Shown: positions 1 to 64,000 of the stretch, piece by piece
How the letters are laid out: each line of letters opens with the position of its first letter
Position numbering within the stretch: the first letter of the stretch is position 1
Assembly: GCF_900114495.1 (NCBI RefSeq)
Contig: NZ_FOZI01000002.1
Span: forward strand, 124,001-188,000
Direction: 5' to 3'
DNA from: Dyella sp. OK004
GTDB lineage: Bacteria; Pseudomonadota; Gammaproteobacteria; Xanthomonadales; Rhodanobacteraceae
DNA length: 64,000 bases
Made by a program: the position numbers and the translations under genes
The notes under the pieces: generated by a model
Seen by the model: the letters and a program-made list of their open reading frames with translations, nothing else
Told to the model about the DNA's origin: nothing
The model's database searches: none

Positions 1-3000
1 CGGTGCCCGCATTGGCGCGATTGCCGATCTCGTTGATGTTCTTATCGACCGTCTGGAAGCGCTGATCGGTGTAGCTCTTGGACCAGTCCTTGGCCTGGTT
101 GAGCGCCTCGTTCAACTGCCCCACGTTCGCCGCGTCCGTGGTGGCGGTGCCCGCAGCCACGTTGTGGACTACCGTGGCCGAGCCACCCGAATTCAACGTG
201 ACACTGTTGTAGTCGGCGCTGCCGTTGACCGTGGTGTCGTACTTCACCACACCGGACTGCGCGGCCTTGAGCTGGCTCACGTTCACCGCATCGGTGGCCG
301 CTGTGCCGGCCGCCACATTGGTGACCTGCCGCTCGCTACCGGCCGCACCCACCGACACACTGTTGGCACGATCGGCCACCGAGCCGCTGCCCACGGCCAC
401 GCTGTTGCTGGCTGTCGCCTGCGCGCCGGAACCGACCGCCGTGCTGGTGCTGCCGGAAGCCACCGCCCCCGCACCGCCTGCCGTGGCATCCGTGCCGGAT
501 GCCTGCGGCTTGCCCTTGGCCGACGTGTCGTTGACCTGGAAATAGCCGTCTTTGCCGTTCTGCAGATTGGTGACGTTGGTGGTGTTCTGGCTCACCTGCT
601 GATTAGTGGTGTACAGCTGCGAACCGTTCACCACATCCGTGCTGGTCGCCGAGACGGCACCCTGATGCACGTTGCTAATGGTGGTGCCACCAGTCACACC
701 GCCGTCGGTCGAGGTGGTGCCGCCCAGTGTCACGCTGCCCTTGCCGCTGTTGTCGTACTGCACGGCGTTGCTGCTCAGCGTATTGACCTGCGAGCCGATG
801 TTGTTCACCGCCTGATTAGTCGCATTGAGCTGCGAACCATTCACCGCATCGGTGCTGGTGCTGCTCACCCGACCCGCCGCTACGTTGGTGACCGTACGCT
901 CGCTGCCGGCGCTACCCACGCTGACCGTGCTGGTCGGCGCTGCACCCGCGAACTGATACTGCGTGCCATTGATCGTAGTACTGGTGGTCGCGACCGCCGC
1001 CGACGTCGTGGAACCCGCACCGAGCGCCACATCACCTGCGTTGGAGGCCTTCGCCCCCGAACCCAGCGCCACAGCATTCTGTGCCGCCGCGCTGGCGGTA
1101 TCGCCCATTGCCACCGCACCCGCACCGTTCGCGGTCGAGGTATTGCCGAGCGCGACCGCACCCTGGCCGTTGGCCGTGCTCTGGTTACCCAAAGCCACCG
1201 CACCTTGTCCGGTAGCCGTATTGTTGGCGCCCATCGCCACCGCACCGGTACCGGTGGCGGTGTTCGGATCGCCAATGGCCACCGCGCCGTCGCCCGACGC
1301 GGTATTGCCAACACCGATCGACACTGCCTTGCCGCCGGTAGCCGTGGCTGATTGGCCGATAGCTACCGCGCCCGCCGAGCTGGCGACCGCACCGGTACCC
1401 TGCGCGATGGAGTTACCGCCCGTCGCCTGCGCACCGTTACCGAGCGCGATGTCGTTGGCCGTCGTCGGACTGCCGCTGACGCCAGCGACCGCGCTCGCAC
1501 CCTGCGCGATCGAGCCGTTGCCGTAGGCGTTCGCGGCAGGACCCACAGCGATGCTGTCGGTGCCGGCTGCATTGCTGTCGGCCAATGTGGAGTTGGCATG
1601 GAAATACTTGATGCCGCCGCCGTTGATCGAACCGCTGATCTGGTTCAACACGTTCTGTACGGAGTTGTAGGTGTTGCCGCCGTAGTTGAGGCTGGTCGTC
1701 ACCGTGCCGGTGGTCGGGTCATAGCTGCTGCCGCCGCCCAGCGAGGTCGCGGTCGAACTGCCGAGGTTGTTCAGCGCATTGCCCACCGCGTAGAGCTGCG
1801 AGCCGTTCACCGCGTCGGTTGAAGACGAGGTAACCGTGCCGGCCGCTACGTTGGTGATCTGGCGCTCCTTGCCGGCGGCGCCCACTGACACCACCGAGCT
1901 GGCCGAAGCACCGGCAACCGTGCCGCCGTTGATCGTGTACGGGCCGGTCGATGCCGAAGCCGTCACCGAGTTCGCACCCAGCGCCACATCATCGGCATTG
2001 TTCGCTACCGCACCCTGGCCGATGGCCACGCTATCCGTGCCGACGGCGCTGGAATCCGTGCCCGTCGAATTGGCATGGAAGTACTTGGTGCCGGTGGCGT
2101 AGATGTTGTTGACCTGGTTACCCAGATTGGTGATCGCCGTGGTGTTGCCGGCCACCTGCTGATTGGTCGTGTACAGCTGCGAACCGTTCACCGCATCGGT
2201 GCTGGTGGATGACAGATTCCCCGGCGCGACATTGGTCAGGGTGACCGGCGTGGTGGAACCCGCGCCGCCCAGCGTCACGCTGGTCTTGCCGGCGTTGTCG
2301 TACTGCACCGCGTTACCGGACAGTGTGCCGATCTGCGTGCCGAGGCTATCCACCGCCTGATTGGTCGCATACAGCTGCGAACCATTGACGGCATCGGTGC
2401 TGGTCCTGCTCAACTGCCCCGCCGCGACATTCTGGATCTGCCTGCCGCCTACGCTCAGCGCTGCTGTCGGTGTGGCGCCGGCAAAGGTGTAGCTGGTGCC
2501 ATTGATAGTTGCGCCACTTACTGCGGTGGTCGCAGAGGTCGTGCTATTGGCACCCAGCGCCACATCGTTGGCATTGTTCGCTACCGCACCCTGGCCGATG
2601 GCCACGCTGTCCGTACCGACGGCGCTGGAATCCGTGCCGGTCGAGTTGGCGTGGAAGTACTTCGTACCCGTCGCGTAGATGTTGTTGACCTGGCTGCCCA
2701 GATTATTGATCGACGTGGTGTTGTTGGCGATGTTGGTGGTGTTGCTGCTCACCTGCTGGTTGGTGGTGTACAGCTGCGAGCCGTTCACCGCATTGGTGCT
2801 GGTTGCGCTGAGCGTGGCGGGTGCGACGTTGGTGATCGACTGCGGCGAGCCGCTGCCGTGGCTAGCGTCATAGGCATTCAGCGACGAGTTCCACTGCAAG
2901 GCGTCCTGCTGCAGCGCTGTGATGTTGGTGGTGTTGCTGGTGACCTGATTACCGAGATTGGTGATCGACGTGGTGTTGTTGGACACCTGCTGGTTGGTGG

Positions 3001-6000
3001 CATACAGCTGCGAGCCGTTGACGGCATCCGTGCTGGTCGAGGTGAGGTTGCCTGCCGCCACGTTGGTCAGATTGACCGGCGTGGTGGAGCCCGCACCGCC
3101 CAGCGTCACGCTGGTCTTGCCAGTGTTGTCGTACTGCACCGCGTTACCGGACAGCGTGCCGATCTGCGTACCGAGGCTGTCCACTGCCTGGTTGGTGGCG
3201 TACAGCTGCGAACCATTCACCGCATCGGTGCTGGTGCCGCTCAGACGACCGGCGGCGACGTTGGTGACGGTGCGCTCACCGCCCACTGTACCTACGCTGA
3301 CCGTGCTGGTCGGGCTGGTGCCCGCGAAGCTGTAGCTGGTGCCGTTGATCGTGGTGCCGCTGGTGCCCACGGCAGCCGCCGTGGCCGAACCCGCACCCAG
3401 CGCCACATCACCGGCGCTCGCGCCAGCAGTGGCACCTTGGCCCAGGGCGATCGCACCTGTCTGCGAGGCCGTGCTGGTCGCACCAAGCGCAATCGCGTTG
3501 GCGCCCGTGGCCTGCGCGCCGGTGTTGATGTTGCCGCCGATGGCGATGGAGTTGGCTCCGCCTGCGAGCGTTTTCTTGCCGATGGCGATCGCGTCATCCA
3601 CCGCTGCGGTGGTCGCACTGGCACCGATGGCGATGCCATTCGCGCCGTTTGCTGTGGCGCCGTCGCCACCCGCGAAGCTGCTCACGCCCAATGCCTTGGT
3701 ATTGGCGCCGATGCCGGTCGCATTGGCTGCTGTGGCTTGCGCACTGTCACCCGCTGCAAAGGAGCTGGTGGCTGTGGCCTGAGTGTTGGCGCCGATCGCC
3801 GCCGAGTTGATGCCGCTCGCCGCGGCCTTGTCGCCGACCGCCGCGCTGCTCACCGCATTAGCCTGTGTATTGGCACCGAGTGCCACGCCGTTCGCGCCAT
3901 TCGTCTTGGACGAATCGCCGATAGCGACGCTGCTGGTTCCCGTGGCTTTCGTGAACACGCCCAGGGCCACGCTATTGGTGTCGTTGGCCGTCGCGGTGTT
4001 GCCCATGGCGATGGACGACCCGCCATTGGCGACTGACTGCGGACCGACAGCCACCGACTCCGCGCCGACGGGCTGGCTATCCGCCGCCGTCGAGTTGGCG
4101 TGGAAATACTTGGTGCCTGTGGCGTAGATGTTGTTGACCTGGTTGCCCAGATTGGTGATCGACGTAGTGTTGTTGGCGATGTTGGTGGTGTTCTGGCTCA
4201 CCTGCTGATTGGTCGCGTACAACTGCGAGCCGTTGACTGCATCCGTGCTGGTCGAGGTGAGGTTGCCTGCCGCCACGTTGGTCAGATTAACCGGCGTGGT
4301 GGAGCCCGCGCCGCCCAGCGTCACACTGGTCTTGCCGGTGTTGTCGTACTGCACCGCGTTACCGGACAGCGTGCCGATCTGCGTACCGAGGCTGTCCACC
4401 GCCTGATTGGTCGCATACAGCTGCGAACCGTTCACCGCATCAGTACTGGTGCCACTCAGACGACCGGCGGCAACGTTGGTGACGGTGCGCTCGCTACCCA
4501 CCGCACCCACGCTCACCGTGCTGCCGGGGTTGGTGCCCGCGAAGCTGTAGCTGGTGCCGTTGATGGTGGTGCCGGCCGTGCCTACAGCGGCGGCCGTGGT
4601 CGAGTTCGCGCCCAGAGCCACATCGTTGGCGTTGTTCGCCACGGCACTCTGGCCGATCGCTACGCTGTTCGCACCAGTCGCCGTGCTGTCCGTGCCGGTC
4701 GAATTGGCATGGAAGTACTTGGTGCCGGTGGCGTAGATGTTGTTGACCTGACTACCCAGGTTAGTAATCGACGTGGTGTTGTTGGCGATGTTGTTGGTGT
4801 TCGTCGTGACTTGTTGGTTGGTGGCGTATAGCTGTGAACCATTCACCGCATCCGTGCTGGTCGAAGACAAGTTGCCCGGCGCCAGGTTGGTCACCGTTAC
4901 CGGCGTGGTCGAACCCACTCCACCCAGCGTCACGCTGGTCTTGGCGCTGCTGTCGTACTGCACGGCATTGCCCGTCGCGGCGCCCACCACCGCTTGCAGC
5001 TGGCTGACATTGACTGCATCGCTCGCCGCACTGCCCGCTGCCACGCCGGTGATCTGGCGATTGCCGACGTTGACTTCGCCCGCCGAGGTCTGCGGTGCGG
5101 TCAAGCCATAAGCCGTGTAGTTGCTTTGCGCACCGCGGGTATCGGCCGAACCGGCACCCAGAGCGACGTCGTTGGCGAAAGTGGTCTTGGCGCCATTGCC
5201 CATGGCCACACTGTTGGTACCACCGGAGCTGGCGCTGGTGCCGATCGCCACGCTATCGGTGCCAACGGCGCTCGAATCGGTGCCGGTCGAATTGGCGTGG
5301 AAGTACTTGGTGCCCGTGGCGTAGATGTTGTTGACCTGATTGCCCAGGTTGGTGATCGAGGTCGTATTGCCCGCCACCTGCTGGTTGGTCGCGTTGAGCT
5401 GCGAACCGTTCACCGCGTCCGTGCTGGTCGATGACAGCGTGCCCGCAGCGACGTTGGTGATCTTCTGAGCCGAGCCGCTACCGTGGCTGGCGTCATAGGC
5501 GCCCAGCGACGAATTCCACTGCAAGGCATCTTGCTGCAGCGCCGTGATGTTATTGGTATTGCTGGTGACTTGAGTGCCGAGATTGGTGATCGACGTGGTG
5601 TTGTTGGCGATGTTGGTGGTATTGGTGCTCACCTGCTGGTTGGTTGCGTACAGCTGCGAACCATTGATCGCATCCGTGCTGGCCGACGAGATCACACCTG
5701 CCGCCACGTTCTGGATCTGGCGTTCCGCGCCAGCCGCGCCGACTGAAACCACACCGTTGGCCGCATTGGCGATACCCGCCGCCGTGCCGCCGAAGGCCGC
5801 CGTCGTGCCTGTATGCGGTGCTGACGTGGTGCTGTTGGCGCCCAGCGCCACGTCATTCGCATTGTTCGCCACGGCACTCTGACCGATGGCTACGCTGTTG
5901 GCGCCGGTTGCCGTGCTGTCCGTGCCGGTGGAGTTGGCGTGGAAGTACTTGGTGCCAGTCGCGTAGATGTTGTTGACCTGGTTACCCAGGTTGGTGATCG

Positions 6001-9000
6001 ACGTGGTATTGCCCGCCACCTGCTGATTGGTCGCATACAACTGCGAACCGTTCACCGCGTCGGTGCTGGTCGCATTGAGTGCGCCGGCCGATACGCTGGT
6101 CAGTGTGCGGGTGGCACCACCGGCATTGGCGAAGTTCACCGTGGTGCCGCCAGTAGCCGCGCCCACCGTGATCGGATTGGTGTTGCTCGGACTGATGCCG
6201 CCCACCTGCTGCACTAGACCGGCCGTACCGTTGTTGATGTTGTTGATCGACGTGGTGTTGTTGGCGATGTTAGTGGTGTTGGTGCTCACCTGTTGGTTGG
6301 TCGCGTACAGCTGCGAGCCGTTCACCGCGTCGGTGCTGGTCGCATTCAAGGTGGCCGGCGTGAGATTGGTGATCTTCACCGTACCCGCTGCGCCACTGCC
6401 ACCGGTCGCCCCCAGCGTGATGGTATTGCCACCAGCCGCGTCGTACTTCACGGCGATCGCAGCAGTATTGGTCACGTCAGTATTCAGTGCTGTCAGCGCT
6501 GCACCCGCATTGTTCTGTGGGGTAGCGCCGGTGTTCGCACCCGTCGTGCTGATGTTATTGATGCTGTAGCTCGGTGCGGAGACGGTGCCCGTTGCTGCGT
6601 TGTAGGTCGAACCACCGCCCAAATTGCTTGCCGTGCTGGTGCCAAGACTGGTGACCTGACCGCTCAGCGTATTGCCGACGTTGTAGAGCTGGCTGCCGTT
6701 TACCGCGTCAGTGCTGGTAGCGCTGACTTCACCGTCGGCCATCTGAGTGATCTGGCGCTTACCCACCGCCACTGCGCCAATGGCCGACGCCTGATTCACA
6801 GCGAAGGTCTTACCGTTCACCACAGCATTTGCTGTGGTGTAGTTGGTGGTCGCGTCCGCGCCGTTGCTGGTTGTGCCAGTACCCAAGGCCACGTCGCCGG
6901 CTTTGCCGGCCACCGCGCCCGAACCCACCGCCGTGCTGTTCACACCGGTGGCGACTGGTGCCGTATAGGTGCTGGGATTACCGATGATCCATTTGTTCGC
7001 CGCTGCCGTAGTCGACGTGGTCAGCTGGCTGACATTCACCGCATCGGTTGGGTTTACGCCTGCTGTCAGATTGGTGATGGTCACACCGCTCGCCGGCGCG
7101 CCCGCGCCACCCGTGGCACCCAACGTAATGGTGTTGCCGCCGGCAGCGTCGTATTTCACCGCGATGTTGGCCGTGTTGGCGACATTGTTGTTCAGGGCGC
7201 TCAGAGCACCGGCCACCGTGGTCTGCGTGGCAGGACTGCCCACCGCGCCCGTTGTGCTGACCCCATTGATCGGCTGGTTGAAGCCGCTGATCGCGCCAGT
7301 GCTGGCGCTGTAGCTGGCGCCGCCACCCAGCGCGCTCGCGGTGGAGCTGCCCAGGCTGTTGACACCGGTTACTACGGAATTCAACTGCGAGCCGTTGATC
7401 GCGTCGGTGCTGCTGGCGGAGATCACGCCTGCTGCCAGGTTCTGGATCTGGCGTTCCGTACCCATGGTACCCACCGAGACCACACCATTGGCCGCACTGG
7501 CGATGCCTGCCGCGGTACCGCCGTACACCGCCGTGGTACCCGCGTGCGGAGCTGCCGTCGTGCTGTTCGCACCCAACGCCACGTCGTTGGCGTTGTTCGC
7601 TACGGCGCTCTGACCGATGGCTACGCTGTTCGCGCCGGTCGCCGTGCTATCCGTGCCAGTGGAATTGGCGTGGAAGTACTTGGTGCCAGTCGCGTAGATG
7701 TTATTGACCTGATTGCCCAGGTTGGTGATCGAGGTGGTATTGCCGGCCACCTGCTGGTTGGTGGCATACAACTGCGAACCATTCACTGCATCGGTACTAG
7801 TGGCGTTAAGCGCACCGGCCGACACGCTGGTCAGCGTGCGCGTACCGCCGCTGGCGTTGGAAAAATTCACCGTCGTGCCGCCGGTGGCCGCACCCACCGT
7901 GATCGGGTTGGTGTTGCTGGGACTGATGCCACCGACTTGCTGCACCAGACCGGCCGTACCGTTGTTGATGTTGTTGATCGACGTGGTGTTGTTGGCGATG
8001 TTGGTGGTGTTCGTCGTGACCTGTTGATTGGTTGCGTACAGCTGCGAACCATTCACTGCGTCGGTGCTGCTCGCGCTCAGCGTTGCCGGAGTCAGGTTAG
8101 TGATCTTCACCGTACCGGTAGCGCCGGTACCACCCGTCGCGCCCAAGGTAACGGTGTTGCCGTTCGGAGCGTCATATTTCACCGCGATATTGGCGAGGTT
8201 GGCGGTGTTGTTATTGAGCGCGCTCAAAGCACCGGCCACCGTGGTCTGCGTGGTCGGACTGCCCACGGCACCGGTGGTGCTGACACCGTTGATCGGCTGA
8301 CTGAAGCCGCTGATCGTGCCGGTGCTGGTGTTGTAGGCCGCGCTTCCGCCGAGGGTGCTCGCGGCGGAATTACCCAGGTTGGTCACCGTTGTACCGAGGC
8401 TGGTAACGGCCTGGTTCGTCCCATACAGCTGGCTGCCATTGATCGCATCCGTGCTGGTGCCGCTGATGCGGCCCGCAGCCACATTGGTGATCTGCCGCTC
8501 CGTGCCGGAGGCGCCGACACTCACTACGCCACCAGCAGCCGGTGTGGCACCAGCGAAGTTGTAGGTCGTGCCGTTGATCGTGGTGCTGGCTGTCGGGTTC
8601 GATGCAGCCACAGTGGAGCTGTTGCCCAGCACGACGGCGCCATCCAGACCGGTGGCGACGGTGACGTTGCTGCCCACCACGAACGCATTGTTGGCGTTGA
8701 TGGTGTTGTTATTGCCCAGCGAGTAGGAGCCCGTGCCGGTGATGACGGTGGGATCGCCTATGGCGCCCGAGTTGTTGCCACTGACCGTGTTACCGGTGCC
8801 GATGCTGATGCTCTGCGAACCGGTGGCCTTGGCGCTCTTGCCGATAGCGATGGCACTGCCGGCGGCGCTGGCGGCGTCGCCAGCGGCAAGGCCGAAAGCG
8901 GCCGTAACGGAGGCGCCGCGGCCAAAAGCCACGCCCGATGTCGCGGCAGAGGCAACCGAGGTCTGGCCGCCGATGGCGATCGCGTCTGAAGCCTGCGCAC

Positions 9001-10435
9001 TGGCGCCAGCGGTAGCGTTACCGCCAATCGCCGTGGCGCCTGCCGCTGAGGCTGTGGCTGAGGAGCCGATCGCCGTCGCGTTCGCGGCAGACGCCTTGGA
9101 GTTATAACCAATCGCTTGCGACTGGCCACCCGTTGCCGAGGTCTGATTGCCGATCGCCGTATCGTTGGCTACGGTGCCGGAGCCGGACACGCCCGCCAGA
9201 GCGGTACCCCCGAGCGCCAGCGAACCGGTGTTGTAGGCATTAACTCCGTTGCCGATGGCCACCGCCGATTGGCCGACCGCATTGGCCGACTGGCCAATCG
9301 CCGTGGACTGGTTGCCGGTTGCACTCGAACCTGATGCCCCCGCGTGACCGCCGATAGAGATCGCGTCGGTGCCTGTGGCATTCGCGAAATCACCAATGGC
9401 GGTCTGTGAACCGGCACCGATCGCGCTTGCGTTGTTGCCAATGGCGGTTGGCGATGCACCTGAGGCGCCAGTGACGATCGACCGCGAATTATTGCCAATC
9501 GCCACGCCACCGTTCTTATTGGCGGTGGTGGAAGTGACCTGTGCAGAGGCACCAAGCGCGACGTCGCCGGCTCCACCTGTTGCCTTTGCACTAACGCCAA
9601 TGGCAATGCTCGGGACCAAGCCACCAGCAGGCGTATTCGCCAAAGCCTGACGACCTATAGCGATGTCCCCCTGGTTGGTCGAGGTGGCGCCATCCCCCTG
9701 CGCGATGCCATAGGCTGCACTAACGGTCGAGCCGCGGCCGAGCGCGATGCCGGAAGTACCGGCTGACGACACGGACGATTGACCACCAATAGCGATCGCA
9801 TCTGTGGCTGTTGCCTGTGCGCCCTTGGTGGCGTTACTGCCAATAGCGATCGCACCCGAACCGGATGCGGTGGTGGAGTTGGCCACGGAGAGTGGCGTTG
9901 TGCCATCGCCACCGGCACCGCCGATAGCTACCGTATTGAGTGCGGTGGCATTGCTACCGAAGCCGAGCGCTGTGCTGCCTGTGCCGGAAGCTGCCGCCTC
10001 GATACCGATACCTGTGCCCCAAGTGGACGCAGAACTGAGGATGCCGAAAGCCGAAGCGCCATTGCCATTGGCCTGAGCGAACGAACCGTAGACCGTCACT
10101 CCTGTGTAACCGTTGCCAGCCGCATTGCAACCAGCCACGTTGGAGTAGGTGCCGCTACCGTCCGTCGCCTGGGCCGAAGTTCCGCCCGGGTTGGTTCTTC
10201 CGACTACGCCGCTGCTGCCAGTGGTGCAGCTCTGACCAGAGGTATAGGTATTAGCAAATGCGGCCGAAGGCCAAAACTGCACTGCAGTGGCCAGGGTCAC
10301 CGCTAGCGTGCCGAGCTTCCATCCATGGGGTGCCGTGCTGCCCGTCGTGGTGCCGCTGTTTAGTTTGGCCAGCTCGGAAGCCACCACGACCTGGCCCAAC
10401 GACCGATTCCACACCTTGCTGAAGATTCTGTTCAT
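1..10435 (-). CDS. Giant trimeric autotransporter adhesin (YadA/Hia/SadA type), 3' end outside window
   Basis: Surface fibre adhesin (type Vc secretion), 3,478 codons visible. The start ATG at 10433-10435 opens an extended signal peptide: MNRIFSKVWNRSLGQ then VVVASELAK (ESPR), then a hydrophobic stretch ending FWPSAAFA. Next come YadA-head repeats of the A-I-G-x-x-A type (about residues 60-620), again near 4020-3400 and 1560-1020. The stalk holds 20 necks of the form DAVNGSQL, three DAVNVSQL variants, eight HANS motifs (KYFHANS, near 1600, 2075, 2650, 4100, 4700, 5290, 5930 and 7670) and two DALL-like stretches (DALQWNSSLNAYDASHG, near 2890 and 5520). The left edge reaches the final coiled coil (VDKNINEIGNRANAG), so only the roughly 70-residue beta-barrel anchor is missing. 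The frame agrees at both ends and at several checked points, but not every codon was checked. Stop codon not seen. Confidence 0.95.
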   Translation of the reverse strand, partial: MNRIFSKVWNRSLGQVVVASELAKLNSGTTTGSTAPHGWKLGTLAVTLATAVQFWPSAAFANTYTSGQSCTTGSSGVVGRTNPGGTSAQATDGSGTYSNVAGCNAAGNGYTGVTVYGSFAQANGNGASAFGILSSASTWGTGIGIEAAASGTGSTALGFGSNATALNTVAIGGAGGDGTTPLSVANSTTASGSGAIAIGSNATKGAQATATDAIAIGGQSSVSSAGTSGIALGRGSTVSAAYGIAQGDGATSTNQGDIAIGRQALANTPAGGLVPSIAIGVSAKATGGAGDVALGASAQVTSTTANKNGGVAIGNNSRSIVTGASGASPTAIGNNASAIGAGSQTAIGDFANATGTDAISIGGHAGASGSSATGNQSTAIGQSANAVGQSAVAIGNGVNAYNTGSLALGGTALAGVSGSGTVANDTAIGNQTSATGGQSQAIGYNSKASAANATAIGSSATASAAGATAIGGNATAGASAQASDAIAIGGQTSVASAATSGVAFGRGASVTAAFGLAAGDAASAAGSAIAIGKSAKATGSQSISIGTGNTVSGNNSGAIGDPTVITGTGSYSLGNNNTINANNAFVVGSNVTVATGLDGAVVLGNSSTVAASNPTASTTINGTTYNFAGATPAAGGVVSVGASGTERQITNVAAGRISGTSTDAINGSQLYGTNQAVTSLGTTVTNLGNSAASTLGGSAAYNTSTGTISGFSQPINGVSTTGAVGSPTTQTTVAGALSALNNNTANLANIAVKYDAPNGNTVTLGATGGTGATGTVKITNLTPATLSASSTDAVNGSQLYATNQQVTTNTTNIANNTTSINNINNGTAGLVQQVGGISPSNTNPITVGAATGGTTVNFSNASGGTRTLTSVSAGALNATSTDAVNGSQLYATNQQVAGNTTSITNLGNQVNNIYATGTKYFHANSTGTDSTATGANSVAIGQSAVANNANDVALGANSTTAAPHAGTTAVYGGTAAGIASAANGVVSVGTMGTERQIQNLAAGVISASSTDAINGSQLNSVVTGVNSLGSSTASALGGGASYSASTGAISGFNQPINGVSTTGAVGSPATQTTVAGALSALNNNVANTANIAVKYDAAGGNTITLGATGGAGAPASGVTITNLTAGVNPTDAVNVSQLTTSTTAAANKWIIGNPSTYTAPVATGVNSTAVGSGAVAGKAGDVALGTGTTSNGADATTNYTTANAVVNGKTFAVNQASAIGAVAVGKRQITQMADGEVSATSTDAVNGSQLYNVGNTLSGQVTSLGTSTASNLGGGSTYNAATGTVSAPSYSINNISTTGANTGATPQNNAGAALTALNTDVTNTAAIAVKYDAAGGNTITLGATGGSGAAGTVKITNLTPATLNATSTDAVNGSQLYATNQQVSTNTTNIANNTTSINNINNGTAGLVQQVGGISPSNTNPITVGAATGGTTVNFANAGGATRTLTSVSAGALNATSTDAVNGSQLYATNQQVAGNTTSITNLGNQVNNIYATGTKYFHANSTGTDSTATGANSVAIGQSAVANNANDVALGANSTTSAPHTGTTAAFGGTAAGIANAANGVVSVGAAGAERQIQNVAAGVISSASTDAINGSQLYATNQQVSTNTTNIANNTTSITNLGTQVTSNTNNITALQQDALQWNSSLGAYDASHGSGSAQKITNVAAGTLSSTSTDAVNGSQLNATNQQVAGNTTSITNLGNQVNNIYATGTKYFHANSTGTDSSAVGTDSVAIGTSASSGGTNSVAMGNGAKTTFANDVALGAGSADTRGAQSNYTAYGLTAPQTSAGEVNVGNRQITGVAAGSAASDAVNVSQLQAVVGAATGNAVQYDSSAKTSVTLGGVGSTTPVTVTNLAPGNLSSTSTDAVNGSQLYATNQQVTTNTNNIANNTTSITNLGSQVNNIYATGTKYFHANSTGTDSTATGANSVAIGQSAVANNANDVALGANSTTAAAVGTAGTTINGTSYSFAGTNPGSTVSVGAVGSERTVTNVAAGRLSGTSTDAVNGSQLYATNQAVDSLGTQIGTLSGNAVQYDNTGKTSVTLGGAGSTTPVNLTNVAAGNLTSTSTDAVNGSQLYATNQQVSQNTTNIANNTTSITNLGNQVNNIYATGTKYFHANSTAADSQPVGAESVAVGPQSVANGGSSIAMGNTATANDTNSVALGVFTKATGTSSVAIGDSSKTNGANGVALGANTQANAVSSAAVGDKAAASGINSAAIGANTQATATSSFAAGDSAQATAANATGIGANTKALGVSSFAGGDGATANGANGIAIGASATTAAVDDAIAIGKKTLAGGANSIAIGGNINTGAQATGANAIALGATSTASQTGAIALGQGATAGASAGDVALGAGSATAAAVGTSGTTINGTSYSFAGTSPTSTVSVGTVGGERTVTNVAAGRLSGTSTDAVNGSQLYATNQAVDSLGTQIGTLSGNAVQYDNTGKTSVTLGGAGSTTPVNLTNVAAGNLTSTSTDAVNGSQLYATNQQVSNNTTSITNLGNQVTSNTTNITALQQDALQWNSSLNAYDASHGSGSPQSITNVAPATLSATSTNAVNGSQLYTTNQQVSSNTTNIANNTTSINNLGSQVNNIYATGTKYFHANSTGTDSSAVGTDSVAIGQGAVANNANDVALGANSTTSATTAVSGATINGTSYTFAGATPTAALSVGGRQIQNVAAGQLSRTSTDAVNGSQLYATNQAVDSLGTQIGTLSGNAVQYDNAGKTSVTLGGAGSTTPVTLTNVAPGNLSSTSTDAVNGSQLYTTNQQVAGNTTAITNLGNQVNNIYATGTKYFHANSTGTDSSAVGTDSVAIGQGAVANNADDVALGANSVTASASTGPYTINGGTVAGASASSVVSVGAAGKERQITNVAAGTVTSSSTDAVNGSQLYAVGNALNNLGSSTATSLGGGSSYDPTTGTVTTSLNYGGNTYNSVQNVLNQISGSINGGGIKYFHANSTLADSNAAGTDSIAVGPAANAYGNGSIAQGASAVAGVSGSPTTANDIALGNGAQATGGNSIAQGTGAVASSAGAVAIGQSATATGGKAVSIGVGNTASGDGAVAIGDPNTATGTGAVAMGANNTATGQGAVALGNQSTANGQGAVALGNTSTANGAGAVAMGDTASAAAQNAVALGSGAKASNAGDVALGAGSTTSAAVATTSTTINGTQYQFAGAAPTSTVSVGSAGSERTVTNVAAGRVSSTSTDAVNGSQLNATNQAVNNIGSQVNTLSSNAVQYDNSGKGSVTLGGTTSTDGGVTGGTTISNVHQGAVSATSTDVVNGSQLYTTNQQVSQNTTNVTNLQNGKDGYFQVNDTSAKGKPQASGTDATAGGAGAVASGSTSTAVGSGAQATASNSVAVGSGSVADRANSVSVGAAGSERQVTNVAAGTAATDAVNVSQLKAAQSGVVKYDTTVNGSADYNSVTLNSGGSATVVHNVAAGTATTDAANVGQLNEALNQAKDWSKSYTDQRFQTVDKNINEIGNRANAGT
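2161..2360 (-). repeat. 200-base stalk module, copy 1 of 3
   Basis: Nearly the same sequence recurs at 2992-3191 (offset 831) and 4207-4406 (offset 1,215 from copy 2). Both offsets are multiples of three. Each copy encodes a neck, a Gly/Thr-rich beta stretch and the linker leading to the next neck. Confidence 0.8.
2992..3191 (-). repeat. 200-base stalk module, copy 2 of 3
   Basis: In-frame copy of 2161-2360 and 4207-4406 within the adhesin stalk. It follows directly after one of the two DALL-like segments. Confidence 0.8.
4207..4406 (-). repeat. 200-base stalk module, copy 3 of 3
   Basis: In-frame copy of 2161-2360 and 2992-3191. It lies just past the second head-repeat block. Confidence 0.8.
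5654..6440 (-). repeat. Long in-frame internal duplication in the adhesin (copy A; copy B at 7385-8171)
   Basis: This stretch matches 7385-8171 at a constant offset of 1,731 bases (577 codons), checked at the neck, the head-type linker and the HANS motif. Both copies run neck, Ser/Ala-rich head segment, HANS motif, neck, neck. Differences are scattered base changes without frame loss. Confidence 0.8.
7385..8171 (-). repeat. Long in-frame internal duplication in the adhesin (copy B)
   Basis: Partner of 5654-6440, offset 1,731 bases. Similarity falls away after about 8170, where the sequence instead resembles the module around 7080-7360. Confidence 0.8.
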
Positions 10436-10747
10436 CGCCGTTTCTCACACTGCCAAAGGGATACGCCTGGGCTTGGTGCTGAAAACGAGCACGCACGCCC
10501 TACTCGCAAAACGAGGGCGTGCCATGGATTCGGATCGATATTCGCCAGGCATGTGCCCTAGCGACCGGATGCGAAACATCCCATTGGCGCCCCCTGCCAC
10601 CCCCTCAACTCGAAGCAGATCCCGGCAGCCAAGCCCCAGGGGGCCAGGGCTCAACTGCCGCCAGCGTTATTCGCCGACACATACACATCCTTGGTATGCG
10701 GGAAACCGTCGTGTGGCGGGCTTGGTCGCTCATCTCTGGGGAGCGAA

Positions 10748-10763
10748 TGTGATGTCCGTCACG
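10748..10763. promoter_or_regulatory. Candidate CRP/Clp binding site
   Basis: TGTGA-TGTCCG-TCACG matches the CRP-family consensus TGTGA-N6-TCACA at nine of ten core positions, with AA before the first arm as in strong sites. Clp of xanthomonads uses this motif (family knowledge). The centre lies about 320 bases upstream of the adhesin start codon. Binding is inferred. Confidence 0.5.
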
Positions 10764-10919
10764 CTTGGTGTGCGTAATTTCGGTGACGGGGAGCACGCTT
10801 TGAATCAGAAAAGTCCTATGAGTCGAAAAATGTGACCCAAGGCATATTTATTGATTCATATGCGTGATAGCCGAACGAGCGCCATTGGGGCGCCCCGGGA
10901 AGTGGGCGCCAGATAGCAG

Positions 10920-10941
10920 AACGGGGCCAAAAGGCCCCGTT
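10920..10941 (-). terminator. Hairpin after the RcsB-like regulator
   Basis: Perfect nine-base arms AACGGGGCC / GGCCCCGTT around AAAA, 26 bases past the stop of the gene at 10968-11600. There is no clear U tract, so it may act as a weak terminator or mRNA 3' end. Confidence 0.5.
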
Positions 10942-10967
10942 CCATGGTCAGATCTTTGGATACGCGG

Positions 10968-11600
10968 CTAGAGCAAGCCGCTGGAACGCGCGTATTCGAA
11001 CAATTGTTTGTCACCGTCCAGCCCAAGTTTGCGCATGGCATCGCGCTTCTGCTGGCTCACGGTTTTCACGCTGCGTTCGGTGCGGCGAGCGATCTCGGAA
11101 ACGGTCAGGCCCTGGGCGAGAAAACGCACGACTTCAGCCTCGCGCGGCGACAGGGTGCTAACTTCCTCGCCGGCTATCGACACGCTTTCGATCTGCTTGC
11201 GGGTGCGCTCGCTAAGGTAGGTACGGCCCGCGCGAATCACATCGATGGCGAGCATCAATTCCTTGGTCATCGACATCTTGTCGACTACCCCGCGCACACC
11301 GGTCGCGAGCATGCCCTGCACCAGGGCGGGATTGCTGAGCATGGTGAGCACAAGGATGGGTAGCTGCGGATAGCTTTCCCGCAGACGGCTGAGCATAGCC
11401 AGCCCGTCTTCCGCGGGCGGGTCCCCAGGCATGGAGAAATCCGTGATGAGCAGATCGCAGGATTCCTGCGCCAACAACTGGATCAGCTCCTTGCCGTTGC
11501 GCGCCTCGCCAACCACACGGAACCGGTCACCGTAACTCTGCAAAGAGGCCTTCAAGCCCATCAGGACGACAGGATGATCGTCGGAAATAATGATCCGCAC
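10968..11600 (-). CDS. RcsB-like NarL/LuxR-family response regulator
   Basis: Cytoplasmic DNA-binding response regulator, 210 aa. Residues 1-125 form the receiver: acidic pair D7-D8, phospho-acceptor D54 in LLITDFSMPGD, and Lys in VVDKMS. Residues about 145-205 form a LuxR-type helix-turn-helix (LSPREAEVVRFLAQGL, then EIARRTERSVKTVSQQK). The TDxSMPGD signature with a longer beta3-alpha3 loop is typical of RcsB. The start is GTG at 11600 with GAGGTG upstream. It is divergent from the hybrid kinase at 11811, which is the obvious phosphodonor candidate through its HPt domain (inference). Targets are unknown; the adjacent adhesin is a candidate. Confidence 0.9.
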   Translation of the reverse strand: MRIIISDDHPVVLMGLKASLQSYGDRFRVVGEARNGKELIQLLAQESCDLLITDFSMPGDPPAEDGLAMLSRLRESYPQLPILVLTMLSNPALVQGMLATGVRGVVDKMSMTKELMLAIDVIRAGRTYLSERTRKQIESVSIAGEEVSTLSPREAEVVRFLAQGLTVSEIARRTERSVKTVSQQKRDAMRKLGLDGDKQLFEYARSSGLL

Positions 11601-11641
11601 TGCACCACCTCATAACTTCCGTTGCATACCGCCCAAGCCTA

Positions 11642-11669
11642 CCCAGGCGCGACGATATTCGTGCCTGGG
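11642..11669. promoter_or_regulatory. 28-base interrupted palindrome between divergent regulator and kinase
   Basis: CCCAGGC and GCCTGGG arms with inner CGA/TCG, centred on cgatat, 42 bases from the regulator start. A divergent intergenic position suits an operator better than a terminator. No known consensus was recognised. Confidence 0.4.
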
Positions 11670-11810
11670 GCTGGTTTGTACCGGAGCGGCGGCAACAGTA
11701 ACATGAACGAGTAACAAGGCATTGACTGCGGCGGCTCTGCGCCTGAGCCGGCCAGCGGCTCACAAGGCCTGCACAGAAGCCCTGCCAGCACAGCATCGCC
11801 AGGGAGCGAT

Positions 11811-14696
11811 ATGCCGACCACGCTGCACCCTTCGTCTTTACGGCCGGCTGCCCTGAGTCCCTTGCTTGGCATGGCCTGGGTCGACAACCAGGCGATTCCC
11901 GTTTCCGCGACCACCTTGATGCTGGCCGCCCTGCTGATTCTGGTGGCGGTGGCAGCGCTAGGACTCGCCTGGCTGCTGCAGGCGCAGGCCAGCAAGACCA
12001 AGCGGCTTCAGGCGGAGCTGCTCGCGCAGCGCACTTGGTCAAAGAGCGCGATGGATGCGTTGCCGGCGCTGGTGTTGATGCATGGCCCCGATGGCGACGT
12101 GCTCGATACGAATATCTACGGGCGCCAGCATCCGGCCGCTGCCGAAGCCATGCTCGCGGCGGTCAAGTCGAACGAACTCACCGTTGCGCATGATGGCGAG
12201 CCCCAGCCTTATGAGATCGATTACACCGACGATGACGGCATGCCTCGACAGGGCATGCTGTGGAACCAGCCGCTGCTTGCGGTCTCCGGTGAACGGACGG
12301 GCTCGATCAGTTTCCTGTTCGATATCACTGCATTTCGCGATGCCGAACAGGCGGCCAGAGTCACCGAACGCGGCTTGCGCGAGATCGTGCAGCGCGTTCC
12401 GGTGGCGGTCTTTTCCATCCTGAAGGACACGCATGGCATCCGCCATGTCACCTTTGCCGCGGGTGACATACGCGCCTTGTTCGGACTGGAGTTGACGGAT
12501 CTATTGGACACGGGGGATGTACTGCAGGAGCGCCCCTTGCAGGGCCGCATCCATCCCGACGATGTTGCTGCCTTCGGCCGCCTGATTTCTCCCGTCACCA
12601 CCGACCTGAAACCCCGCTCGCTGGATTTCCGCGCCTTCGGCCGCGAAGGACTGCGCTGGATTCACGGCACGCTGACGCCACAAGCCCTACCCGATGGCAG
12701 CCTGCGCCTGATCGGCTATTTCATCGACACCACCGAACTCAATGCGCGCAATGAAGCGCTGCGCATCGCACGCGACGTTGCCGAACGAGCCTCGAAGGCG
12801 AAGGCGGATTTCCTGGCGACCATGAGCCATGAAATACGCACACCGATGAATGGCGTGATCGGCATGCTCGAATTGCTCGGCCGTACGCCGGTCAACGCGG
12901 AGCAGCGAGAGTTGTTGCGCGCTGTCGAAGATTCGGCGAGCGTGTTGTTGCAGATACTCAACGACATCCTGGATTTCTCCAAGCTCGAGGCGGGCGATCT
13001 GCGGCTGGACGAAACGCCGTTCGATCCGCGCGTGCTGGTCGACAATGTGGTCAGCGTGATGGCATCGCGCGCGCAGGCGAAGGGCCTGGGCGTGCATGTG
13101 GCTATCGATGCCACGGTTGCCGGCAGCCTGCTTGGCGACAGTGTGCGTTTGCGCCAAATTCTGCTGAATCTATTGAGCAATGCCACCAAGTTCACCGAAC
13201 GCGGCAGCATTGCCGTGCGTGTGGTGGTGCTGGCTGACGACGGTGCGCAGCAGCATCTGCGCGTGAGTGTGAGTGACACCGGCATCGGTATCCCTCGCGA
13301 AAAGCAGGCCACTCTGTTCAACCCATTCACCCAGGCCGAGGCGTCGACCAGCCGGCGTTATGGCGGCACCGGATTAGGGTTGGCCATTTGCCGTCACTTG
13401 GTGCAGCTCATGGAGGGCTCGGTAGAACTGAGCAGCGAACCCGGGCGTGGAACTACCGTGGGTTTCGAAGTGCGTCTTCCGGTCGAACGGCGGGAAGCCG
13501 CGGCACCTCCTGGGTTGCGTGGCCGACACGCGGTGGTTCGGCTGGGTTCGACCGATACCGGCACTGCCCTGAGCGAACATCTCAAATCACTAAGCATGAC
13601 GGTGGAGTTGGCGGACAGCACCGTGCCTTTGCGTGAAGGCATGGCCGCGAGCCTCTTGTTTGTCGAACCTGCGGATACGGACAGCGAAACGCGGATCAGT
13701 GCCCATGTGGTTGCCGTGACGGACGAGCCCCTGCTGTCCACTGGCATCGAGCTGCGCCAGGACCGGCTGTTTCTCAGTGCCAATCCTCTGAAGTGGCAAT
13801 CGCTGGTGCGGGCTTGCCTCAATGCGCTGGAGCTGCGCGACGATGTCGCCGAGACGCCCGGTTCGCATCCCTCATCCGAAATGACGGTAACAGACGCCGA
13901 TCCGTTGCCTTCATCGTTGGCGGATCTGCCCACCCATCGCGGGCATGTCCTGGTGGCCGAAGACCACCCGGTCAGTCAGAAGCTGATCCTTCGTCAACTG
14001 GCGATTCTGGGCTTGAGCTGCGATGTGGTCGACAATGGGCGCGATGCTTTCGAAGCCCTCAGCGGCAGCGATTACGCCATGCTGCTCACCGACTGCAATA
14101 TGCCGCTGATGAGCGGTTACGAACTGGCCACCGCCTGGCGCAAGCACGAAGCGGAAAACCGCAACCCGCGGCGACTGCCAATCATCGCGATGACCGCCAA
14201 CGCGCTGGCTGGCGAAGCCGTGCGTGTACGCAACGCTGGCATGGATGACGTACTAAGCAAGCCACTGCAGCTGCTGCCGCTCAGCCAGAAGATCAGCCAG
14301 TGGCTGCCCGAACAGCCGGCTTCCGCAAGCCCGCCGCCATCGGGGCTGCAAGACCTCGGCCTGTTGACCGGCCTGGTCGGCGGCGATGAGGCACCGGGCC
14401 TGTACGACAAGATGCTGCAGGCCTTTTCCAGCGCCAGCCATGACGACCTGCTCGAACTCCGCCATTGTGTGGAAAGCGGCGATACGGCGGCGGCGGCCCT
14501 GAGCCTGCACCGCCTGCTCGGCGCCCTCCAGCTGTTTAGCAACGGCGCCCTGCTGGACCAGGGACGGCGGCTGCTGGAAGCCCTACATAGCGGGCAGGCT
14601 CGGGAAACCCTGCCCCATCTGCCCGGTTTCGCCCAGGACGTAGAACTCCTCCTCTCGAACCTGAACGGCCAACCGGCTGATAAGCCGGTGAATTAG
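11811..14696 (+). CDS. Membrane hybrid histidine kinase (PAS-PAS-HisKA-HATPase-REC-HPt)
   Basis: Complete phosphorelay sensor, 961 aa. One membrane segment (about 34-57), a coiled-coil linker, two PAS-like regions (about 78-180 and 190-310), HisKA with H340 (SHEIRTPMNG), and HATPase with N457 (LSNATKFT), D489 (DTGIGIP) and a GTGLGLAI lid. A receiver with D761 (LLTDCNMP) and an HPt with H900 (LHRLLGAL) follow. Architecture resembles RcsC/BvgS/ArcB kinases, but there is no large periplasmic domain, so the signal is probably cytoplasmic or membrane-borne. The start ATG has AGGGAG five bases upstream. It is divergent from the RcsB-like gene and followed in the same direction by the FecR and CHASE2 genes. 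H340-D761-H900 to an RcsB-like regulator is the likely relay (inference). Confidence 0.92.
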   Translation: MPTTLHPSSLRPAALSPLLGMAWVDNQAIPVSATTLMLAALLILVAVAALGLAWLLQAQASKTKRLQAELLAQRTWSKSAMDALPALVLMHGPDGDVLDTNIYGRQHPAAAEAMLAAVKSNELTVAHDGEPQPYEIDYTDDDGMPRQGMLWNQPLLAVSGERTGSISFLFDITAFRDAEQAARVTERGLREIVQRVPVAVFSILKDTHGIRHVTFAAGDIRALFGLELTDLLDTGDVLQERPLQGRIHPDDVAAFGRLISPVTTDLKPRSLDFRAFGREGLRWIHGTLTPQALPDGSLRLIGYFIDTTELNARNEALRIARDVAERASKAKADFLATMSHEIRTPMNGVIGMLELLGRTPVNAEQRELLRAVEDSASVLLQILNDILDFSKLEAGDLRLDETPFDPRVLVDNVVSVMASRAQAKGLGVHVAIDATVAGSLLGDSVRLRQILLNLLSNATKFTERGSIAVRVVVLADDGAQQHLRVSVSDTGIGIPREKQATLFNPFTQAEASTSRRYGGTGLGLAICRHLVQLMEGSVELSSEPGRGTTVGFEVRLPVERREAAAPPGLRGRHAVVRLGSTDTGTALSEHLKSLSMTVELADSTVPLREGMAASLLFVEPADTDSETRISAHVVAVTDEPLLSTGIELRQDRLFLSANPLKWQSLVRACLNALELRDDVAETPGSHPSSEMTVTDADPLPSSLADLPTHRGHVLVAEDHPVSQKLILRQLAILGLSCDVVDNGRDAFEALSGSDYAMLLTDCNMPLMSGYELATAWRKHEAENRNPRRLPIIAMTANALAGEAVRVRNAGMDDVLSKPLQLLPLSQKISQWLPEQPASASPPPSGLQDLGLLTGLVGGDEAPGLYDKMLQAFSSASHDDLLELRHCVESGDTAAAALSLHRLLGALQLFSNGALLDQGRRLLEALHSGQARETLPHLPGFAQDVELLLSNLNGQPADKPVN

Positions 14697-14832
14697 CTAT
14701 TTCCTTGTGGCTCCGCGACAATAGGAATTGTCTGTAGTCCGCACTAAGGCCATCGGATCCGGATGAAACGGGGGCTGGAAGGATCGCGCGGATAAGCGTC
14801 AGGGGGCGCACTAGGATCGTCGAGGTTTTCCC

Positions 14833-16503
14833 ATGACACACAGGGTATGGAGACGGCTCTTCTTCGGCCGTCAATGGTTTGCTGCGTTGCTTATCGTGGT
14901 CGTCGCACCGGCGTTTGCCGCGCCGTCTGCCGACTGGAGCTACCGGGTACGCCCCAAGGACACCATCTGGGATTTGGCCGGCCACTACATGAAGCCGGGC
15001 ATTCCCTGGCAGAAGCTGCAGGACTACAACAAAGTCACGGATCCGTTGAACCTGCCGCCGGGCATGACCTTGCACATCCCGGTTGCGTGGCTGCGCCTGG
15101 AACCGGCGAAGGCCAAGGTCGTTGCCGTTATCGGCAAGGCCTCGGCGACGCTGCCCGACGCCGCCCAACCAGTGCCGATCACCCAGGGCATGACGTTTGG
15201 TTACGGCACGCGGTTAGTGACGGAGGACGATGCGAGCCTCACTCTGGAATTCGCAGATGGTTCGCGCATCCTGGTGCAGAGCAATAGCGAGCTGGCGTTC
15301 GACCGACTCACCGCTTACGGCAACACAGGCATGGTCGATACGCGCGTGCGCCTGCAACGTGGCCGGCTAAATAGTGACGTCATCCCTTTGAGCGGCAGCG
15401 CCGCGCGCTTCAGCGTGTCGACGCCGGGCACCATTTCCAGCGTGCGCGGTACGCACTTCCGCGTGGTCGCCGACTCGCAGGCCGGCGCTGCGCGAACTGA
15501 AGTCACGTCCGGCAAGGTCGATGTCGGCAACGACAAAAAGCATGTACTGGTAAAGACCGGTTCGGGCGTAGCGACGGCCGATGGCGCCTCGCCGGGGCAG
15601 CCACAATCGCTGCTGGCGGCGCCGGCAGTGCAGTGCCCGAAGGACCCGGTCAACCAGTCTCCTTATGACTTCCAATGGCAGGCACTGGCTGGCGCGCAGC
15701 ACTACCGTGTGCAGTTGGCACCCAATGCGAAGTTCGAGGCGCTGTTGCTCGATCGCGTGGTCGATGACACCAAGCTGACGCTGCCGGAACTCAGCGATGG
15801 CACCTATGCGGTGCGTGTACGCGGTATTGGCGCGGGTGATCTCGAAGGCCTGGACGCTACTTGCCCGACAGTGACCATCAATGGCCAGCCGCAACCACCT
15901 TTAATCGTATCGCCACAGCCGGATACCAAGGTGCGCGATACACGTCCGTCATTCCGATGGACCGAAAGCGAGCAGGCGGCGTCCTATACTTGGCAGCTAT
16001 CCAGCGATCCGGCGTTCCAGCAGTTGCTGTCCGAACAGGCGCAGATCACCGGCAGCGACGTGCGGGCTCCACACGCCCTGCCCCTTGGCCGCTACTACTG
16101 GCGTGTCGCCAGCCGCGACAAGACCGGCAAGGTAGGCCCTTACACCCATGCACTGCCGTTCGATCTGGTAGCTGAGCCGCCCTCACCGACGCCCGGCGAA
16201 CCGAAGCGTTCGCATGGTGATCTGGTCTTGAGCTGGCCCGAGGGCGTGCCTGGCCAGAAGTATCACGTGCAGCTCGCGCGCGATCCTGCGTTCGCCAAGC
16301 CGGAGGTGGATGCCACCGTCGATAAGCCGGAGCTCGATCTCAAGAAGCTGTCCTCGGGCAAATGGTACGTGCGCGTGCAGACCATCGAACCTGACGGCTA
16401 TGCCGGCCCGTGGAGTTCGGTGCAGAAAACCCGCATCTCCTGCGTCGCCTGTCGCTGGGCAGCCGCCGGTGGCGGCGCGGCGCTGCTCTGGCTGGTGCTC
16501 TGA
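14833..16503 (+). CDS. LysM-FecR domain envelope protein with fibronectin-like repeats
   Basis: 556 aa, exported: signal peptide about 1-30 (ALLIVVVAPAFAA). LysM domain at about 36-83 (YRVRPKDTIWDLAG), which binds peptidoglycan in this family. FecR domain about 115-215 (GTRLVTEDDASLTLEFADGS, then STPGTISSVRGTHFRV). Three fibronectin-III-like repeats about 265-530, each with a YxWxVxxxD/YRVQLAxxxxF pattern. The last 15-20 residues are hydrophobic (GGGAALLWLVL) after CVAC, which may tether the tail to the membrane. FecR proteins of this shape are commonly encoded beside CHASE2 proteins, as here. The role is likely cell-wall-associated sensing or scaffolding; the signal is unknown. Confidence 0.85.
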   Translation: MTHRVWRRLFFGRQWFAALLIVVVAPAFAAPSADWSYRVRPKDTIWDLAGHYMKPGIPWQKLQDYNKVTDPLNLPPGMTLHIPVAWLRLEPAKAKVVAVIGKASATLPDAAQPVPITQGMTFGYGTRLVTEDDASLTLEFADGSRILVQSNSELAFDRLTAYGNTGMVDTRVRLQRGRLNSDVIPLSGSAARFSVSTPGTISSVRGTHFRVVADSQAGAARTEVTSGKVDVGNDKKHVLVKTGSGVATADGASPGQPQSLLAAPAVQCPKDPVNQSPYDFQWQALAGAQHYRVQLAPNAKFEALLLDRVVDDTKLTLPELSDGTYAVRVRGIGAGDLEGLDATCPTVTINGQPQPPLIVSPQPDTKVRDTRPSFRWTESEQAASYTWQLSSDPAFQQLLSEQAQITGSDVRAPHALPLGRYYWRVASRDKTGKVGPYTHALPFDLVAEPPSPTPGEPKRSHGDLVLSWPEGVPGQKYHVQLARDPAFAKPEVDATVDKPELDLKKLSSGKWYVRVQTIEPDGYAGPWSSVQKTRISCVACRWAAAGGGAALLWLVL

Positions 16504-16566
16504 AACCATGGGTGGCCGTGGCTGCGCTGACGAAAGGAATCGGTCACCCAGGCAGCGCGACCACCG

Positions 16567-17715
16567 ATGATGCATCTTGACCCGTTACGAATACTCGGGC
16601 GCGCCCTGGCGTGGATGATCGGAGTGGCGTTGCTCACCCTGGTGCTCGCCAGTGGCATGGCGGCGCGGCTGGACAATGCTTTCTATGATCTGCACATGCG
16701 TTACTGGCCTTACCAGACCAGTGACGCTGTGACGATCGTGGCGATCGATCCCAAGAGCCTTTCCAAGTTGGGCAACTGGCCCTGGCCAAGAACGGTGCAC
16801 GCGCAATTGCTTGATCGCCTGACCGCCGCCGACGTCCGCGGTGTCGGCGTCGATATCACCATGGCAGATCCCGACGTCAACCACCCCGAGAATGACCACA
16901 CACTGGCGCAGGCGATACGCCGTAATGGGCACGTAATCATGCCGGTGTTCGCCGAAGCCACCGAATTGGGCGGCACATTGGAAGAGATGCTGCCGACACC
17001 GGAGATCGCCAGCGCGGCAGCCGGCTTCGGCCACGTCGATGCGGCAAAGGATGATGATGGCGTCATCCGTGGCGCTTACCTCAAGGCGGGGCTGGGACAT
17101 CCGCAATGGTCTGCGCTGGCGCTCGCCGTCTACGAGATCGGGCAGAAGACCATGGAACCGGCGCTGCCCAGCCTGCACCGGCCCGACCCGGGAGCCGAAT
17201 CGCCTTATGAGTGGATGCGCGACGACTACGTCATGCTGCACTTTGCCGGGCCTGTGGGCAGCTTCGAGCAGGTTTCCTATATCGATGTGCTGGAAGGCCA
17301 GGTGCCAGCGGCGCGACTCAAGGGCCGCTGGGTGCTGATCGGCGCTACCGCCGCTGGCCTTGGCGATTTGCTCGACACATCCGCTTCCGGTGGTGGCGAG
17401 CGTATGCCCGGTGTGGAATATCAGGCCAATTTGCTGGAATCCATCAAGAACGCCAGCATCCTGACGCCGTTGAATTTTACCAGCCAGTTTCTGCTTGGTG
17501 CCGCATTGCTCGTTCTACCGATGCTGCTCTATGGCTTGCCCGGCTTGCGCCGGGTGTGGCCGGTCGCCTTGATATCACTCTGCGTCAGTTTCGCTATGAG
17601 CATCGGGCTCTTGCGATGGACGGGTTGGTGGTGGCCGCCGGTCGATAGCGTGATGGTGATTGTAGTCGGCGCGGTGGTCGTTTCCGGATTGCAGCGGATC
17701 GGCTGGCGGCGCTGA
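16567..17715 (+). CDS. CHASE2-domain membrane protein without cytoplasmic output domain
   Basis: 382 aa. One N-terminal membrane segment (about 13-32), a large extracytoplasmic CHASE2 sensor (about 35-300; features VAIDPKSLSKLGNWPWPR, GVDITMADPD, RWVLIGATAAGLGD and PGVEYQANLLESI), then three membrane segments (about 306-380) ending in GLQRIGWRR. CHASE2 normally feeds a cyclase, GGDEF or kinase domain after the last helix. Here the gene stops at once and the next gene is convergent, with no remnant of an output domain. Two adjacent ATGs (16567 and 16570) could start it. The gap to the FecR gene is 63 bases, so co-transcription is likely. It may signal through a partner such as the nearby kinases (inference). 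Confidence 0.85.
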   Translation: MMHLDPLRILGRALAWMIGVALLTLVLASGMAARLDNAFYDLHMRYWPYQTSDAVTIVAIDPKSLSKLGNWPWPRTVHAQLLDRLTAADVRGVGVDITMADPDVNHPENDHTLAQAIRRNGHVIMPVFAEATELGGTLEEMLPTPEIASAAAGFGHVDAAKDDDGVIRGAYLKAGLGHPQWSALALAVYEIGQKTMEPALPSLHRPDPGAESPYEWMRDDYVMLHFAGPVGSFEQVSYIDVLEGQVPAARLKGRWVLIGATAAGLGDLLDTSASGGGERMPGVEYQANLLESIKNASILTPLNFTSQFLLGAALLVLPMLLYGLPGLRRVWPVALISLCVSFAMSIGLLRWTGWWWPPVDSVMVIVVGAVVVSGLQRIGWRR

Positions 17716-17732
17716 ATTCCGCACCACTTGCG

Positions 17733-18362
17733 TCAGCTAATAATCCGGTTGTTGCGGGCCAGCTCGATCAGGTCACGGATATTGGCCAGGCCAAGCTTGT
17801 CCATCACATTGCGCTTGTGTGCACTGACGGTTTTGTTGCTAATCAACATATGGTGCGCGATATCGATATTGGTCATGCCGAGCGCCAGACAGCGGAACAC
17901 TTCGAACTCACGCTTGCCCAGGGAGCCGAGCGGACTGTCCTGTTCCGTCGCGACCACGCTGGAAGCGGCAACAATGACCTCACGGCCAAAATAGATCTTG
18001 CCACGCACCACGAGCTGCGCCGCCGTGACGATATCGTCCATAGCAGAACTCTTATGCACGAAGCCATCTGCTCCTGCGCGAAACGCACGCACACCGGCAA
18101 CGACTTCGTCGGCTGCGGAGATCATCAAAATAGCGATAGGCTCGGCGGTCTGACGTAGCCGATGAATGACTTCGACACCACCCAGCTGCGGAATATCCAG
18201 ATCAATGATTAGCAGGTCCGGATGCAGTTCGCGCGTTACCGATAGTCCGATGGTGCCATTGATACATTCAGCCAGGACCTGGAACTCGCCTGACCTTTCG
18301 AGCAAGGCGCGAACCGCCCCATTGATCATGGGGTGATCGTCCACGATTACGGCGGTGAACAT
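17733..18362 (-). CDS. BvgA/EvgA-like NarL-family response regulator
   Basis: 209 aa with the chosen ATG at 18362 (MFTAVIVDDHPM); the frame is open 22 codons further but that part is not regulator-like. Receiver residues 1-120: D8-D9, phospho-acceptor D54 (LLIIDLDIPQLGG), K in VHKSSA. The C-terminal LuxR helix-turn-helix (LGKREFEVFRCLALGM, NKTVSAHKRNVMDKLGL) spans about 140-205. The IDLDIP motif is typical of BvgA and EvgA, whose partners are hybrid kinases with HPt domains. It is convergent with the CHASE2 gene (17-base gap) and downstream of the RcsB-like gene at 18453, probably in one minus-strand unit with it. Cognate kinase not determinable from sequence. Confidence 0.88.
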   Translation of the reverse strand: MFTAVIVDDHPMINGAVRALLERSGEFQVLAECINGTIGLSVTRELHPDLLIIDLDIPQLGGVEVIHRLRQTAEPIAILMISAADEVVAGVRAFRAGADGFVHKSSAMDDIVTAAQLVVRGKIYFGREVIVAASSVVATEQDSPLGSLGKREFEVFRCLALGMTNIDIAHHMLISNKTVSAHKRNVMDKLGLANIRDLIELARNNRIIS

Positions 18363-18452
18363 GACACTGCATCCATGTGAAGAAGTCACGAGTCGGCATT
18401 TTTCGTTCCAATGCCTCCAGACATGCAACGAAAGAAGTGGAACGTTAAGCGC

Positions 18453-19091
18453 TCAGTAGCCGACTTCCATCGCGTACGCGTAGATTTCCATGTCGGAACG
18501 GAGACCGAGTTTCTTCATGGCGTCCGTCTTCTGCTTGCTCACCGTCTTCACACTGCGCTCCAGTTTGCGCGCAATCTCGGTGACGCTCATGCCGGCGACG
18601 AGAAGGCGGATGACTTCACCTTCGCGATCGGTCAGCTTGCTAACGGAATGGGCTCCAAAACGAGCCAGCCGACCCTCGAAGGTGGCGCTGACAAAAACGT
18701 GCCCGAGCATGGCGAGACGAACTGCAGTATGGACTTCGGCCATGGCCGTAGTTTTGTCCACGATGGCCTTGACGCCTCCCGCGAGCAGCGCCTGTAGCAG
18801 GCCCACATTGCGGAGCATGGTGAGCACGACGATTGGAAGACCAGGGTGACTTGTGCGCAACCGCTCAATGAGTCGGATGCCATCTGGCGAGCCATCGCTA
18901 GGCATGACGTAGTCTGTCACCACCACGTCGCAATCCACACGCTCCACGAGCGAGAGCAGCTCGGTCGGGCAAGAGGCCTCTCCAACTATCTGGATATCGC
19001 TGCCATTGAGCACAGCCATGACACCCTTGCGAATGATGGGATGGTCATCCGCAAGGATGATTCGAATGTTCTGATCGGCTGATGCGTTCAT
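18453..19091 (-). CDS. Second RcsB-like response regulator
   Basis: 212 aa from ATG 19091, chosen because AGGAG lies nine bases upstream. An earlier in-frame ATG at 19100 sits directly on that ribosome site. Receiver: D15-D16, phospho-acceptor D60 in VVVTDYVMPSDG, Lys in VDKTTA. The C-terminal helix-turn-helix (LTDREGEVIRLLVAGM, SVKTVSKQKTDAMKKLGL) is closely similar to the regulator at 10968-11600, so the two are paralogues. It lies 227 bases downstream of the degenerate hybrid kinase, on the same strand. RcsB-type receivers take phosphate from an HPt domain, and both kinases in this island have one. The intervening 227 bases hold no gene and no clear promoter. Confidence 0.88.
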   Translation of the reverse strand: MNASADQNIRIILADDHPIIRKGVMAVLNGSDIQIVGEASCPTELLSLVERVDCDVVVTDYVMPSDGSPDGIRLIERLRTSHPGLPIVVLTMLRNVGLLQALLAGGVKAIVDKTTAMAEVHTAVRLAMLGHVFVSATFEGRLARFGAHSVSKLTDREGEVIRLLVAGMSVTEIARKLERSVKTVSKQKTDAMKKLGLRSDMEIYAYAMEVGY

Positions 19092-19318
19092 GGGATGCAT
19101 CTCCTCTTGTCGCGCACGTGAAGGGGCTTCGGCGGTTCGACGACTGCGAAGCAGATGACTATCCGCGAATGAAGGTTGAGCACGTCGACCAGCAGCATCA
19201 ACCACTCGGGGCCCTTCGGACTGTTACGGCAGCAGTCGGATTTTCTCCTTGCGACCCCGCATCGATCTATACGAACATTCCGAAAATCGCCTCGTACTTG
19301 TCGGAAAATTAGCCGCAT

Positions 19319-21325
19319 CTACTGAGATTGCTTCAGGGCCAGTGCGAATCCGCTCAGGTCGGATTCGAGTTGGCGGGCATTGAGAAGCATGTCCGACGTC
19401 GGCTGATCTGACTCGACCAATGATGCCGACTCCGCAAGCTGACTGGCACCGAAGAACGCCGCGATACCGCGTACGGAGTGCGCCACCTCGCGTAATTTAT
19501 CGATGTCCATGACTCTTAATGCCGCGTTCAACCGCTCCAGCTCGGACTGGGCGAGTTCGACATAATCCTTGAGCAATGCAACATAGCCATCGCCAAACAC
19601 TTTGCTCAGGCAGGCTTTCACCTGAGCGATATCGGAGCCGTCAGTCTGCGGGGGGATGGCATCGGATATGTTTGCAGTAGCTGGCATTGACCGGCCAATC
19701 CAGTGATCGAGTTTATCGGCCAGCGCCGCCAATCGCAGGGGCTTGGCGAGCATGTCGTCCATGCCTGCCTCCACGCATCGCTTCTCCTGATCCGCCATGA
19801 CATTGGCGGTCAAAGCAATAACGGGGAGACGACTATCGGTTTCGCTGGCACGTATTCGCCGTGTCAGTTCGAAGCCATCCATCTTCGGCATATGGCAGTC
19901 GGTGATCAGCAAAGCGTACGGCCGCGCCGAGAGGGCAGCCAGGGCTTCCTCGCCATCGGCGACGACATCACAAAACCGGCCCAGGGTTTCCAGTTGCCGA
20001 TGAAGAACCTCGCGGACGATAGCGTGATCCTCAGCCACCAGAATTCTGCGCACTTCAGAAGAGCTTGAAGTATCCGAGTCAGGCCTAAGAACACGTGCGG
20101 CATCCTCGCCTTCACTTGTCCCGGTCATCGCGAACCGGCCGTGCAGCACGACACGAGCACCTTGACCCGGCTCGCTCTGATGATTGATCGACAAATCCAT
20201 CAACCTGCAGAGGCGATGAACAATGACCAATTCCAGACCGTCGGCCGCACCGCTCTTGTCGATCGACCTGGCAATTTCCACCGACGGATCAGATGGATTT
20301 TCCCAGTGTTCCGCACTCATCTCGTTGCCAGTGCCGATGACGCCGATCTCGATGTCTTGCCACTCTTCTGCACTCTCGGTCACTCGCACCTCAATGTGAA
20401 CATCTCCATCAAAGGTGAACTTGAATGCGTGGCGGAGCAGATCTTCGAGCAACTGCTGCAGGCGTTCACCGTCACCCCTCAAATATTTCGCCACACCAGA
20501 GTCAACCCTAGCGTCAATCTTCACGCCGTTAATGGCCGCTTGAGATAGCCGCGCCTGCATGACGTCGCCGATCACCCGGCGCAGATCGAATGGCTCCCAG
20601 GCAATCGCCAGTTTGCCGGCTTCGATCCTGGCGAAGTCCAGGACGTCATCAATGATATGCAACAGGGAGTGAGCGGCCTCACCAGCTATCCGCAAAAGTG
20701 TCCGCTGGCGTTCGCTCAGGTGAGGATGATCGAGCAACTCCAGGGTGCCCAATAGACCGCTCATCGGTGTACGGATCTCGTGGCTCATCAGCGATAGGAG
20801 ATTTGAGTCCCAATTGGCTGACAGTTTTGGCCCGGCGCCGCTGTCCTGCGACTTCGATGCAGCGAGCCCGCTTATGTCAGCAATCGCCACCAGCAATCCC
20901 ATCTGGCCATTAGGTAGCAGCACGGGTATGCGGTGCACACGACAAAGGCGCTCACCGTCAATGGCTGGCAGGAAGCGCTCATCCTGCTCAGCCGCCTGAC
21001 TTCTCAGTACCCGCAAGTGCGCCTGATGCGTCTGCTCCCAATCGACATCGATATGCCGGGTCTGCAGCAGGCTGCGTCCTAGCAATTGCGCTCGCTGAAC
21101 GCCAAACCGGGATTCGTAAGCATCATTGACCGCCAGATAACTGCCCTGCGTGTCTTTGCAAAAAACGGGATACGGCAGTGCATCCACAATCACTTGGCAA
21201 ATCTCGTTCGGCGAAGGCGGTTCGGTGGCGAAGTCCGATCCGCGGCCGCCTCCCATCCATCCGCGCAGTCCCACCCACCATCTGGACCATAACTCGCGTC
21301 CCCACCCGGAAGCCACAAAACGCAT
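19319..21325 (-). CDS. Soluble hybrid histidine kinase homologue with degenerate ATP-binding domain
   Basis: 668 aa. Start ATG 21325 is fixed by a perfect GGAGGT six bases upstream; the frame is open further. No membrane segment. PAS domain about 40-155 (VFCKDTQGSYLAVND), HisKA with H182 (SHEIRTPMSG), HATPase-like region about 285-400, receiver with D476 (LLITDCHMP), HPt with H616 (AHSVRGIAAFFGA). The ATP-binding region has lost its key residues: N-box Asn is His299 (LLRHAFKFT), the DTGIGI box reads IGTGNEM (G331 replaces Asp), and GTGLGLAI reads ADGLELVI. It is therefore probably unable to autophosphorylate, yet keeps all three phosphotransfer residues. It may work as a phosphotransfer hub, phosphatase or partner of the kinase at 11811. 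Confidence 0.88.
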   Translation of the reverse strand: MRFVASGWGRELWSRWWVGLRGWMGGGRGSDFATEPPSPNEICQVIVDALPYPVFCKDTQGSYLAVNDAYESRFGVQRAQLLGRSLLQTRHIDVDWEQTHQAHLRVLRSQAAEQDERFLPAIDGERLCRVHRIPVLLPNGQMGLLVAIADISGLAASKSQDSGAGPKLSANWDSNLLSLMSHEIRTPMSGLLGTLELLDHPHLSERQRTLLRIAGEAAHSLLHIIDDVLDFARIEAGKLAIAWEPFDLRRVIGDVMQARLSQAAINGVKIDARVDSGVAKYLRGDGERLQQLLEDLLRHAFKFTFDGDVHIEVRVTESAEEWQDIEIGVIGTGNEMSAEHWENPSDPSVEIARSIDKSGAADGLELVIVHRLCRLMDLSINHQSEPGQGARVVLHGRFAMTGTSEGEDAARVLRPDSDTSSSSEVRRILVAEDHAIVREVLHRQLETLGRFCDVVADGEEALAALSARPYALLITDCHMPKMDGFELTRRIRASETDSRLPVIALTANVMADQEKRCVEAGMDDMLAKPLRLAALADKLDHWIGRSMPATANISDAIPPQTDGSDIAQVKACLSKVFGDGYVALLKDYVELAQSELERLNAALRVMDIDKLREVAHSVRGIAAFFGASQLAESASLVESDQPTSDMLLNARQLESDLSGFALALKQSQ

Positions 21326-21621
21326 GCCGGCACCTCCCTCTTCCATCAGCCCCCATGCGGGAGGCCTGAATGGGGCACAGGGGACGTATGCGATCCCTGA
21401 TGCCCCGTCACGCCAACGGCGCGGTTTCCTGGGTGGAGGCCTGACATATGCCCTGACGCCAGAGGGGCGCATTGTCGGGTTTGGTTACACGCGGAAGATA
21501 TGGGATGCGTCTTAAAGCCGGCCAGATACGTCTCAAACCTCATGGCGCTTTGCCTTGGCTGGACAGGGTCTTCCGTTACTTGGAATAACTGCCCAGACAC
21601 CGACCTTCGCTTCGCCACAGC
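21326..21621. other. Intergenic region between the degenerate kinase and the tRNA promoter
   Basis: No supported gene. Plus-strand open frames here run out of the antisense of the kinase and lack a start signal or recognisable product. I see no clear promoter for the kinase gene. Confidence 0.5.
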
Positions 21622-21650
21622 TTGCGCCGCAAACGGTCGGCACGTAGAAT
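21622..21650 (+). promoter_or_regulatory. Sigma-70 promoter of tRNA-Thr
   Basis: TTGCGC (21622-21627), 17-base spacer, TAGAAT (21645-21650). Transcription would start about six bases before the mature tRNA 5' end. Confidence 0.75.
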
Positions 21651-21662
21651 TCGCGGCTCTCT

Positions 21663-21738
21663 GCCGGAATAGCTCAGTTGGTAGAGCGGCGCATTCGTAA
21701 TGCGTAGGTCGCAGGTTCGACTCCTGTTTCCGGCACCA
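21663..21738 (+). tRNA. tRNA-Thr (anticodon CGU)
   Basis: Complete cloverleaf. Acceptor arms GCCGGAA / TTCCGGC, discriminator A (21735) and encoded CCA (21736-21738). D arm TAGCTCAGTTGGTAGAGC. Anticodon stem GCGCA/TGCGT with loop TTCGTAA, giving CGT at positions 34-36, and T arm GCAGGTTCGACTCCTGT. It decodes ACG. Bounded by its own promoter and a terminator; no integrated element follows it. Confidence 0.97.
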
Positions 21739-21744
21739 GTCAAA

Positions 21745-21777
21745 GCAAAAAGCCCGCAGCGATGCGGGCTTTTTGCT
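21745..21777. terminator. Bidirectional intrinsic terminator between tRNA-Thr and ispH
   Basis: AAAAAGCCCGC / GCGGGCTTTTT stem around AGCGAT-type loop, with A and T tracts on both sides. It serves both convergent genes. Confidence 0.9.
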
Positions 21778-21798
21778 TATTGAAGCCTTGAACCCGCC

Positions 21799-22761
21799 TC
21801 AGAGACTGGCGGGGGTGCTGCTACCGGCGATCCGCAGCTCCTTCGGCAAGGCGAAGGTAATCGTCTCGGCTTCGCCGTCCAGCTCGCGGACCTCGCCAGC
21901 TCCCCAGGATTGCAGTCGCGCAATGACGTCACGCACCAGTTTTTCAGGGGCGGAGGCGCCGGCGGTCAAACCGATGTGCCGGACGCCGTCCAGCCAGCTG
22001 CGCTCGATATGCTCGGCGCCGTCGATCAGGAAGGAACGCACGCCCTGCTTCTCCGCCAGCTCGCGCAGGCGATTGGAATTGGAGCTGTTGACAGAACCGA
22101 CCACCAGCACCAGATCCACTGCATCGGCTAACCGTCGCACGGCATCCTGGCGGTTCTGGGTGGCGTAGCAAATGTCGTCCTTACGAGGCCCTTCCACATC
22201 AGGGAATTTCTCGCGCAACGCGGCGATGATCGCCCTGGTGTCATCCACCGACAGCGTGGTCTGGGTGACATAAGAAAGCGAATGCGGAAATTTCGGTTGC
22301 AGCGTCTGCACGCATTCCACCGATTCGACTAGCAGGATCTCGCCCTCATTGACCGGATTCCACTGCCCCATGGTGCCTTCCACTTCTGGATGTCCGGCAT
22401 GGCCGATCAGCACCACGCTACGACCGGTGCGACCCAGCCGCGCGACCTCCATGTGCACCTTGGTCACCAGTGGACAGGTGGCGTCGAACACATTGAGGTG
22501 GCGGCGATCAGCTTCTTCGCGCACCGCCTTGGAAACACCGTGTGCGCTGAAGATGACGGTGGCGCCGTCCGGCACCTCGTCCAACTCTTCGACGAACACC
22601 GCGCCATCGGCACGCAGCTTGTCCACCACGTAGCGGTTATGCACTACTTCGTGCCGCACATAGATCGGCGCGCCATAGGATTCGAGCGCACGCTCGACGA
22701 TGGCAATGGCGCGATCCACGCCGGCACAAAATCCGCGGGGGTTGGCGAGCAGAATATCCAA
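21799..22761 (-). CDS. ispH: 4-hydroxy-3-methylbut-2-enyl diphosphate reductase
   Basis: Last step of the MEP isoprenoid pathway: converts HMBPP to IPP and DMAPP with a [4Fe-4S] cluster. 320 aa, the usual length. Cluster cysteines are seen in [18 protein letters not shown] and KDDICYAT; conserved [23 protein letters not shown] and [18 protein letters not shown] near the end. The start is TTG at 22761: the next upstream in-frame codons reach a stop with no ATG, and the protein then begins at the family position ([11 protein letters not shown]). It follows lspA in the ileS-lspA-ispH unit, 75 bases after the lspA stop. Confidence 0.97.
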
Positions 22762-22836
22762 AGGAGGCCTCGGCTGTCTGGTGCCCGGTCAGGGCTGCGC
22801 CGCTGCCCTGTGACAGGGCGGCGCTGAACCACATAA

Positions 22837-23337
22837 TTATCGCACGGTGCCAGCCGGCTTGCCGGCAAACAGGCCAAACGCGATCAACAGCGCCGCACCG
22901 ACGGTAATCCCGCAGTCGGCCACGTTGAACACCGGATAGTACCAGTCGCGGTAGTAAACCTGGATGAAATCCGTTACCTGCGCGGCATGCAAACGGTCGA
23001 TCAAATTACCCAGCGCGCCGCCCACGATCAGGCCCAGCGGCAGCGCCGTACGCCAGTCGCTGCGGGCGGTGCGCTTGAGCCACACCACCAGCACGCCGCT
23101 GATCACCACCGCCAGCAGCACGAAAAACCAGCGCTGCCAGCCGGCGCTATTGGCGAGGAAACTGAATGCGGCGCCGGTGTTGAATGCCAGCGTCCAGTTC
23201 AGGAAACCCGGAATCACTGGATGCGGCACGCCCGCGGGCTGCAGCGCATCCAGCGCCCAGAACTTGCTGACCTGGTCCAGCACGATGACCACGGCGGAAA
23301 GCCACAGCCAGCGGAGTGCATTGGGAGAGTTACTCAT
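22837..23337 (-). CDS. lspA: Lipoprotein signal peptidase (signal peptidase II)
   Basis: Inner-membrane aspartyl protease that removes signal peptides from diacylglyceryl-prolipoproteins. 166 aa from ATG 23337 with AAGGA four bases upstream. A GTG at 23352 would add five residues and abut the ileS stop. Four membrane segments. Catalytic aspartates lie in GNLIDRL and VFNVADCGI; also DQVSKFWAL and FNTGAAFSFL. It lies directly after ileS, the classical arrangement in proteobacteria. Confidence 0.96.
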   Translation of the reverse strand: MSNSPNALRWLWLSAVVIVLDQVSKFWALDALQPAGVPHPVIPGFLNWTLAFNTGAAFSFLANSAGWQRWFFVLLAVVISGVLVVWLKRTARSDWRTALPLGLIVGGALGNLIDRLHAAQVTDFIQVYYRDWYYPVFNVADCGITVGAALLIAFGLFAGKPAGTVR

Positions 23338-23352
23338 GATGTCCTTCGGCAC

Positions 23353-26214
23353 TCAGAACCAGCGACGATCTTCGCCCGGCCCTTCCACGTTGCTGATACA
23401 GCGGCCACACAACTCAGGATGGTTGGCGTGGTGACCCACATCGTCGCGACGATGCCAGCAGCGCACGCACTTCGCCGCATCACTTACCGTGGCCGAGACC
23501 CATACATCGGCACCTTCAAGTTCGGAAAGCACCGCCGTTTCCGGCTGACCACCAGCAACGTCCAGGCGCACATCAGAAGCAATGAAGAAGAAGCGCAACT
23601 CCTCCGCCGTAGGAGCGTAGCGCGACACCACGGCCGGATCCGCATGGATGGCTAGCTTGGCCTCCAGCGAGGCGCCGATCTGCCCGCCCTTGCGCATGCC
23701 CTCGAGCACGCGTGACGCGGTATCGCGGATCGCCAGCAGGTCCGACCAGTAGCGGCGCTGCTCCGGCGAACTCTGAGTAGCAGTGAGGCCCTGGTACCAG
23801 GTCTCGAACAGCACACTCTCGCCGCGCTCGCCCGGCAAGGACTTCCAGATTTCCTCGGCAGTGAAGCTCAGCACCGGTGCCAGCCAGCGCACCAACGCCT
23901 CGGCGATGCGGTACATCGCACTCTGCGCGCTGCGTCGACCGTGGCTGTCGGTCGGCATGGTGTAGAGGCGATCCTTGGTGATGTCGAGATACAGCGCACC
24001 CAGCTCGGTGGTGCAGTAGTTCTGCACACGCTGCACGATCTCCGGGAAATCGTAGCGCTCATATGCTGCCGCCACCGACTGCTGCACATCGTACGCCTGC
24101 TGCACCGCCCACTGGTCTAACAACAGACACTGCTCCACCGGCAGCAGATGCTTCGCGGGATCGAAGCCGTCGAGGTTGCCCAACAAGAAGCGCGCGGTAT
24201 TACGGATGCGGCGGTACATATCGGAAACGCGCTTGAGGATCTCGTCCGATAGCGACATCTCGTTGCGGTAATCGGTGGAGCAGATCCACAGGCGCAAGAT
24301 ATCCGCGCCCAGGGTCTTCATGATGTCCTGCGGCTCTATACCGTTGCCCAGCGACTTGGACATCTTGCGTCCCTGCGCGTCCACAGTGAACCCGTGGGTG
24401 AGCACGTCGTTATAGGGCGCGCGACCATGGATGGCGGCAGAAGTAAGCAGCGAGGACTGGAACCAGCCGCGATGCTGGTCCGAGCCTTCCAGGTACATCA
24501 CCTTGTACGACTTGGCATCGCCCTGCTGCAGCTCCGGACGCTGACCGATCACACCGAAGTGCGTGACGCCAGAGTCAAACCACACGTCCAGCACATCGGT
24601 GACTTTCTCGTAGTCTGCGGCCTGGTCACCGAGCAGCTCGGCGGGATCGAGCGCATACCACGCATCGATACTGCCCTGCTCCACGTGCTTGGCTACCTTT
24701 TCCAGCAGTGCAACAGAATCCGGATGCGGCTCCTGCGTTGCCTTATGCACGAACAAAGCGATAGGCACGCCCCAGGTGCGCTGACGCGAGATGCACCAGT
24801 CCGGGCGGTCCCCGACCATGCCGGCGATGCGCTCTTCTCCCCAGCCCGGCACCCAGCGGACATCCTTGATCGAAGCCAGCGCGGTCTCGCGCAGCTTGGC
24901 CTGCTCCATGCTGATGAACCACTGCGGCGTGGCGCGGAAGATCACCGGCGTCTTGTGGCGCCAACAATTGGGATAGCTGTGCTCGATCTTGTGATGGGCC
25001 AGCAACACGCCGCGTCCGCGCAGCAGTTCGACGATGGCGTCGTTGGCCTTCCATACATGCATGCCGGCCAGTTGCACGCCGTCGACCGCCGGCGTGTCAG
25101 CGCGATAGGTGCCGCGCGACTCGATGAAATTGAGCGTGCCGAGACCGTAGCGACGGCCGACCACAAAGTCTTCCACGCCATGATCGGGCGAGGTGTGAAC
25201 TGCGCCGGTACCATCCTCCGCCGACACATGCTCACCGAGCAGCACCGGAACCTGCCGCGCATAGAACGGATGCTGCAGCAACGTCCCTTCTAGTGCCTGG
25301 CCGACGGCGTGGCCCAGCACGACCGGCTGCTCTACGCCGTAGCGATGCAACGCTTTTTCCGCTAGGGCAGCAGCGATGACCAACAACACGCGGCGACCGT
25401 TACGCGCCGGTCCCTCGACCAACGCGTACTCCAGCTCCGCACCCAATGCCACCGCCTGGCTTTCCGGCAGCGTCCACGGCGTAGTGGTCCAGATCGGCAC
25501 GGCAACGATGGCATCTCCGGCATCCACACCAAACTTCGCGGCCAGCGCCTTCGCGTCCACCGCGTCGTAGGCAACATCGATGGCCGGCGAGGTCTTGTCG
25601 CCATACTCGATCTCCGCCTCGGCTAGCGCCGAACCGCAATCGAAACACCAGTACACCGGCTTGGCGCCACGCACCACATGCCCGTTGGCGACGATGCGCG
25701 CCAGCGCGCGGATCATGTCGGCCTCAAACTTGTAATCCATGGTGCGGTACGGACGCTCCCAGTCGCCCAGCACGCCCAGGCGCTTGAAATCGCCACGCTG
25801 CAGATCGATTTGCTGTTGCGCATACTCGCGGCACTTTTGACGGAAAGCCACAGCGTCGAGCTTGTCGCCCGCCTTGCCGTGCTTCTTCTCCACCGCGATC
25901 TCGATCGGCAGGCCGTGGCAATCCCACCCAGGCACGTAAGGCGAGCGGTAGCCGGCCATCAGGCGCGACTTAACCACCACATCCTTAAGCACCTTGTTCA
26001 CCGCATGGCCCAAGTGAATGGCGCCGTTTGCATACGGCGGGCCGTCATGCAGCACGAACACTTTGTCGCGGCCGGCGGTGTGCTCCTGGATCTGCGCGTA
26101 GCGGCCGACCTTCTCCCACTCTGCCAACCAACCTGGTTCGCGCTTGGGCAGGTCGCCGCGCATCGGAAAATCCGTCTGCGGCAGATTGATGGTGCTCTTG
26201 TAATCCTGAGTCAT
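23353..26214 (-). CDS. ileS: Isoleucyl-tRNA synthetase
   Basis: Charges tRNA-Ile; cytoplasmic class I synthetase, 953 aa, usual bacterial length. HIGH-type motif GAIHLGHA near residue 65; editing domain in the middle ([12 protein letters not shown]); WISRQR-type site ([14 protein letters not shown]); KMSKS motif ([10 protein letters not shown]). A C-terminal zinc finger has four cysteines (CVRCWH, CGRCIS). N-terminus [19 protein letters not shown] matches the family. It heads the ileS-lspA-ispH unit. The 114 bases before it hold no gene. Confidence 0.98.
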
Positions 26215-26328
26215 TGCCTGGGTGCCGTCGGGGTTGCAGGGCTCGGCCGCAGGGCCGTCGCCGTCTTGGTCTTGCCGGCGCGGGCCGAGCGCCGGGCGAA
26301 AGTTGGAACGTTACCGGATTCCGGCGTG

Positions 26329-27282
26329 TTACGCCTCGGCCAGGCGTGGATTCATGCCGAGCACTTCGCGCGCCATGCGGGCATCGCGGTGCATCTGCTC
26401 GGTGAGGGCATCCAGCCCGTCGAACTTCATTTCGTCACGCAGTTTGGCGACGAATTCCACCGCCATGCGCTGACCGTAGAGATCGCCCTCGAAGTCGAAC
26501 AGATGGACTTCCAGCAGCGGCTCGGCCACCTCGTTCACGGTCGGGCGGATGCCAAGGCTGGCGACGCCGGGCCAGCTGCATTCGCTTTCGCCCAGCCCGA
26601 CCCGCACCGCGAAGATCCCGTGTACCGGACTTACCCGCTCGCGCAGATGGATGTTGGCCGTGGGAAAGCCCAGCGTGCGGCCGAGCTGATTGCCGTACTC
26701 AACCTTGCCCTCGATCACGAAAGGACGGCCAAGCAACGGCGTCGCTCCGGCAAACTCACCGGCCGCGAGCAGCATGCGTACACGGCTGGCGGACACCCTC
26801 GTGCCGTCCAGCAAAACCGACGGCATGGTGCGCGCGTTGAAGCCATGGTTGGCGCCCATTGTCTCCAACAATGCGACGTCGCCGCCTCGCTTGTGACCGA
26901 AGCGGAAATCGCTGCCGACCCACACCTCCCGCGCAGCCAGCCGCTCCACCAGCACGCGGCGCACGAAATCCTCGGCGGGCATGGCGGTGAGCGTCGCATT
27001 AAAGCGCAGCAATAGGGCCTGCTCCATGCCCGACGCGTCGAAGCCGCGGAGCTTTTCCCGCACGCTGGACAGGCGCGGCACCGGCTCCTTGGAAAAAAAG
27101 GCGCGCGGCAATGGCTCGAAGCTCACCACCATCGGCGTACAACCCAGCGTCTGCGCACGCTCGCGCACCTCGGCAAGCAGTGCCTGGTGGCCAAGATGCA
27201 GGCCGTCAAATGCACCAACGGCTACCACGCTACCGCCGGGCGCCAGGCACGGACCGGCGATATCCCTGGAAAGTCTCATCAT
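26329..27282 (-). CDS. ribF: Bifunctional riboflavin kinase/FAD synthetase
   Basis: Makes FMN from riboflavin and FAD from FMN; cytoplasmic. 317 aa from ATG 27282 (a second ATG follows at 27279). N-terminal nucleotidyltransferase with GAFDGLHLGHQ and VSFEPLPRAFF; RLSSVREK; substrate region VGSDFRFGHKRGG. C-terminal kinase with GRPFVIEGKVEYGNQLGRTLGFPTAN and VHLFDFEGDLYG. The open frame extends 70 codons upstream but that part overlaps murJ and is not ribF-like. Lies between murJ and ileS, as in related genomes. Confidence 0.97.
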   Translation of the reverse strand: MMRLSRDIAGPCLAPGGSVVAVGAFDGLHLGHQALLAEVRERAQTLGCTPMVVSFEPLPRAFFSKEPVPRLSSVREKLRGFDASGMEQALLLRFNATLTAMPAEDFVRRVLVERLAAREVWVGSDFRFGHKRGGDVALLETMGANHGFNARTMPSVLLDGTRVSASRVRMLLAAGEFAGATPLLGRPFVIEGKVEYGNQLGRTLGFPTANIHLRERVSPVHGIFAVRVGLGESECSWPGVASLGIRPTVNEVAEPLLEVHLFDFEGDLYGQRMAVEFVAKLRDEMKFDGLDALTEQMHRDARMAREVLGMNPRLAEA

Positions 27283-27288
27283 CGCGTG

Positions 27289-27294
27289 AGTATA
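27289..27294 (-). promoter_or_regulatory. -10 element for ribF, six bases from the start codon
   Basis: TATACT on the minus strand ends six bases before the ribF ATG, so transcription would begin at or near the start codon (leaderless message). No good -35 is visible at 16-18 bases. Confidence 0.45.
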
Positions 27295-27328
27295 ACGGCT
27301 GCGCTGCATCCACCGCCGCGACGGCTCG

Positions 27329-28936
27329 TCACACACCACGCAGATCGCGCAGGCGGAAGCCGGTGGCGAACAGGGTCGCGACGTAAGCTCCGCCTCCGGC
27401 CATAACCAGCACGGCCAGATGCCAGCCGCGCGTCCACTTGGACACCTCAGTCCAATCCGGCCACAGCCACAAGCCGAGCAACAGCACGGCAATCATCACT
27501 GCGCAGGAAAGCACCAAGCGCAACAGATGACGCGCCCAGCCCGGCTGGCGCTGATAGACCCCCGCCTTGCGCAGCCAATGCCAGAGCAAGGCGAGATTGA
27601 TGTAACTGGCCAGCGCGCTCGCCATGCCCAGCGCCATATGCAACCCCGGTACCTTGGCCAGCCCTTCCAGCCAGGAACCCTGCTTTAGTTCAGTCGGCGC
27701 CCACAGCTCGAACAGAAGCACCAGGAACACCACATTCAAGGCCATGTTGGACACCAGCGAGGCCACGCCTGCACGCACCGGCGTGCGCGTGTCCTGCCGC
27801 GCATAGAACGCCGGCAGCACCACCTTCACTAGTGCAAAAGCCGGCAACCCGAAACTCAGCGCCGAAATCGACAATGTGGCCATATGCGTATCGAACGGCG
27901 TAAAGCGGCCGTGCTGGAACAGTGTCGCTACCAGCGGCTCGGCCAGCAGCATCAGGCCGAACATGGCCGGCACGGCGATCAACAGGGTCGTGCGCAGGCC
28001 CCAGTCCAGCGCCTTGGAGAAACCCGCGCCGTCCGTCGCCACGTGATGTCGCGACAGCGATGGCAAGATCACCGTGCCCAGTGCCACGCCAAACACACCG
28101 AGCGGCAACTCCAGAAAGCGATCCGCCTGCGAAAGCCAGCTCTGCGACCCGGTGAACAGCAGCGAGGCGATGACCGTATCCAGCAACAGGTTGATCTGCG
28201 CTACCGATGAACCGAACAGCGTCGGCACCATCAACCTCATGATCCGGCGCACATCGGGCTGACTCCAGCCCCAGCGCGGCAAAGTCAGCAGATCGAGCTG
28301 ACGTAATGCCGGCAACTGAAACAGTAACTGCAAGATGCCTGCGGCCAGGATCGCCCAGCCCATCGCCATGATCGGCGTATGCAGGCGCGGCGCCAGCCAC
28401 AATGCACCGGCGATCATGCACAGGTTGAGGATCACCGGCGTCAACGCCGGCAGACCGAAGCGATGAAAGCTGTTGAGCGCGCCGCCAGACAACGCCGTCA
28501 GGGAAACAAACAGAAGGAACGGAAAGGTTAGTCGCAGCAGGTTCACCGTCAGCGCGAACTTCTCCGGAGTCTCGATCGCTCCCGGAGAGAACAGCGCGGT
28601 GACCTCGGGCGCGAAGATCACACCCAGTGCGGTGACAAGCAGCAACACGCCGCCCAGCGTGCCGGATACGCGCGACATCAGATCCTTCAGATCCGCGTGG
28701 TCGCGCTTCTCCTTGACCTCGGTGAACACCGGCACGAACGCAGTGGAGAACGAACCTTCTGCGAACAGCCGACGCATGAAATTGGGAATGCGGAAGGCCA
28801 CCCAGAACGCATCGGTCGCCGCATTGGCACCGAAGGCTGCGTTGATCGACATATCCCGGACCAGACCGAGGATGCGCGAAATCATGGTCATGCTGCTGAA
28901 AGAGAGCAGCCCTCGGAACATGCTGGGGGACTTCAT
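27329..28936 (-). CDS. murJ: Lipid II flippase
   Basis: Moves lipid-linked peptidoglycan precursor across the inner membrane (MOP superfamily). 535 aa from ATG 28936 (MKSPSMFRG); the open frame continues upstream without family similarity. About 14 membrane segments. Conserved stretches include SRILGLVRD, FGANAATDAFWVAFRIPN, FAEGSFSTAFVPVF and an Asn/Arg-rich GRFTPFDT. It is divergent from rpsT and followed by ribF, the usual order around murJ in gammaproteobacteria. Confidence 0.96.
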   Translation of the reverse strand: MKSPSMFRGLLSFSSMTMISRILGLVRDMSINAAFGANAATDAFWVAFRIPNFMRRLFAEGSFSTAFVPVFTEVKEKRDHADLKDLMSRVSGTLGGVLLLVTALGVIFAPEVTALFSPGAIETPEKFALTVNLLRLTFPFLLFVSLTALSGGALNSFHRFGLPALTPVILNLCMIAGALWLAPRLHTPIMAMGWAILAAGILQLLFQLPALRQLDLLTLPRWGWSQPDVRRIMRLMVPTLFGSSVAQINLLLDTVIASLLFTGSQSWLSQADRFLELPLGVFGVALGTVILPSLSRHHVATDGAGFSKALDWGLRTTLLIAVPAMFGLMLLAEPLVATLFQHGRFTPFDTHMATLSISALSFGLPAFALVKVVLPAFYARQDTRTPVRAGVASLVSNMALNVVFLVLLFELWAPTELKQGSWLEGLAKVPGLHMALGMASALASYINLALLWHWLRKAGVYQRQPGWARHLLRLVLSCAVMIAVLLLGLWLWPDWTEVSKWTRGWHLAVLVMAGGGAYVATLFATGFRLRDLRGV

Positions 28937-29135
28937 GCGCGCGTTGGCACCTTGGTTTTTATGGTCTGGAATAAAGCCGTGGAGCCGATCCGGCACCCAC
29001 AAAGCGCATAGTTTGACAGCCGTTTCGGACCAGAGACAGCGCTGACGTGGCATAATGGCGACTTTCCGGTGGACGCCACCGGTCCCGATTCAGCCTCATC
29101 GCTCCCCGGCCAAGCCCGGGAGCGGAGCTAAGCTG

Positions 29136-29164
29136 TTGACGCAGCGGTGCATTGGCCGCATAAT
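29136..29164 (+). promoter_or_regulatory. Sigma-70 promoter of rpsT
   Basis: TTGACG (29136-29141), 17-base spacer, CATAAT (29159-29164). Predicted start near 29171 gives a leader of about 37 bases. Confidence 0.8.
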
Positions 29165-29207
29165 TACCCCCTTTTTCCACCCTACTCAGCGATTTCGGAG
29201 TTCTACC

Positions 29208-29471
29208 TTGGCCAACATCAAGTCCGCGAAGAAGCGCGCGCGCCAGTCCGAGCAGCGCCGCCTGCGCAATGTCAGCGCCCGTTCCATGGTGCGCACCGCC
29301 CTCAGGAAGGTCGTCAAGGCCATTGAGGCCAAGGACAAGGCTGCCGCCGTCGAAGCTTTTGCCACTGCCCAGCCGCTGATGGATCGCTACGCCGCGCGTG
29401 GCCTGATCCACAAGAACAAGGCCGCTCGCCACAAGAGCCGCCTCAACGCGAAGATCCACGAGCTGGCATAA
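29208..29471 (+). CDS. rpsT: 30S ribosomal protein S20
   Basis: Binds 16S rRNA in the small subunit. 87 aa, basic ([34 protein letters not shown]). Start is TTG at 29208, preceded by GGAG at 29197-29200. The E. coli rpsT also uses a weak UUG codon that is part of its translational self-control (family knowledge), so the same control is plausible here. The reading frame upstream of the TTG is open but is promoter and leader. Followed by a strong terminator. Confidence 0.97.
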
Positions 29472-29501
29472 GCCAGCCGTCCTACGCGATTCGAATTGGC
29501 G

Positions 29502-29528
29502 AAAAGGCCGGCGAAAGCCGGCCTTTTT
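29502..29528 (+). terminator. Intrinsic terminator of rpsT
   Basis: AAAAGGCCGGC-GAAA-GCCGGCC then TTTTT: eleven-base stem, GNRA tetraloop and U tract, 31 bases after the stop codon. Confidence 0.95.
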
Positions 29529-29634
29529 GTTTTGCTGTGGAAAACCCGGCCAGCGAAAGCTGACTCTGTTATTCAGGTAACCACTGACCAACCAGAATCC
29601 AGAGCAGCACCCATCGCTCCACCGTACTCAAAGC

Positions 29635-31404
29635 TTAAAGGCCTGTACGCCTGACCAAGTGAACTGAGCCAAAGGTCACAACATCAGCGGCACCCTGTAA
29701 CCGAGGCACCTGCTTTTCATCAATGGTCAATACGTAATTGGTACCGGATGCATGGGCAGCAGCCTGATCTCTTAGGTACGGTGACAGGTAGCCCGCCGCA
29801 TCAGGATCCGTGAAATCGAAAACCACATGAGCATCCGTCACGTACGGCACCCAGTGCCCGTAATAGAACGATGCGGGCGTCTGCCCCAACAAGACGGCTT
29901 CACCGGGGAGTGATTTCGCCAGCCATCTCCCCATGGACACGAGATCCGGCGACACACGCCGCTCCTCAGCGAAGCTCCAGGAGCGCCGGATCATCCTGCC
30001 GTCACGCACCACCATGCCAGCAACGACCACAATGATGCATGTCACGATTACCGCTCGGATCGCTAGCCGTAAGGGCTGCTCGTTGCCTTTTGCCAACAAC
30101 GCAGCCACGCAGACAACGAGAATGCCTTGAAACGAGGTCACAAAGTATTCGCTGAGTTTGAATCCACCGTAGTCATAATTGCGAACGACCATAGCCGCTA
30201 GCGCTAAACCGAACGCAATCAGAATGCCTACAAATAGTGGGCGTAGGTTCGACGCATCGATTCGAGCCAATGCGCGCCACGCCACCAATAGAGTCAGAGC
30301 AGCAGCCCCAGCCAACGGCAGACCAGCATACATATAACCAATCTGCCCCGAAGCGGCACCCTGACTAACTTCAAGTGTGGCCTTGTATACGGTAAAAGTC
30401 CCCAGCGCACTCCACGGCACCAGCGCACAAGCCGCGACCACTTCTGCGAGCAGCATGCCGATCTCCCGCAACCCGCCCTTCATCTGTCGCACGCTCAACA
30501 TACCGCACGCTACAGCGAAGAAACGCATAGCTCCCACGAAAACCAGTATCTCCGGATAACCCGACAGAAGGCACCCAATAAAAAGTATGGCTGCGATAAA
30601 TGTAGAACGGGATCGTGGCACGGCACTCAAACCGACATAACCCGTTGCAGCTGCCAGCGTGAGGCTATTTGGAAAATTGGAGTTCATCGCGACGTAAAGC
30701 AGCGTTGGGCACGCCAACACAATAAGCGCTACGATGACGAATCTTCCTTTCGTGCTCGCAATACGCTGCACCGGCATAAACATCAATACAGCCAAGCCAG
30801 CCAAGAGCACTCCCGCCGTCTGCACGGCGTTATAGAAATACATGGGGTCGATGCCCCGTAGCGCGCTCAACCACGCAAGAAACCCCTCCGATGCCGAGCG
30901 CACAACAAAGTAACCCTGAGTAATCTGATAGATCGGGTGCTCAGGGCTGAAGTCCGGCGCCCCGTTGAAGGGGTGGCCGAGCATATGTCTGGCAATGCTG
31001 GTGAAGATCAGCGAATCGGCATTTCGCGTTCCTTCGAACTGAATTGCACCATCAAACAGGATGGGCGCATTCAACAGTGCGGCGATCCCCACGATCACGA
31101 CACCAAGTATCACCAGCTGAGCGCCATGCTCACGAACAAGGATGGAAACGGTCTCACGAACACGACGAGGCGACCACAGCGCCACGAGTGCCACGGCGTA
31201 AGCGAGAAGCAACCAAAGTGCCGCCGGGGCTATGGGAACAACCATCTGTATCGCCCTGCAAACGATAAGAATGATCGAAAGACCGCAAGCAGCAGCCACG
31301 CCCACCGTGCGCAAATTTGGCCCGAAGCCCAGTAGGGCGGCAATGGGCAATCCAATGGCCAATGGCAGCGCCATTCCGGCCAGAAACGCATAGATGAATT
31401 CCAT
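29635..31404 (-). CDS. Polytopic membrane protein of unknown function
   Basis: 589 aa. About 12-13 hydrophobic helices over residues 1-460, then a soluble C-terminal part of about 130 residues (LGQTPASFYYGHWVPYVTD, FDFTDPDAAGYLSPYLRD) that would face the outside. The general plan (long loop after the second helix pair, many helices, soluble tail) resembles GT-C-fold glycosyltransferases, but I recognise no catalytic motif. Several 60-base lines count at 45-58% G+C, lower than neighbouring genes. It follows jetC on the same strand after 85 bases, in the place where jetD would normally lie; it is not a nuclease or Toprim protein. Function left open. Confidence 0.75.
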   Translation of the reverse strand: MEFIYAFLAGMALPLAIGLPIAALLGFGPNLRTVGVAAACGLSIILIVCRAIQMVVPIAPAALWLLLAYAVALVALWSPRRVRETVSILVREHGAQLVILGVVIVGIAALLNAPILFDGAIQFEGTRNADSLIFTSIARHMLGHPFNGAPDFSPEHPIYQITQGYFVVRSASEGFLAWLSALRGIDPMYFYNAVQTAGVLLAGLAVLMFMPVQRIASTKGRFVIVALIVLACPTLLYVAMNSNFPNSLTLAAATGYVGLSAVPRSRSTFIAAILFIGCLLSGYPEILVFVGAMRFFAVACGMLSVRQMKGGLREIGMLLAEVVAACALVPWSALGTFTVYKATLEVSQGAASGQIGYMYAGLPLAGAAALTLLVAWRALARIDASNLRPLFVGILIAFGLALAAMVVRNYDYGGFKLSEYFVTSFQGILVVCVAALLAKGNEQPLRLAIRAVIVTCIIVVVAGMVVRDGRMIRRSWSFAEERRVSPDLVSMGRWLAKSLPGEAVLLGQTPASFYYGHWVPYVTDAHVVFDFTDPDAAGYLSPYLRDQAAAHASGTNYVLTIDEKQVPRLQGAADVVTFGSVHLVRRTGL

Positions 31405-31489
31405 AAACCCCGTTCCGAAAAATCAAGTTATTCCGCAGGTGAGGAATTAGCATAGCGGGAAGTCCACCACTAAACCGCCCAGCTCCCGT

Positions 31490-34400
31490 CTATGACTTAC
31501 GTGCAGGTTCCGGTAACTCGAGCTTCTGCTTCACCTCGTCGTACTCAATCAGCAATACGCCCGAATCATGGCGGCCGTTGATATCCACGAAGCACGCCCC
31601 GCCAATGAACGGCTCCAGCGTCATCACTGATTTCAACGGTGTCGCCACCACCATCTGGAAGCCGAAGTTCTCAAAGATATTCATCGCCAGCGCGGTGAAT
31701 TCGTTATCGGCCTTGTCAAAGGCCTCGTCGAGCACCACCGGCGCATAACGCGGCAAATGGCCATCTTCGCCGCCGAGCTGGTAGCGCAAGGCGGCGGCAA
31801 GGCAGGTGGTCGCCAGCTTCTGGCGTTGGCCGCCCGACTTGCCAGCACCGCTGCGATACACCTCTACCTGTCGGCGCGTATCCACCTCCACTTCCACGCC
31901 GACAAACTCCACGTGCTGGCGCACGTCCAGCACCTGCTCGCGCCAGCGGCGCTGCTCCGGGTCCTGTGCGCCGAGGCGCGCCACCAGTTGGCGCAGCACG
32001 GCGAACCGCACCTCCGCACGTTCGCGATCTTCCGTCTGGTTCTGCATCAGCACATCGCGTAGCTGGCCCTGGAAATCGCGCACCTCCTGCAAGCCACGAT
32101 CCGTCATCTCAATCTGCAGCAGTGTGCCCCGATTGAAGGGCACACGCTCCAGGCTCTCGTTAACCTCTTCCATGCGCTGACCGATCGATTTGCGCGCTTC
32201 GGTCATATGCTTCTGAAGTACCAGCAGATCCTGTTTGCTCTGGTTCTGCAGCAACTCGAAGAAGCGCGCCTCGTGTTTGGGCAGGCCATCCAGCTCCAGG
32301 CGTCGCAGGCGGGCCATGAAGCCTTCGGCAGCTTCAAGGGTCGGCGTGAAATCCGCGCCATCCTGTGGCCAGCGGCGGCAGAAAGCGTGGAAGCACTCCT
32401 CTATCGCCTGCACCCATTGATGGTCCTGCGCTGCCTGCCCATTGAGCACATCGTGCAGCGCGCGTTCGAGTGTGCGGAATTGACTGTCGATATTGTCCAG
32501 GGAGAGAGCAGGCTGCGACGGCAGCCGTGCCTCCAAGCCTTCTGATTGCACCGGTGTGAGCGCCGCCATTCCCGCTCTTGCCGCACAAGCCTCACGCTGT
32601 GACGCAAGGCCGCGGTGCTCGCGCCCCGCAGCAATACGCTCCGCAGCGACATCTTCATAGGACTTCGCCGAACGCTGACGCTGGCCGCGTTCCGATTCAA
32701 TCTGTTGGGCCAGTGCCTGCAGATTGGCATCGCCCTCGCCTAACTGAAGTAGCTGGGTCTCGATATCGCCCAGACGCTGCAGCTTGGGCGCCACATCGAT
32801 TTCTTCCCATTCCACGCCCAGCAATGCGGCAGCGGCCAGGCGACGATCGCCTTCCTGGTCGCGCTGCTGCTTGAGTGCAGTCAATGCGTCGCCGCTACGC
32901 GCAATCGCCTGAGCCAGCTCGCCACCTTCTTTCTCGAACAACACCAGCTTGTCGCGATTGTCGAAACCGAGCACCCAGTGCCGACGGTCATCCACCCCGC
33001 GCCGATCGTCCTTCTCATAGCGATCGCCGGGATGCTTGACCTGGCCCTCTCGCGTGATCGCGCGATCAGCCTGACGCAAGGCCGCGGCCGTATCCACGCA
33101 GGCATAGTCGAAACGGCGCGCCAGTTCGGCCTGGAGCCATGTTTGATGCGCGTGATCGCGACTATCCAGCCGATGCACCAGCGAACGCGATTCGGGTTTG
33201 CGTTGGCCGAAGTTCTCCACGCGATTCACGCGGTAGTACACCAGCTTGCCACCCAGGTGGGTCTTGTTGACCCACGCAGCGACCTCGCTGTACTGGCGCT
33301 CATCCACCAGCAACGACAAGGCGAAACCATGCAGCACGCGCTCGATGGCGCCGCGCCAGGCAGGATGCTCATCCTTGACCTGAAGCAGCTCGCCCACGAA
33401 AGGCAAAACATTCTCCGACCAACCCAGCTCCTGACACAGACGCGCACGCATGGCCTGGATTGGCGCCGGGATATTGGATGGATGACGCTTGAGTGCATCA
33501 ATCTCTGCTCGCACCGTCGCGAAGCGCTGTGCTGCCACACCGCCGTCGCGCTTGAGCGCATCCATTTTTTCTTCGAGTGCCGAGGCTTGTCCACGCACAC
33601 CGTCGACAAGCTCCCGCGCCTGCCCTGCCAGCTCGGCAAAGCCGCGCGCACTTGAAGGGAGCGTCCAGCCCAACTCCTGGCAAGCAGCTTCGATCTTGCC
33701 CCGTCGTCGCAGACGCTCGTCGCGCTCGCGCACCATTTGCTCGCGGTCACGCTCCAACTGATCGATCGCGCCACCACCCTGCTCACGCCGGCGCCGCTCC
33801 AGATCAGCCAGGTGCTGGTCGTGGTTGTCCAGCAACGCCTTGCGCTGCACCAGCTCACCTTCCAGCGCCTGCTGCTGCACCTGCAGCTCGGCCAGACGCC
33901 CGTCCAGCAACATAAGCCGGCGTTGCTCCCGAAACAGATCGACACCCTGCTGTTGCTCGCGCAGGGCGCTGGTCTCGCGGCGCAGATCCATCAGCTCGTC
34001 ATAGGCCTGACGCGCCGGCGCGAGAACGTTGACCTGTTCGCGGGCCACTACCACGGCTTTGTGAGCCGCATCGAGCTCGCCAAAATCGCCCACCAGTCGA
34101 TCCGCTGCGGCGAATGTCTCCGGCTCGTCCAGCATGAAGCTGCGCAGAAAGTGATTGAGGTCGCCCAAGTTCTTCGCGGACTGCGTCTTGTGCAGCAGCT
34201 TCAGCGCCATCTCGTTCTGGATGCCGAGCAGGCGTCGGAAACGCTCCGCGTAACCGGCAAACGCGTCGAAGTGATGTACCTCATCGCCTAGCCGCGTCTT
34301 GAGCCGGCGCAGGTCGAGATCGAAACCGTCCATATCCTTGGCGATATCGAAGGCGCGCTCAGCCACCATGTAATGCTTGCGCACATCGGCGGCGGCCGAG

Positions 34401-35137
34401 CCATTGCCGCTGATCCAGAACAGGCGAATCAAGGTGACCGTGGCGCCGAGCGCATTGCGGTATTCCTGCGCCAGTGCGGACCAGGTCGTGCCTTTACGCA
34501 GGTATTGCGTGGCAATTTCGCCGGAGTCGCTATCGTGCTGATCAGCCCACGCGCCACGCACATAGGAAGCCAGGCTGCGGTCGCGGCCACTGCGATCGGC
34601 TTCGCGCGCCGCTGCATTGAAATCCACCAGGCTGGGTGGCACCAACAACGCTGACATGGCATCGAGCAATGTGGACTTGCCGGAACCAGAGCGACCCACA
34701 AACAGGAAGCCCCGCTTGGCGATGGGGATATCGACCAGACCGCTGAACGTACCCCAGTTGAAAACCTGCAGGCGACGCATGCGGAACTGCTCGTCCCTGG
34801 GATCGGGCAGATCGGAAAGGAACAACGAGGGAGTTGCCGCTTGAACGGCCTTGGCTGGCTTGGCGCGCTTCAGCGGCGCAGACGTTTCAGTGGGAGCGGC
34901 AGTTACAGCCGTGGATGCCGCTATTACGGGAGCCTCTGCGTTGGTAGAAACCTTCGTTTTGGCCGGCCTGGATGCTTTCTCTGAGCCAACAACCTGCCCG
35001 CTTTTCTTCGTAACGTCCGCGGGCTTCGCTGACTTGAGCGGCTTCGCAGCTTTGCCAGATGCCTTGGCTTCCACCGGCGCAGCCTTGTTACCTGCACTCT
35101 TCGCCGACTTCTTTGCAGCCTTGCTCTTAACGCTCAT
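31490..35137 (-). CDS. jetC: Wadjet/Mks SMC-like ATPase JetC (MksB) with Lys-rich N-terminal extension
   Basis: Condensin-like motor, 1,215 aa. Head N part with Walker A GRSGSGKS (148-155); coiled coils about 390-560 and 740-980; hinge about 590-720 ([24 protein letters not shown] type). Head C part with signature SGGQRQKL and Walker [14 protein letters not shown]. In type I Wadjet this protein, with JetA and JetB, extrudes DNA loops, and JetD then cuts small circles (family knowledge). Residues 1-100 are an unusual extension rich in Lys, Ala and Pro (19 Lys in the first 97), like histone H1 tails; the family-like part begins near residue 105. It overlaps jetB by 11 bases, with GAGGAG upstream. 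No jetD follows. Confidence 0.93.
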
Positions 35138-35801
35138 CCACGCACTCCTCGACCACCGCCTCCGCGCCGCGAAGTTCGCGATAGACCTGCGTCAAGGCCT
35201 GCACGTCTTCCGCCGAAAACAGCAGTTTCAAGGTAGGTGAAACCTCGAAACGGTCTTCGCTGCCGCGCAGGCGATCCAGCACGTGGTTGTCTTTCATCTT
35301 GCCGATCGCGGCCGATACACGCTTGGCGAAACCGGCGCGGTCGGTCGACAGGTTCTTTTCGTAGACGGAAAGCGCATCCACCAGAGCACCCTCTTCGACT
35401 ACGGCACGCAGCCCGTGTGCTTCGGCTTCGACAAGTTGCTGGCGCAAATGAAGCAGGAGCACCGTGTCGATAAAGGTCAAGGCAGAGGAACGCAGCAGTA
35501 CCGGCGTATCCAGCTCACCGGTATCGGCTTGGCGCGCAAAAGCCACGCCGGCCTCGCGATCCACTACCAGTTCCAGGAAAAGCTCGCACAACTGCGAACG
35601 CAGTGTCGTTTCATAGCGAAGCAACGCGGGCCACAACAAACCGTGGCGCCCCATGTCCACGCTAGGGCCAGCCAGCAGCTGGCACAGCACACGGCGCGCC
35701 TCCAGCGGCAACACGCCGGTATCTCCTTCGAACAAACCCTTTGCGCCTGTGGGCGCAGATTCGTGAGGGGCGCCGAGTGTCTCGGTCTCAAGCAAGTTCA
35801 T
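35127..35801 (-). CDS. jetB: Wadjet JetB (MksE, DUF4194)
   Basis: Small winged-helix kite subunit of the JetABC condensin; bridges the JetA kleisin. 224 aa from ATG 35801; longer starts upstream would run into jetA with no similarity. Recognised by its position and DUF4194-like body: [17 protein letters not shown], a long helix-rich centre, [20 protein letters not shown], then a basic segment before [18 protein letters not shown]. Overlaps jetA by 14 bases and jetC by 11 bases, so translation is coupled and equal dosage is likely. Confidence 0.9.
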
Positions 35802-37257
35802 CGCGCTTCTCTTTGAGGAACCATACGAGGGGAATACGGGCATGGCGCCATTGGCCATCGCTGCCCTGCCACGCGACTTCTTCCAGCTCGCCTTCGGCGA
35901 CCACGCCGTGACGCGTCGCGAGCGACAGGAAGCCGATGATGCTGCCCAGGCCCTGCTCGGCCGGACGCTGCGTCAGCACTTCGCGAATGGAGAGCTGATC
36001 GTATGTCTGCAGCAGCTCGTGGATATCGCGGCGGAGGCCGCGGAAATTGATCTCGGACTGCGCCACCAGCTCACCTACGCTGTCCAGCGAAATGGCGGCG
36101 CCGCCGCTCAGATCGATGCGTCCGTCCACGCAAGTATGGCGCGGGTCATGCAATCGCCATTGTGACAGCGAGCGTAAGCGGGAACTGGTGAGAGGCAATA
36201 CAAACGGGGTGCGTTGATGGGCGCTCACTTCGTCGCGCAGCTGAAGCGCCTCCGCCTGCGCCTGTTTCAGTAGCTGATTGAGGCGCCGCTGCTCCAGATA
36301 GCCACGGCTCTGCACGAAGCCGCGCAAGCTGCGGGCAAAGTGCTGCATGACGTCGTGTACCTGGCTGCCGCGCTCCAGCATGACGCTGGTGAAGCCACGC
36401 AACAGCCGACGCTCCTCACGTTGCAGGCGGCGGGCAAAGCCGCGCGACAGCACCGTCTCCATGGCCGTATCGAACTGATGGCTCTGCTCCATATTGTTGA
36501 GCAGCTTCCAGAACGCTTGAAAGCTTCGCCCCGCCTCGCTTTCAGCGATCACATCCACGCCACCGAACAAGCGGTCGAGCAGTTCGCCACGATGGCCTTC
36601 GTCGTCGATGATGCGTTCGCGGAAATCGCGATTGAGGCGCTCAAAATCGTCGCGCACTCGGCGGAAATCCTCCGCAAGATCGTCGGCCAGCTGGATGATC
36701 TCGCGCGTGCGCTCCAGCGCCCGGTGTCCACCAAGGGCATCCACTTTGCCGCTCTTGACGCGTTCGATCTCTGCATCCAGGCGGTCGCGTTCTGCCTGCA
36801 GCACGTCCAGGCGCGCCGCGGGATCGGATTCAGTCTGCTCGGCCAGGTGCACCAGTTGCTGGATCACCAGCGACAGGCGGCTTTCCGTCGCCGCATAGCG
36901 TGGCGTAGTCAGGCCGGCGATAAAACGCACCGCTTGCGCAGCCTGCGCCGACAGCTCGTACTCTTCCTCGCTGGCACCTTCGGGGAGCCGGCGCTCAAGG
37001 AAACCTTGCGAGAGCCAGTGCGCCACATAGGCAGGCGCCGTGCGCGGCAGCTCGCGCGGGAGATCGGACGCGTTGATCGCATCCAGATGGTCCTGCAGGC
37101 GTTCGTGCAGAACGGAGGCGGGAAGCCGCCGCTCGCCATCTTGCAGCAGCGTCTGCAGCAAGCCGATCAGTTCAGGGGCATGGTCGGCGGCCAGCAGCCG
37201 CCACAGGGCTTGATCGCGCAGCTGACGGTAGCCGGCAACGCGTGCTTGCAGCTTCAT
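35788..37257 (-). CDS. jetA: Wadjet JetA (MksF, DUF3375), kleisin-like subunit
   Basis: Kleisin-like subunit that closes the JetC ring. 489 aa from ATG 37257 with AGGAG upstream; the longer frame overlaps obgE and is not family-like. N-terminal winged-helix part ([20 protein letters not shown]), central coiled coil (about 180-310) with [20 protein letters not shown], and a conserved DUF3375 segment [18 protein letters not shown]-terminal winged-helix region ([23 protein letters not shown]). First gene of jetABC, 52 bases after the obgE stop on the same strand; no clear promoter lies in that gap, so read-through from obgE is possible. Confidence 0.92.
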
Positions 37258-37309
37258 GCGTGGGTGATGCTCCTGCGATACGGGAAAGAAGGAACGGCGT
37301 ACCGCGAAC

Positions 37310-38753
<1,444 letters not shown>

Positions 38754-38778
38754 GACTGATTACTCCAGAATTGGCGGA

Positions 38779-39093
38779 TCAGGCGTTGATGCCCGTGATC
38801 TCGATTTCGGTGAAGTGCTGACGATGTCCCTGCTGCTTCTTGTGGTGCTTGCGGCGGCGGAACTTGATGATGCGGACTTTATCGGCGCGGCCGTGCTTGC
38901 GCACGGTGGCGCTGACGGTGGCGCCTGCCACGGTCGGGGCACCGACGGTGATGGTCTCGCCGGCGCCGACCAGCAGCACCTGGTCGAAATTCACAGCGGC
39001 GCCTTCTTCGGCGTTCAGCAGCTCCACGCGCAGGACATCGCCCTGCTGGACGCGGTACTGCTTGCCACCGGTCTTGATGACTGCATAACTCAT
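38779..39093 (-). CDS. rplU: 50S ribosomal protein L21
   Basis: 104 aa, standard length; binds 23S r[22 protein letters not shown] at the N-terminus, and [16 protein letters not shown] near the end. AAGGGA seven bases before the ATG. First gene of rplU-rpmA, transcribed from the promoter at 39162-39191, with a leader of about 60 bases. Confidence 0.98.
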
Positions 39094-39161
39094 GGGAATA
39101 TCCCTTCTGTCGTTATTCTCTTGGGTTTCGCTCTGACCCCTTCCGGGGCGGCGAACTCGGA

Positions 39162-39191
39162 ATTATAGCGAGCCGCCGCGCCACTGGTCAA
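39162..39191 (-). promoter_or_regulatory. Sigma-70 promoter of rplU-rpmA
   Basis: Minus strand TTGACC (39191-39186), 18-base spacer, TATAAT (39167-39162). The perfect -10 fits a strongly expressed ribosomal operon. Confidence 0.85.
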
Positions 39192-39209
39192 TTCCTAACC
39201 ACCCCTCAC

Positions 39210-39962
39210 TCAGGACGAGGTGGCCGGCTTGGCTGGCGCTGGGGCGGCAGGCTTCGACTTGCTGTCAGCCTGCGGCTTCGCGGCAGGGGTCTTAGCTGGC
39301 GCCTTCTTGCCCTTGGTCGCGCTCTTGGCTGGCGTTTTGGATTTGGCCTTGGTGTGTGTGGCCGCCTTCTTTACCGCCGGCTTGGCAGCTGGCGCGGCGT
39401 CCTGGGCCTCGTCCTCATCATCACCCCCGGCTGCTGCTCCGGTAGCCAGACCGGCAGCCGAGGTGCCACCGGCGATGGCCGGCCCGGCCTTATTGGTGGC
39501 CGGGCAACGTCCGTTGGCGTCCAGGCTACCCTTCTGTTTCAGCTCGGCGATAAGCTGGTCGCTGCGCTCCTTGCTCCACTGCAGGCCGGCCTGGTTGGCC
39601 TCGCCCATGGTGGTGGGCATCTCGGTGATCACTTTCTGGCCCAGTGGGGAGCGATAGAACTTCAGCATCCCCTCGATCTCATCGGCACTGAAATGGCGCT
39701 GGTAGATCGGCACCAGGCGACCGATGAACTGCTGGGTGCCATTGGCGTCGATGTAGTTCTGCCAGTAATTGGCCGGCACACAGGGCAACGACTGCTGCAT
39801 CACCCCGACAGCCTGGCTGTTCATCTGGCTGAGCATCTTGCCCACCCCGACCACTTCCATCAGCTGGCGCACCTGCTCTTCGCTGGGCTGGGTGGCGGCC
39901 GTCGCCGGGCCCACACACAGCGCCAGTGCCAGGACGGCCCCCCATCCTTTCCACTTGTGCAT
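39210..39962 (-). CDS. DUF2059 exported protein with Lys/Ala/Pro-rich C-terminal tail
   Basis: 250 aa. Signal peptide about 1-22 (WGAVLALALCVGPATAA). DUF2059 region about 60-135 (RHFSADEIEGMLKFYRSPLGQKVITEMP), a fold seen in many exported proteobacterial proteins of unknown role. Two cysteines (LPCVP, GRCPAT) could pair. Residues about 155-250 are low complexity: an acidic patch (GGDDEDEAQD) followed by repeated KPA/AKS/KTPA units, about 20 lysines, which could contact peptidoglycan, LPS or DNA. Ends 117 bases before the rplU start. Divergent from uvrA. Function unknown. Confidence 0.8.
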   Translation of the reverse strand: MHKWKGWGAVLALALCVGPATAATQPSEEQVRQLMEVVGVGKMLSQMNSQAVGVMQQSLPCVPANYWQNYIDANGTQQFIGRLVPIYQRHFSADEIEGMLKFYRSPLGQKVITEMPTTMGEANQAGLQWSKERSDQLIAELKQKGSLDANGRCPATNKAGPAIAGGTSAAGLATGAAAGGDDEDEAQDAAPAAKPAVKKAATHTKAKSKTPAKSATKGKKAPAKTPAAKPQADSKSKPAAPAPAKPATSS

Positions 39963-40075
39963 TCGTTGTGTCTCTCGCTGGATCGGCCGAAAACGGCCAA
40001 AACGGGTATTTAGCCAAACTGCCTGTTAACACTTTGATGCCCCATCGCTCCGAGTTTTCCATAGGGCCAGGCAAT

Positions 40076-40101
40076 AACTAACCTGATTAGTTTGGTATAG
40101 T
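40076..40101 (+). promoter_or_regulatory. uvrA promoter region with inverted repeat over the -35
   Basis: Perfect inverted repeat AACTAA-N5-TTAGTT (40076-40092), four bases upstream of a -10 hexamer TATAGT (40096-40101). The repeat sits where the -35 would be, so a repressor site is plausible. It does not match the LexA boxes I know. Confidence 0.45.
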
Positions 40102-40128
40102 GCAGTTTTTCCCAAATCCCCCGGCGTC

Positions 40129-43016
<2,888 letters not shown>

Positions 43017-43020
<4 letters not shown>

Positions 43021-43520
43021 GTTCCAGCACCACCGATACACCCGCTGCTCCGGGCCGCCACAAGGCGGCCGGTGCGGAGCAAGTCACGCCGGTTTCCGCG
43101 CCAACACCGGCAGCGGAAATCCATCCGCTGTTCGTCGCCTCCATCGGTGTGCGCTGGCGCGATCTCGACGCGTTCAATCACGTCAACAACTCGAACTACC
43201 TCACTTATCTGGAAGAGGCCCGTCTGCAGTGGCTCAGGCATGTGCCAGGCCCCTGGTTCGACGAGCAGTCAATGCCGGTGCTGGCGGCCAGCGACATCAA
43301 CTACCGCATGCCGATCGAATGGCCAGCGCAGTTGCACGTTGAACTCAGTTGCGAACGCCTGGGCAACAGCTCGATCACCATCGGCCATCGGATCGTCGAC
43401 GCCGAACAACCCGAGCGCCTTTACAGCGACGGTCGCGTGGTGATGGTGTGGATGAATCCGGCCACGGGCAAACCAGTGCCGCTGCCGCAGGCTATCCGCG
43501 ACGCCGTCGAGGCTGCCTGA
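43017..43520 (+). CDS. Acyl-CoA thioesterase of the hotdog (4HBT) family
   Basis: 167 aa. Hydrolyses an acyl-CoA thioester; substrate unknown. The hotdog core begins at about residue 38 with the catalytic region [20 protein letters not shown] (Asp and His-Asn as in FcbC/YbgC relatives), then an edge helix EEARLQWL and the strands around [11 protein letters not shown]. The first 35 residues are Ser/Thr/Ala/Pro rich and not part of the domain. ATG overlaps the uvrA stop (ATGA), so translation is coupled, a pairing with no obvious functional logic. Confidence 0.88.
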
Positions 43521-43572
43521 TTCCGGCCGCTGCATCAGGCGAGCCAACGCGTACGCAAGGAGACTGGAATCC

Positions 43573-44583
43573 ATGACGCAAACGTCCCGGCCACGCGTCG
43601 CCATCATTGGCTGCGGCGGCACCATCGCTTCATTGGGTACGTCCAGCCTCGATCTGATGGACTACCCGGAACACGGCACCAAGCTCAGCGTCGAGCAGAT
43701 TCTGGAACGCGTGCCGGAGGCCGCCATGGCCGCTGAACTCGTCGCCGTGCCGTTTCGCTCCATCGGCAGCAACAACATCACGTATGCGGACTGGTTCGAG
43801 TTGCGTGCAACGCTGGCGCGTCTGTCGCGTGAGCAGCCGGACCTCGCTGGCTGCGTGATCCTACACGGCACGGCGACGCTGGAAGAGACGGCGTTCTTCC
43901 TCAACCTCACTCTGGATATCCCGCAGACCGTCGTGCTGACGGGTGCACAACGGCCGATCAGCGCCATCGGCTCCGATGCGCCGATGAACCTGATCGGCGC
44001 CATCCGCGTAGCGGCTTCGGCGGATTCCCGTGGACGCGGCGTGCTGGTGACGTTCAACGACGCGATCCTTGCCGCACGCGATGTAGTGAAAGTCTCCAAT
44101 CTCCGGCTCGATACCTTCCGCTCCGCAGATTTCGGCGCGCTGGGCGTGATCGATCCCGATGGCATCCAGTACTACCGCCTGCCGGCTCGGCGCCACGCTC
44201 CCGATGGCGCGTTCAAACACCTGCCTGACGGTACGCAACTGCCGCGTGTGGACATCGTCTACTCGTATGTCGGTGCCGACGACACGTTCATTGAGGCGGC
44301 ACTGGCGAAAGGCGCGCGTGGCCTAGTCTCCGCCGGACTCGCGCCGGGTCTCACCACCCGCACGGAAAAGCTGGCACTGGAAGCTGCCATCGACAACGGC
44401 ATCGCCGTGGTCCAGTGCACGCGCGCTCCGCTGGGTCGCGTGGCGCACCGGCGTTATCTGCGTGACGCAGGCTACATTCCCGGCGAGGATTTCACGCCAC
44501 AGAAGGCGCGCATCCTGCTTGCGCTCGGGCTGACGCAGACGCGTGACATCAACGCGCTGCGCAGCTACTTCCAGTCGCACTAG
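43573..44583 (+). CDS. Asparaginase-family amidohydrolase with altered catalytic Asp
   Basis: 336 aa, no signal peptide, so cytoplasmic. First catalytic Thr in GCGGTIAS, Ser in RSIGSNNITYADW, second Thr in HGTATLEETAFFLN, Lys in RDVVKVSN. The dyad Asp that follows the second Thr in asparaginases (HGTDT) is Ala here. In E. coli type II enzyme this Asp (D90) completes the Thr-Lys-Asp triad (family knowledge). The rest of the fold is preserved to the C-terminus (TPQKARILLALGLTQTRD), so it is not a decaying gene. It may belong to a subfamily with other substrates. Starts 52 bases after the thioesterase; AAGGAG lies upstream of the ATG. Confidence 0.85.
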   Translation: MTQTSRPRVAIIGCGGTIASLGTSSLDLMDYPEHGTKLSVEQILERVPEAAMAAELVAVPFRSIGSNNITYADWFELRATLARLSREQPDLAGCVILHGTATLEETAFFLNLTLDIPQTVVLTGAQRPISAIGSDAPMNLIGAIRVAASADSRGRGVLVTFNDAILAARDVVKVSNLRLDTFRSADFGALGVIDPDGIQYYRLPARRHAPDGAFKHLPDGTQLPRVDIVYSYVGADDTFIEAALAKGARGLVSAGLAPGLTTRTEKLALEAAIDNGIAVVQCTRAPLGRVAHRRYLRDAGYIPGEDFTPQKARILLALGLTQTRDINALRSYFQSH

Positions 44584-44707
44584 GTAGAAGGCTTTTCGGC
44601 TTGAACGCGGCCTGGCGTATTCGGGGTTAACGACCGCGCGACCACGGATGCCGCGCCTTCATACGAGGTGCGTAAGATCGGCAGCGCCTAACGAAAGGAG
44701 TTCGCCC

Positions 44708-46171
44708 GTGAGCAAGTTTCCCTTTAGCACCCTCGCCATGGCCTGTGCCGCTGCCATGGTTACTACGGTTGCCGCCGCGCCCTCCGGCGAGCGCACCGAA
44801 CTCACGCTCTATCGCAGTGATGATGCCTCGCTGTTCAACGCTGGCGACGGCGCCAGCGTGGATGCCGGCTATGCCGTTGCGCGCGAGCCACGCCGCCTGG
44901 AGCTGAAGGCTGGCGTGCAGGACCTGAGCCTGGGCGGCCTGCCCGCCTATCTCGATACCGAAGCGCTGGCCTTGAGCGTCGATGGCGGCGCGGCCAAGGT
45001 GCTGTCGCAGCGCCTGCGGCTGGGGCAAGGACAGGATGCCGCGCTCGGCAGCCTTGTCGGCCAGCCGATCGATGTCATCGGCAACAACGGCCAGCCGCTG
45101 GCGAGCGGTACCTTGCTGCGTGCCGGCAACGGCCTGCTGGTCAGCGATGCGGCAGGCAACACCACCTTGATCCGCGAATACGCAGCGGTGCGCGCGCACG
45201 GCAATTTCAACACCGGCTCCAGCCTGGAGCTGCGCGTGGATGCGGTGCGCGCCGGCTCGGCCAGGGCAACGCTCAGCTACCCGACGGCCGGCCTCGGCTG
45301 GCGGGCGGCCTACGTGGGCACCCTGCAGCCGGGCAACAGCTGCAAGCTGCAGTTCGAATCGCGGGCCAGCATCGCCAACCGCAGCGGGCGCGACTGGAGC
45401 AACACCCAGCTCACCCTGGTCGCGGGTGAGCCGCAGTTTGCCAAAGCTTCCGCTCCGCGACCGATGATGATGGCGGCAAGCTATCGCGGTAAGGCGGCGG
45501 AAAGCGCCGACATGCCGCAACAGTCCAGCCTCGCCGACTACCGCACTTACACCTTGCCTGGCGCCGTCGACCTGCCCGACGGCAGCGTCAGCCAGGTACC
45601 GCTCTACACCACTCACAGCATCGATTGCGAACGCACCCTGCTTTACGAAACGGGCGGCAACTGGACGCCGCCGCAGCCAATGATCGGCCGCGACTGGAGC
45701 CCGGGCGGCGGCAGCACGGTGACCAGCACGCTGCGTCTGCGCGCCTTCGACAGCCTGCCCGCCGGCTATCTGCGCGTGCTCGCGGCCGATCGCAACGGCA
45801 CACCGCAGTTCATCGGCGAGGGCCGTATCGCTGACACGCCCAAGGGCAGCGATGCCAGCATCACGCTGGGTACGGCATTTGATCTGCGTGCGACGCGCGA
45901 GCGTACCGAGTTCAAGCTGGACAAGGCGGGCCGCAGCATGGAAGAAGGCTTCCGCATCACCCTGACCAACGCCGGCGACACGGCGCGTACCGTGACGGTG
46001 CGCGAACATCCCAGCCGCTGGCGCGAATGGAACTTGCTGTCGTCCTCCAGCAAGCCGAGCGAACAGAAACCGGACTTGCTGGAATTCCGCATCGAAGTGC
46101 CTGCAGGCGGCAAAACCGTGCTCGACTACGCCGTGCGCTATCGCTGGTCCGAGGCCGAACAGCCGCAGTAA
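44708..46171 (+). CDS. DUF4139-type exported protein
   Basis: 487 aa from GTG 44708, chosen for AAGGAG six bases upstream and a signal peptide just after it (STLAMACAAAMVTTVAAA). The body has the features of DUF4139 proteins: N-terminal beta domain (LTLYRSDDASLFN), central YPTAGLGWRAAYVGTL and SIANRSGRDWSNTQLTLVAG, and a C-terminal beta part (VTVREHPSRWREWNLLSSSS). Probably periplasmic and beta-rich. Function unknown; some relatives are called mucoidy-related but I see no support here. The minus-strand frame across it is a shadow. Confidence 0.82.
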   Translation: MSKFPFSTLAMACAAAMVTTVAAAPSGERTELTLYRSDDASLFNAGDGASVDAGYAVAREPRRLELKAGVQDLSLGGLPAYLDTEALALSVDGGAAKVLSQRLRLGQGQDAALGSLVGQPIDVIGNNGQPLASGTLLRAGNGLLVSDAAGNTTLIREYAAVRAHGNFNTGSSLELRVDAVRAGSARATLSYPTAGLGWRAAYVGTLQPGNSCKLQFESRASIANRSGRDWSNTQLTLVAGEPQFAKASAPRPMMMAASYRGKAAESADMPQQSSLADYRTYTLPGAVDLPDGSVSQVPLYTTHSIDCERTLLYETGGNWTPPQPMIGRDWSPGGGSTVTSTLRLRAFDSLPAGYLRVLAADRNGTPQFIGEGRIADTPKGSDASITLGTAFDLRATRERTEFKLDKAGRSMEEGFRITLTNAGDTARTVTVREHPSRWREWNLLSSSSKPSEQKPDLLEFRIEVPAGGKTVLDYAVRYRWSEAEQPQ

Positions 46172-46198
46172 TTCCTACCCGGTTGGCCCCTGTACCTG

Positions 46199-46223
46199 CC
46201 CGCGAGTTTGATACTCTCGCGGG
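46199..46223 (+). terminator. Hairpin after the DUF4139 gene
   Basis: CCCGCGAG / CTCGCGGG arms with a nine-base loop, then CATTCTTTTCC. The T tract is imperfect, so termination may be partial before the isomerase gene. Confidence 0.6.
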
Positions 46224-46249
46224 CATTCTTTTCCCCGAAGGCCGGCGCC

Positions 46250-47002
46250 ATGCTCAACCTCGTCACCCATGATGCGATCACCGAGATCAACCTCGCACGG
46301 CCGCCGGTCAACGCGCTCAACCTAGACTTGCTGCACGCCATCCAGGGCGCCATCGCGCAGGCGGTGAAGGACGGTGCCCGCGGCATCGTGCTGTCCGGTG
46401 CGCCGGGCATGTTCTCGGCGGGCGTCGATGTGCCGGCGCTGCTGGGTCAGGATCGCGCTGGAGTGCGCGAGTACTGGCGTACGTTCTTTGCGACCTGCTC
46501 CGCTCTTGCCATGTCACCTGTGCCGGTAGTCGCCTCGCTCACCGGTCATGCGCCGGCAGGCGGCGCGGTGCTGTCGCTGTTTTGCGATTACCGGGTGATG
46601 GCGGAAGGTCCGTTCCGCATCGGCCTCAACGAAGTGCAGGTCGGGCTGATCGTGCCGGAATGCATCCAGCTGGCACTGCGCCGGGTGGTGGGCACCTATC
46701 GCGCCGAGCGCCTGCTAGTAGCCGGCGCCATGATCGAATCGCGGCAGGCACTGGCCTACGGTTTCGTGGATGAGCTGACCGCCGTGGATCAGGTCACCAC
46801 GCGTGCACTGCACTGGATCAACGAGCTGGTCGCTTTGCCGCCGGGCGCCATGCTGGCGACGCGCAAACTGGCACGCGCCGATCTCACCTCGGCCTGGGCC
46901 GACCCGGATGCATTACCGATTGACCAGTTCGTCGATGCGTTCTTCAGCGAAGAAACCCAGGCCGTCTTGCAGCAGCTGGTAGCGCGCCTGAAGAAGAAGT
47001 AG
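46250..47002 (+). CDS. Crotonase-fold enzyme, likely delta3-delta2-enoyl-CoA isomerase
   Basis: 250 aa from ATG 46250. Crotonase oxyanion region FSAGVDVPAL and GHAPAGGAVLSLFCDYRV. The first hydratase Glu (in GGxELA) is replaced by Val, while the second is kept in IGLNEVQVGLIVPECI. That single-Glu pattern, and the GHAPAGG...CDYRVMAEG...GLNE sequence, recall the mitochondrial ECI1 isomerases that move the double bond of unsaturated fatty acyl-CoA during beta-oxidation (family knowledge). The call of isomerase over hydratase is inferred. Convergent with sseA, four bases apart. Confidence 0.82.
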   Translation: MLNLVTHDAITEINLARPPVNALNLDLLHAIQGAIAQAVKDGARGIVLSGAPGMFSAGVDVPALLGQDRAGVREYWRTFFATCSALAMSPVPVVASLTGHAPAGGAVLSLFCDYRVMAEGPFRIGLNEVQVGLIVPECIQLALRRVVGTYRAERLLVAGAMIESRQALAYGFVDELTAVDQVTTRALHWINELVALPPGAMLATRKLARADLTSAWADPDALPIDQFVDAFFSEETQAVLQQLVARLKKK

Positions 47003-47006
47003 GCGT

Positions 47007-47867
47007 TTATGCCTTCTCGATGGGGCGCGCCGGGTCGCTGACCCAGCCGCTCCACGACGGTGCATACAGGCGCGAGCCGCTCAGGCCGGCGTATTCCATC
47101 GCCAGCAGATTGTGACAAGCCGTCACGCCTGACCCGCACATATGTACGACCTGCGCGGGTGCGAATGCGCCCAGCAGCTCGGTGAAATCGCGCCGCAACT
47201 CGTCAGGTGATTTGAAGCGCCCTTGCGCATCGAGATTCTCGGAGAACGGATGATTGACCGCCCCCGGCACGTGGCCACCGGCGCGATCGATCGGTTCCAC
47301 CTCGCCGCGATAGCGCGGCGCGGCGCGTGCGTCGATCAGCAACTGCGCCGGTTGCTGGAACACCGCCTGATGGTCGGTAGTGAATCGTGAAGCGTCATAG
47401 CGCAAAGACACAGCAGTGGCGGCGCGCTGCACGTCGCCCGACTCCAGCGGCAAACCGGCCGCCTGCCATGCCTGGAAACCACCATCGAGCACTGCGACAT
47501 CGCTTATGCCGACCAGACGCAACAACCACCACAGGCGTGCGGCAGCCAGTGCACCGCCCGCGGTGTCGTAGCACACCACCTGTAAACCGGGGCGCCAGCC
47601 CCAGCGGGACAGCACCGCGGAGAACGCTTGTTCCAGCGGTAGCGGATGTCGTCCGAGGCCTTCGGCCTGGCGTGACAGATCGGAGAGATCGCGATCCAGG
47701 CTGGCGTAAACCGCGCCGGGAATATGGCCCTCGCGATAATCCTGTTCGCCTTTCGTGCTGTCCCTGCCCGGCGCCGCCAGCTCGAAGCGGCAGTCCACGA
47801 TCAGGACGTCCTGCGCCGGCAAGGCGGTCAGTTCGTCGACAGTGATCAAAGTCGTATGCAGGCTCAT
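47007..47867 (-). CDS. sseA: 3-mercaptopyruvate/thiosulfate sulfurtransferase
   Basis: 286 aa, two rhodanese domains. The N-terminal domain is inactive (CYDTAGGALAAARLWWLL with no CxxxxR loop). The C-terminal domain has the active loop CGSGVTA with Cys near residue 245; this loop is the mercaptopyruvate type, as in E. coli SseA. Transfers sulfur to cyanide or thiols. Its start overlaps the NUDIX gene stop by four bases; last gene of DUF1289-nudL-sseA. Confidence 0.93.
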   Translation of the reverse strand: MSLHTTLITVDELTALPAQDVLIVDCRFELAAPGRDSTKGEQDYREGHIPGAVYASLDRDLSDLSRQAEGLGRHPLPLEQAFSAVLSRWGWRPGLQVVCYDTAGGALAAARLWWLLRLVGISDVAVLDGGFQAWQAAGLPLESGDVQRAATAVSLRYDASRFTTDHQAVFQQPAQLLIDARAAPRYRGEVEPIDRAGGHVPGAVNHPFSENLDAQGRFKSPDELRRDFTELLGAFAPAQVVHMCGSGVTACHNLLAMEYAGLSGSRLYAPSWSGWVSDPARPIEKA

Positions 47868-48472
47868 GTGCGCCCCATTCTCTGCAACAGATTGAACAGC
47901 ATCGCGGCGGTGGCACCCCAGATGCGATGCCCGCCATGCACAAATTCCACCATCTCGCGGCGATGGCCGCGAAACTCCATGGTGTAGCGGCGCATATTGG
48001 CCGGATCCAGGAAAAAGCCCAGCGGTACTTCAAATACTTCCGCCACTTCGGCCGGCGCCGGATACAGCCGCGCCTGCGGTGCGATGCGCGCTACGACGGG
48101 CGTAATGCGGTAGCCGCTGATCGTTTCAAAGCCGTCCAGAAAGCCCACCGGCGTCACCAGTGAACGATCGAGACCGACCTCTTCCTCGCTCTCGCGCAAC
48201 GCCGTGGCGACCGCATCCGCATCCTCCGGATCCGTGCGCCCGCCAGGGAACGCCACCTGCCCGGCATGCGCCTGCAGATTGTCGGTGCGCACGGTGAGTA
48301 CCAGCCGGGGCTGCACACCCTCGCGCCACCCCAGCAGCACAGCGGCAGGACGACGCGGCGTCGCGCCGATCAGATCCGCCATCTCGCGATGGTTCCAGCC
48401 TGGGCCTTCGGGTGGGGACGACAGGGGCCGCAGGGCCGAGAAAAGTACCGACAGCGGGTCGCTGTCGGTCAT
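47864..48472 (-). CDS. nudL: NUDIX CoA pyrophosphatase (NudL-like)
   Basis: 202 aa. NUDIX box FPGGRTDPEDADAVATAL then RESEEEVGL, with the four-residue-shifted spacing typical of NudL/PCD1 CoA diphosphatases; downstream ISGYRITPVVARI matches the NudL VTGYQVTPVV segment. Hydrolyses CoA or acyl-CoA to 4'-phosphopantetheine and ADP (family knowledge). Overlaps the DUF1289 gene by four bases and sseA by four bases. Confidence 0.92.
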   Translation of the reverse strand: MTDSDPLSVLFSALRPLSSPPEGPGWNHREMADLIGATPRRPAAVLLGWREGVQPRLVLTVRTDNLQAHAGQVAFPGGRTDPEDADAVATALRESEEEVGLDRSLVTPVGFLDGFETISGYRITPVVARIAPQARLYPAPAEVAEVFEVPLGFFLDPANMRRYTMEFRGHRREMVEFVHGGHRIWGATAAMLFNLLQRMGRT

Positions 48473-48663
48473 GGCGACTCGCGCCCGGGCAGGACCTCGT
48501 CCATATAGCGCGCACGCTCTGCGTCGCTCATGCCGCGCCAGCGGGCGATTTCGTCGCCGGTGCGGAAACAGCCCTCACAATAGCCACGCGCGTCCAGCCG
48601 GCAGATGCCGATGCACGGGCTGAGTATGGGAGCGAGGTAAACGGCGGCGGGATCGTTCGGCAT
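48469..48663 (-). CDS. DUF1289 small cysteine-rich protein
   Basis: 64 aa. Contains the family pattern SPCIGICRLD then GYCEGCFRT and EIARWRGMSDAERARYM. Four cysteines (CxxxC...CxxC) suggest metal or Fe-S binding. Function unknown; often found as a small neighbour of NUDIX or reductase genes. First gene of a three-gene overlapping operon. Confidence 0.9.
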   Translation of the reverse strand: MPNDPAAVYLAPILSPCIGICRLDARGYCEGCFRTGDEIARWRGMSDAERARYMDEVLPGRESP

Positions 48664-48723
48664 GGAACCGACATGCTAGCCGAAGCGGCGGAGCCTGTTC
48701 AAAAGCTGCCGCCGCGTTTCTTG

Positions 48724-49443
48724 TTACTGCTTGATTTCCAGCAATTCGATGTCGAACACCAGCGCCTCATTCGGGCCGATACGCGGCAGATCGCCGCGCT
48801 CGCCATAAGCCAGTGCCGGCGGGATCACCACACGCCATTTGTCACCGGTGTGCATGCGCTGGATCACGTCCTGCCAGCCGGGGATGACCTTGTTGTTGAC
48901 GATGAAGCTCACCGGCGAACCGTGCGCCCACGAGCTGTCGAACTCGGTGCCGTCGATCAGCATGGCGCGGAAATTCACCGTCACCGTGCTGTTGGCGCTG
49001 GGCTGGTCTTTGCCGTCGCCCTGCTTGAGCACCTGGTACTGGATGCCGGACGGCAGTTGCACCACGCCGGGCTTCTGGCGATTGCGGGCCAGGTAGTCCG
49101 TGCTCTTGGTCGCGTTGGCCGCAGCCACGCGCTGGAATTCGGACACCGCCTTGTCGTGCATGCGTTTGTCGAGCCGGCGCAACTGTTCGTGCATGTCCTG
49201 CATGGGTACAGCCGGGCGACGCTTGCCGTAGGCGTCCTGGATCGCGCGCTGCATGGTGACGATGTCCACATCGGGATCACCGTTGGCGAACTGGCTACCG
49301 ATCTGGTAGCCGATCGCGTAGGACAGCTTGTTCTTGTCCAGCTTGGTCGCCTGCGCATCGGACGTCGTGTCGCGACTCTGCGCATGCGTGGCCGCCGTAC
49401 CGAGCACCATCATGCCCAGGGCCAACCAACGCAGTCGTGTCAT
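48724..49443 (-). CDS. Exported FKBP-type peptidyl-prolyl isomerase (FklB/Mip-like)
   Basis: 239 aa from ATG 49443, with GGAGG upstream. Signal peptide about 1-21 (RWLALGMMVLGTAATHA). Helical dimerisation part about 30-125 (DKNKLSYAIGYQIGSQF), then FKBP domain about 135-238 (VTVNFRAMLIDGTEFDSSW, VIPGWQDVIQRMHTGDKWRVVIP, LAYGERG, FDIELLEI). Catalyses proline isomerisation in periplasmic or outer-membrane protein folding; Mip relatives aid virulence. No lipobox cysteine in the signal peptide, so soluble. Divergent from the enoyl-CoA hydratase gene. Confidence 0.93.
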   Translation of the reverse strand: MTRLRWLALGMMVLGTAATHAQSRDTTSDAQATKLDKNKLSYAIGYQIGSQFANGDPDVDIVTMQRAIQDAYGKRRPAVPMQDMHEQLRRLDKRMHDKAVSEFQRVAAANATKSTDYLARNRQKPGVVQLPSGIQYQVLKQGDGKDQPSANSTVTVNFRAMLIDGTEFDSSWAHGSPVSFIVNNKVIPGWQDVIQRMHTGDKWRVVIPPALAYGERGDLPRIGPNEALVFDIELLEIKQ

Positions 49444-49602
49444 GCCATTCCTCCATCGCAGTGCGCGAGCCGGCACATCCTAAGTGGTTTGACGGCGGCG
49501 TGCAGCGGTACCGGTCGCACCGGCTTATCCTGGCTAAGAACGTGCCAGGCCTCAAAGGTTCCCGCTGCTACTATCCGCGGTTTCGATCCGCTGGAACTTG
49601 TC

Positions 49603-50385
49603 ATGGCCTATCGCAATCTGGAAATCGGCAACCGCGGGGCGGTGCGCACCATCACGGTGAATCGCCCGGACAAACTCAATGCACTGAATCGCGACACCCT
49701 CAACGAACTGACCCTGGCCTTCGCCCAGGCTGCGCAAGACGACGCCGTGCGCGTGGTGGTGCTGGCCGGTGCCGGCGAAAAGGCCTTCGTAGCCGGCGCC
49801 GACATCAGCGAGATGAACGGCTACACCCCGGTGCAGGCCCAGGGCTTCTCCCGCGCCGGCCAGCGCCTGATGAGCTCGATCGAGCGGCTGGGCAAGCCGG
49901 TGATCGCGCGCATCCAGGGCTTCGCTCTTGGCGGCGGCATGGAACTGGCCATGGCCTGTCATCTACGCGTAGCCAGCGAAAAGGCCAAATTTGGCCAACC
50001 GGAAATCAATCTCGGCCTGATCCCCGGCTTCGGCGGCACCCAGCGCTTGTTGCGTCTGGCCGGTCGCGGCGCCGCGCTGGAGCTGTGCCTGACCGGCACG
50101 CCGATCAACGCCCAGCGTGCCTACGAACTCGGTGTGGTAACGCGGGTTACCGCGCCCGAGGCGCTCGACGAGGCGGTGAACGCGCTGGCCGACCAGTTGG
50201 CCGCTGCTGCGCCGCTGGCTGCCGCGGGCATTCTGGACGCCGTCCTGCAAGGTGGCGAAACCAGCATCGACCAGGGCCTGGAGTTCGAGACCCAGGCCTT
50301 CGCCCTCGCCTTCTCCACCGAGGATATGCACGAAGGCACCACGGCGTTCCTGGAAAAGCGCAAAGCCGAATTCAAAGGCAGGTAA
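49603..50385 (+). CDS. Enoyl-CoA hydratase
   Basis: 260 aa from ATG 49603; the frame is open far upstream only as antisense of fklB and its neighbours. Hydrates trans-2-enoyl-CoA in fatty-acid beta-oxidation. Crotonase residues: VAGADISEM, GFALGGGMELAMAC (first catalytic Glu), FGQPEINLGLIPGFGGTQ (second Glu). Tail AFLEKRKAEFKGR as in short-chain enoyl-CoA hydratases. This is the active hydratase type, unlike the single-Glu gene at 46250. Convergent with the DUF1684 gene across a hairpin. Confidence 0.95.
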   Translation: MAYRNLEIGNRGAVRTITVNRPDKLNALNRDTLNELTLAFAQAAQDDAVRVVVLAGAGEKAFVAGADISEMNGYTPVQAQGFSRAGQRLMSSIERLGKPVIARIQGFALGGGMELAMACHLRVASEKAKFGQPEINLGLIPGFGGTQRLLRLAGRGAALELCLTGTPINAQRAYELGVVTRVTAPEALDEAVNALADQLAAAAPLAAAGILDAVLQGGETSIDQGLEFETQAFALAFSTEDMHEGTTAFLEKRKAEFKGR

Positions 50386-50396
50386 TGCGCGACAAA

Positions 50397-50438
50397 CGAG
50401 GGTGTGACACTAGCCGTGGCTAGTGTCCCGCACCCTCG
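50397..50438. terminator. Long bidirectional hairpin between enoyl-CoA hydratase and DUF1684 genes
   Basis: CGAGGGTG + GACACTAGCC / GGCTAGTGTC + CACCCTCG with a two-base central gap. It contains the TAG stop codon of the minus-strand gene. No strong U tract, so termination is inferred. Confidence 0.65.
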
Positions 50439-51349
50439 AATTTCTTCTCACCCGCCGTGATGGCCACGCCCAGTCGGTTCTCCGGCGGCGCCAGCGGACA
50501 GACCACGTGCGGTGTGATCGCGCAGGGTGGGTTCTCCGCCAGGTTGAAGTCGAGCACGACCTTGCCGTCCTTCGGCATGGCAGCGTAAAGGAAGCGCGCG
50601 CCGCCGTAGGTGAGCTTGCCGGCAGTGCGATCGCTGAGGACGAAGAACAGGCGGCCGTCCTCTTCCATCGGAATCAGCGTGTAACGCTTGCCATCGCGCT
50701 CGAATACCGCCTGCCCTGCCACCGGCTCGTCGCTTTCCGCGCCGGCGACGTTGACCAGCTTGAGCGTGTGCGGCGTCTCGAACGGCTGCCACTGCGCCTC
50801 GATCTTCCATGACGGATCGACCGGGAAGTAGTTGAAGCCGGGGAAATGCGTGCGTAACGGCGCCGCGTTGTCCTTCACCCGCAAGCCGCGCCGCGCGCCA
50901 GTCTCGACCACGTAGAGGTAGCGCTCGGGACCGAAATAGGCGCGGGTCGGCGTGTGCTTCTCCTGCGCCCCCTGCGTCGACATCGGACTCGCCGTCGCCG
51001 ACTTGCCGTCGACCGTGACGGTCACGCCATCTACGGTTCGCAAGCTCACCGTGCCATCGGCGGCGAGATGCAGCACCCCCAGGTGCGCCGGCGCGCCAGG
51101 CACAGGGAAATGATTGTCCGCCGCAGCACCGACCGTATTGTCACCGGGCTCCAGCCAGCAGGAGCCGACCAGGCTGAGGTAGCCGTCTGGACGCTGCAGC
51201 GCCTCAACTCGTGCAGCGCGCGCCGATGCGACCTGTTTCGCGTAATCACCACCCACTTCCGCGGCATGTACCGGAATGAATGGCAACGCAGCAAACGACA
51301 AAGCAGCGAAGACGGTACAGCAGGTGAAGCGCAGCATCGAACGTCGCAT
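50420..51349 (-). CDS. DUF1684 exported protein (second of a tandem pair)
   Basis: 309 aa from ATG 51349 (51337 also possible); the longer frame upstream is a shadow of the first copy. Signal peptide about 1-30 (LSFAALPFIPVHAA). DUF1684 features: RVEALQRPDGYLSLVGSCWL, GVLHL, TRAYFGPERYLYV, NYFPVDPSWKIEA, TYGGARFLYAAMPKDGKVVLDFN, NPPCAITPHVVCPLAPPEN. Periplasmic; function unknown. Clear paralogue of the gene at 51406-52323, 56 bases upstream on the same strand. Confidence 0.87.
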   Translation of the reverse strand: MRRSMLRFTCCTVFAALSFAALPFIPVHAAEVGGDYAKQVASARAARVEALQRPDGYLSLVGSCWLEPGDNTVGAAADNHFPVPGAPAHLGVLHLAADGTVSLRTVDGVTVTVDGKSATASPMSTQGAQEKHTPTRAYFGPERYLYVVETGARRGLRVKDNAAPLRTHFPGFNYFPVDPSWKIEAQWQPFETPHTLKLVNVAGAESDEPVAGQAVFERDGKRYTLIPMEEDGRLFFVLSDRTAGKLTYGGARFLYAAMPKDGKVVLDFNLAENPPCAITPHVVCPLAPPENRLGVAITAGEKKFEGAGH

Positions 51350-51405
51350 GTCTATCCGTACCGATGAGGACAAGGCTGCGAAAGAAATCGCTGCAGCAGC
51401 CACGC

Positions 51406-52323
51406 TCAGTGATGCTCGCCGCGATACTTCTTTTCGCCGGCGGTGATCGCCACATCCAGCCGGTTTTCCGGCGGCGCCAGCGGACACGTCGCAAAGGCCG
51501 TGAACGCGCAAGGCGGGTTGTAGGCCTTGTTGAAGTCGAGCACGACCTTGCCATCCTTCGGCAGGGCGGCATAGAGGAAGCGCGCAGCACCGTAGGTTTC
51601 TTTACCCGAGGTACGGTCGGCCAGCACGAAGAACAGCTCGCCACCCGGCTCTTCCTGGTACGGCAGCAACTCGAAGGTATGGCCGTCGCGTTTGAATACA
51701 GCCTTGCCCGGCACGTCGACCTTGTCGATGGTGCCGATCACCGAGCCGATCTCCAGCTTCTGAGGCGGATCGAACGGCACCCAATCGGCAACGACGCGCC
51801 ATGAAGGGTCGATCGGGAAGTAGTCGATACCGAGAAAGTTCGCGCGCGTCTCCGCCGCGCTATCTTTGACGCGCAGCCCCTTACGGCCGTCACGATCAAT
51901 CACATAAAAATTGGCCGTGCCGAACGCAACCGTGGTCGGCGTGGCTTGGCCGGCATGCTGATCGTCGATCAGGGTTGCCTCAGGCAGCGGCTTGCCGTCG
52001 ACCGTCGCGCCGCTGTCAGCAGCGAGCTTGATATGTACCGCGCCATCCTTGCCCAACTGCACCACACCCAAATGTGCGGGGCCAGCCTTGAGCACGATGT
52101 CGTTGTCGGCAGCACTGCCAACTCGGTTATCACCCTCGTTCAGCCACTCCAGCCCGATCAGGCTCAGCCAGCCGGAGGGTGCGGTGAGATTGGCGGTGCG
52201 CTTGTCGCGCCACTGCTGGATTTCCTGCGAATAGTGGCCAGGCGCGGAGGCGTGGCTGGTTTCGGCTTGCACGGCGACAACTCCAAGGCTCAAGGCAACA
52301 ACAAGGGCGGCGCGACGCAACAT
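51406..52323 (-). CDS. DUF1684 exported protein (first of a tandem pair)
   Basis: 305 aa. Signal peptide about 1-20 (AALVVALSLGVVAVQA). Same domain order as its neighbour: PSGWLSLIGLEWLNEGDN, DYFPIDPSWRVVADW, TYGAARFLYAALPKDGKVVLDFN, NPPCAFTAFATCPLAPPEN. The two conserved cysteines near the end occur in both copies. The proteins are diverged, so the duplication is old. Function unknown. Confidence 0.88.
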   Translation of the reverse strand: MLRRAALVVALSLGVVAVQAETSHASAPGHYSQEIQQWRDKRTANLTAPSGWLSLIGLEWLNEGDNRVGSAADNDIVLKAGPAHLGVVQLGKDGAVHIKLAADSGATVDGKPLPEATLIDDQHAGQATPTTVAFGTANFYVIDRDGRKGLRVKDSAAETRANFLGIDYFPIDPSWRVVADWVPFDPPQKLEIGSVIGTIDKVDVPGKAVFKRDGHTFELLPYQEEPGGELFFVLADRTSGKETYGAARFLYAALPKDGKVVLDFNKAYNPPCAFTAFATCPLAPPENRLDVAITAGEKKYRGEHH

Positions 52324-52396
52324 GGCATGGACCCGTCAGGAGACTGGGTTCGAGTATGGACGTCTATTTGCCGGGGCTGCAAGCGCGGGACATAGC

Positions 52397-54244
52397 TCAA
52401 CTCCCGCGCAGAAACAATTTATCCAGTTCTCCAAGACTGAGCTGAGTCCAGGTGGGGCGGCCATGGTTGCACTGGCCGGAGCGCTCGGTGGCCTCCATCT
52501 CGCGCAGCAAGGCGTTCATCTCCGGCACCGTCAGGCGACGGCCGGCGCGCACCGAGCCGTGACAGGCCATGGTCGACAGCAGCTCATTTTCAAGCTCCTG
52601 CAGGCGGCGCGAACTACCGTGCAGCGCGAGCTCGGCCAGCACGTCGCGACACAGCTGCGCGACGTCGGCACCTTCCAGCAAAGCGGGGATACGCCGCACG
52701 ACCACGCCGGACGGGCCGCTGCGCGACAGCTCCAATCCCCATTCCGCCAACGCATCCGCGTGCTCTTCCGCAGCAGCAGCCTCTTTCGCGCTCACTGCCA
52801 CATTGAGGGGCACCAGCATCATCTGCGAACGAAGATTGCTGCAGGCGCGGCCCGCCTTGAGCTTTTCGTAGGTGATGCGCTCGTGTGCCGCATGCATGTC
52901 GACCAGCACCAGACCGTGCACATTCTCCGCCAGGATGTAGATGCTCTTGAGCTGCGCGATGGCGAAACCCAACGGTGGCGCCTCGTCGTCCTGCGCCGGC
53001 GGCATCGGTGAGTTGGCGGCGTAGACCAGCGCCGATGCAGTCGATTCCGATGCGGTCTGGCGCGACTCGCCCAGCAAGGCCGCATAGTCAGACAGTGGCT
53101 CGTCGCGCACGCCCAAGCTCAACCGGCTCTGGCTGAATTGCCCCGACCACGCCGGCGTGGATGTGGGCGAAGCAGCGGTATACATCGCGGGTGACGGCAT
53201 TGGCACGCCAGTTTCGTGCGCCGCGGGCAAGCCCACCTGCCCTGCTCGCGTTTGCGCCAATGCCTCGTGTAGCGTGCGGAACAGGAAATCGTGCACCAGA
53301 CGCTGCTCACGGAAGCGCACTTCATGCTTGGCGGGATGCACATTCACATCCACGCCCGCCGGATCCAGTTCGAGGTACAGCACAAAGGCCGGATGTCGGC
53401 CATGGAACAGCACGTCGGCATACGCCTGCCGCACGGCATGTGCCACGATGCGATCGCGCACCAGTCGGCCGTTGACGTAGAAATATTGTGAGTCCGCCTG
53501 CGAGCGCGAAGCAGTCGGCAAACCGACCCAGCCCGATAAATGCAGGCCTGCCACGGCGTGATCGATACGCAGGCTTTGTGCCGGGAAATCTTCGCCCAGC
53601 ACCTCTGCAACACGCTGCAGCGCGGCGACCTCGTCGCGCGCCGCCTTGAGAATGCGCACCGGCTTGCCATTGTGAGTGAGACGGAACTCCACCGAGCCGC
53701 GAGCCAACGCAAGCGACTTCAACAGGTCATCGATATGCGCAAATTCCGTGCGTTCGGCACGGAGAAATTTGCGGCGCGCCGGCACGTTGTAGAACAAGTC
53801 GCGCACTTCCACGCTGGAGCCTTGCGGATGCTGCGCGGGGCGTGCCGCCTGCACCTTGCCGCCATCCACTTCGATGCGGAAGGCCGTGTCGTGCCCGCGG
53901 GCGCGCGAGGTCAGCGCGAAGCGCGCCACCGACGACACCGAGGCCAGCGCCTCGCCACGGAAACCCATGCTGGCGACATGCTCAAGATCGTCAAAGCTGC
54001 CGATCTTGCTGGTGGCATGTGAGGCTACCGCGAGCTGCAATTCGTCCGGTGCGATGCCGCCGCCGTCGTCGCGCACACGAATCAGGCGTGACCCGCCCTG
54101 CTCGATATCCACTTCAACGCGAGTGGCTCCGGCGTCCAGACTGTTCTCGACCAGCTCCTTGACCACGGAGGAAGGCCGTTCAATCACCTCACCGGCGGCA
54201 ATCTGATTGATAAGTTCAGGGGGAAGCGGGCGAATGGTCGACAT
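52397..54244 (-). CDS. mutL: DNA mismatch repair protein MutL
   Basis: 615 aa. GHKL ATPase at the N-terminus: [35 protein letters not shown]-terminal endonuclease motif [12 protein letters not shown] (DxHAxxExxxxE) with [10 protein letters not shown] and CNHGRPTW, so this is a nicking MutL as expected in organisms without MutH. A disordered linker (about 345-420) joins the halves. Downstream of amiC on the same strand but separated by a terminator. Confidence 0.97.
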
Positions 54245-54283
54245 CCGCCAAGCTTAAGACTTGTGCCCGAGGGGCGAAAGCAA

Positions 54284-54307
54284 AAGCGCCACCCCAGGGT
54301 GGCGCTT
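54284..54307 (-). terminator. Intrinsic terminator after amiC
   Basis: AAGCGCCACCC / GGGTGGCGCTT with a tight loop; minus strand continues TTTTGCTTTC. It lies just past the amiC stop and 40 bases before the mutL start. Confidence 0.8.
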
Positions 54308-54331
54308 GCGTAACGCGGTGGATGAACGCGA

Positions 54332-55945
54332 TCAGCCAGCCGGAATGGTCAACACCATACCGGCATGCACGGCGTCGGCATTGATCCGGTTGGCGGACTT
54401 AAGTGCATTCACGCTCACGCCGTACTGGCGGGCAATGCTGCGCAGGCTTTCGCCGCGCGTCACGCGATGCAGATCGCGCACATCAGCGTCCGCCCGTACC
54501 GTTGCAGTGGACGGCGATGCCTTGGATGAGGAGGTCATGGCCTGCGCCACGGCCTTGGTCGCAGCAGCCGACGTATCGCCGTTGTCATCGTCGCTCTTGG
54601 ACGAAGCGACGGCAGTGCCATTGCGGCGCGCGGCCTGCGCGGCATACCAGGTGCCCGGCGGCGGCGTGGATTCGAAATAGTTGCGCACGCCACCCATCAC
54701 GGCCTCGGCGAGACGCGACTGATGCGACGGGTCACGCAACTTGCGCTCTTCCGTCGGATTGCTGATGAAGGCGGTTTCGACCAGGATCGATGGCACGTCA
54801 GGCGAACGCAGCACCACGAAGTTGGCGCGCTCGACATAGCCGCGATGGGTGGGACCCAGGTTACCCAGCGCCTTGAGCACATTGCCGGCCACGGATTCGC
54901 TGGCCTGCATTGCATAGCCCTGCTGCAGATCGAGCAACACGGCAGCCAGGCTGTCGTCCTTGTCGTCCAGCGATACGCCGCCGATCAGGTCGGCGCGGTT
55001 TTCGCGATCGGCCAGCCAGCGCGCCGCCTCGCTGGTCTTGCCGCGCGGCGACAACACCCATACCGACGAGCCCTTGGCATCGCCATTCACGAACGCATCG
55101 GCGTGGATCGACACGAACAGATCAGCGTTGTTCTGACGCGCAATCTGGTAGCGCTGCTTCAGCGGAATGAAGAAATCCGCGCTGCGGGTCAGCACGGCCT
55201 TCATGCCGGGCTGCTTGTTGATCTGTTCGGCCAGCTCGCGGGCTACTGCCAGCGTCACGTTCTTTTCCAGCGTGCCGCCCGGACCGTGCGCACCGGGATC
55301 GTCGCCGCCGTGGCCGGCGTCGACCGCCACCACTACTTTGCGCTCACCGTTGAGCAGCGCCGCAGCCTGGCGCGTGGATGCCATGCCGCTCTGCGTGCTC
55401 TTGATGCTGTTCTTGGTCGGCGCCGCCGGGGTCTTGATCGTCACCGGCACCGGCGCAGCGGCCATTGCGGGGGCGGGAGCGGGGGCTGCCGGTGCCGCGT
55501 CATCGTCGTCCGCATCGCGGCTGGCGACGCTGGCGGCGGGAGAACTGCCACCACCGGGATAGACATCGACCACCAGGCGATAGCCGTAATCGGCTGCCGG
55601 CTTGAGCAGGAAGCTCTTGTAATGAGTCGCCGCGTCGACCTTGGCAACCAGTTGCAGGCGGCCGCCTTGCTGGCTGCTTTCCAGACCCTTGTAGAGCCCT
55701 TGCTTGCCCGGTGCGGCAAAGTCGCCAGCCAGCGCACTGCGATCCAGATCAATCACGACCTGGGTGCCGTCCTGGCGGACCTTGTATTCCAGCGGACCGG
55801 AAACATCGAGCACCAGACGGGTGTATTCCAGCCCGGCCCAGACGCGGGCCGACTTCACGTCAGCGGCGTTTACGGCGCACAAAGGTGCCATGACCAGTAC
55901 GGCCAGGCAGGAAAACGAACGGAATCGAATCGGATGTCCCCTCAT
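54332..55945 (-). CDS. amiC: N-acetylmuramoyl-L-alanine amidase with AMIN and LysM domains
   Basis: Splits septal peptidoglycan during cell separation; exported. 537 aa from ATG 55945 with a signal peptide ending VNAAD. AMIN domain about 30-135 for septal targeting. Ala/Pro linker, then Amidase_3 about 205-425 with zinc ligands in VDAGHGGDDPGAHG, the Glu in TLEKN, His in SIHADAF and catalytic Glu in ETAFISN. C-terminal LysM (HRVTRGESLRSIARQYGV) binds glycan. The AMIN-Amidase_3-LysM plan is the AmiC/AmiB type. Upstream of mutL and downstream of tsaE. Confidence 0.95.
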   Translation of the reverse strand: MRGHPIRFRSFSCLAVLVMAPLCAVNAADVKSARVWAGLEYTRLVLDVSGPLEYKVRQDGTQVVIDLDRSALAGDFAAPGKQGLYKGLESSQQGGRLQLVAKVDAATHYKSFLLKPAADYGYRLVVDVYPGGGSSPAASVASRDADDDDAAPAAPAPAPAMAAAPVPVTIKTPAAPTKNSIKSTQSGMASTRQAAALLNGERKVVVAVDAGHGGDDPGAHGPGGTLEKNVTLAVARELAEQINKQPGMKAVLTRSADFFIPLKQRYQIARQNNADLFVSIHADAFVNGDAKGSSVWVLSPRGKTSEAARWLADRENRADLIGGVSLDDKDDSLAAVLLDLQQGYAMQASESVAGNVLKALGNLGPTHRGYVERANFVVLRSPDVPSILVETAFISNPTEERKLRDPSHQSRLAEAVMGGVRNYFESTPPPGTWYAAQAARRNGTAVASSKSDDDNGDTSAAATKAVAQAMTSSSKASPSTATVRADADVRDLHRVTRGESLRSIARQYGVSVNALKSANRINADAVHAGMVLTIPAG

Positions 55946-56116
55946 GGGGCGGCATTGAAGCGCAGCACTTTCCTGAATGCAAGTGCTTTTCCCTTGAATA
56001 TCCATAACCTGCAGCCGTTTCGTCAGGCTGGGTCCAGCTATCGGCCGCAAGCCACGCAATCGGAAGGCTTCTACAGCCACACCGGCAAGAGAAAAAATCT
56101 CAGGAGGGATCGATAC

Positions 56117-56602
56117 TTAGGCTTGGAAGGCCGTTTGAGCAGCCTTGCCCGTCAAGCGCGACAAGGTGCTTGAGCCACGTGACGAGCGCGCCGTGATCGT
56201 GGCTTGGCGGCCCAGCCCGGCATAAGCCAGGTCCACGATGAGATCGGCAGCCGGCAACGCGCCCGCCCCGCGCTCCGGCCATTCCACCAGCACCACTGCC
56301 TGCGGATCGGACAGTGCATCCAGCCCCAGCCATTCCAGCTCACCAGGGTCAGCAATGCGGTAGAGGTCGAGATGCCATGCCGCACGGTCACCGGCGAGAT
56401 AGGACTCCACCAGACTGTAGGTGGGACTTTTGATCCGCTCGCCGACGCCAAGGGCGCGCAGCAGCGCACGGGCAAAGCTGGTCTTGCCCGCGCCAAGGTC
56501 TCCGTGCAGATAGATCACCTGCCCTCCGTCCAGCACTGCGGCCAACTGTGCCGCGAGCGCACTGGTGGCGGCTTCTTCGGGGAGTTCCCAGTGATGGCTC
56601 AT
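56117..56602 (-). CDS. tsaE: tRNA threonylcarbamoyl adenosine biosynthesis ATPase
   Basis: 161 aa. Partner of TsaB/TsaD in making t6A37 of tRNA. Walker A HGDLGAGKTSF, SPTYSLVESY, HLDLYRIADPGELEWLG and LVEWPERG all match the family. Its ATG overlaps the nnr stop by four bases (ATGA), a classical nnr-tsaE-amiC order. Confidence 0.96.
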   Translation of the reverse strand: MSHHWELPEEAATSALAAQLAAVLDGGQVIYLHGDLGAGKTSFARALLRALGVGERIKSPTYSLVESYLAGDRAAWHLDLYRIADPGELEWLGLDALSDPQAVVLVEWPERGAGALPAADLIVDLAYAGLGRQATITARSSRGSSTLSRLTGKAAQTAFQA

Positions 56603-58080
56603 GCATCCAGTCCATTGAGCAGGCGGCGCAATGGCAACAAGAGATCACTGGCCATCAGACCACGTTCGCCAAACGCCGCCGCAGCATCACCGGCGCGTGC
56701 ATGCAGACCCACACCAAGACATGCCGCCTGCCAAGGCGTACAGCCCTGCCCAAGCAATGCCGCGATCACACCGGTGAGCAGATCGCCCATGCCTCCCGTG
56801 GCCATACCAGGGTTACCCCATGGACAGACGGCTAGACGTCCATCCGGATCAGCCATCAGACTGCCCGCGCCCTTCAATACCACGACGGCGTGATACTGAA
56901 TCGCCAACGCCCGCACGGCAGCAAAGCGATCCGCCTCGATGTCGGGAATCGTGCACTGAAGCAGACGCGCCGCTTCACCCGGATGCGGCGTCAATACGGC
57001 AACTTGGGAAAAACGGCGTGGCTCGCGCGCCAGCAGGTTCAGGCCATCGGCATCCAGTACCAGTGGCTTGCCCGCCTCCAGTGCGGTCAGCCATAGCGCA
57101 TGACCCCAGGCAGCCTGCCCCAGCCCAGGTCCTACGGCGAGTACATCGGCGCGATCCAGCAAGGGCTCAAGGGCCTGTGGCCCGTCCACCGCGTGCGCCA
57201 TGAGCTCGGGGCGAGCACTGTTCAGTGCCACCAGATTCGATTCGCGGGTAGCGACGCTGACTAAGCCGGCGCCAGCCCGCAGCGCAGCCTCTCCGCATAG
57301 CCGAATGGCACCCGCCGTACCGCTGTCTCCACCGATCGCCAGCACATGGCCGTTGTCGCCTTTGTGCGCATGACGGGAACGCGGCGGCAACGCCTGGACT
57401 TGCAACAGCGTGGCATCGGGTGGCATCCCTTCCCACAGCATCTCGGGCAGATCCAACAGGTCCAGCTCCACCTCGCCCACCTGTCCCGATGCACGACCGG
57501 TATACAGCCCGCGCTTGGCAGCAATGAAAGTGACGGTGGCGTCCGCTTCGATGGCAAGGCCGGGACATTGCCCCGTATCCGCATTCAGACCAGAGGGCAC
57601 GTCCAACGCTAGCAATGGTTTTCCGCTGGCGTTGAGTTGCGCGATCAGTTGGGCTACCGGCTCCTCGGGGGGGCGCGTCAAACCGGTGCCGTACAGCGCA
57701 TCCACATGCACGTCGACGTCGGGTATAGCCATCGCCCCGTTCCATCGACGCAGCTCACCACCGGCTTGCTCAAAGCGCTGGCGCGCGCTGGCCGCATCGC
57801 CGCGCATCTCGTTGCTTAGTGCATACAAGTCCACCTGCCAGCCTGCATCGAGCGCCATAGCCGCCAACAGGAAACCATCGCCGCCGTTGTTGCCCGGGCC
57901 GCAATACACCCCGATGCGCCGTGCAGAGGGCCACCGACGCCGCAGGCAGGCGAAACCCGCAGCAGCAGCGCGCTGCATCAGTTCGATACCGAGGATACCG
58001 AGCACCTCGACGGCGCGACGGTCCAGCGCTCGCACTTGGTCGACGGTGTACAGATCGTGGCTGTGTGGGCGCGAAGTCAT
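56599..58080 (-). CDS. nnr: Bifunctional NAD(P)HX epimerase/dehydratase
   Basis: 493 aa. Repairs hydrated NADH and NADPH. N-terminal epimerase (YjeF_N, about 1-215): GPGNNGGDGFLLA, VDALYGTGLTRPP, LDVPSGLNADTG. C-terminal ADP-dependent dehydratase (about 225-493): HKGDNGHVLAIGGDSGTAGA, GPGLGQ, LDADGLNLLA, LTPHPGEAARLL, and the catalytic NPGMATGGMGDLLTG. Divergent from queG; a -10-like TATAAT lies eight bases before the ATG. Confidence 0.96.
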   Translation of the reverse strand: MTSRPHSHDLYTVDQVRALDRRAVEVLGILGIELMQRAAAAGFACLRRRWPSARRIGVYCGPGNNGGDGFLLAAMALDAGWQVDLYALSNEMRGDAASARQRFEQAGGELRRWNGAMAIPDVDVHVDALYGTGLTRPPEEPVAQLIAQLNASGKPLLALDVPSGLNADTGQCPGLAIEADATVTFIAAKRGLYTGRASGQVGEVELDLLDLPEMLWEGMPPDATLLQVQALPPRSRHAHKGDNGHVLAIGGDSGTAGAIRLCGEAALRAGAGLVSVATRESNLVALNSARPELMAHAVDGPQALEPLLDRADVLAVGPGLGQAAWGHALWLTALEAGKPLVLDADGLNLLAREPRRFSQVAVLTPHPGEAARLLQCTIPDIEADRFAAVRALAIQYHAVVVLKGAGSLMADPDGRLAVCPWGNPGMATGGMGDLLTGVIAALLGQGCTPWQAACLGVGLHARAGDAAAAFGERGLMASDLLLPLRRLLNGLDA

Positions 58081-58088
58081 GAAGCGGG

Positions 58089-58136
58089 ATTATAGGGGGA
58101 GCTGCCTGCGGTATCGCGGATACGAGCGCCTACAAT
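58089..58136. promoter_or_regulatory. Divergent nnr/queG promoter region
   Basis: TATAAT on the minus strand (58094-58089) lies eight bases from the nnr ATG. TACAAT on the plus strand (58131-58136) lies six bases from the queG ATG. Both distances suggest leaderless or nearly leaderless messages. Neither has a good -35. Confidence 0.5.
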
Positions 58137-58142
58137 AGGCGC

Positions 58143-59219
58143 ATGTCTTCTCTTGCCCCACCGTCCCGCGACTACTCCGCGCTCGCCAGCGACATCAAGC
58201 GCTGGGCGCGTGAGCTGGGCTTCGCCGATGCGGGTATCGCCAACACCGAGCTGAGCGAGGACGAGCTTCATCTCCAGCGCTGGCTCGATGATGGCCATCA
58301 CGGCGAGATGGAATACATGGCGCGCCACGGCACCAAGCGCAGCCGTCCCGCCGAACTGGAGCCCGGCACGCTGCGTGTGATCTCGGTGCGCATGGATTAC
58401 ATCCCACCCGGCACGCGCAACGCGTGGGACGTCATCAACGACCCTAGCGCAGCCTATGTGGCGCGCTACGCGTTAGGCCGTGACTATCACAAGCTGATGC
58501 GTAATCGCCTGCAGAAACTGGCGGAGCACATCCACGATGCCATCGGCGACTTCGGTTACCGCGCCTATGTCGATTCCGCGCCAGTGTTGGAGAAGGCGCT
58601 GGGGCGCAACGCCGGCCTCGGCTGGATCGGCAAGCACACGGTCCTGATCAACCGTCGCGCGGGTTCCTACTTCTTCCTCGGCGAGCTTTACACCGATCTG
58701 CCTCTACCCGTGGATTTACCCGCCAGCGCGCATTGCGGCAGCTGTCGGCGCTGCATCGATATCTGCCCCACGCAGGCCATCGTTGCACCGTACCGGCTGG
58801 ATGCGCGGCGCTGCATTTCCTATCTGACCATCGAGCTGAAAGGCAGCATTCCGGAAGAACTGCGCGCGCCGATGGGCAACCGCATCTTCGGTTGCGACGA
58901 CTGCCAACTGATCTGCCCGTGGAATAAATTCGCGCAGGATGCCGCCGAACCGGACTTCGCCCCACGCCATAGCCTCGACGGCGCCAAGCTAGTGGAGCTG
59001 TTCGGCTGGAGCGAAGAGGAATTCCTCAAGCGCACCGAAGGCATGGCGATCCGCCGTACCGGCTATGAAGGTTGGCTGCGCAATATCGCCGTGGGGCTTG
59101 GCAATGCGCCCAGGTCAGAGGAAGTGATAGCCGCTTTGCAGGCTCGTGCAACCGATTCATCGGAAATCGTGCGTGAACACGTGATCTGGGCACTCAAGCA
59201 GCACGACATATTTTTGTAG
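58143..59219 (+). CDS. queG: Epoxyqueuosine reductase
   Basis: 358 aa. Last step of queuosine synthesis in tRNA; cobalamin and two [4Fe-4S] clusters. Conserved DSAPVLEKALGRNAGLGWIG (with the catalytic Asp) and cluster cysteines in CGSCRRCIDICPTQAI and CDDCQLICPWNKFAQ. C-terminal HEAT-like part with RRTGYEGWLRNIAVGLGN. Usual length. Confidence 0.96.
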   Translation: MSSLAPPSRDYSALASDIKRWARELGFADAGIANTELSEDELHLQRWLDDGHHGEMEYMARHGTKRSRPAELEPGTLRVISVRMDYIPPGTRNAWDVINDPSAAYVARYALGRDYHKLMRNRLQKLAEHIHDAIGDFGYRAYVDSAPVLEKALGRNAGLGWIGKHTVLINRRAGSYFFLGELYTDLPLPVDLPASAHCGSCRRCIDICPTQAIVAPYRLDARRCISYLTIELKGSIPEELRAPMGNRIFGCDDCQLICPWNKFAQDAAEPDFAPRHSLDGAKLVELFGWSEEEFLKRTEGMAIRRTGYEGWLRNIAVGLGNAPRSEEVIAALQARATDSSEIVREHVIWALKQHDIFL

Positions 59220-59281
59220 GAGCGCACCCTGTACGCGAACGGGGGTGTCACAAGACCCATCGCGCACATACGGCAAGCACC

Positions 59282-60919
59282 CTAGCCTTCGCGGCGTTCC
59301 TGGATAGCCTCGATCGATGCACGGGTGGCCGAATCGAAATCGGTCAGGTCGTCGATCTGTCCGTCCAATGCCGGCAGGATCTGCCGCGCGATGACCTTGC
59401 CAAGCTCCACGCCCCACTGGTCGAACGCGTTGATATCCCACAGATGGCCGAGCATGAATACCTTGTGCTCGTACAAGGCGATCAACGCGCCGAGGCTTTC
59501 AGGCGTTAGCGAATCCAGCAGGATCATCGTGCTCGGACGATCGCCCGGGAACGAGCGCTGTGCGGCCAGCACGCGGCGGGCGGCCTCGTCACCGCTTTTC
59601 ACTTCGGCTAGTGCCTCGTCGAAAGTTTTACCCAGCGCCAGCGCGGCCGCCTGAGCCAACAGGTTCGACAGCAAGGCGTCGTGGTTGCTGCGCAGCGTAT
59701 GCGCCGGCCGCACCACGCCAATGAATTCCAGCGGCACCACATCCGTGCCCTGATGCAGCGCCTGAAAATACGCGTGCTGCGCATTCGTACCCACGCTGCC
59801 CCACACCACGGCCGAGGTGGATTGCGTCACCGGCTGTCCCTGCGATGTCACTTGCTTGCCGAGGCTCTCCATCTCCAGCTGCTGTAGGTAGGAGGTGAGA
59901 TCGCCGAGCAGGTCCGCATAGGGCACGACGGCGCGGCTGGTAGCGCCGAGTCCGTTGCGGTTCCAGTATTCGACCAGGCTTAGCAGCACTGGCAGATTCT
60001 CTTGCCAGGGTGCCGTGCGGAAGTGATCGTCGATGCGTGCCGCACCCGCCAGCAAGGCACGGAAATGCTCCATGCCGATCGCCAGCGCCAGCGACAACCC
60101 CACCGCGGACCACAGCGAGAAACGGCCGCCAACGAAGTCCCACATGGGATACACGTTCGACACCGGCACACCCCAGCGTTCCGCTTCAGCGGTATTGGCG
60201 CTGACCGCGATGAAGTGACGGGTCGCCGCTCCCGTATCGCCCTCGTACGCACGCACGATCCAGTCGCGCAGGACGTTGCCGTTCAGCAGTGTCTCCTGCG
60301 TGGTGAAGGTCTTGGAGACCACGATTACCAGCGTGCGCTTGGGATCCAACTGACGCATCAGCTCATGCGCAGCCTGGCCATCCACATTGGTGAGGAAGTG
60401 GCTGCGCATGTGTGGCACATGAAACGGCGCCAATGCACGCACGGCGAGTCGCGGACCGAGGTCCGATCCGCCGATGCCAATATTGACCACGTCGGTAATG
60501 GTGGTGGGCAGGCCCATGCTGGCCGCCTCGCCGCGCTCAATCGCCTGAATCAGGCGCTCGATGCGCTGCAGGGTCTGCTCGATTTCCTGACGTGCTTCGC
60601 GCGGAGCCATGGACGGCAGATGCGAACCACCCGCGCGCAGTGCTGTATGCAGTACGGCGCGATGCTCGGAGGTGTTGATCGGTTCGCCGGCGAACATCGC
60701 ATCGCGTGCCGCCTGCCAGTCGCTGGCTTCGACATGCGCGCCCAGCGCTTCAAGCGCGCGCGCGTCCAGTTTCTGCCGGCTGAGATCGAGCAGGATCGGC
60801 CCTACCCGATGGCGAAGCTGTTCGCCCCGACCCGTATCCCTCAGCAAATCGCGCAGATGTATGCGCGAAAGACGTTCGACGTGTTCGGCCAGGAAGGACG
60901 GACTGCGCTGGGGCGACAT
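59282..60919 (-). CDS. pgi: Glucose-6-phosphate isomerase
   Basis: 545 aa from ATG 60919; a GTG at 60925 would add two residues. Interconverts glucose-6-phosphate and fructose-6-phosphate. Motifs: VNIGIGGSDLGP, VVSKTFTTQETL, GRFSLWSAVGLSLALAIG, catalytic Glu-type segment QQLEMESLGK, and GTDVVPLEFIG; C-terminal signature LGHLWDINAFDQWGVELGK. Follows panD in the pan cluster after 112 bases that hold an inverted repeat. Confidence 0.96.
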   Translation of the reverse strand: MSPQRSPSFLAEHVERLSRIHLRDLLRDTGRGEQLRHRVGPILLDLSRQKLDARALEALGAHVEASDWQAARDAMFAGEPINTSEHRAVLHTALRAGGSHLPSMAPREARQEIEQTLQRIERLIQAIERGEAASMGLPTTITDVVNIGIGGSDLGPRLAVRALAPFHVPHMRSHFLTNVDGQAAHELMRQLDPKRTLVIVVSKTFTTQETLLNGNVLRDWIVRAYEGDTGAATRHFIAVSANTAEAERWGVPVSNVYPMWDFVGGRFSLWSAVGLSLALAIGMEHFRALLAGAARIDDHFRTAPWQENLPVLLSLVEYWNRNGLGATSRAVVPYADLLGDLTSYLQQLEMESLGKQVTSQGQPVTQSTSAVVWGSVGTNAQHAYFQALHQGTDVVPLEFIGVVRPAHTLRSNHDALLSNLLAQAAALALGKTFDEALAEVKSGDEAARRVLAAQRSFPGDRPSTMILLDSLTPESLGALIALYEHKVFMLGHLWDINAFDQWGVELGKVIARQILPALDGQIDDLTDFDSATRASIEAIQERREG

Positions 60920-60970
60920 GGGCACTCGTGCGTAGCGGAACGGAACCCCGATCTTAGAGCGAGATTCCGT

Positions 60971-61015
60971 GGATGAGTAGCACGATCCAAAAGGAATGCG
61001 CCCCGCTACTCATCC
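60971..61015. repeat. 11-base inverted repeat between panD and pgi
   Basis: Perfect arms GGATGAGTAGC (60971-60981) and GCTACTCATCC (61005-61015) around 23 bases. No U tract, so terminator function is uncertain; it could be an mRNA stability hairpin. Confidence 0.5.
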
Positions 61016-61031
61016 CGCGCCCAAGGCTGCC

Positions 61032-61418
61032 TCAGGCCGCCGCCATCTGCTTCGGAATCGAGCGATTGGTATGCGAGATGCGGTTGTCGGCATCGACATA
61101 TACGAGCGTGGGCTGGAACTGCTCCACCTCAGCCTCGGAGAGCTGGGCGAAGGCGGCGATGATGATCAGGTCGCCCGGCTGCGCACGGTGGGCGGCGCTG
61201 CCGTTCACCGAGATGATGCCGGAGCCTTCCTCGGCACGCAGCGCGTACGTGACAAAGCGCTTGCCGTTGTTGATGTTCCAGGCATGGATCTGCTCGTACT
61301 CACGGATGCCGGAAGCATCGAGCAACAGGCCATCTATCGCGATCGAGCCTTCATAGTGCAGCTCGGCGTGGGTCACCGTGGCACGGTGGATCTTGGCCTT
61401 GAGCATGTTCAGATTCAT
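61032..61418 (-). CDS. panD: Aspartate 1-decarboxylase precursor
   Basis: 128 aa from ATG 61418. Makes beta-alanine for pantothenate. Self-cleaves at Gly24-Ser25 in [10 protein letters not shown] to form the pyruvoyl group, the same residue numbers as E. coli PanD. Also [17 protein letters not shown] and GDLIIIAAF. Separated from panC by about 115 bases. Confidence 0.96.
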
Positions 61419-61533
61419 GGCGTTACTTCCAACAGAAATAGCGGCAGAGGGGATTCTGCGTAGTAGGTAATTATCGAGCCGCCGACGGGGTGCCCGCAAT
61501 CGGGCCCGCCGGTGCGGCGGACATGGGGCCGGA

Positions 61534-62379
61534 TCAGTCGAAGGGCAAGTTGTCGATCAGCCTGGTACTGCCCAGGCGGGAGGCGATCAGCGCCACCAGG
61601 CCATCCTGATCGCCATCGGCCGGCTCGGACAGGTCTTCGGCACGGCGGATGGCGGTGTAGTCGGGTTCGAACCCGGCGCGGGCCAGCTTGGAGGCGGCCG
61701 CCTGCTCCACCACGCGCCAGGCATGGCCTTTGGCCACCAGCTCGCGCATTTGCTGCAGGGTGGCGTAGATCTGGGGCGCCAGCGCCCGTTCGGCCACCGA
61801 CAGATATTGATTGCGCGAGCTCAGGGCGAGACCGTCATCGGCACGCAAGGTCGCCGCACCGATCACCTTCACCGGCAGCGACAGGTCGCGCACCATGCGC
61901 TCGATCACCTTGAGCTGCTGGAAGTCCTTCTGTCCAAACACCGCCACATCCGGTTGCACCAGATTGAACAGCTTGCATACCACCGTGGCGACACCGTCGA
62001 AATGGCCGGGACGGTGCGCGCCCTCCAGCATTTCGGTCAGCTGCGGTACGTGCAGCGACACGCTATTGACCGCGCCGAAGGGGTACATGGTGGCAACTTC
62101 GGGTGCAAATAGCAGGTCGCAATCCTGCTCGGCCAGCCCGGCCTGATCCTGGCTCATCGTGCGCGGGTAGCGTTCGAAATCCTCGTTTGGCCCGAATTGC
62201 GTCGGATTGACGAACACGCTCGCCACCACGCGGTCGGCGCGGGCGCGCGCCAGCTTGATCAGCGAATGGTGACCGGCGTGCAGGTTGCCCATGGTCGGCA
62301 CGAAGCCCACCGTCTGGCCCTGGGAACGCCAGCCGCGAATCACGGCGCGTAACGCCGCTGCATCTTGCACGGTCTGCAT
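61534..62379 (-). CDS. panC: Pantoate-beta-alanine ligase
   Basis: 281 aa from ATG 62379; the upstream frame is a shadow of panB. Joins pantoate and beta-alanine with ATP. Motifs [13 protein letters not shown] (HxGH), [22 protein letters not shown], and ALSSRNQYL for ATP binding. Starts 11 bases after the panB stop. Confidence 0.97.
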
Positions 62380-62390
62380 GGAATCTCGTC

Positions 62391-63221
62391 TCAGCTGAAG
62401 CAGTGTTCGGGAGCCGGGAATGCACCACTGCGCACGTCCTCGGCGTAGGCGGCAATGGCCGCCGCGACAGAGTCGCGTCCTGCGAGAAAATCCTTGCTGA
62501 ACTTGGGGCGCTTGCCCGGGGTAATGCCTAGCATGTCCTGCAATACCAGCACCTGGCCGTCGCAATGCGGGCCGGCGCCGATACCAATGGTCGGAATGCC
62601 GACAGCCTTGGTGATGCGCTCGCCGAGCGAAGTGGGAATACCCTCCAGTACGAGCAGATCAGCTCCCGCGGCCTCGACGGCCTTCGCCTCCACCAGCAGG
62701 CGCTCGGCCGCTTCCTGCTCACGGCCCTGGATACGGAAGCCGCCGAACTTGTGCACCGACTGCGGCGTCAGGCCGAGGTGGGCGCAAACCGGAATGACCC
62801 GTTCGGTCAACGCATGAATCACATCGAGGATATGCGGCGACGCGCCCTCGATCTTGACCATGGCCGCCCCGCCTTCGCCCACCAGGCGCGCGCCAGCCTC
62901 AAGGGCGTGCGGCACGTCGCGATCACTCATGAACGGCAGATCGGTCACCAGCAGCGACGCCGACAAACCGCGCGCCACCGCAGCCGTGTGATAGACCATG
63001 TGATCCAGCGTCACCGGCAGCGTGCTGCTATGTCCCTGCACCACCATGCCCAGCGAATCGCCCACGAGAGCGATATCGACACCCGCAGCGTCCAACTGCC
63101 AGGCAAAACTGTAGTCATACGCCGTGAGCATCACGATGCGACGGCCTTCCGCCTTCATGGCGCGCAGACCCGGCACGGTGACGGGCTTACGGGCGGGAGC
63201 ATTGGCGTTCTGCACGTACAC
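62391..63221 (-). CDS. panB: 3-methyl-2-oxobutanoate hydroxymethyltransferase
   Basis: 276 aa. First committed step to pantoate, using methylene-THF. Metal and substrate residues in [15 protein letters not shown] and TAYDYSFAW; also [11 protein letters not shown] and [16 protein letters not shown] start at 63221 with AAGGA six bases upstream. Follows folK, typical of this group. Confidence 0.96.
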
Positions 63222-63277
63222 GGGGATTCCTTACGGAAAGAGCAGACGGTGATTATCCGTTGCGCGACACGAGAGGC

Positions 63278-63760
63278 TCAAGGCAGCGTTTCGCATTCGC
63301 TGTGATCCAGCGCGGCCAGCAGCTCAGTCACACGACCCTGGCCTGGAATCGTCAGATCGGGCGCAAGATCATGCAGTGGCAACAGGACAAAAGCACGCTC
63401 GGCGATGCGCGGATGCGGTAGCGTCAGCTGCGCATCGCGCCATTGCACGCCTTCCATGTGCAGTAGATCGAGATCCAGCGTACGTGGCCCCCAGCGCTCG
63501 CCATCACGAACGCGGCCGGCGGCGCGCTCGATCGCCAGCAAAGACTGCAGCAAAGCATCCGCGTTCATCGCAGTATCGATCTGCACTGCGGCGTTGATGA
63601 AGGGTGGTTGCTCCAGCACGCCCCACGGCGGCGTGCGATAGAAGCGGGAACAAGCCATCACCTGCGTATCCGGCAGACGTGCGAGTGCTTCGATGGCATC
63701 CCGCAGGTACTGACGCGAATCACCGAGGTTGCTGCCCAGCGCAATGTAGGCTGTGGTCAC
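63278..63760 (-). CDS. folK: 7,8-dihydro-6-hydroxymethylpterin pyrophosphokinase
   Basis: 160 aa. Adds pyrophosphate to the pterin in folate synthesis. Family segments ALGSNLGD, FYRTPPWG, FINAAVQI, and the Mg-binding GPRTLDLDLL; HPRIAERAFVLLPL. GTG start at 63760 overlaps the pcnB stop (GTGA), so translation is coupled. Confidence 0.96.
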   Translation of the reverse strand: MTTAYIALGSNLGDSRQYLRDAIEALARLPDTQVMACSRFYRTPPWGVLEQPPFINAAVQIDTAMNADALLQSLLAIERAAGRVRDGERWGPRTLDLDLLHMEGVQWRDAQLTLPHPRIAERAFVLLPLHDLAPDLTIPGQGRVTELLAALDHSECETLP

Positions 63761-64000
63761 GCGGCGCCCGATTTGCCGTTCGGTTTGCGGCGTCGACGAC
63801 GCTTGCGCGGTGCCGCGCTCGCCGAAGTCGCCACCGGCGCCTCAGGCACAGCGCCCGAACCGGATAGCGCCGCGGCCAGCGTTTCGTGCGGCAACTGCTG
63901 CGCATGCGCCCACCATTCGCCCAGCTCGTGGATCGCCGGCGACTCGGCGGCACGCAGCAGCAGGAAATCGAACGCAGCACGAAAGCGTGGATGCGTCATC
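63757..64000 (-). CDS. pcnB: Poly(A) polymerase I, C-terminal part only
   Basis: The last 80 codons of a gene that continues beyond the right edge. HPRFRAAFDFLLLRA, then LGEWW, and a basic tail RKRRRRRKPNGKSG are typical of the PcnB C-terminus. The first ATG in the window is internal, not the start. Stop TGA at 63757-63759. Position before folK supports the call. Confidence 0.85.
   Translation of the reverse strand, partial: MTHPRFRAAFDFLLLRAAESPAIHELGEWWAHAQQLPHETLAAALSGSGAVPEAPVATSASAAPRKRRRRRKPNGKSGAA

Follow-up and report, generated by a model that had tools for sequence, protein, structure and literature searches.

Type I Wadjet systems (JetABCD, also EptABCD or MksBEFG) are the closest described relatives of the locus considered here. 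In the systems tested, cutting is the task of JetD, according to a review (PMC10586767). Type I sets without JetD have already been reported in Stenotrophomonas maltophilia, where they were called 'probably inactive' (PMC11680222). MksBEF of Pseudomonas aeruginosa helps to arrange and segregate the chromosome (PMC7485682), and loss of JetD has been proposed as its origin (PMC10586767). The same review bears on the interconversion of defence SMC complexes and chromosomal condensins, of which P. aeruginosa MksBEF is one proposed case.

The jetABC locus of Dyella sp. OK004

The window, that is, the whole analysed stretch of 64,000 nucleotides of Dyella sp. OK004, contains jetA, jetB and jetC (Table 1). 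By both Pfam and PADLOC these are the genes of Wadjet type I, they form one overlapping unit, and the overlaps of 14 and 11 bases (jetA/jetB and jetB/jetC, respectively) given in the original prediction are correct. The former holds with the ATG of MNLLE as the jetB start, taken after the frame of the JetD-positive D. choica; the mechanical ORF begins farther upstream, at 35858. The start of jetA is the ATG at 37257, with AGGAG visible upstream. JetC matches the Pfam families SbcC_Walker_B (8.2e-25) and AAA_29 (3.5e-23), and the solved JetC structures 8dk2 and 8as8 align with its residues 116-1192 and 116-1203, respectively. The ATPase motifs Walker A, signature SGGQ and Walker B are intact, as predicted, and in an alignment of 16 sequences they are invariant save one Walker A position. 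A search of NCBIfam gave no name for any of the three proteins. By homology to JetABC, the products would be SMC, kleisin and KITE subunits, which is the three-subunit plan of the Mks type with no nuclease subunit.

The operon follows rplU-rpmA-obg. The spacer between obg and jetA has no terminator-like site, and a weak one (38455-38467, 5 pairs) lies in the rpmA-obg spacer. Transcription of rplU-rpmA-obg is predicted to read through into jetABC, so that all these genes would be co-expressed. The candidate promoter upstream of rplU is weak, as two promoter-like sites were found in the 8 kb scanned and 1.6 were expected. The distance from obg to jetA is approximately 50-60 nt in five JetD-less genomes of the Dyella genus, and jetA comes after obg in all 20 Dyella loci examined (14 distinct genomes). 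Neither the 52-base spacing in the window nor the Lys/Ala-rich tail of about 107 residues on JetC had been mentioned in the original prediction.

Table 1. Coordinates of the jetABC genes, their parts and their neighbours in the window
Feature	Position	Strand	Evidence or remark
Polytopic membrane protein, 589 aa	29635..31404	-	neighbour, not counted in the system
85-base gap after jetC	31405..31489	.	place of jetD in JetD-positive relatives
jetC (SMC-like ATPase), 1215 aa	31490..35137	-	PADLOC JetC1 E=0 (1410 bits)
Lys/Ala/Pro-rich, histone-H1-like N-terminal tail of JetC, residues 1-107	34817..35137	-	net charge +16, 19 Lys
jetB (DUF4194, KITE-type subunit)	35127..35801	-	Pfam DUF4194 2.4e-44; PADLOC JetB1 4.6e-98
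jetA (DUF3375, kleisin-type subunit), 489 aa	35788..37257	-	Pfam DUF3375 2.6e-152; PADLOC JetA1 2.1e-189
obg-jetA spacer, 52 bases	37258..37309	.	coordinates and terminator scan
obg (Obg/CgtA GTPase), upstream neighbour	37310..38389	-	Pfam GTP1_OBG 7.9e-62; start inferred from MKFVDEA
rpmA (ribosomal protein L27)	38496..38753	-	
rplU (ribosomal protein L21)	38779..39093	-	
Sigma-70-like promoter upstream of rplU	39162..39191	-	11/12 matches; possible operon promoter, inferred

Absence of JetD

The original prediction placed no JetD at the locus and no remnant in the gap after jetC. Indeed, tblastn with JetD proteins (E<=1e-3) detected no trace of jetD within the 5 kb that follow jetC. The Toprim nuclease (JetD_C, PF09983; DUF3322, PF11795) was not found in the operon, and neither the PF09983 profile nor PF11795 at E<=1 matched anything in the genome. 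A profile made from an alignment of nine JetD sequences matched both positive control genomes and had no match at E<=10 in any of eight JetD-negative genomes of the Dyella group (this one and seven relatives). A single DUF3375 gene turned up in the genome at E<=1, which gives no hint of a second group of jet genes. The genome-wide profile search had been proposed together with the prediction; its negative outcome and the intact subunits bear out the view of a JetABC motor without its cutter. On the other hand, the blank profiles and the single DUF3375 gene argue against the further suggestion that the nuclease is encoded at another place, at least in the form of a JetD homologue; an unrelated nuclease could still be present.

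The next gene on the strand encodes a polytopic membrane protein and probably not a Toprim-type JetD, again as predicted. A Kyte-Doolittle scan gives it 11 hydrophobic segments. The protein matched no Pfam family at 1e-3 (one sub-threshold match, E=0.29), nothing in PADLOC, NCBIfam and PHROGs, and no PDB sequence at E<=1, and it had no counterpart among the mapped neighbour genes of relatives. By sequence and hydropathy a Toprim fold is unlikely, and the candidate hidden JetD was rejected on these grounds. An AlphaFold model built with no alignment (mean pLDDT 43.8) is too poor to use.

Repeated loss of jetD in related genomes

JetC was found in all six genomes of the Dyella genus, and five of these have no JetD. 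A DUF3375 match occurs in 71 of the 299 genomes of the order, and thus JetABC is not universal. The order counts include strong matches only (DUF3375 at E<=1e-70, JetD_C at E<=1e-40; G060 and G284 dropped), and the class counts used E<=1e-80 and E<=1e-35. The Fisher test on these hand-made order and class counts, with relatedness ignored, gave p = 7e-9. Wide loci were fetched for all but 11 of the 69 genomes of the order with a strong DUF3375 match; most of these 11 are fragmentary.

A tree was built for 85 loci: 80 named loci without the partial L156 and L202, plus the window, L061, L124, L068, L075, L105 and L071. The 63 JetD-negative loci include a record labelled Bacillus subtilis SK7B5, which groups with Stenotrophomonas and is probably contaminated. 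The JetD state of S. terrae was set as unknown, the contig stopping 66 bases after jetC. Stenotrophomonas sp. YIM B06876, where JetD is cut by the contig end, was counted as positive, and a 25-bit JetD match in X. hortorum jj2001 was overruled by hand, as tblastn gave no JetD there. X. axonopodis has jetC in two pieces, and the longer one entered the tree unaltered.

On this tree, jetD losses in Dyella, Xanthomonas and Stenotrophomonas amount to 11 by Dollo parsimony and to 8 Fitch steps; the count in Dyella is uncertain by one, as two trees place the G240 group differently. JetD-negative branches make up 49% of the branch length. The DNA after jetC in JetD-negative genomes aligns with the DNA after jetD in JetD-positive ones in six comparisons from four groups of close relatives. 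These junctions were established by blastn, whereas the maps of neighbouring genes, drawn from mechanical ORFs, suffer from noise in DNA of high GC content. Such maps place an asparaginase-family gene after jetC in several genomes of the sister genus. Sister species with and without JetD have jetABC at one locus, for example D. choica and D. flagellata, or X. albilineans and Xanthomonas sp. GPE 39, which allows the transition to be examined one gene at a time. The comparison across relatives, also proposed with the original prediction, found JetD repeatedly absent and jetABC retained. Judging from the aligned loci, jetD has been lost in place repeatedly in Dyella, Xanthomonas and Stenotrophomonas.

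The basic tail of JetC

The tail of the Dyella sp. OK004 JetC lies outside the alignment to the solved structures. It satisfies a composition rule for H1-like tails (a Lys/Ala/Pro-rich, low-acid terminal stretch of at least 60 residues). Lys-rich tails were found in 27 of 63 JetD-less JetC proteins, versus none of 21 near JetD-positive ones and none of 15 from the distant JetD-positive clade. They are N-terminal in this Dyella genus and C-terminal in two Xanthomonas/Stenotrophomonas clades. The tail thus has about three origins, and its association with JetD loss is only suggestive: given the share of JetD-negative branch length, all three origins would fall on such branches with a chance of about 0.12. 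No tail is present in six of the 11 JetD-negative sets that the Dyella group contributes to the tree. Moreover, five of 23 loci in the large Xanthomonas/Stenotrophomonas clade fail the rule (S. terrae, Iso1, SY1, ATCM1_4 and X. phaseoli, whose JetC frame is odd). Some JetC N-termini were over-extended by the first-start rule (e.g. in Rhodanobacter, P. boreopolis and Coralloluteibacterium); the Lys-based rule ignores these extensions.

As a background, two of 205 ORFs of at least 120 aa carry such a tail (67% of 344 kb covered). These are JetC and a DUF2059 protein, unrelated to it, in the window.

What is new here is an H1-like JetC tail in part of the JetD-less sets and in none of the JetD-positive ones tested, a suggestive pattern. 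In the open-licence PMC texts searched, no paper describing an SMC ATPase with a histone-like tail came up. One possibility is that the tail binds DNA and keeps the motor there longer, by analogy with the TopA lysine repeats of Streptomyces, which stabilise the enzyme on DNA (PMC7398561).

Possible role of JetABC without JetD

In our reading, jetABC is a Wadjet I motor kept without its nuclease, and most likely, although our confidence is modest, an accessory chromosomal condensin beside SMC-ScpAB. JetD would have been lost in the ancestor of this Dyella group, and JetABC retained as a nuclease-free, ATP-driven extruder of DNA loops; loop extrusion is expected from the studied Wadjet I complexes. 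It would then act on the chromosome next to SMC-ScpAB (ScpA is present in the genome), with its stay on DNA putatively lengthened by the tail. Since relatives lost JetD several times independently, the motor probably has another job now. Of the original prediction, the suggestion of repurposing for chromosome upkeep is consistent with three findings, namely purifying selection, the constant position behind obg and the recurrent loss of JetD, and stands as a predicted role. However, the novelty is lower than was implied, as JetD-less sets of S. maltophilia and the proposed origin of MksBEF are already in print.

It is unlikely, although less so than the other alternatives, that JetABC still acts in defence, restricting plasmid or phage DNA with an unrelated nuclease in trans, or by compacting or silencing fully extruded circles. 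Subunit conservation is about equal to that of JetD-positive systems, and the S. maltophilia set shares its island with RecBCD, a nuclease (PMC11680222). A fourth gene other than jetD is possible after jetABC, and a SNF2-type helicase gene is found in the distant relative L224. Besides, the N-terminal motif of JetB is retained. An IFDR motif at this end is named as a contact with JetD (PMC10586767). In the near clade LFxGD occurs in JetD-positive and JetD-negative JetB alike where the pattern matched, with the variants LFESD in D. monticola and VFYxGD in Stenotrophomonas. The LFxGD-type pattern had no match in many S. maltophilia-type JetB rows nor in the distant clade (repeated sequences listed once), and alignment to JetB of distant relatives failed to show that it corresponds to IFDR. 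Should LFxGD correspond to IFDR, JetB may still bind a partner. The retained pattern was counted against a simple story of a motor freed from JetD. However, no JetD was found in the eight JetD-negative genomes of the Dyella group, JetD being the subunit to which the cutting is ascribed in the tested systems, and no common new gene stands beside jetC in the mapped JetD-negative genomes of the Dyella genus.

It is improbable that the system has been dead since the loss of JetD and merely not erased yet, as the view of the S. maltophilia set as inactive would have it. JetD loss is frequent, and some sets are broken: jetC is split over two frames in the JetD-negative X. axonopodis DSM 3585, the jetC frame of G012 is short, and G060 retains only a jetA remnant; but the JetD-positive set G292 has no jetB or jetC match either. 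In X. phaseoli, 2.3 kb separates jetB from jetC. On the other hand, the dN/dS values, rough because several dS exceed 1, are 0.03-0.13 for JetA and 0.045-0.18 for JetC in 11 JetD-negative pairs, and 0.06-0.10 and 0.05-0.12, respectively, in five JetD-positive pairs. The upper end for JetC is higher in JetD-negative pairs (0.15 and 0.18 versus 0.12), and JetB reaches 0.39 in one of them. The active-site motifs are conserved, only one of the 63 JetD-negative loci in the 85-locus set has a jetC frame below 1100 codons, and JetA, JetB and JetC are more than 95% identical across S. maltophilia strains (PMC11680222). A whole clade of 23 loci (the JetD state of one unknown) descends from a single inferred loss. 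Without JetD, jetABC mostly remains under purifying selection, which is a warning for annotation: these loci go by the name of Wadjet or are called probably inactive, yet the motor is mostly under strong selection. In three JetD-negative versus two JetD-positive groups, JetC windows at about 560-584 and 1016-1052 are more variable and 824-920 less variable; approximately 90 overlapping windows were tried with no null model, and this exploratory result was not used.

That three-gene JetABC is older and gained JetD several times is very improbable: parsimony by itself leaves room for JetD having been regained in places, for instance in S. rhizophila GN_RF2.1, but the JetD and JetABC trees agree in the main groups, which points to ancestral JetD, all 15 fetched loci of the distant clade are JetD-positive (the fragmentary G134, G168, G188 and G209 of that family, 73-93% complete and with no strong JetD, being unfetched), JetD occurs in 33 of 36 strong DUF3375 genomes outside the order, and the junctions resemble removal of jetD from a common flank.

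A broader reading, less likely than not, concerns Lysobacterales in general. Wadjet motors might there repeatedly turn into chromosomal machines, with jetD deleted in place and an H1-like tail gained by the SMC subunit independently in about three lineages, at opposite ends of the protein; the tail would hold the subunit on chromosomal DNA. If true, nature would have run a replicated experiment on the path from defence SMC to condensin, with JetD-positive and JetD-negative sister species at the same locus.

Comparison with known systems

The locus shares with Wadjet type I the three subunits, the order jetA-jetB-jetC, the overlaps and the intact ATPase motifs; its best PADLOC models are JetA1, JetB1 and JetC1, and JetC aligns with 8dk2 and 8as8. 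It differs in having no JetD found in the genome, in the N-terminal JetC tail and in the place behind rplU-rpmA-obg. Like the JetD-less set of S. maltophilia, it has conserved jetABC, missing jetD and a fixed chromosomal place. However, that set lies with recBCD and is flanked by yfcA and mlaF (PMC11680222), and JetC of the main S. maltophilia group has no Lys-rich tail. Such a tail is present in strain 13146, placed with S. rhizophila.

P. aeruginosa MksBEF is likewise a three-subunit MukBEF-like condensin beside SMC, a likeness by description. There the chromosomal function is demonstrated, whereas here it is a prediction. Finally, Lys/Ala-rich H1-like sequences on DNA-acting proteins are known from the lysine-repeat tails of topoisomerase I in Streptomyces, and also in Caulobacter and Bordetella (PMC7398561), and from the H1-like protein AlgP (PMC9239181). 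Unlike these, the tail described here sits on an SMC ATPase. Its effect on DNA residence is putative and, if true, would be a new way to tune how long an SMC complex stays on DNA.

The jetABC operon and the search for JetD

The operon of Dyella sp. OK004 (family Rhodanobacteraceae, order Lysobacterales; assembly of 4.96 Mb in 8 contigs, 99.99% complete) is a single unit with overlaps of 14 bases between jetA and jetB and 11 bases between jetB and jetC. This agrees with the original prediction, as do the intact ATPase motifs of JetC (Walker A, SGGQ and Walker B). The solved JetC chains 8dk2 and 8as8 match the window JetC from residue 116 onward.

Genes of the jetABC region and neighboring genes discussed in the text
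Gene	Positions	Strand	Assignment
jetA	35788-37257	minus	JetA1 of Wadjet type I (Pfam, PADLOC)
jetB	35127-35801, or from 35858 in the mechanical ORF	minus	JetB1 of Wadjet type I (Pfam, PADLOC)
jetC	31490-35137	minus	JetC1 of Wadjet type I (Pfam, PADLOC)
polytopic protein	29635-31404	minus	589 aa, between jetC and the murJ/rpsT region
DUF2059 protein	39210-39962	minus	signal-peptide-like start; C-terminal Lys/Ala/Pro-rich tail resembling that of JetC

The predicted lack of a jetD remnant behind jetC was confirmed by tblastn of the following 5 kb. The genome has no match to PF09983 (JetD_C) and none to PF11795 (DUF3322) at E<=1. An alignment of nine JetD sequences, applied at E<=10, matched both control genomes, D. 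marensis (1.8e-167) and G248 (5.7e-178), and none of eight others: the window's genome, D. subtropica, Dyella sp. SG609, G125, G299, G240, G285 and G295. The window's genome has a single DUF3375 (JetA family) gene at E<=1, giving no sign of a second jet set. In D. subtropica a weak JetD_C match (9.7e-11, C10:89724-90008) lies in a 421-aa frame far from jetABC; the full-length JetD alignment has no match there at E<=10. The polytopic protein encoded after jetC has no family match and no counterpart among the mapped loci, and its AlphaFold model is too poor for use.

Distribution and loss of JetD

DUF3375 matches were found in 71 of the 299 genomes of the order, and JetD_C matches in 47. Counting strong hits alone (DUF3375 E<=1e-70, JetD_C E<=1e-40; G060 and G284 dropped), JetA is present in 69 genomes, 31 of them with JetD. 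In families f1 and f2 of the order, strong JetD is missing from 34 of the 48 JetA genomes; in the other families it is missing from 4 of 21, all four fragmentary. A class-wide search of 370 genomes (DUF3375 E<=1e-80, JetD E<=1e-35) yielded strong DUF3375 in 40, of which the four from this order all lack JetD. Outside the order strong JetD occurs in 33 of 36 such genomes, the exceptions being G397, where the gene lies at a contig end, G383, whose DUF3375 is broken, and G325. The latter, a distant relative within the class with no PF09983 match in its genome, has jetA, jetB and jetC followed, at the position of jetD, by an overlapping gene for a SNF2-type helicase of about 1013 aa (locus L224, 8647-17296). 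Thus the loss of JetD from otherwise intact sets is concentrated in Lysobacterales (Fisher's test ignoring relatedness, p 7e-9). Most Xylella fastidiosa strains are reported to carry jetABCD (PMC9148166). One genome of the Stenotrophomonas-like genus g34 (G228, loci L105 and L106) contains two sets, a JetD-less jetABC and a complete jetABCD that is more distant.

The locus was compared across relatives using loci of up to 19.4 kb at 60 places, together with the 80 best of 261 named loci (5.9-23.7 kb). Other species named Dyella (D. mobilis, D. acidisoli, D. monticola) appear to fall in another genus of the set, g7. In the trees of both 47 and 85 concatenated sets, JetD-positive sets are scattered among JetD-negative ones, the G240 group being placed differently in the two. 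The 85-set tree requires 11 losses of JetD by Dollo parsimony, or 8 Fitch steps. The main groups of the JetD tree agree with those of the JetABC tree of the same sets, suggesting that JetD travelled with JetABC and is probably ancestral.

The flanks show that JetD was lost in place among close relatives. DNA 3' of jetC aligns with DNA 3' of jetD when D. flagellata is compared with D. choica and D. acidisoli, D. monticola with D. nitratireducens, Xanthomonas sp. GPE 39 with X. albilineans, and UBA4619 and ISL-67 with S. rhizophila GN_RF2.1. Counted from the end of jetC, the matches in the JetD-negative members begin after 6-75 bases; in their JetD-positive partners they begin 1-919 bases past jetD, so that some of these pairs differ by more than jetD. 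Between the window and D. marensis, shared DNA begins only about 1.9 kb past jetC, beyond the membrane protein gene. A contig labelled Bacillus subtilis SK7B5 (L185) groups with the Stenotrophomonas jetABC and is probably contamination.

Selection and decay

Over 11 JetD-negative pairs dN/dS ranges from 0.03 to 0.13 (JetA) and from 0.045 to 0.18 (JetC), compared with 0.06-0.10 and 0.05-0.12 in five JetD-positive pairs; the values are rough where dS exceeds 1 (several pairs). JetB is looser (up to 0.39 and 0.24, respectively). Judged by these ratios, the JetD-less jetABC does not resemble a dead system. One JetD-less clade does show signs of decay, with jetC split over two frames in X. axonopodis DSM 3585, possibly an assembly error, and 2.3 kb separating jetB from jetC in X. 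phaseoli (loci L153 / L104 and L203). Elsewhere, the jetC frame of G012 is short, G060 retains only a jetA remnant, and in JetD-positive G292 neither jetB nor jetC was matched. In the 85-locus set, one of the 63 JetD-negatives has a jetC frame below 1100 codons. In an exploratory comparison without a null model, JetC residues 560-584 and 1016-1052 are more variable, and 824-920 less, in JetD-negative than in JetD-positive groups.

Lys/Ala/Pro-rich tails of JetC

About 107 residues at the N-terminus of the window JetC are rich in Lys, Ala and Pro and carry a net charge of +16. This histone-H1-like tail is present in all five JetD-negative genomes of the genus (the window, D. subtropica, SG609, G299, G125); JetC of the sixth, JetD-positive D. 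marensis, has none. All five have an open frame, with pN < pS in 10 of 10 comparisons while the sequence drifts, as expected if composition is what is maintained. The basic N-termini of six other JetD-negative Dyella-group sets in the tree (G240, D. acidiphila, D. mobilis, D. flava, D. monticola and D. flagellata) have only 22-44 residues and fail the Lys-based composition rule (at least 60 residues). C-terminal tails occur in 18 of 23 members of the large Xanthomonas/Stenotrophomonas clade and in all four of the S. rhizophila group. Overall, the rule is passed by 27 of 63 JetD-negative, none of 21 JetD-positive JetC proteins and not by the one of unknown JetD state; a distant JetD-positive clade has no tail in 15 JetC. 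In the main group of S. maltophilia, where JetD is lost, JetC lacks a tail.

The tail arose about three times. As 49% of the branch length in the tree is JetD-negative, three of three origins would fall there by chance with probability near 0.12, which makes the association with JetD loss suggestive, short of proof. Among 205 ORFs called in 344 kb of the window's genome, two carry a tail of this kind, namely JetC and the DUF2059 protein adjoining rplU; the tail is therefore rare, yet not special to DNA-binding proteins. Where tails are C-terminal, deletion of a jetD start that overlapped jetC may have released its end, but this cannot account for the N-terminal tail.

Position behind rplU-rpmA-obg

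All 20 Dyella loci inspected, from 14 distinct genomes, have jetA behind obg whether or not JetD is present; the spacing is about 11-226 nt, measured from the obg alignment end including the stop codon. The distance is 49-63 in four relatives of the tailed group and 52 nt, stop to start, in the window, where rplU, rpmA and obg stand in line before jetA. A promoter-like site precedes rplU (2 sites in the scan, 1.6 expected). No terminator-like site was found between obg and jetA in the scanned region; a weak one lies between rpmA and obg, and others within jetA and jetB (7 on both strands, 5.9 expected). We infer that jetABC is co-transcribed with rplU-rpmA-obg.

Possible function and known systems

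In Wadjet I, DNA is extruded by the dimeric JetABC motor, and when extrusion of a small circle is complete JetD cleaves it (PMC12647877, PMC10586767); extrusion by the JetABC core is kept apart from obstacle bypass at the hinge periphery (PMC12647877). Without JetD, JetABC would be the remaining extruder. Of the predicted loop extruder without its cutter, perhaps repurposed, the JetD-less extruder stands; all further steps we infer. ScpA is present in the genome, and so SMC-ScpAB probably does the main work. MksBEF of P. aeruginosa, a condensin of three subunits, has a part in the layout and segregation of the chromosome (PMC7485682). In the simplest combined model JetABC would be an accessory chromosomal condensin, perhaps made together with the ribosomal-protein/Obg operon, and the JetC tail would add non-specific DNA binding. 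Lysine repeats of Streptomyces TopA hold the enzyme on DNA and increase its processivity (PMC7398561).

In searches of open-licence PMC papers we did not find repeated in-place loss of JetD over three genera, evidence of selection on jetABC, the obg locus of jetABC in Dyella, or H1-like tails on JetC. JetD-less Wadjet I itself is already known, since S. maltophilia has a conserved system of this kind, which shares an island with RecBCD, has JetA, JetB and JetC more than 95% identical and is described in PMC11680222 as probably inactive.
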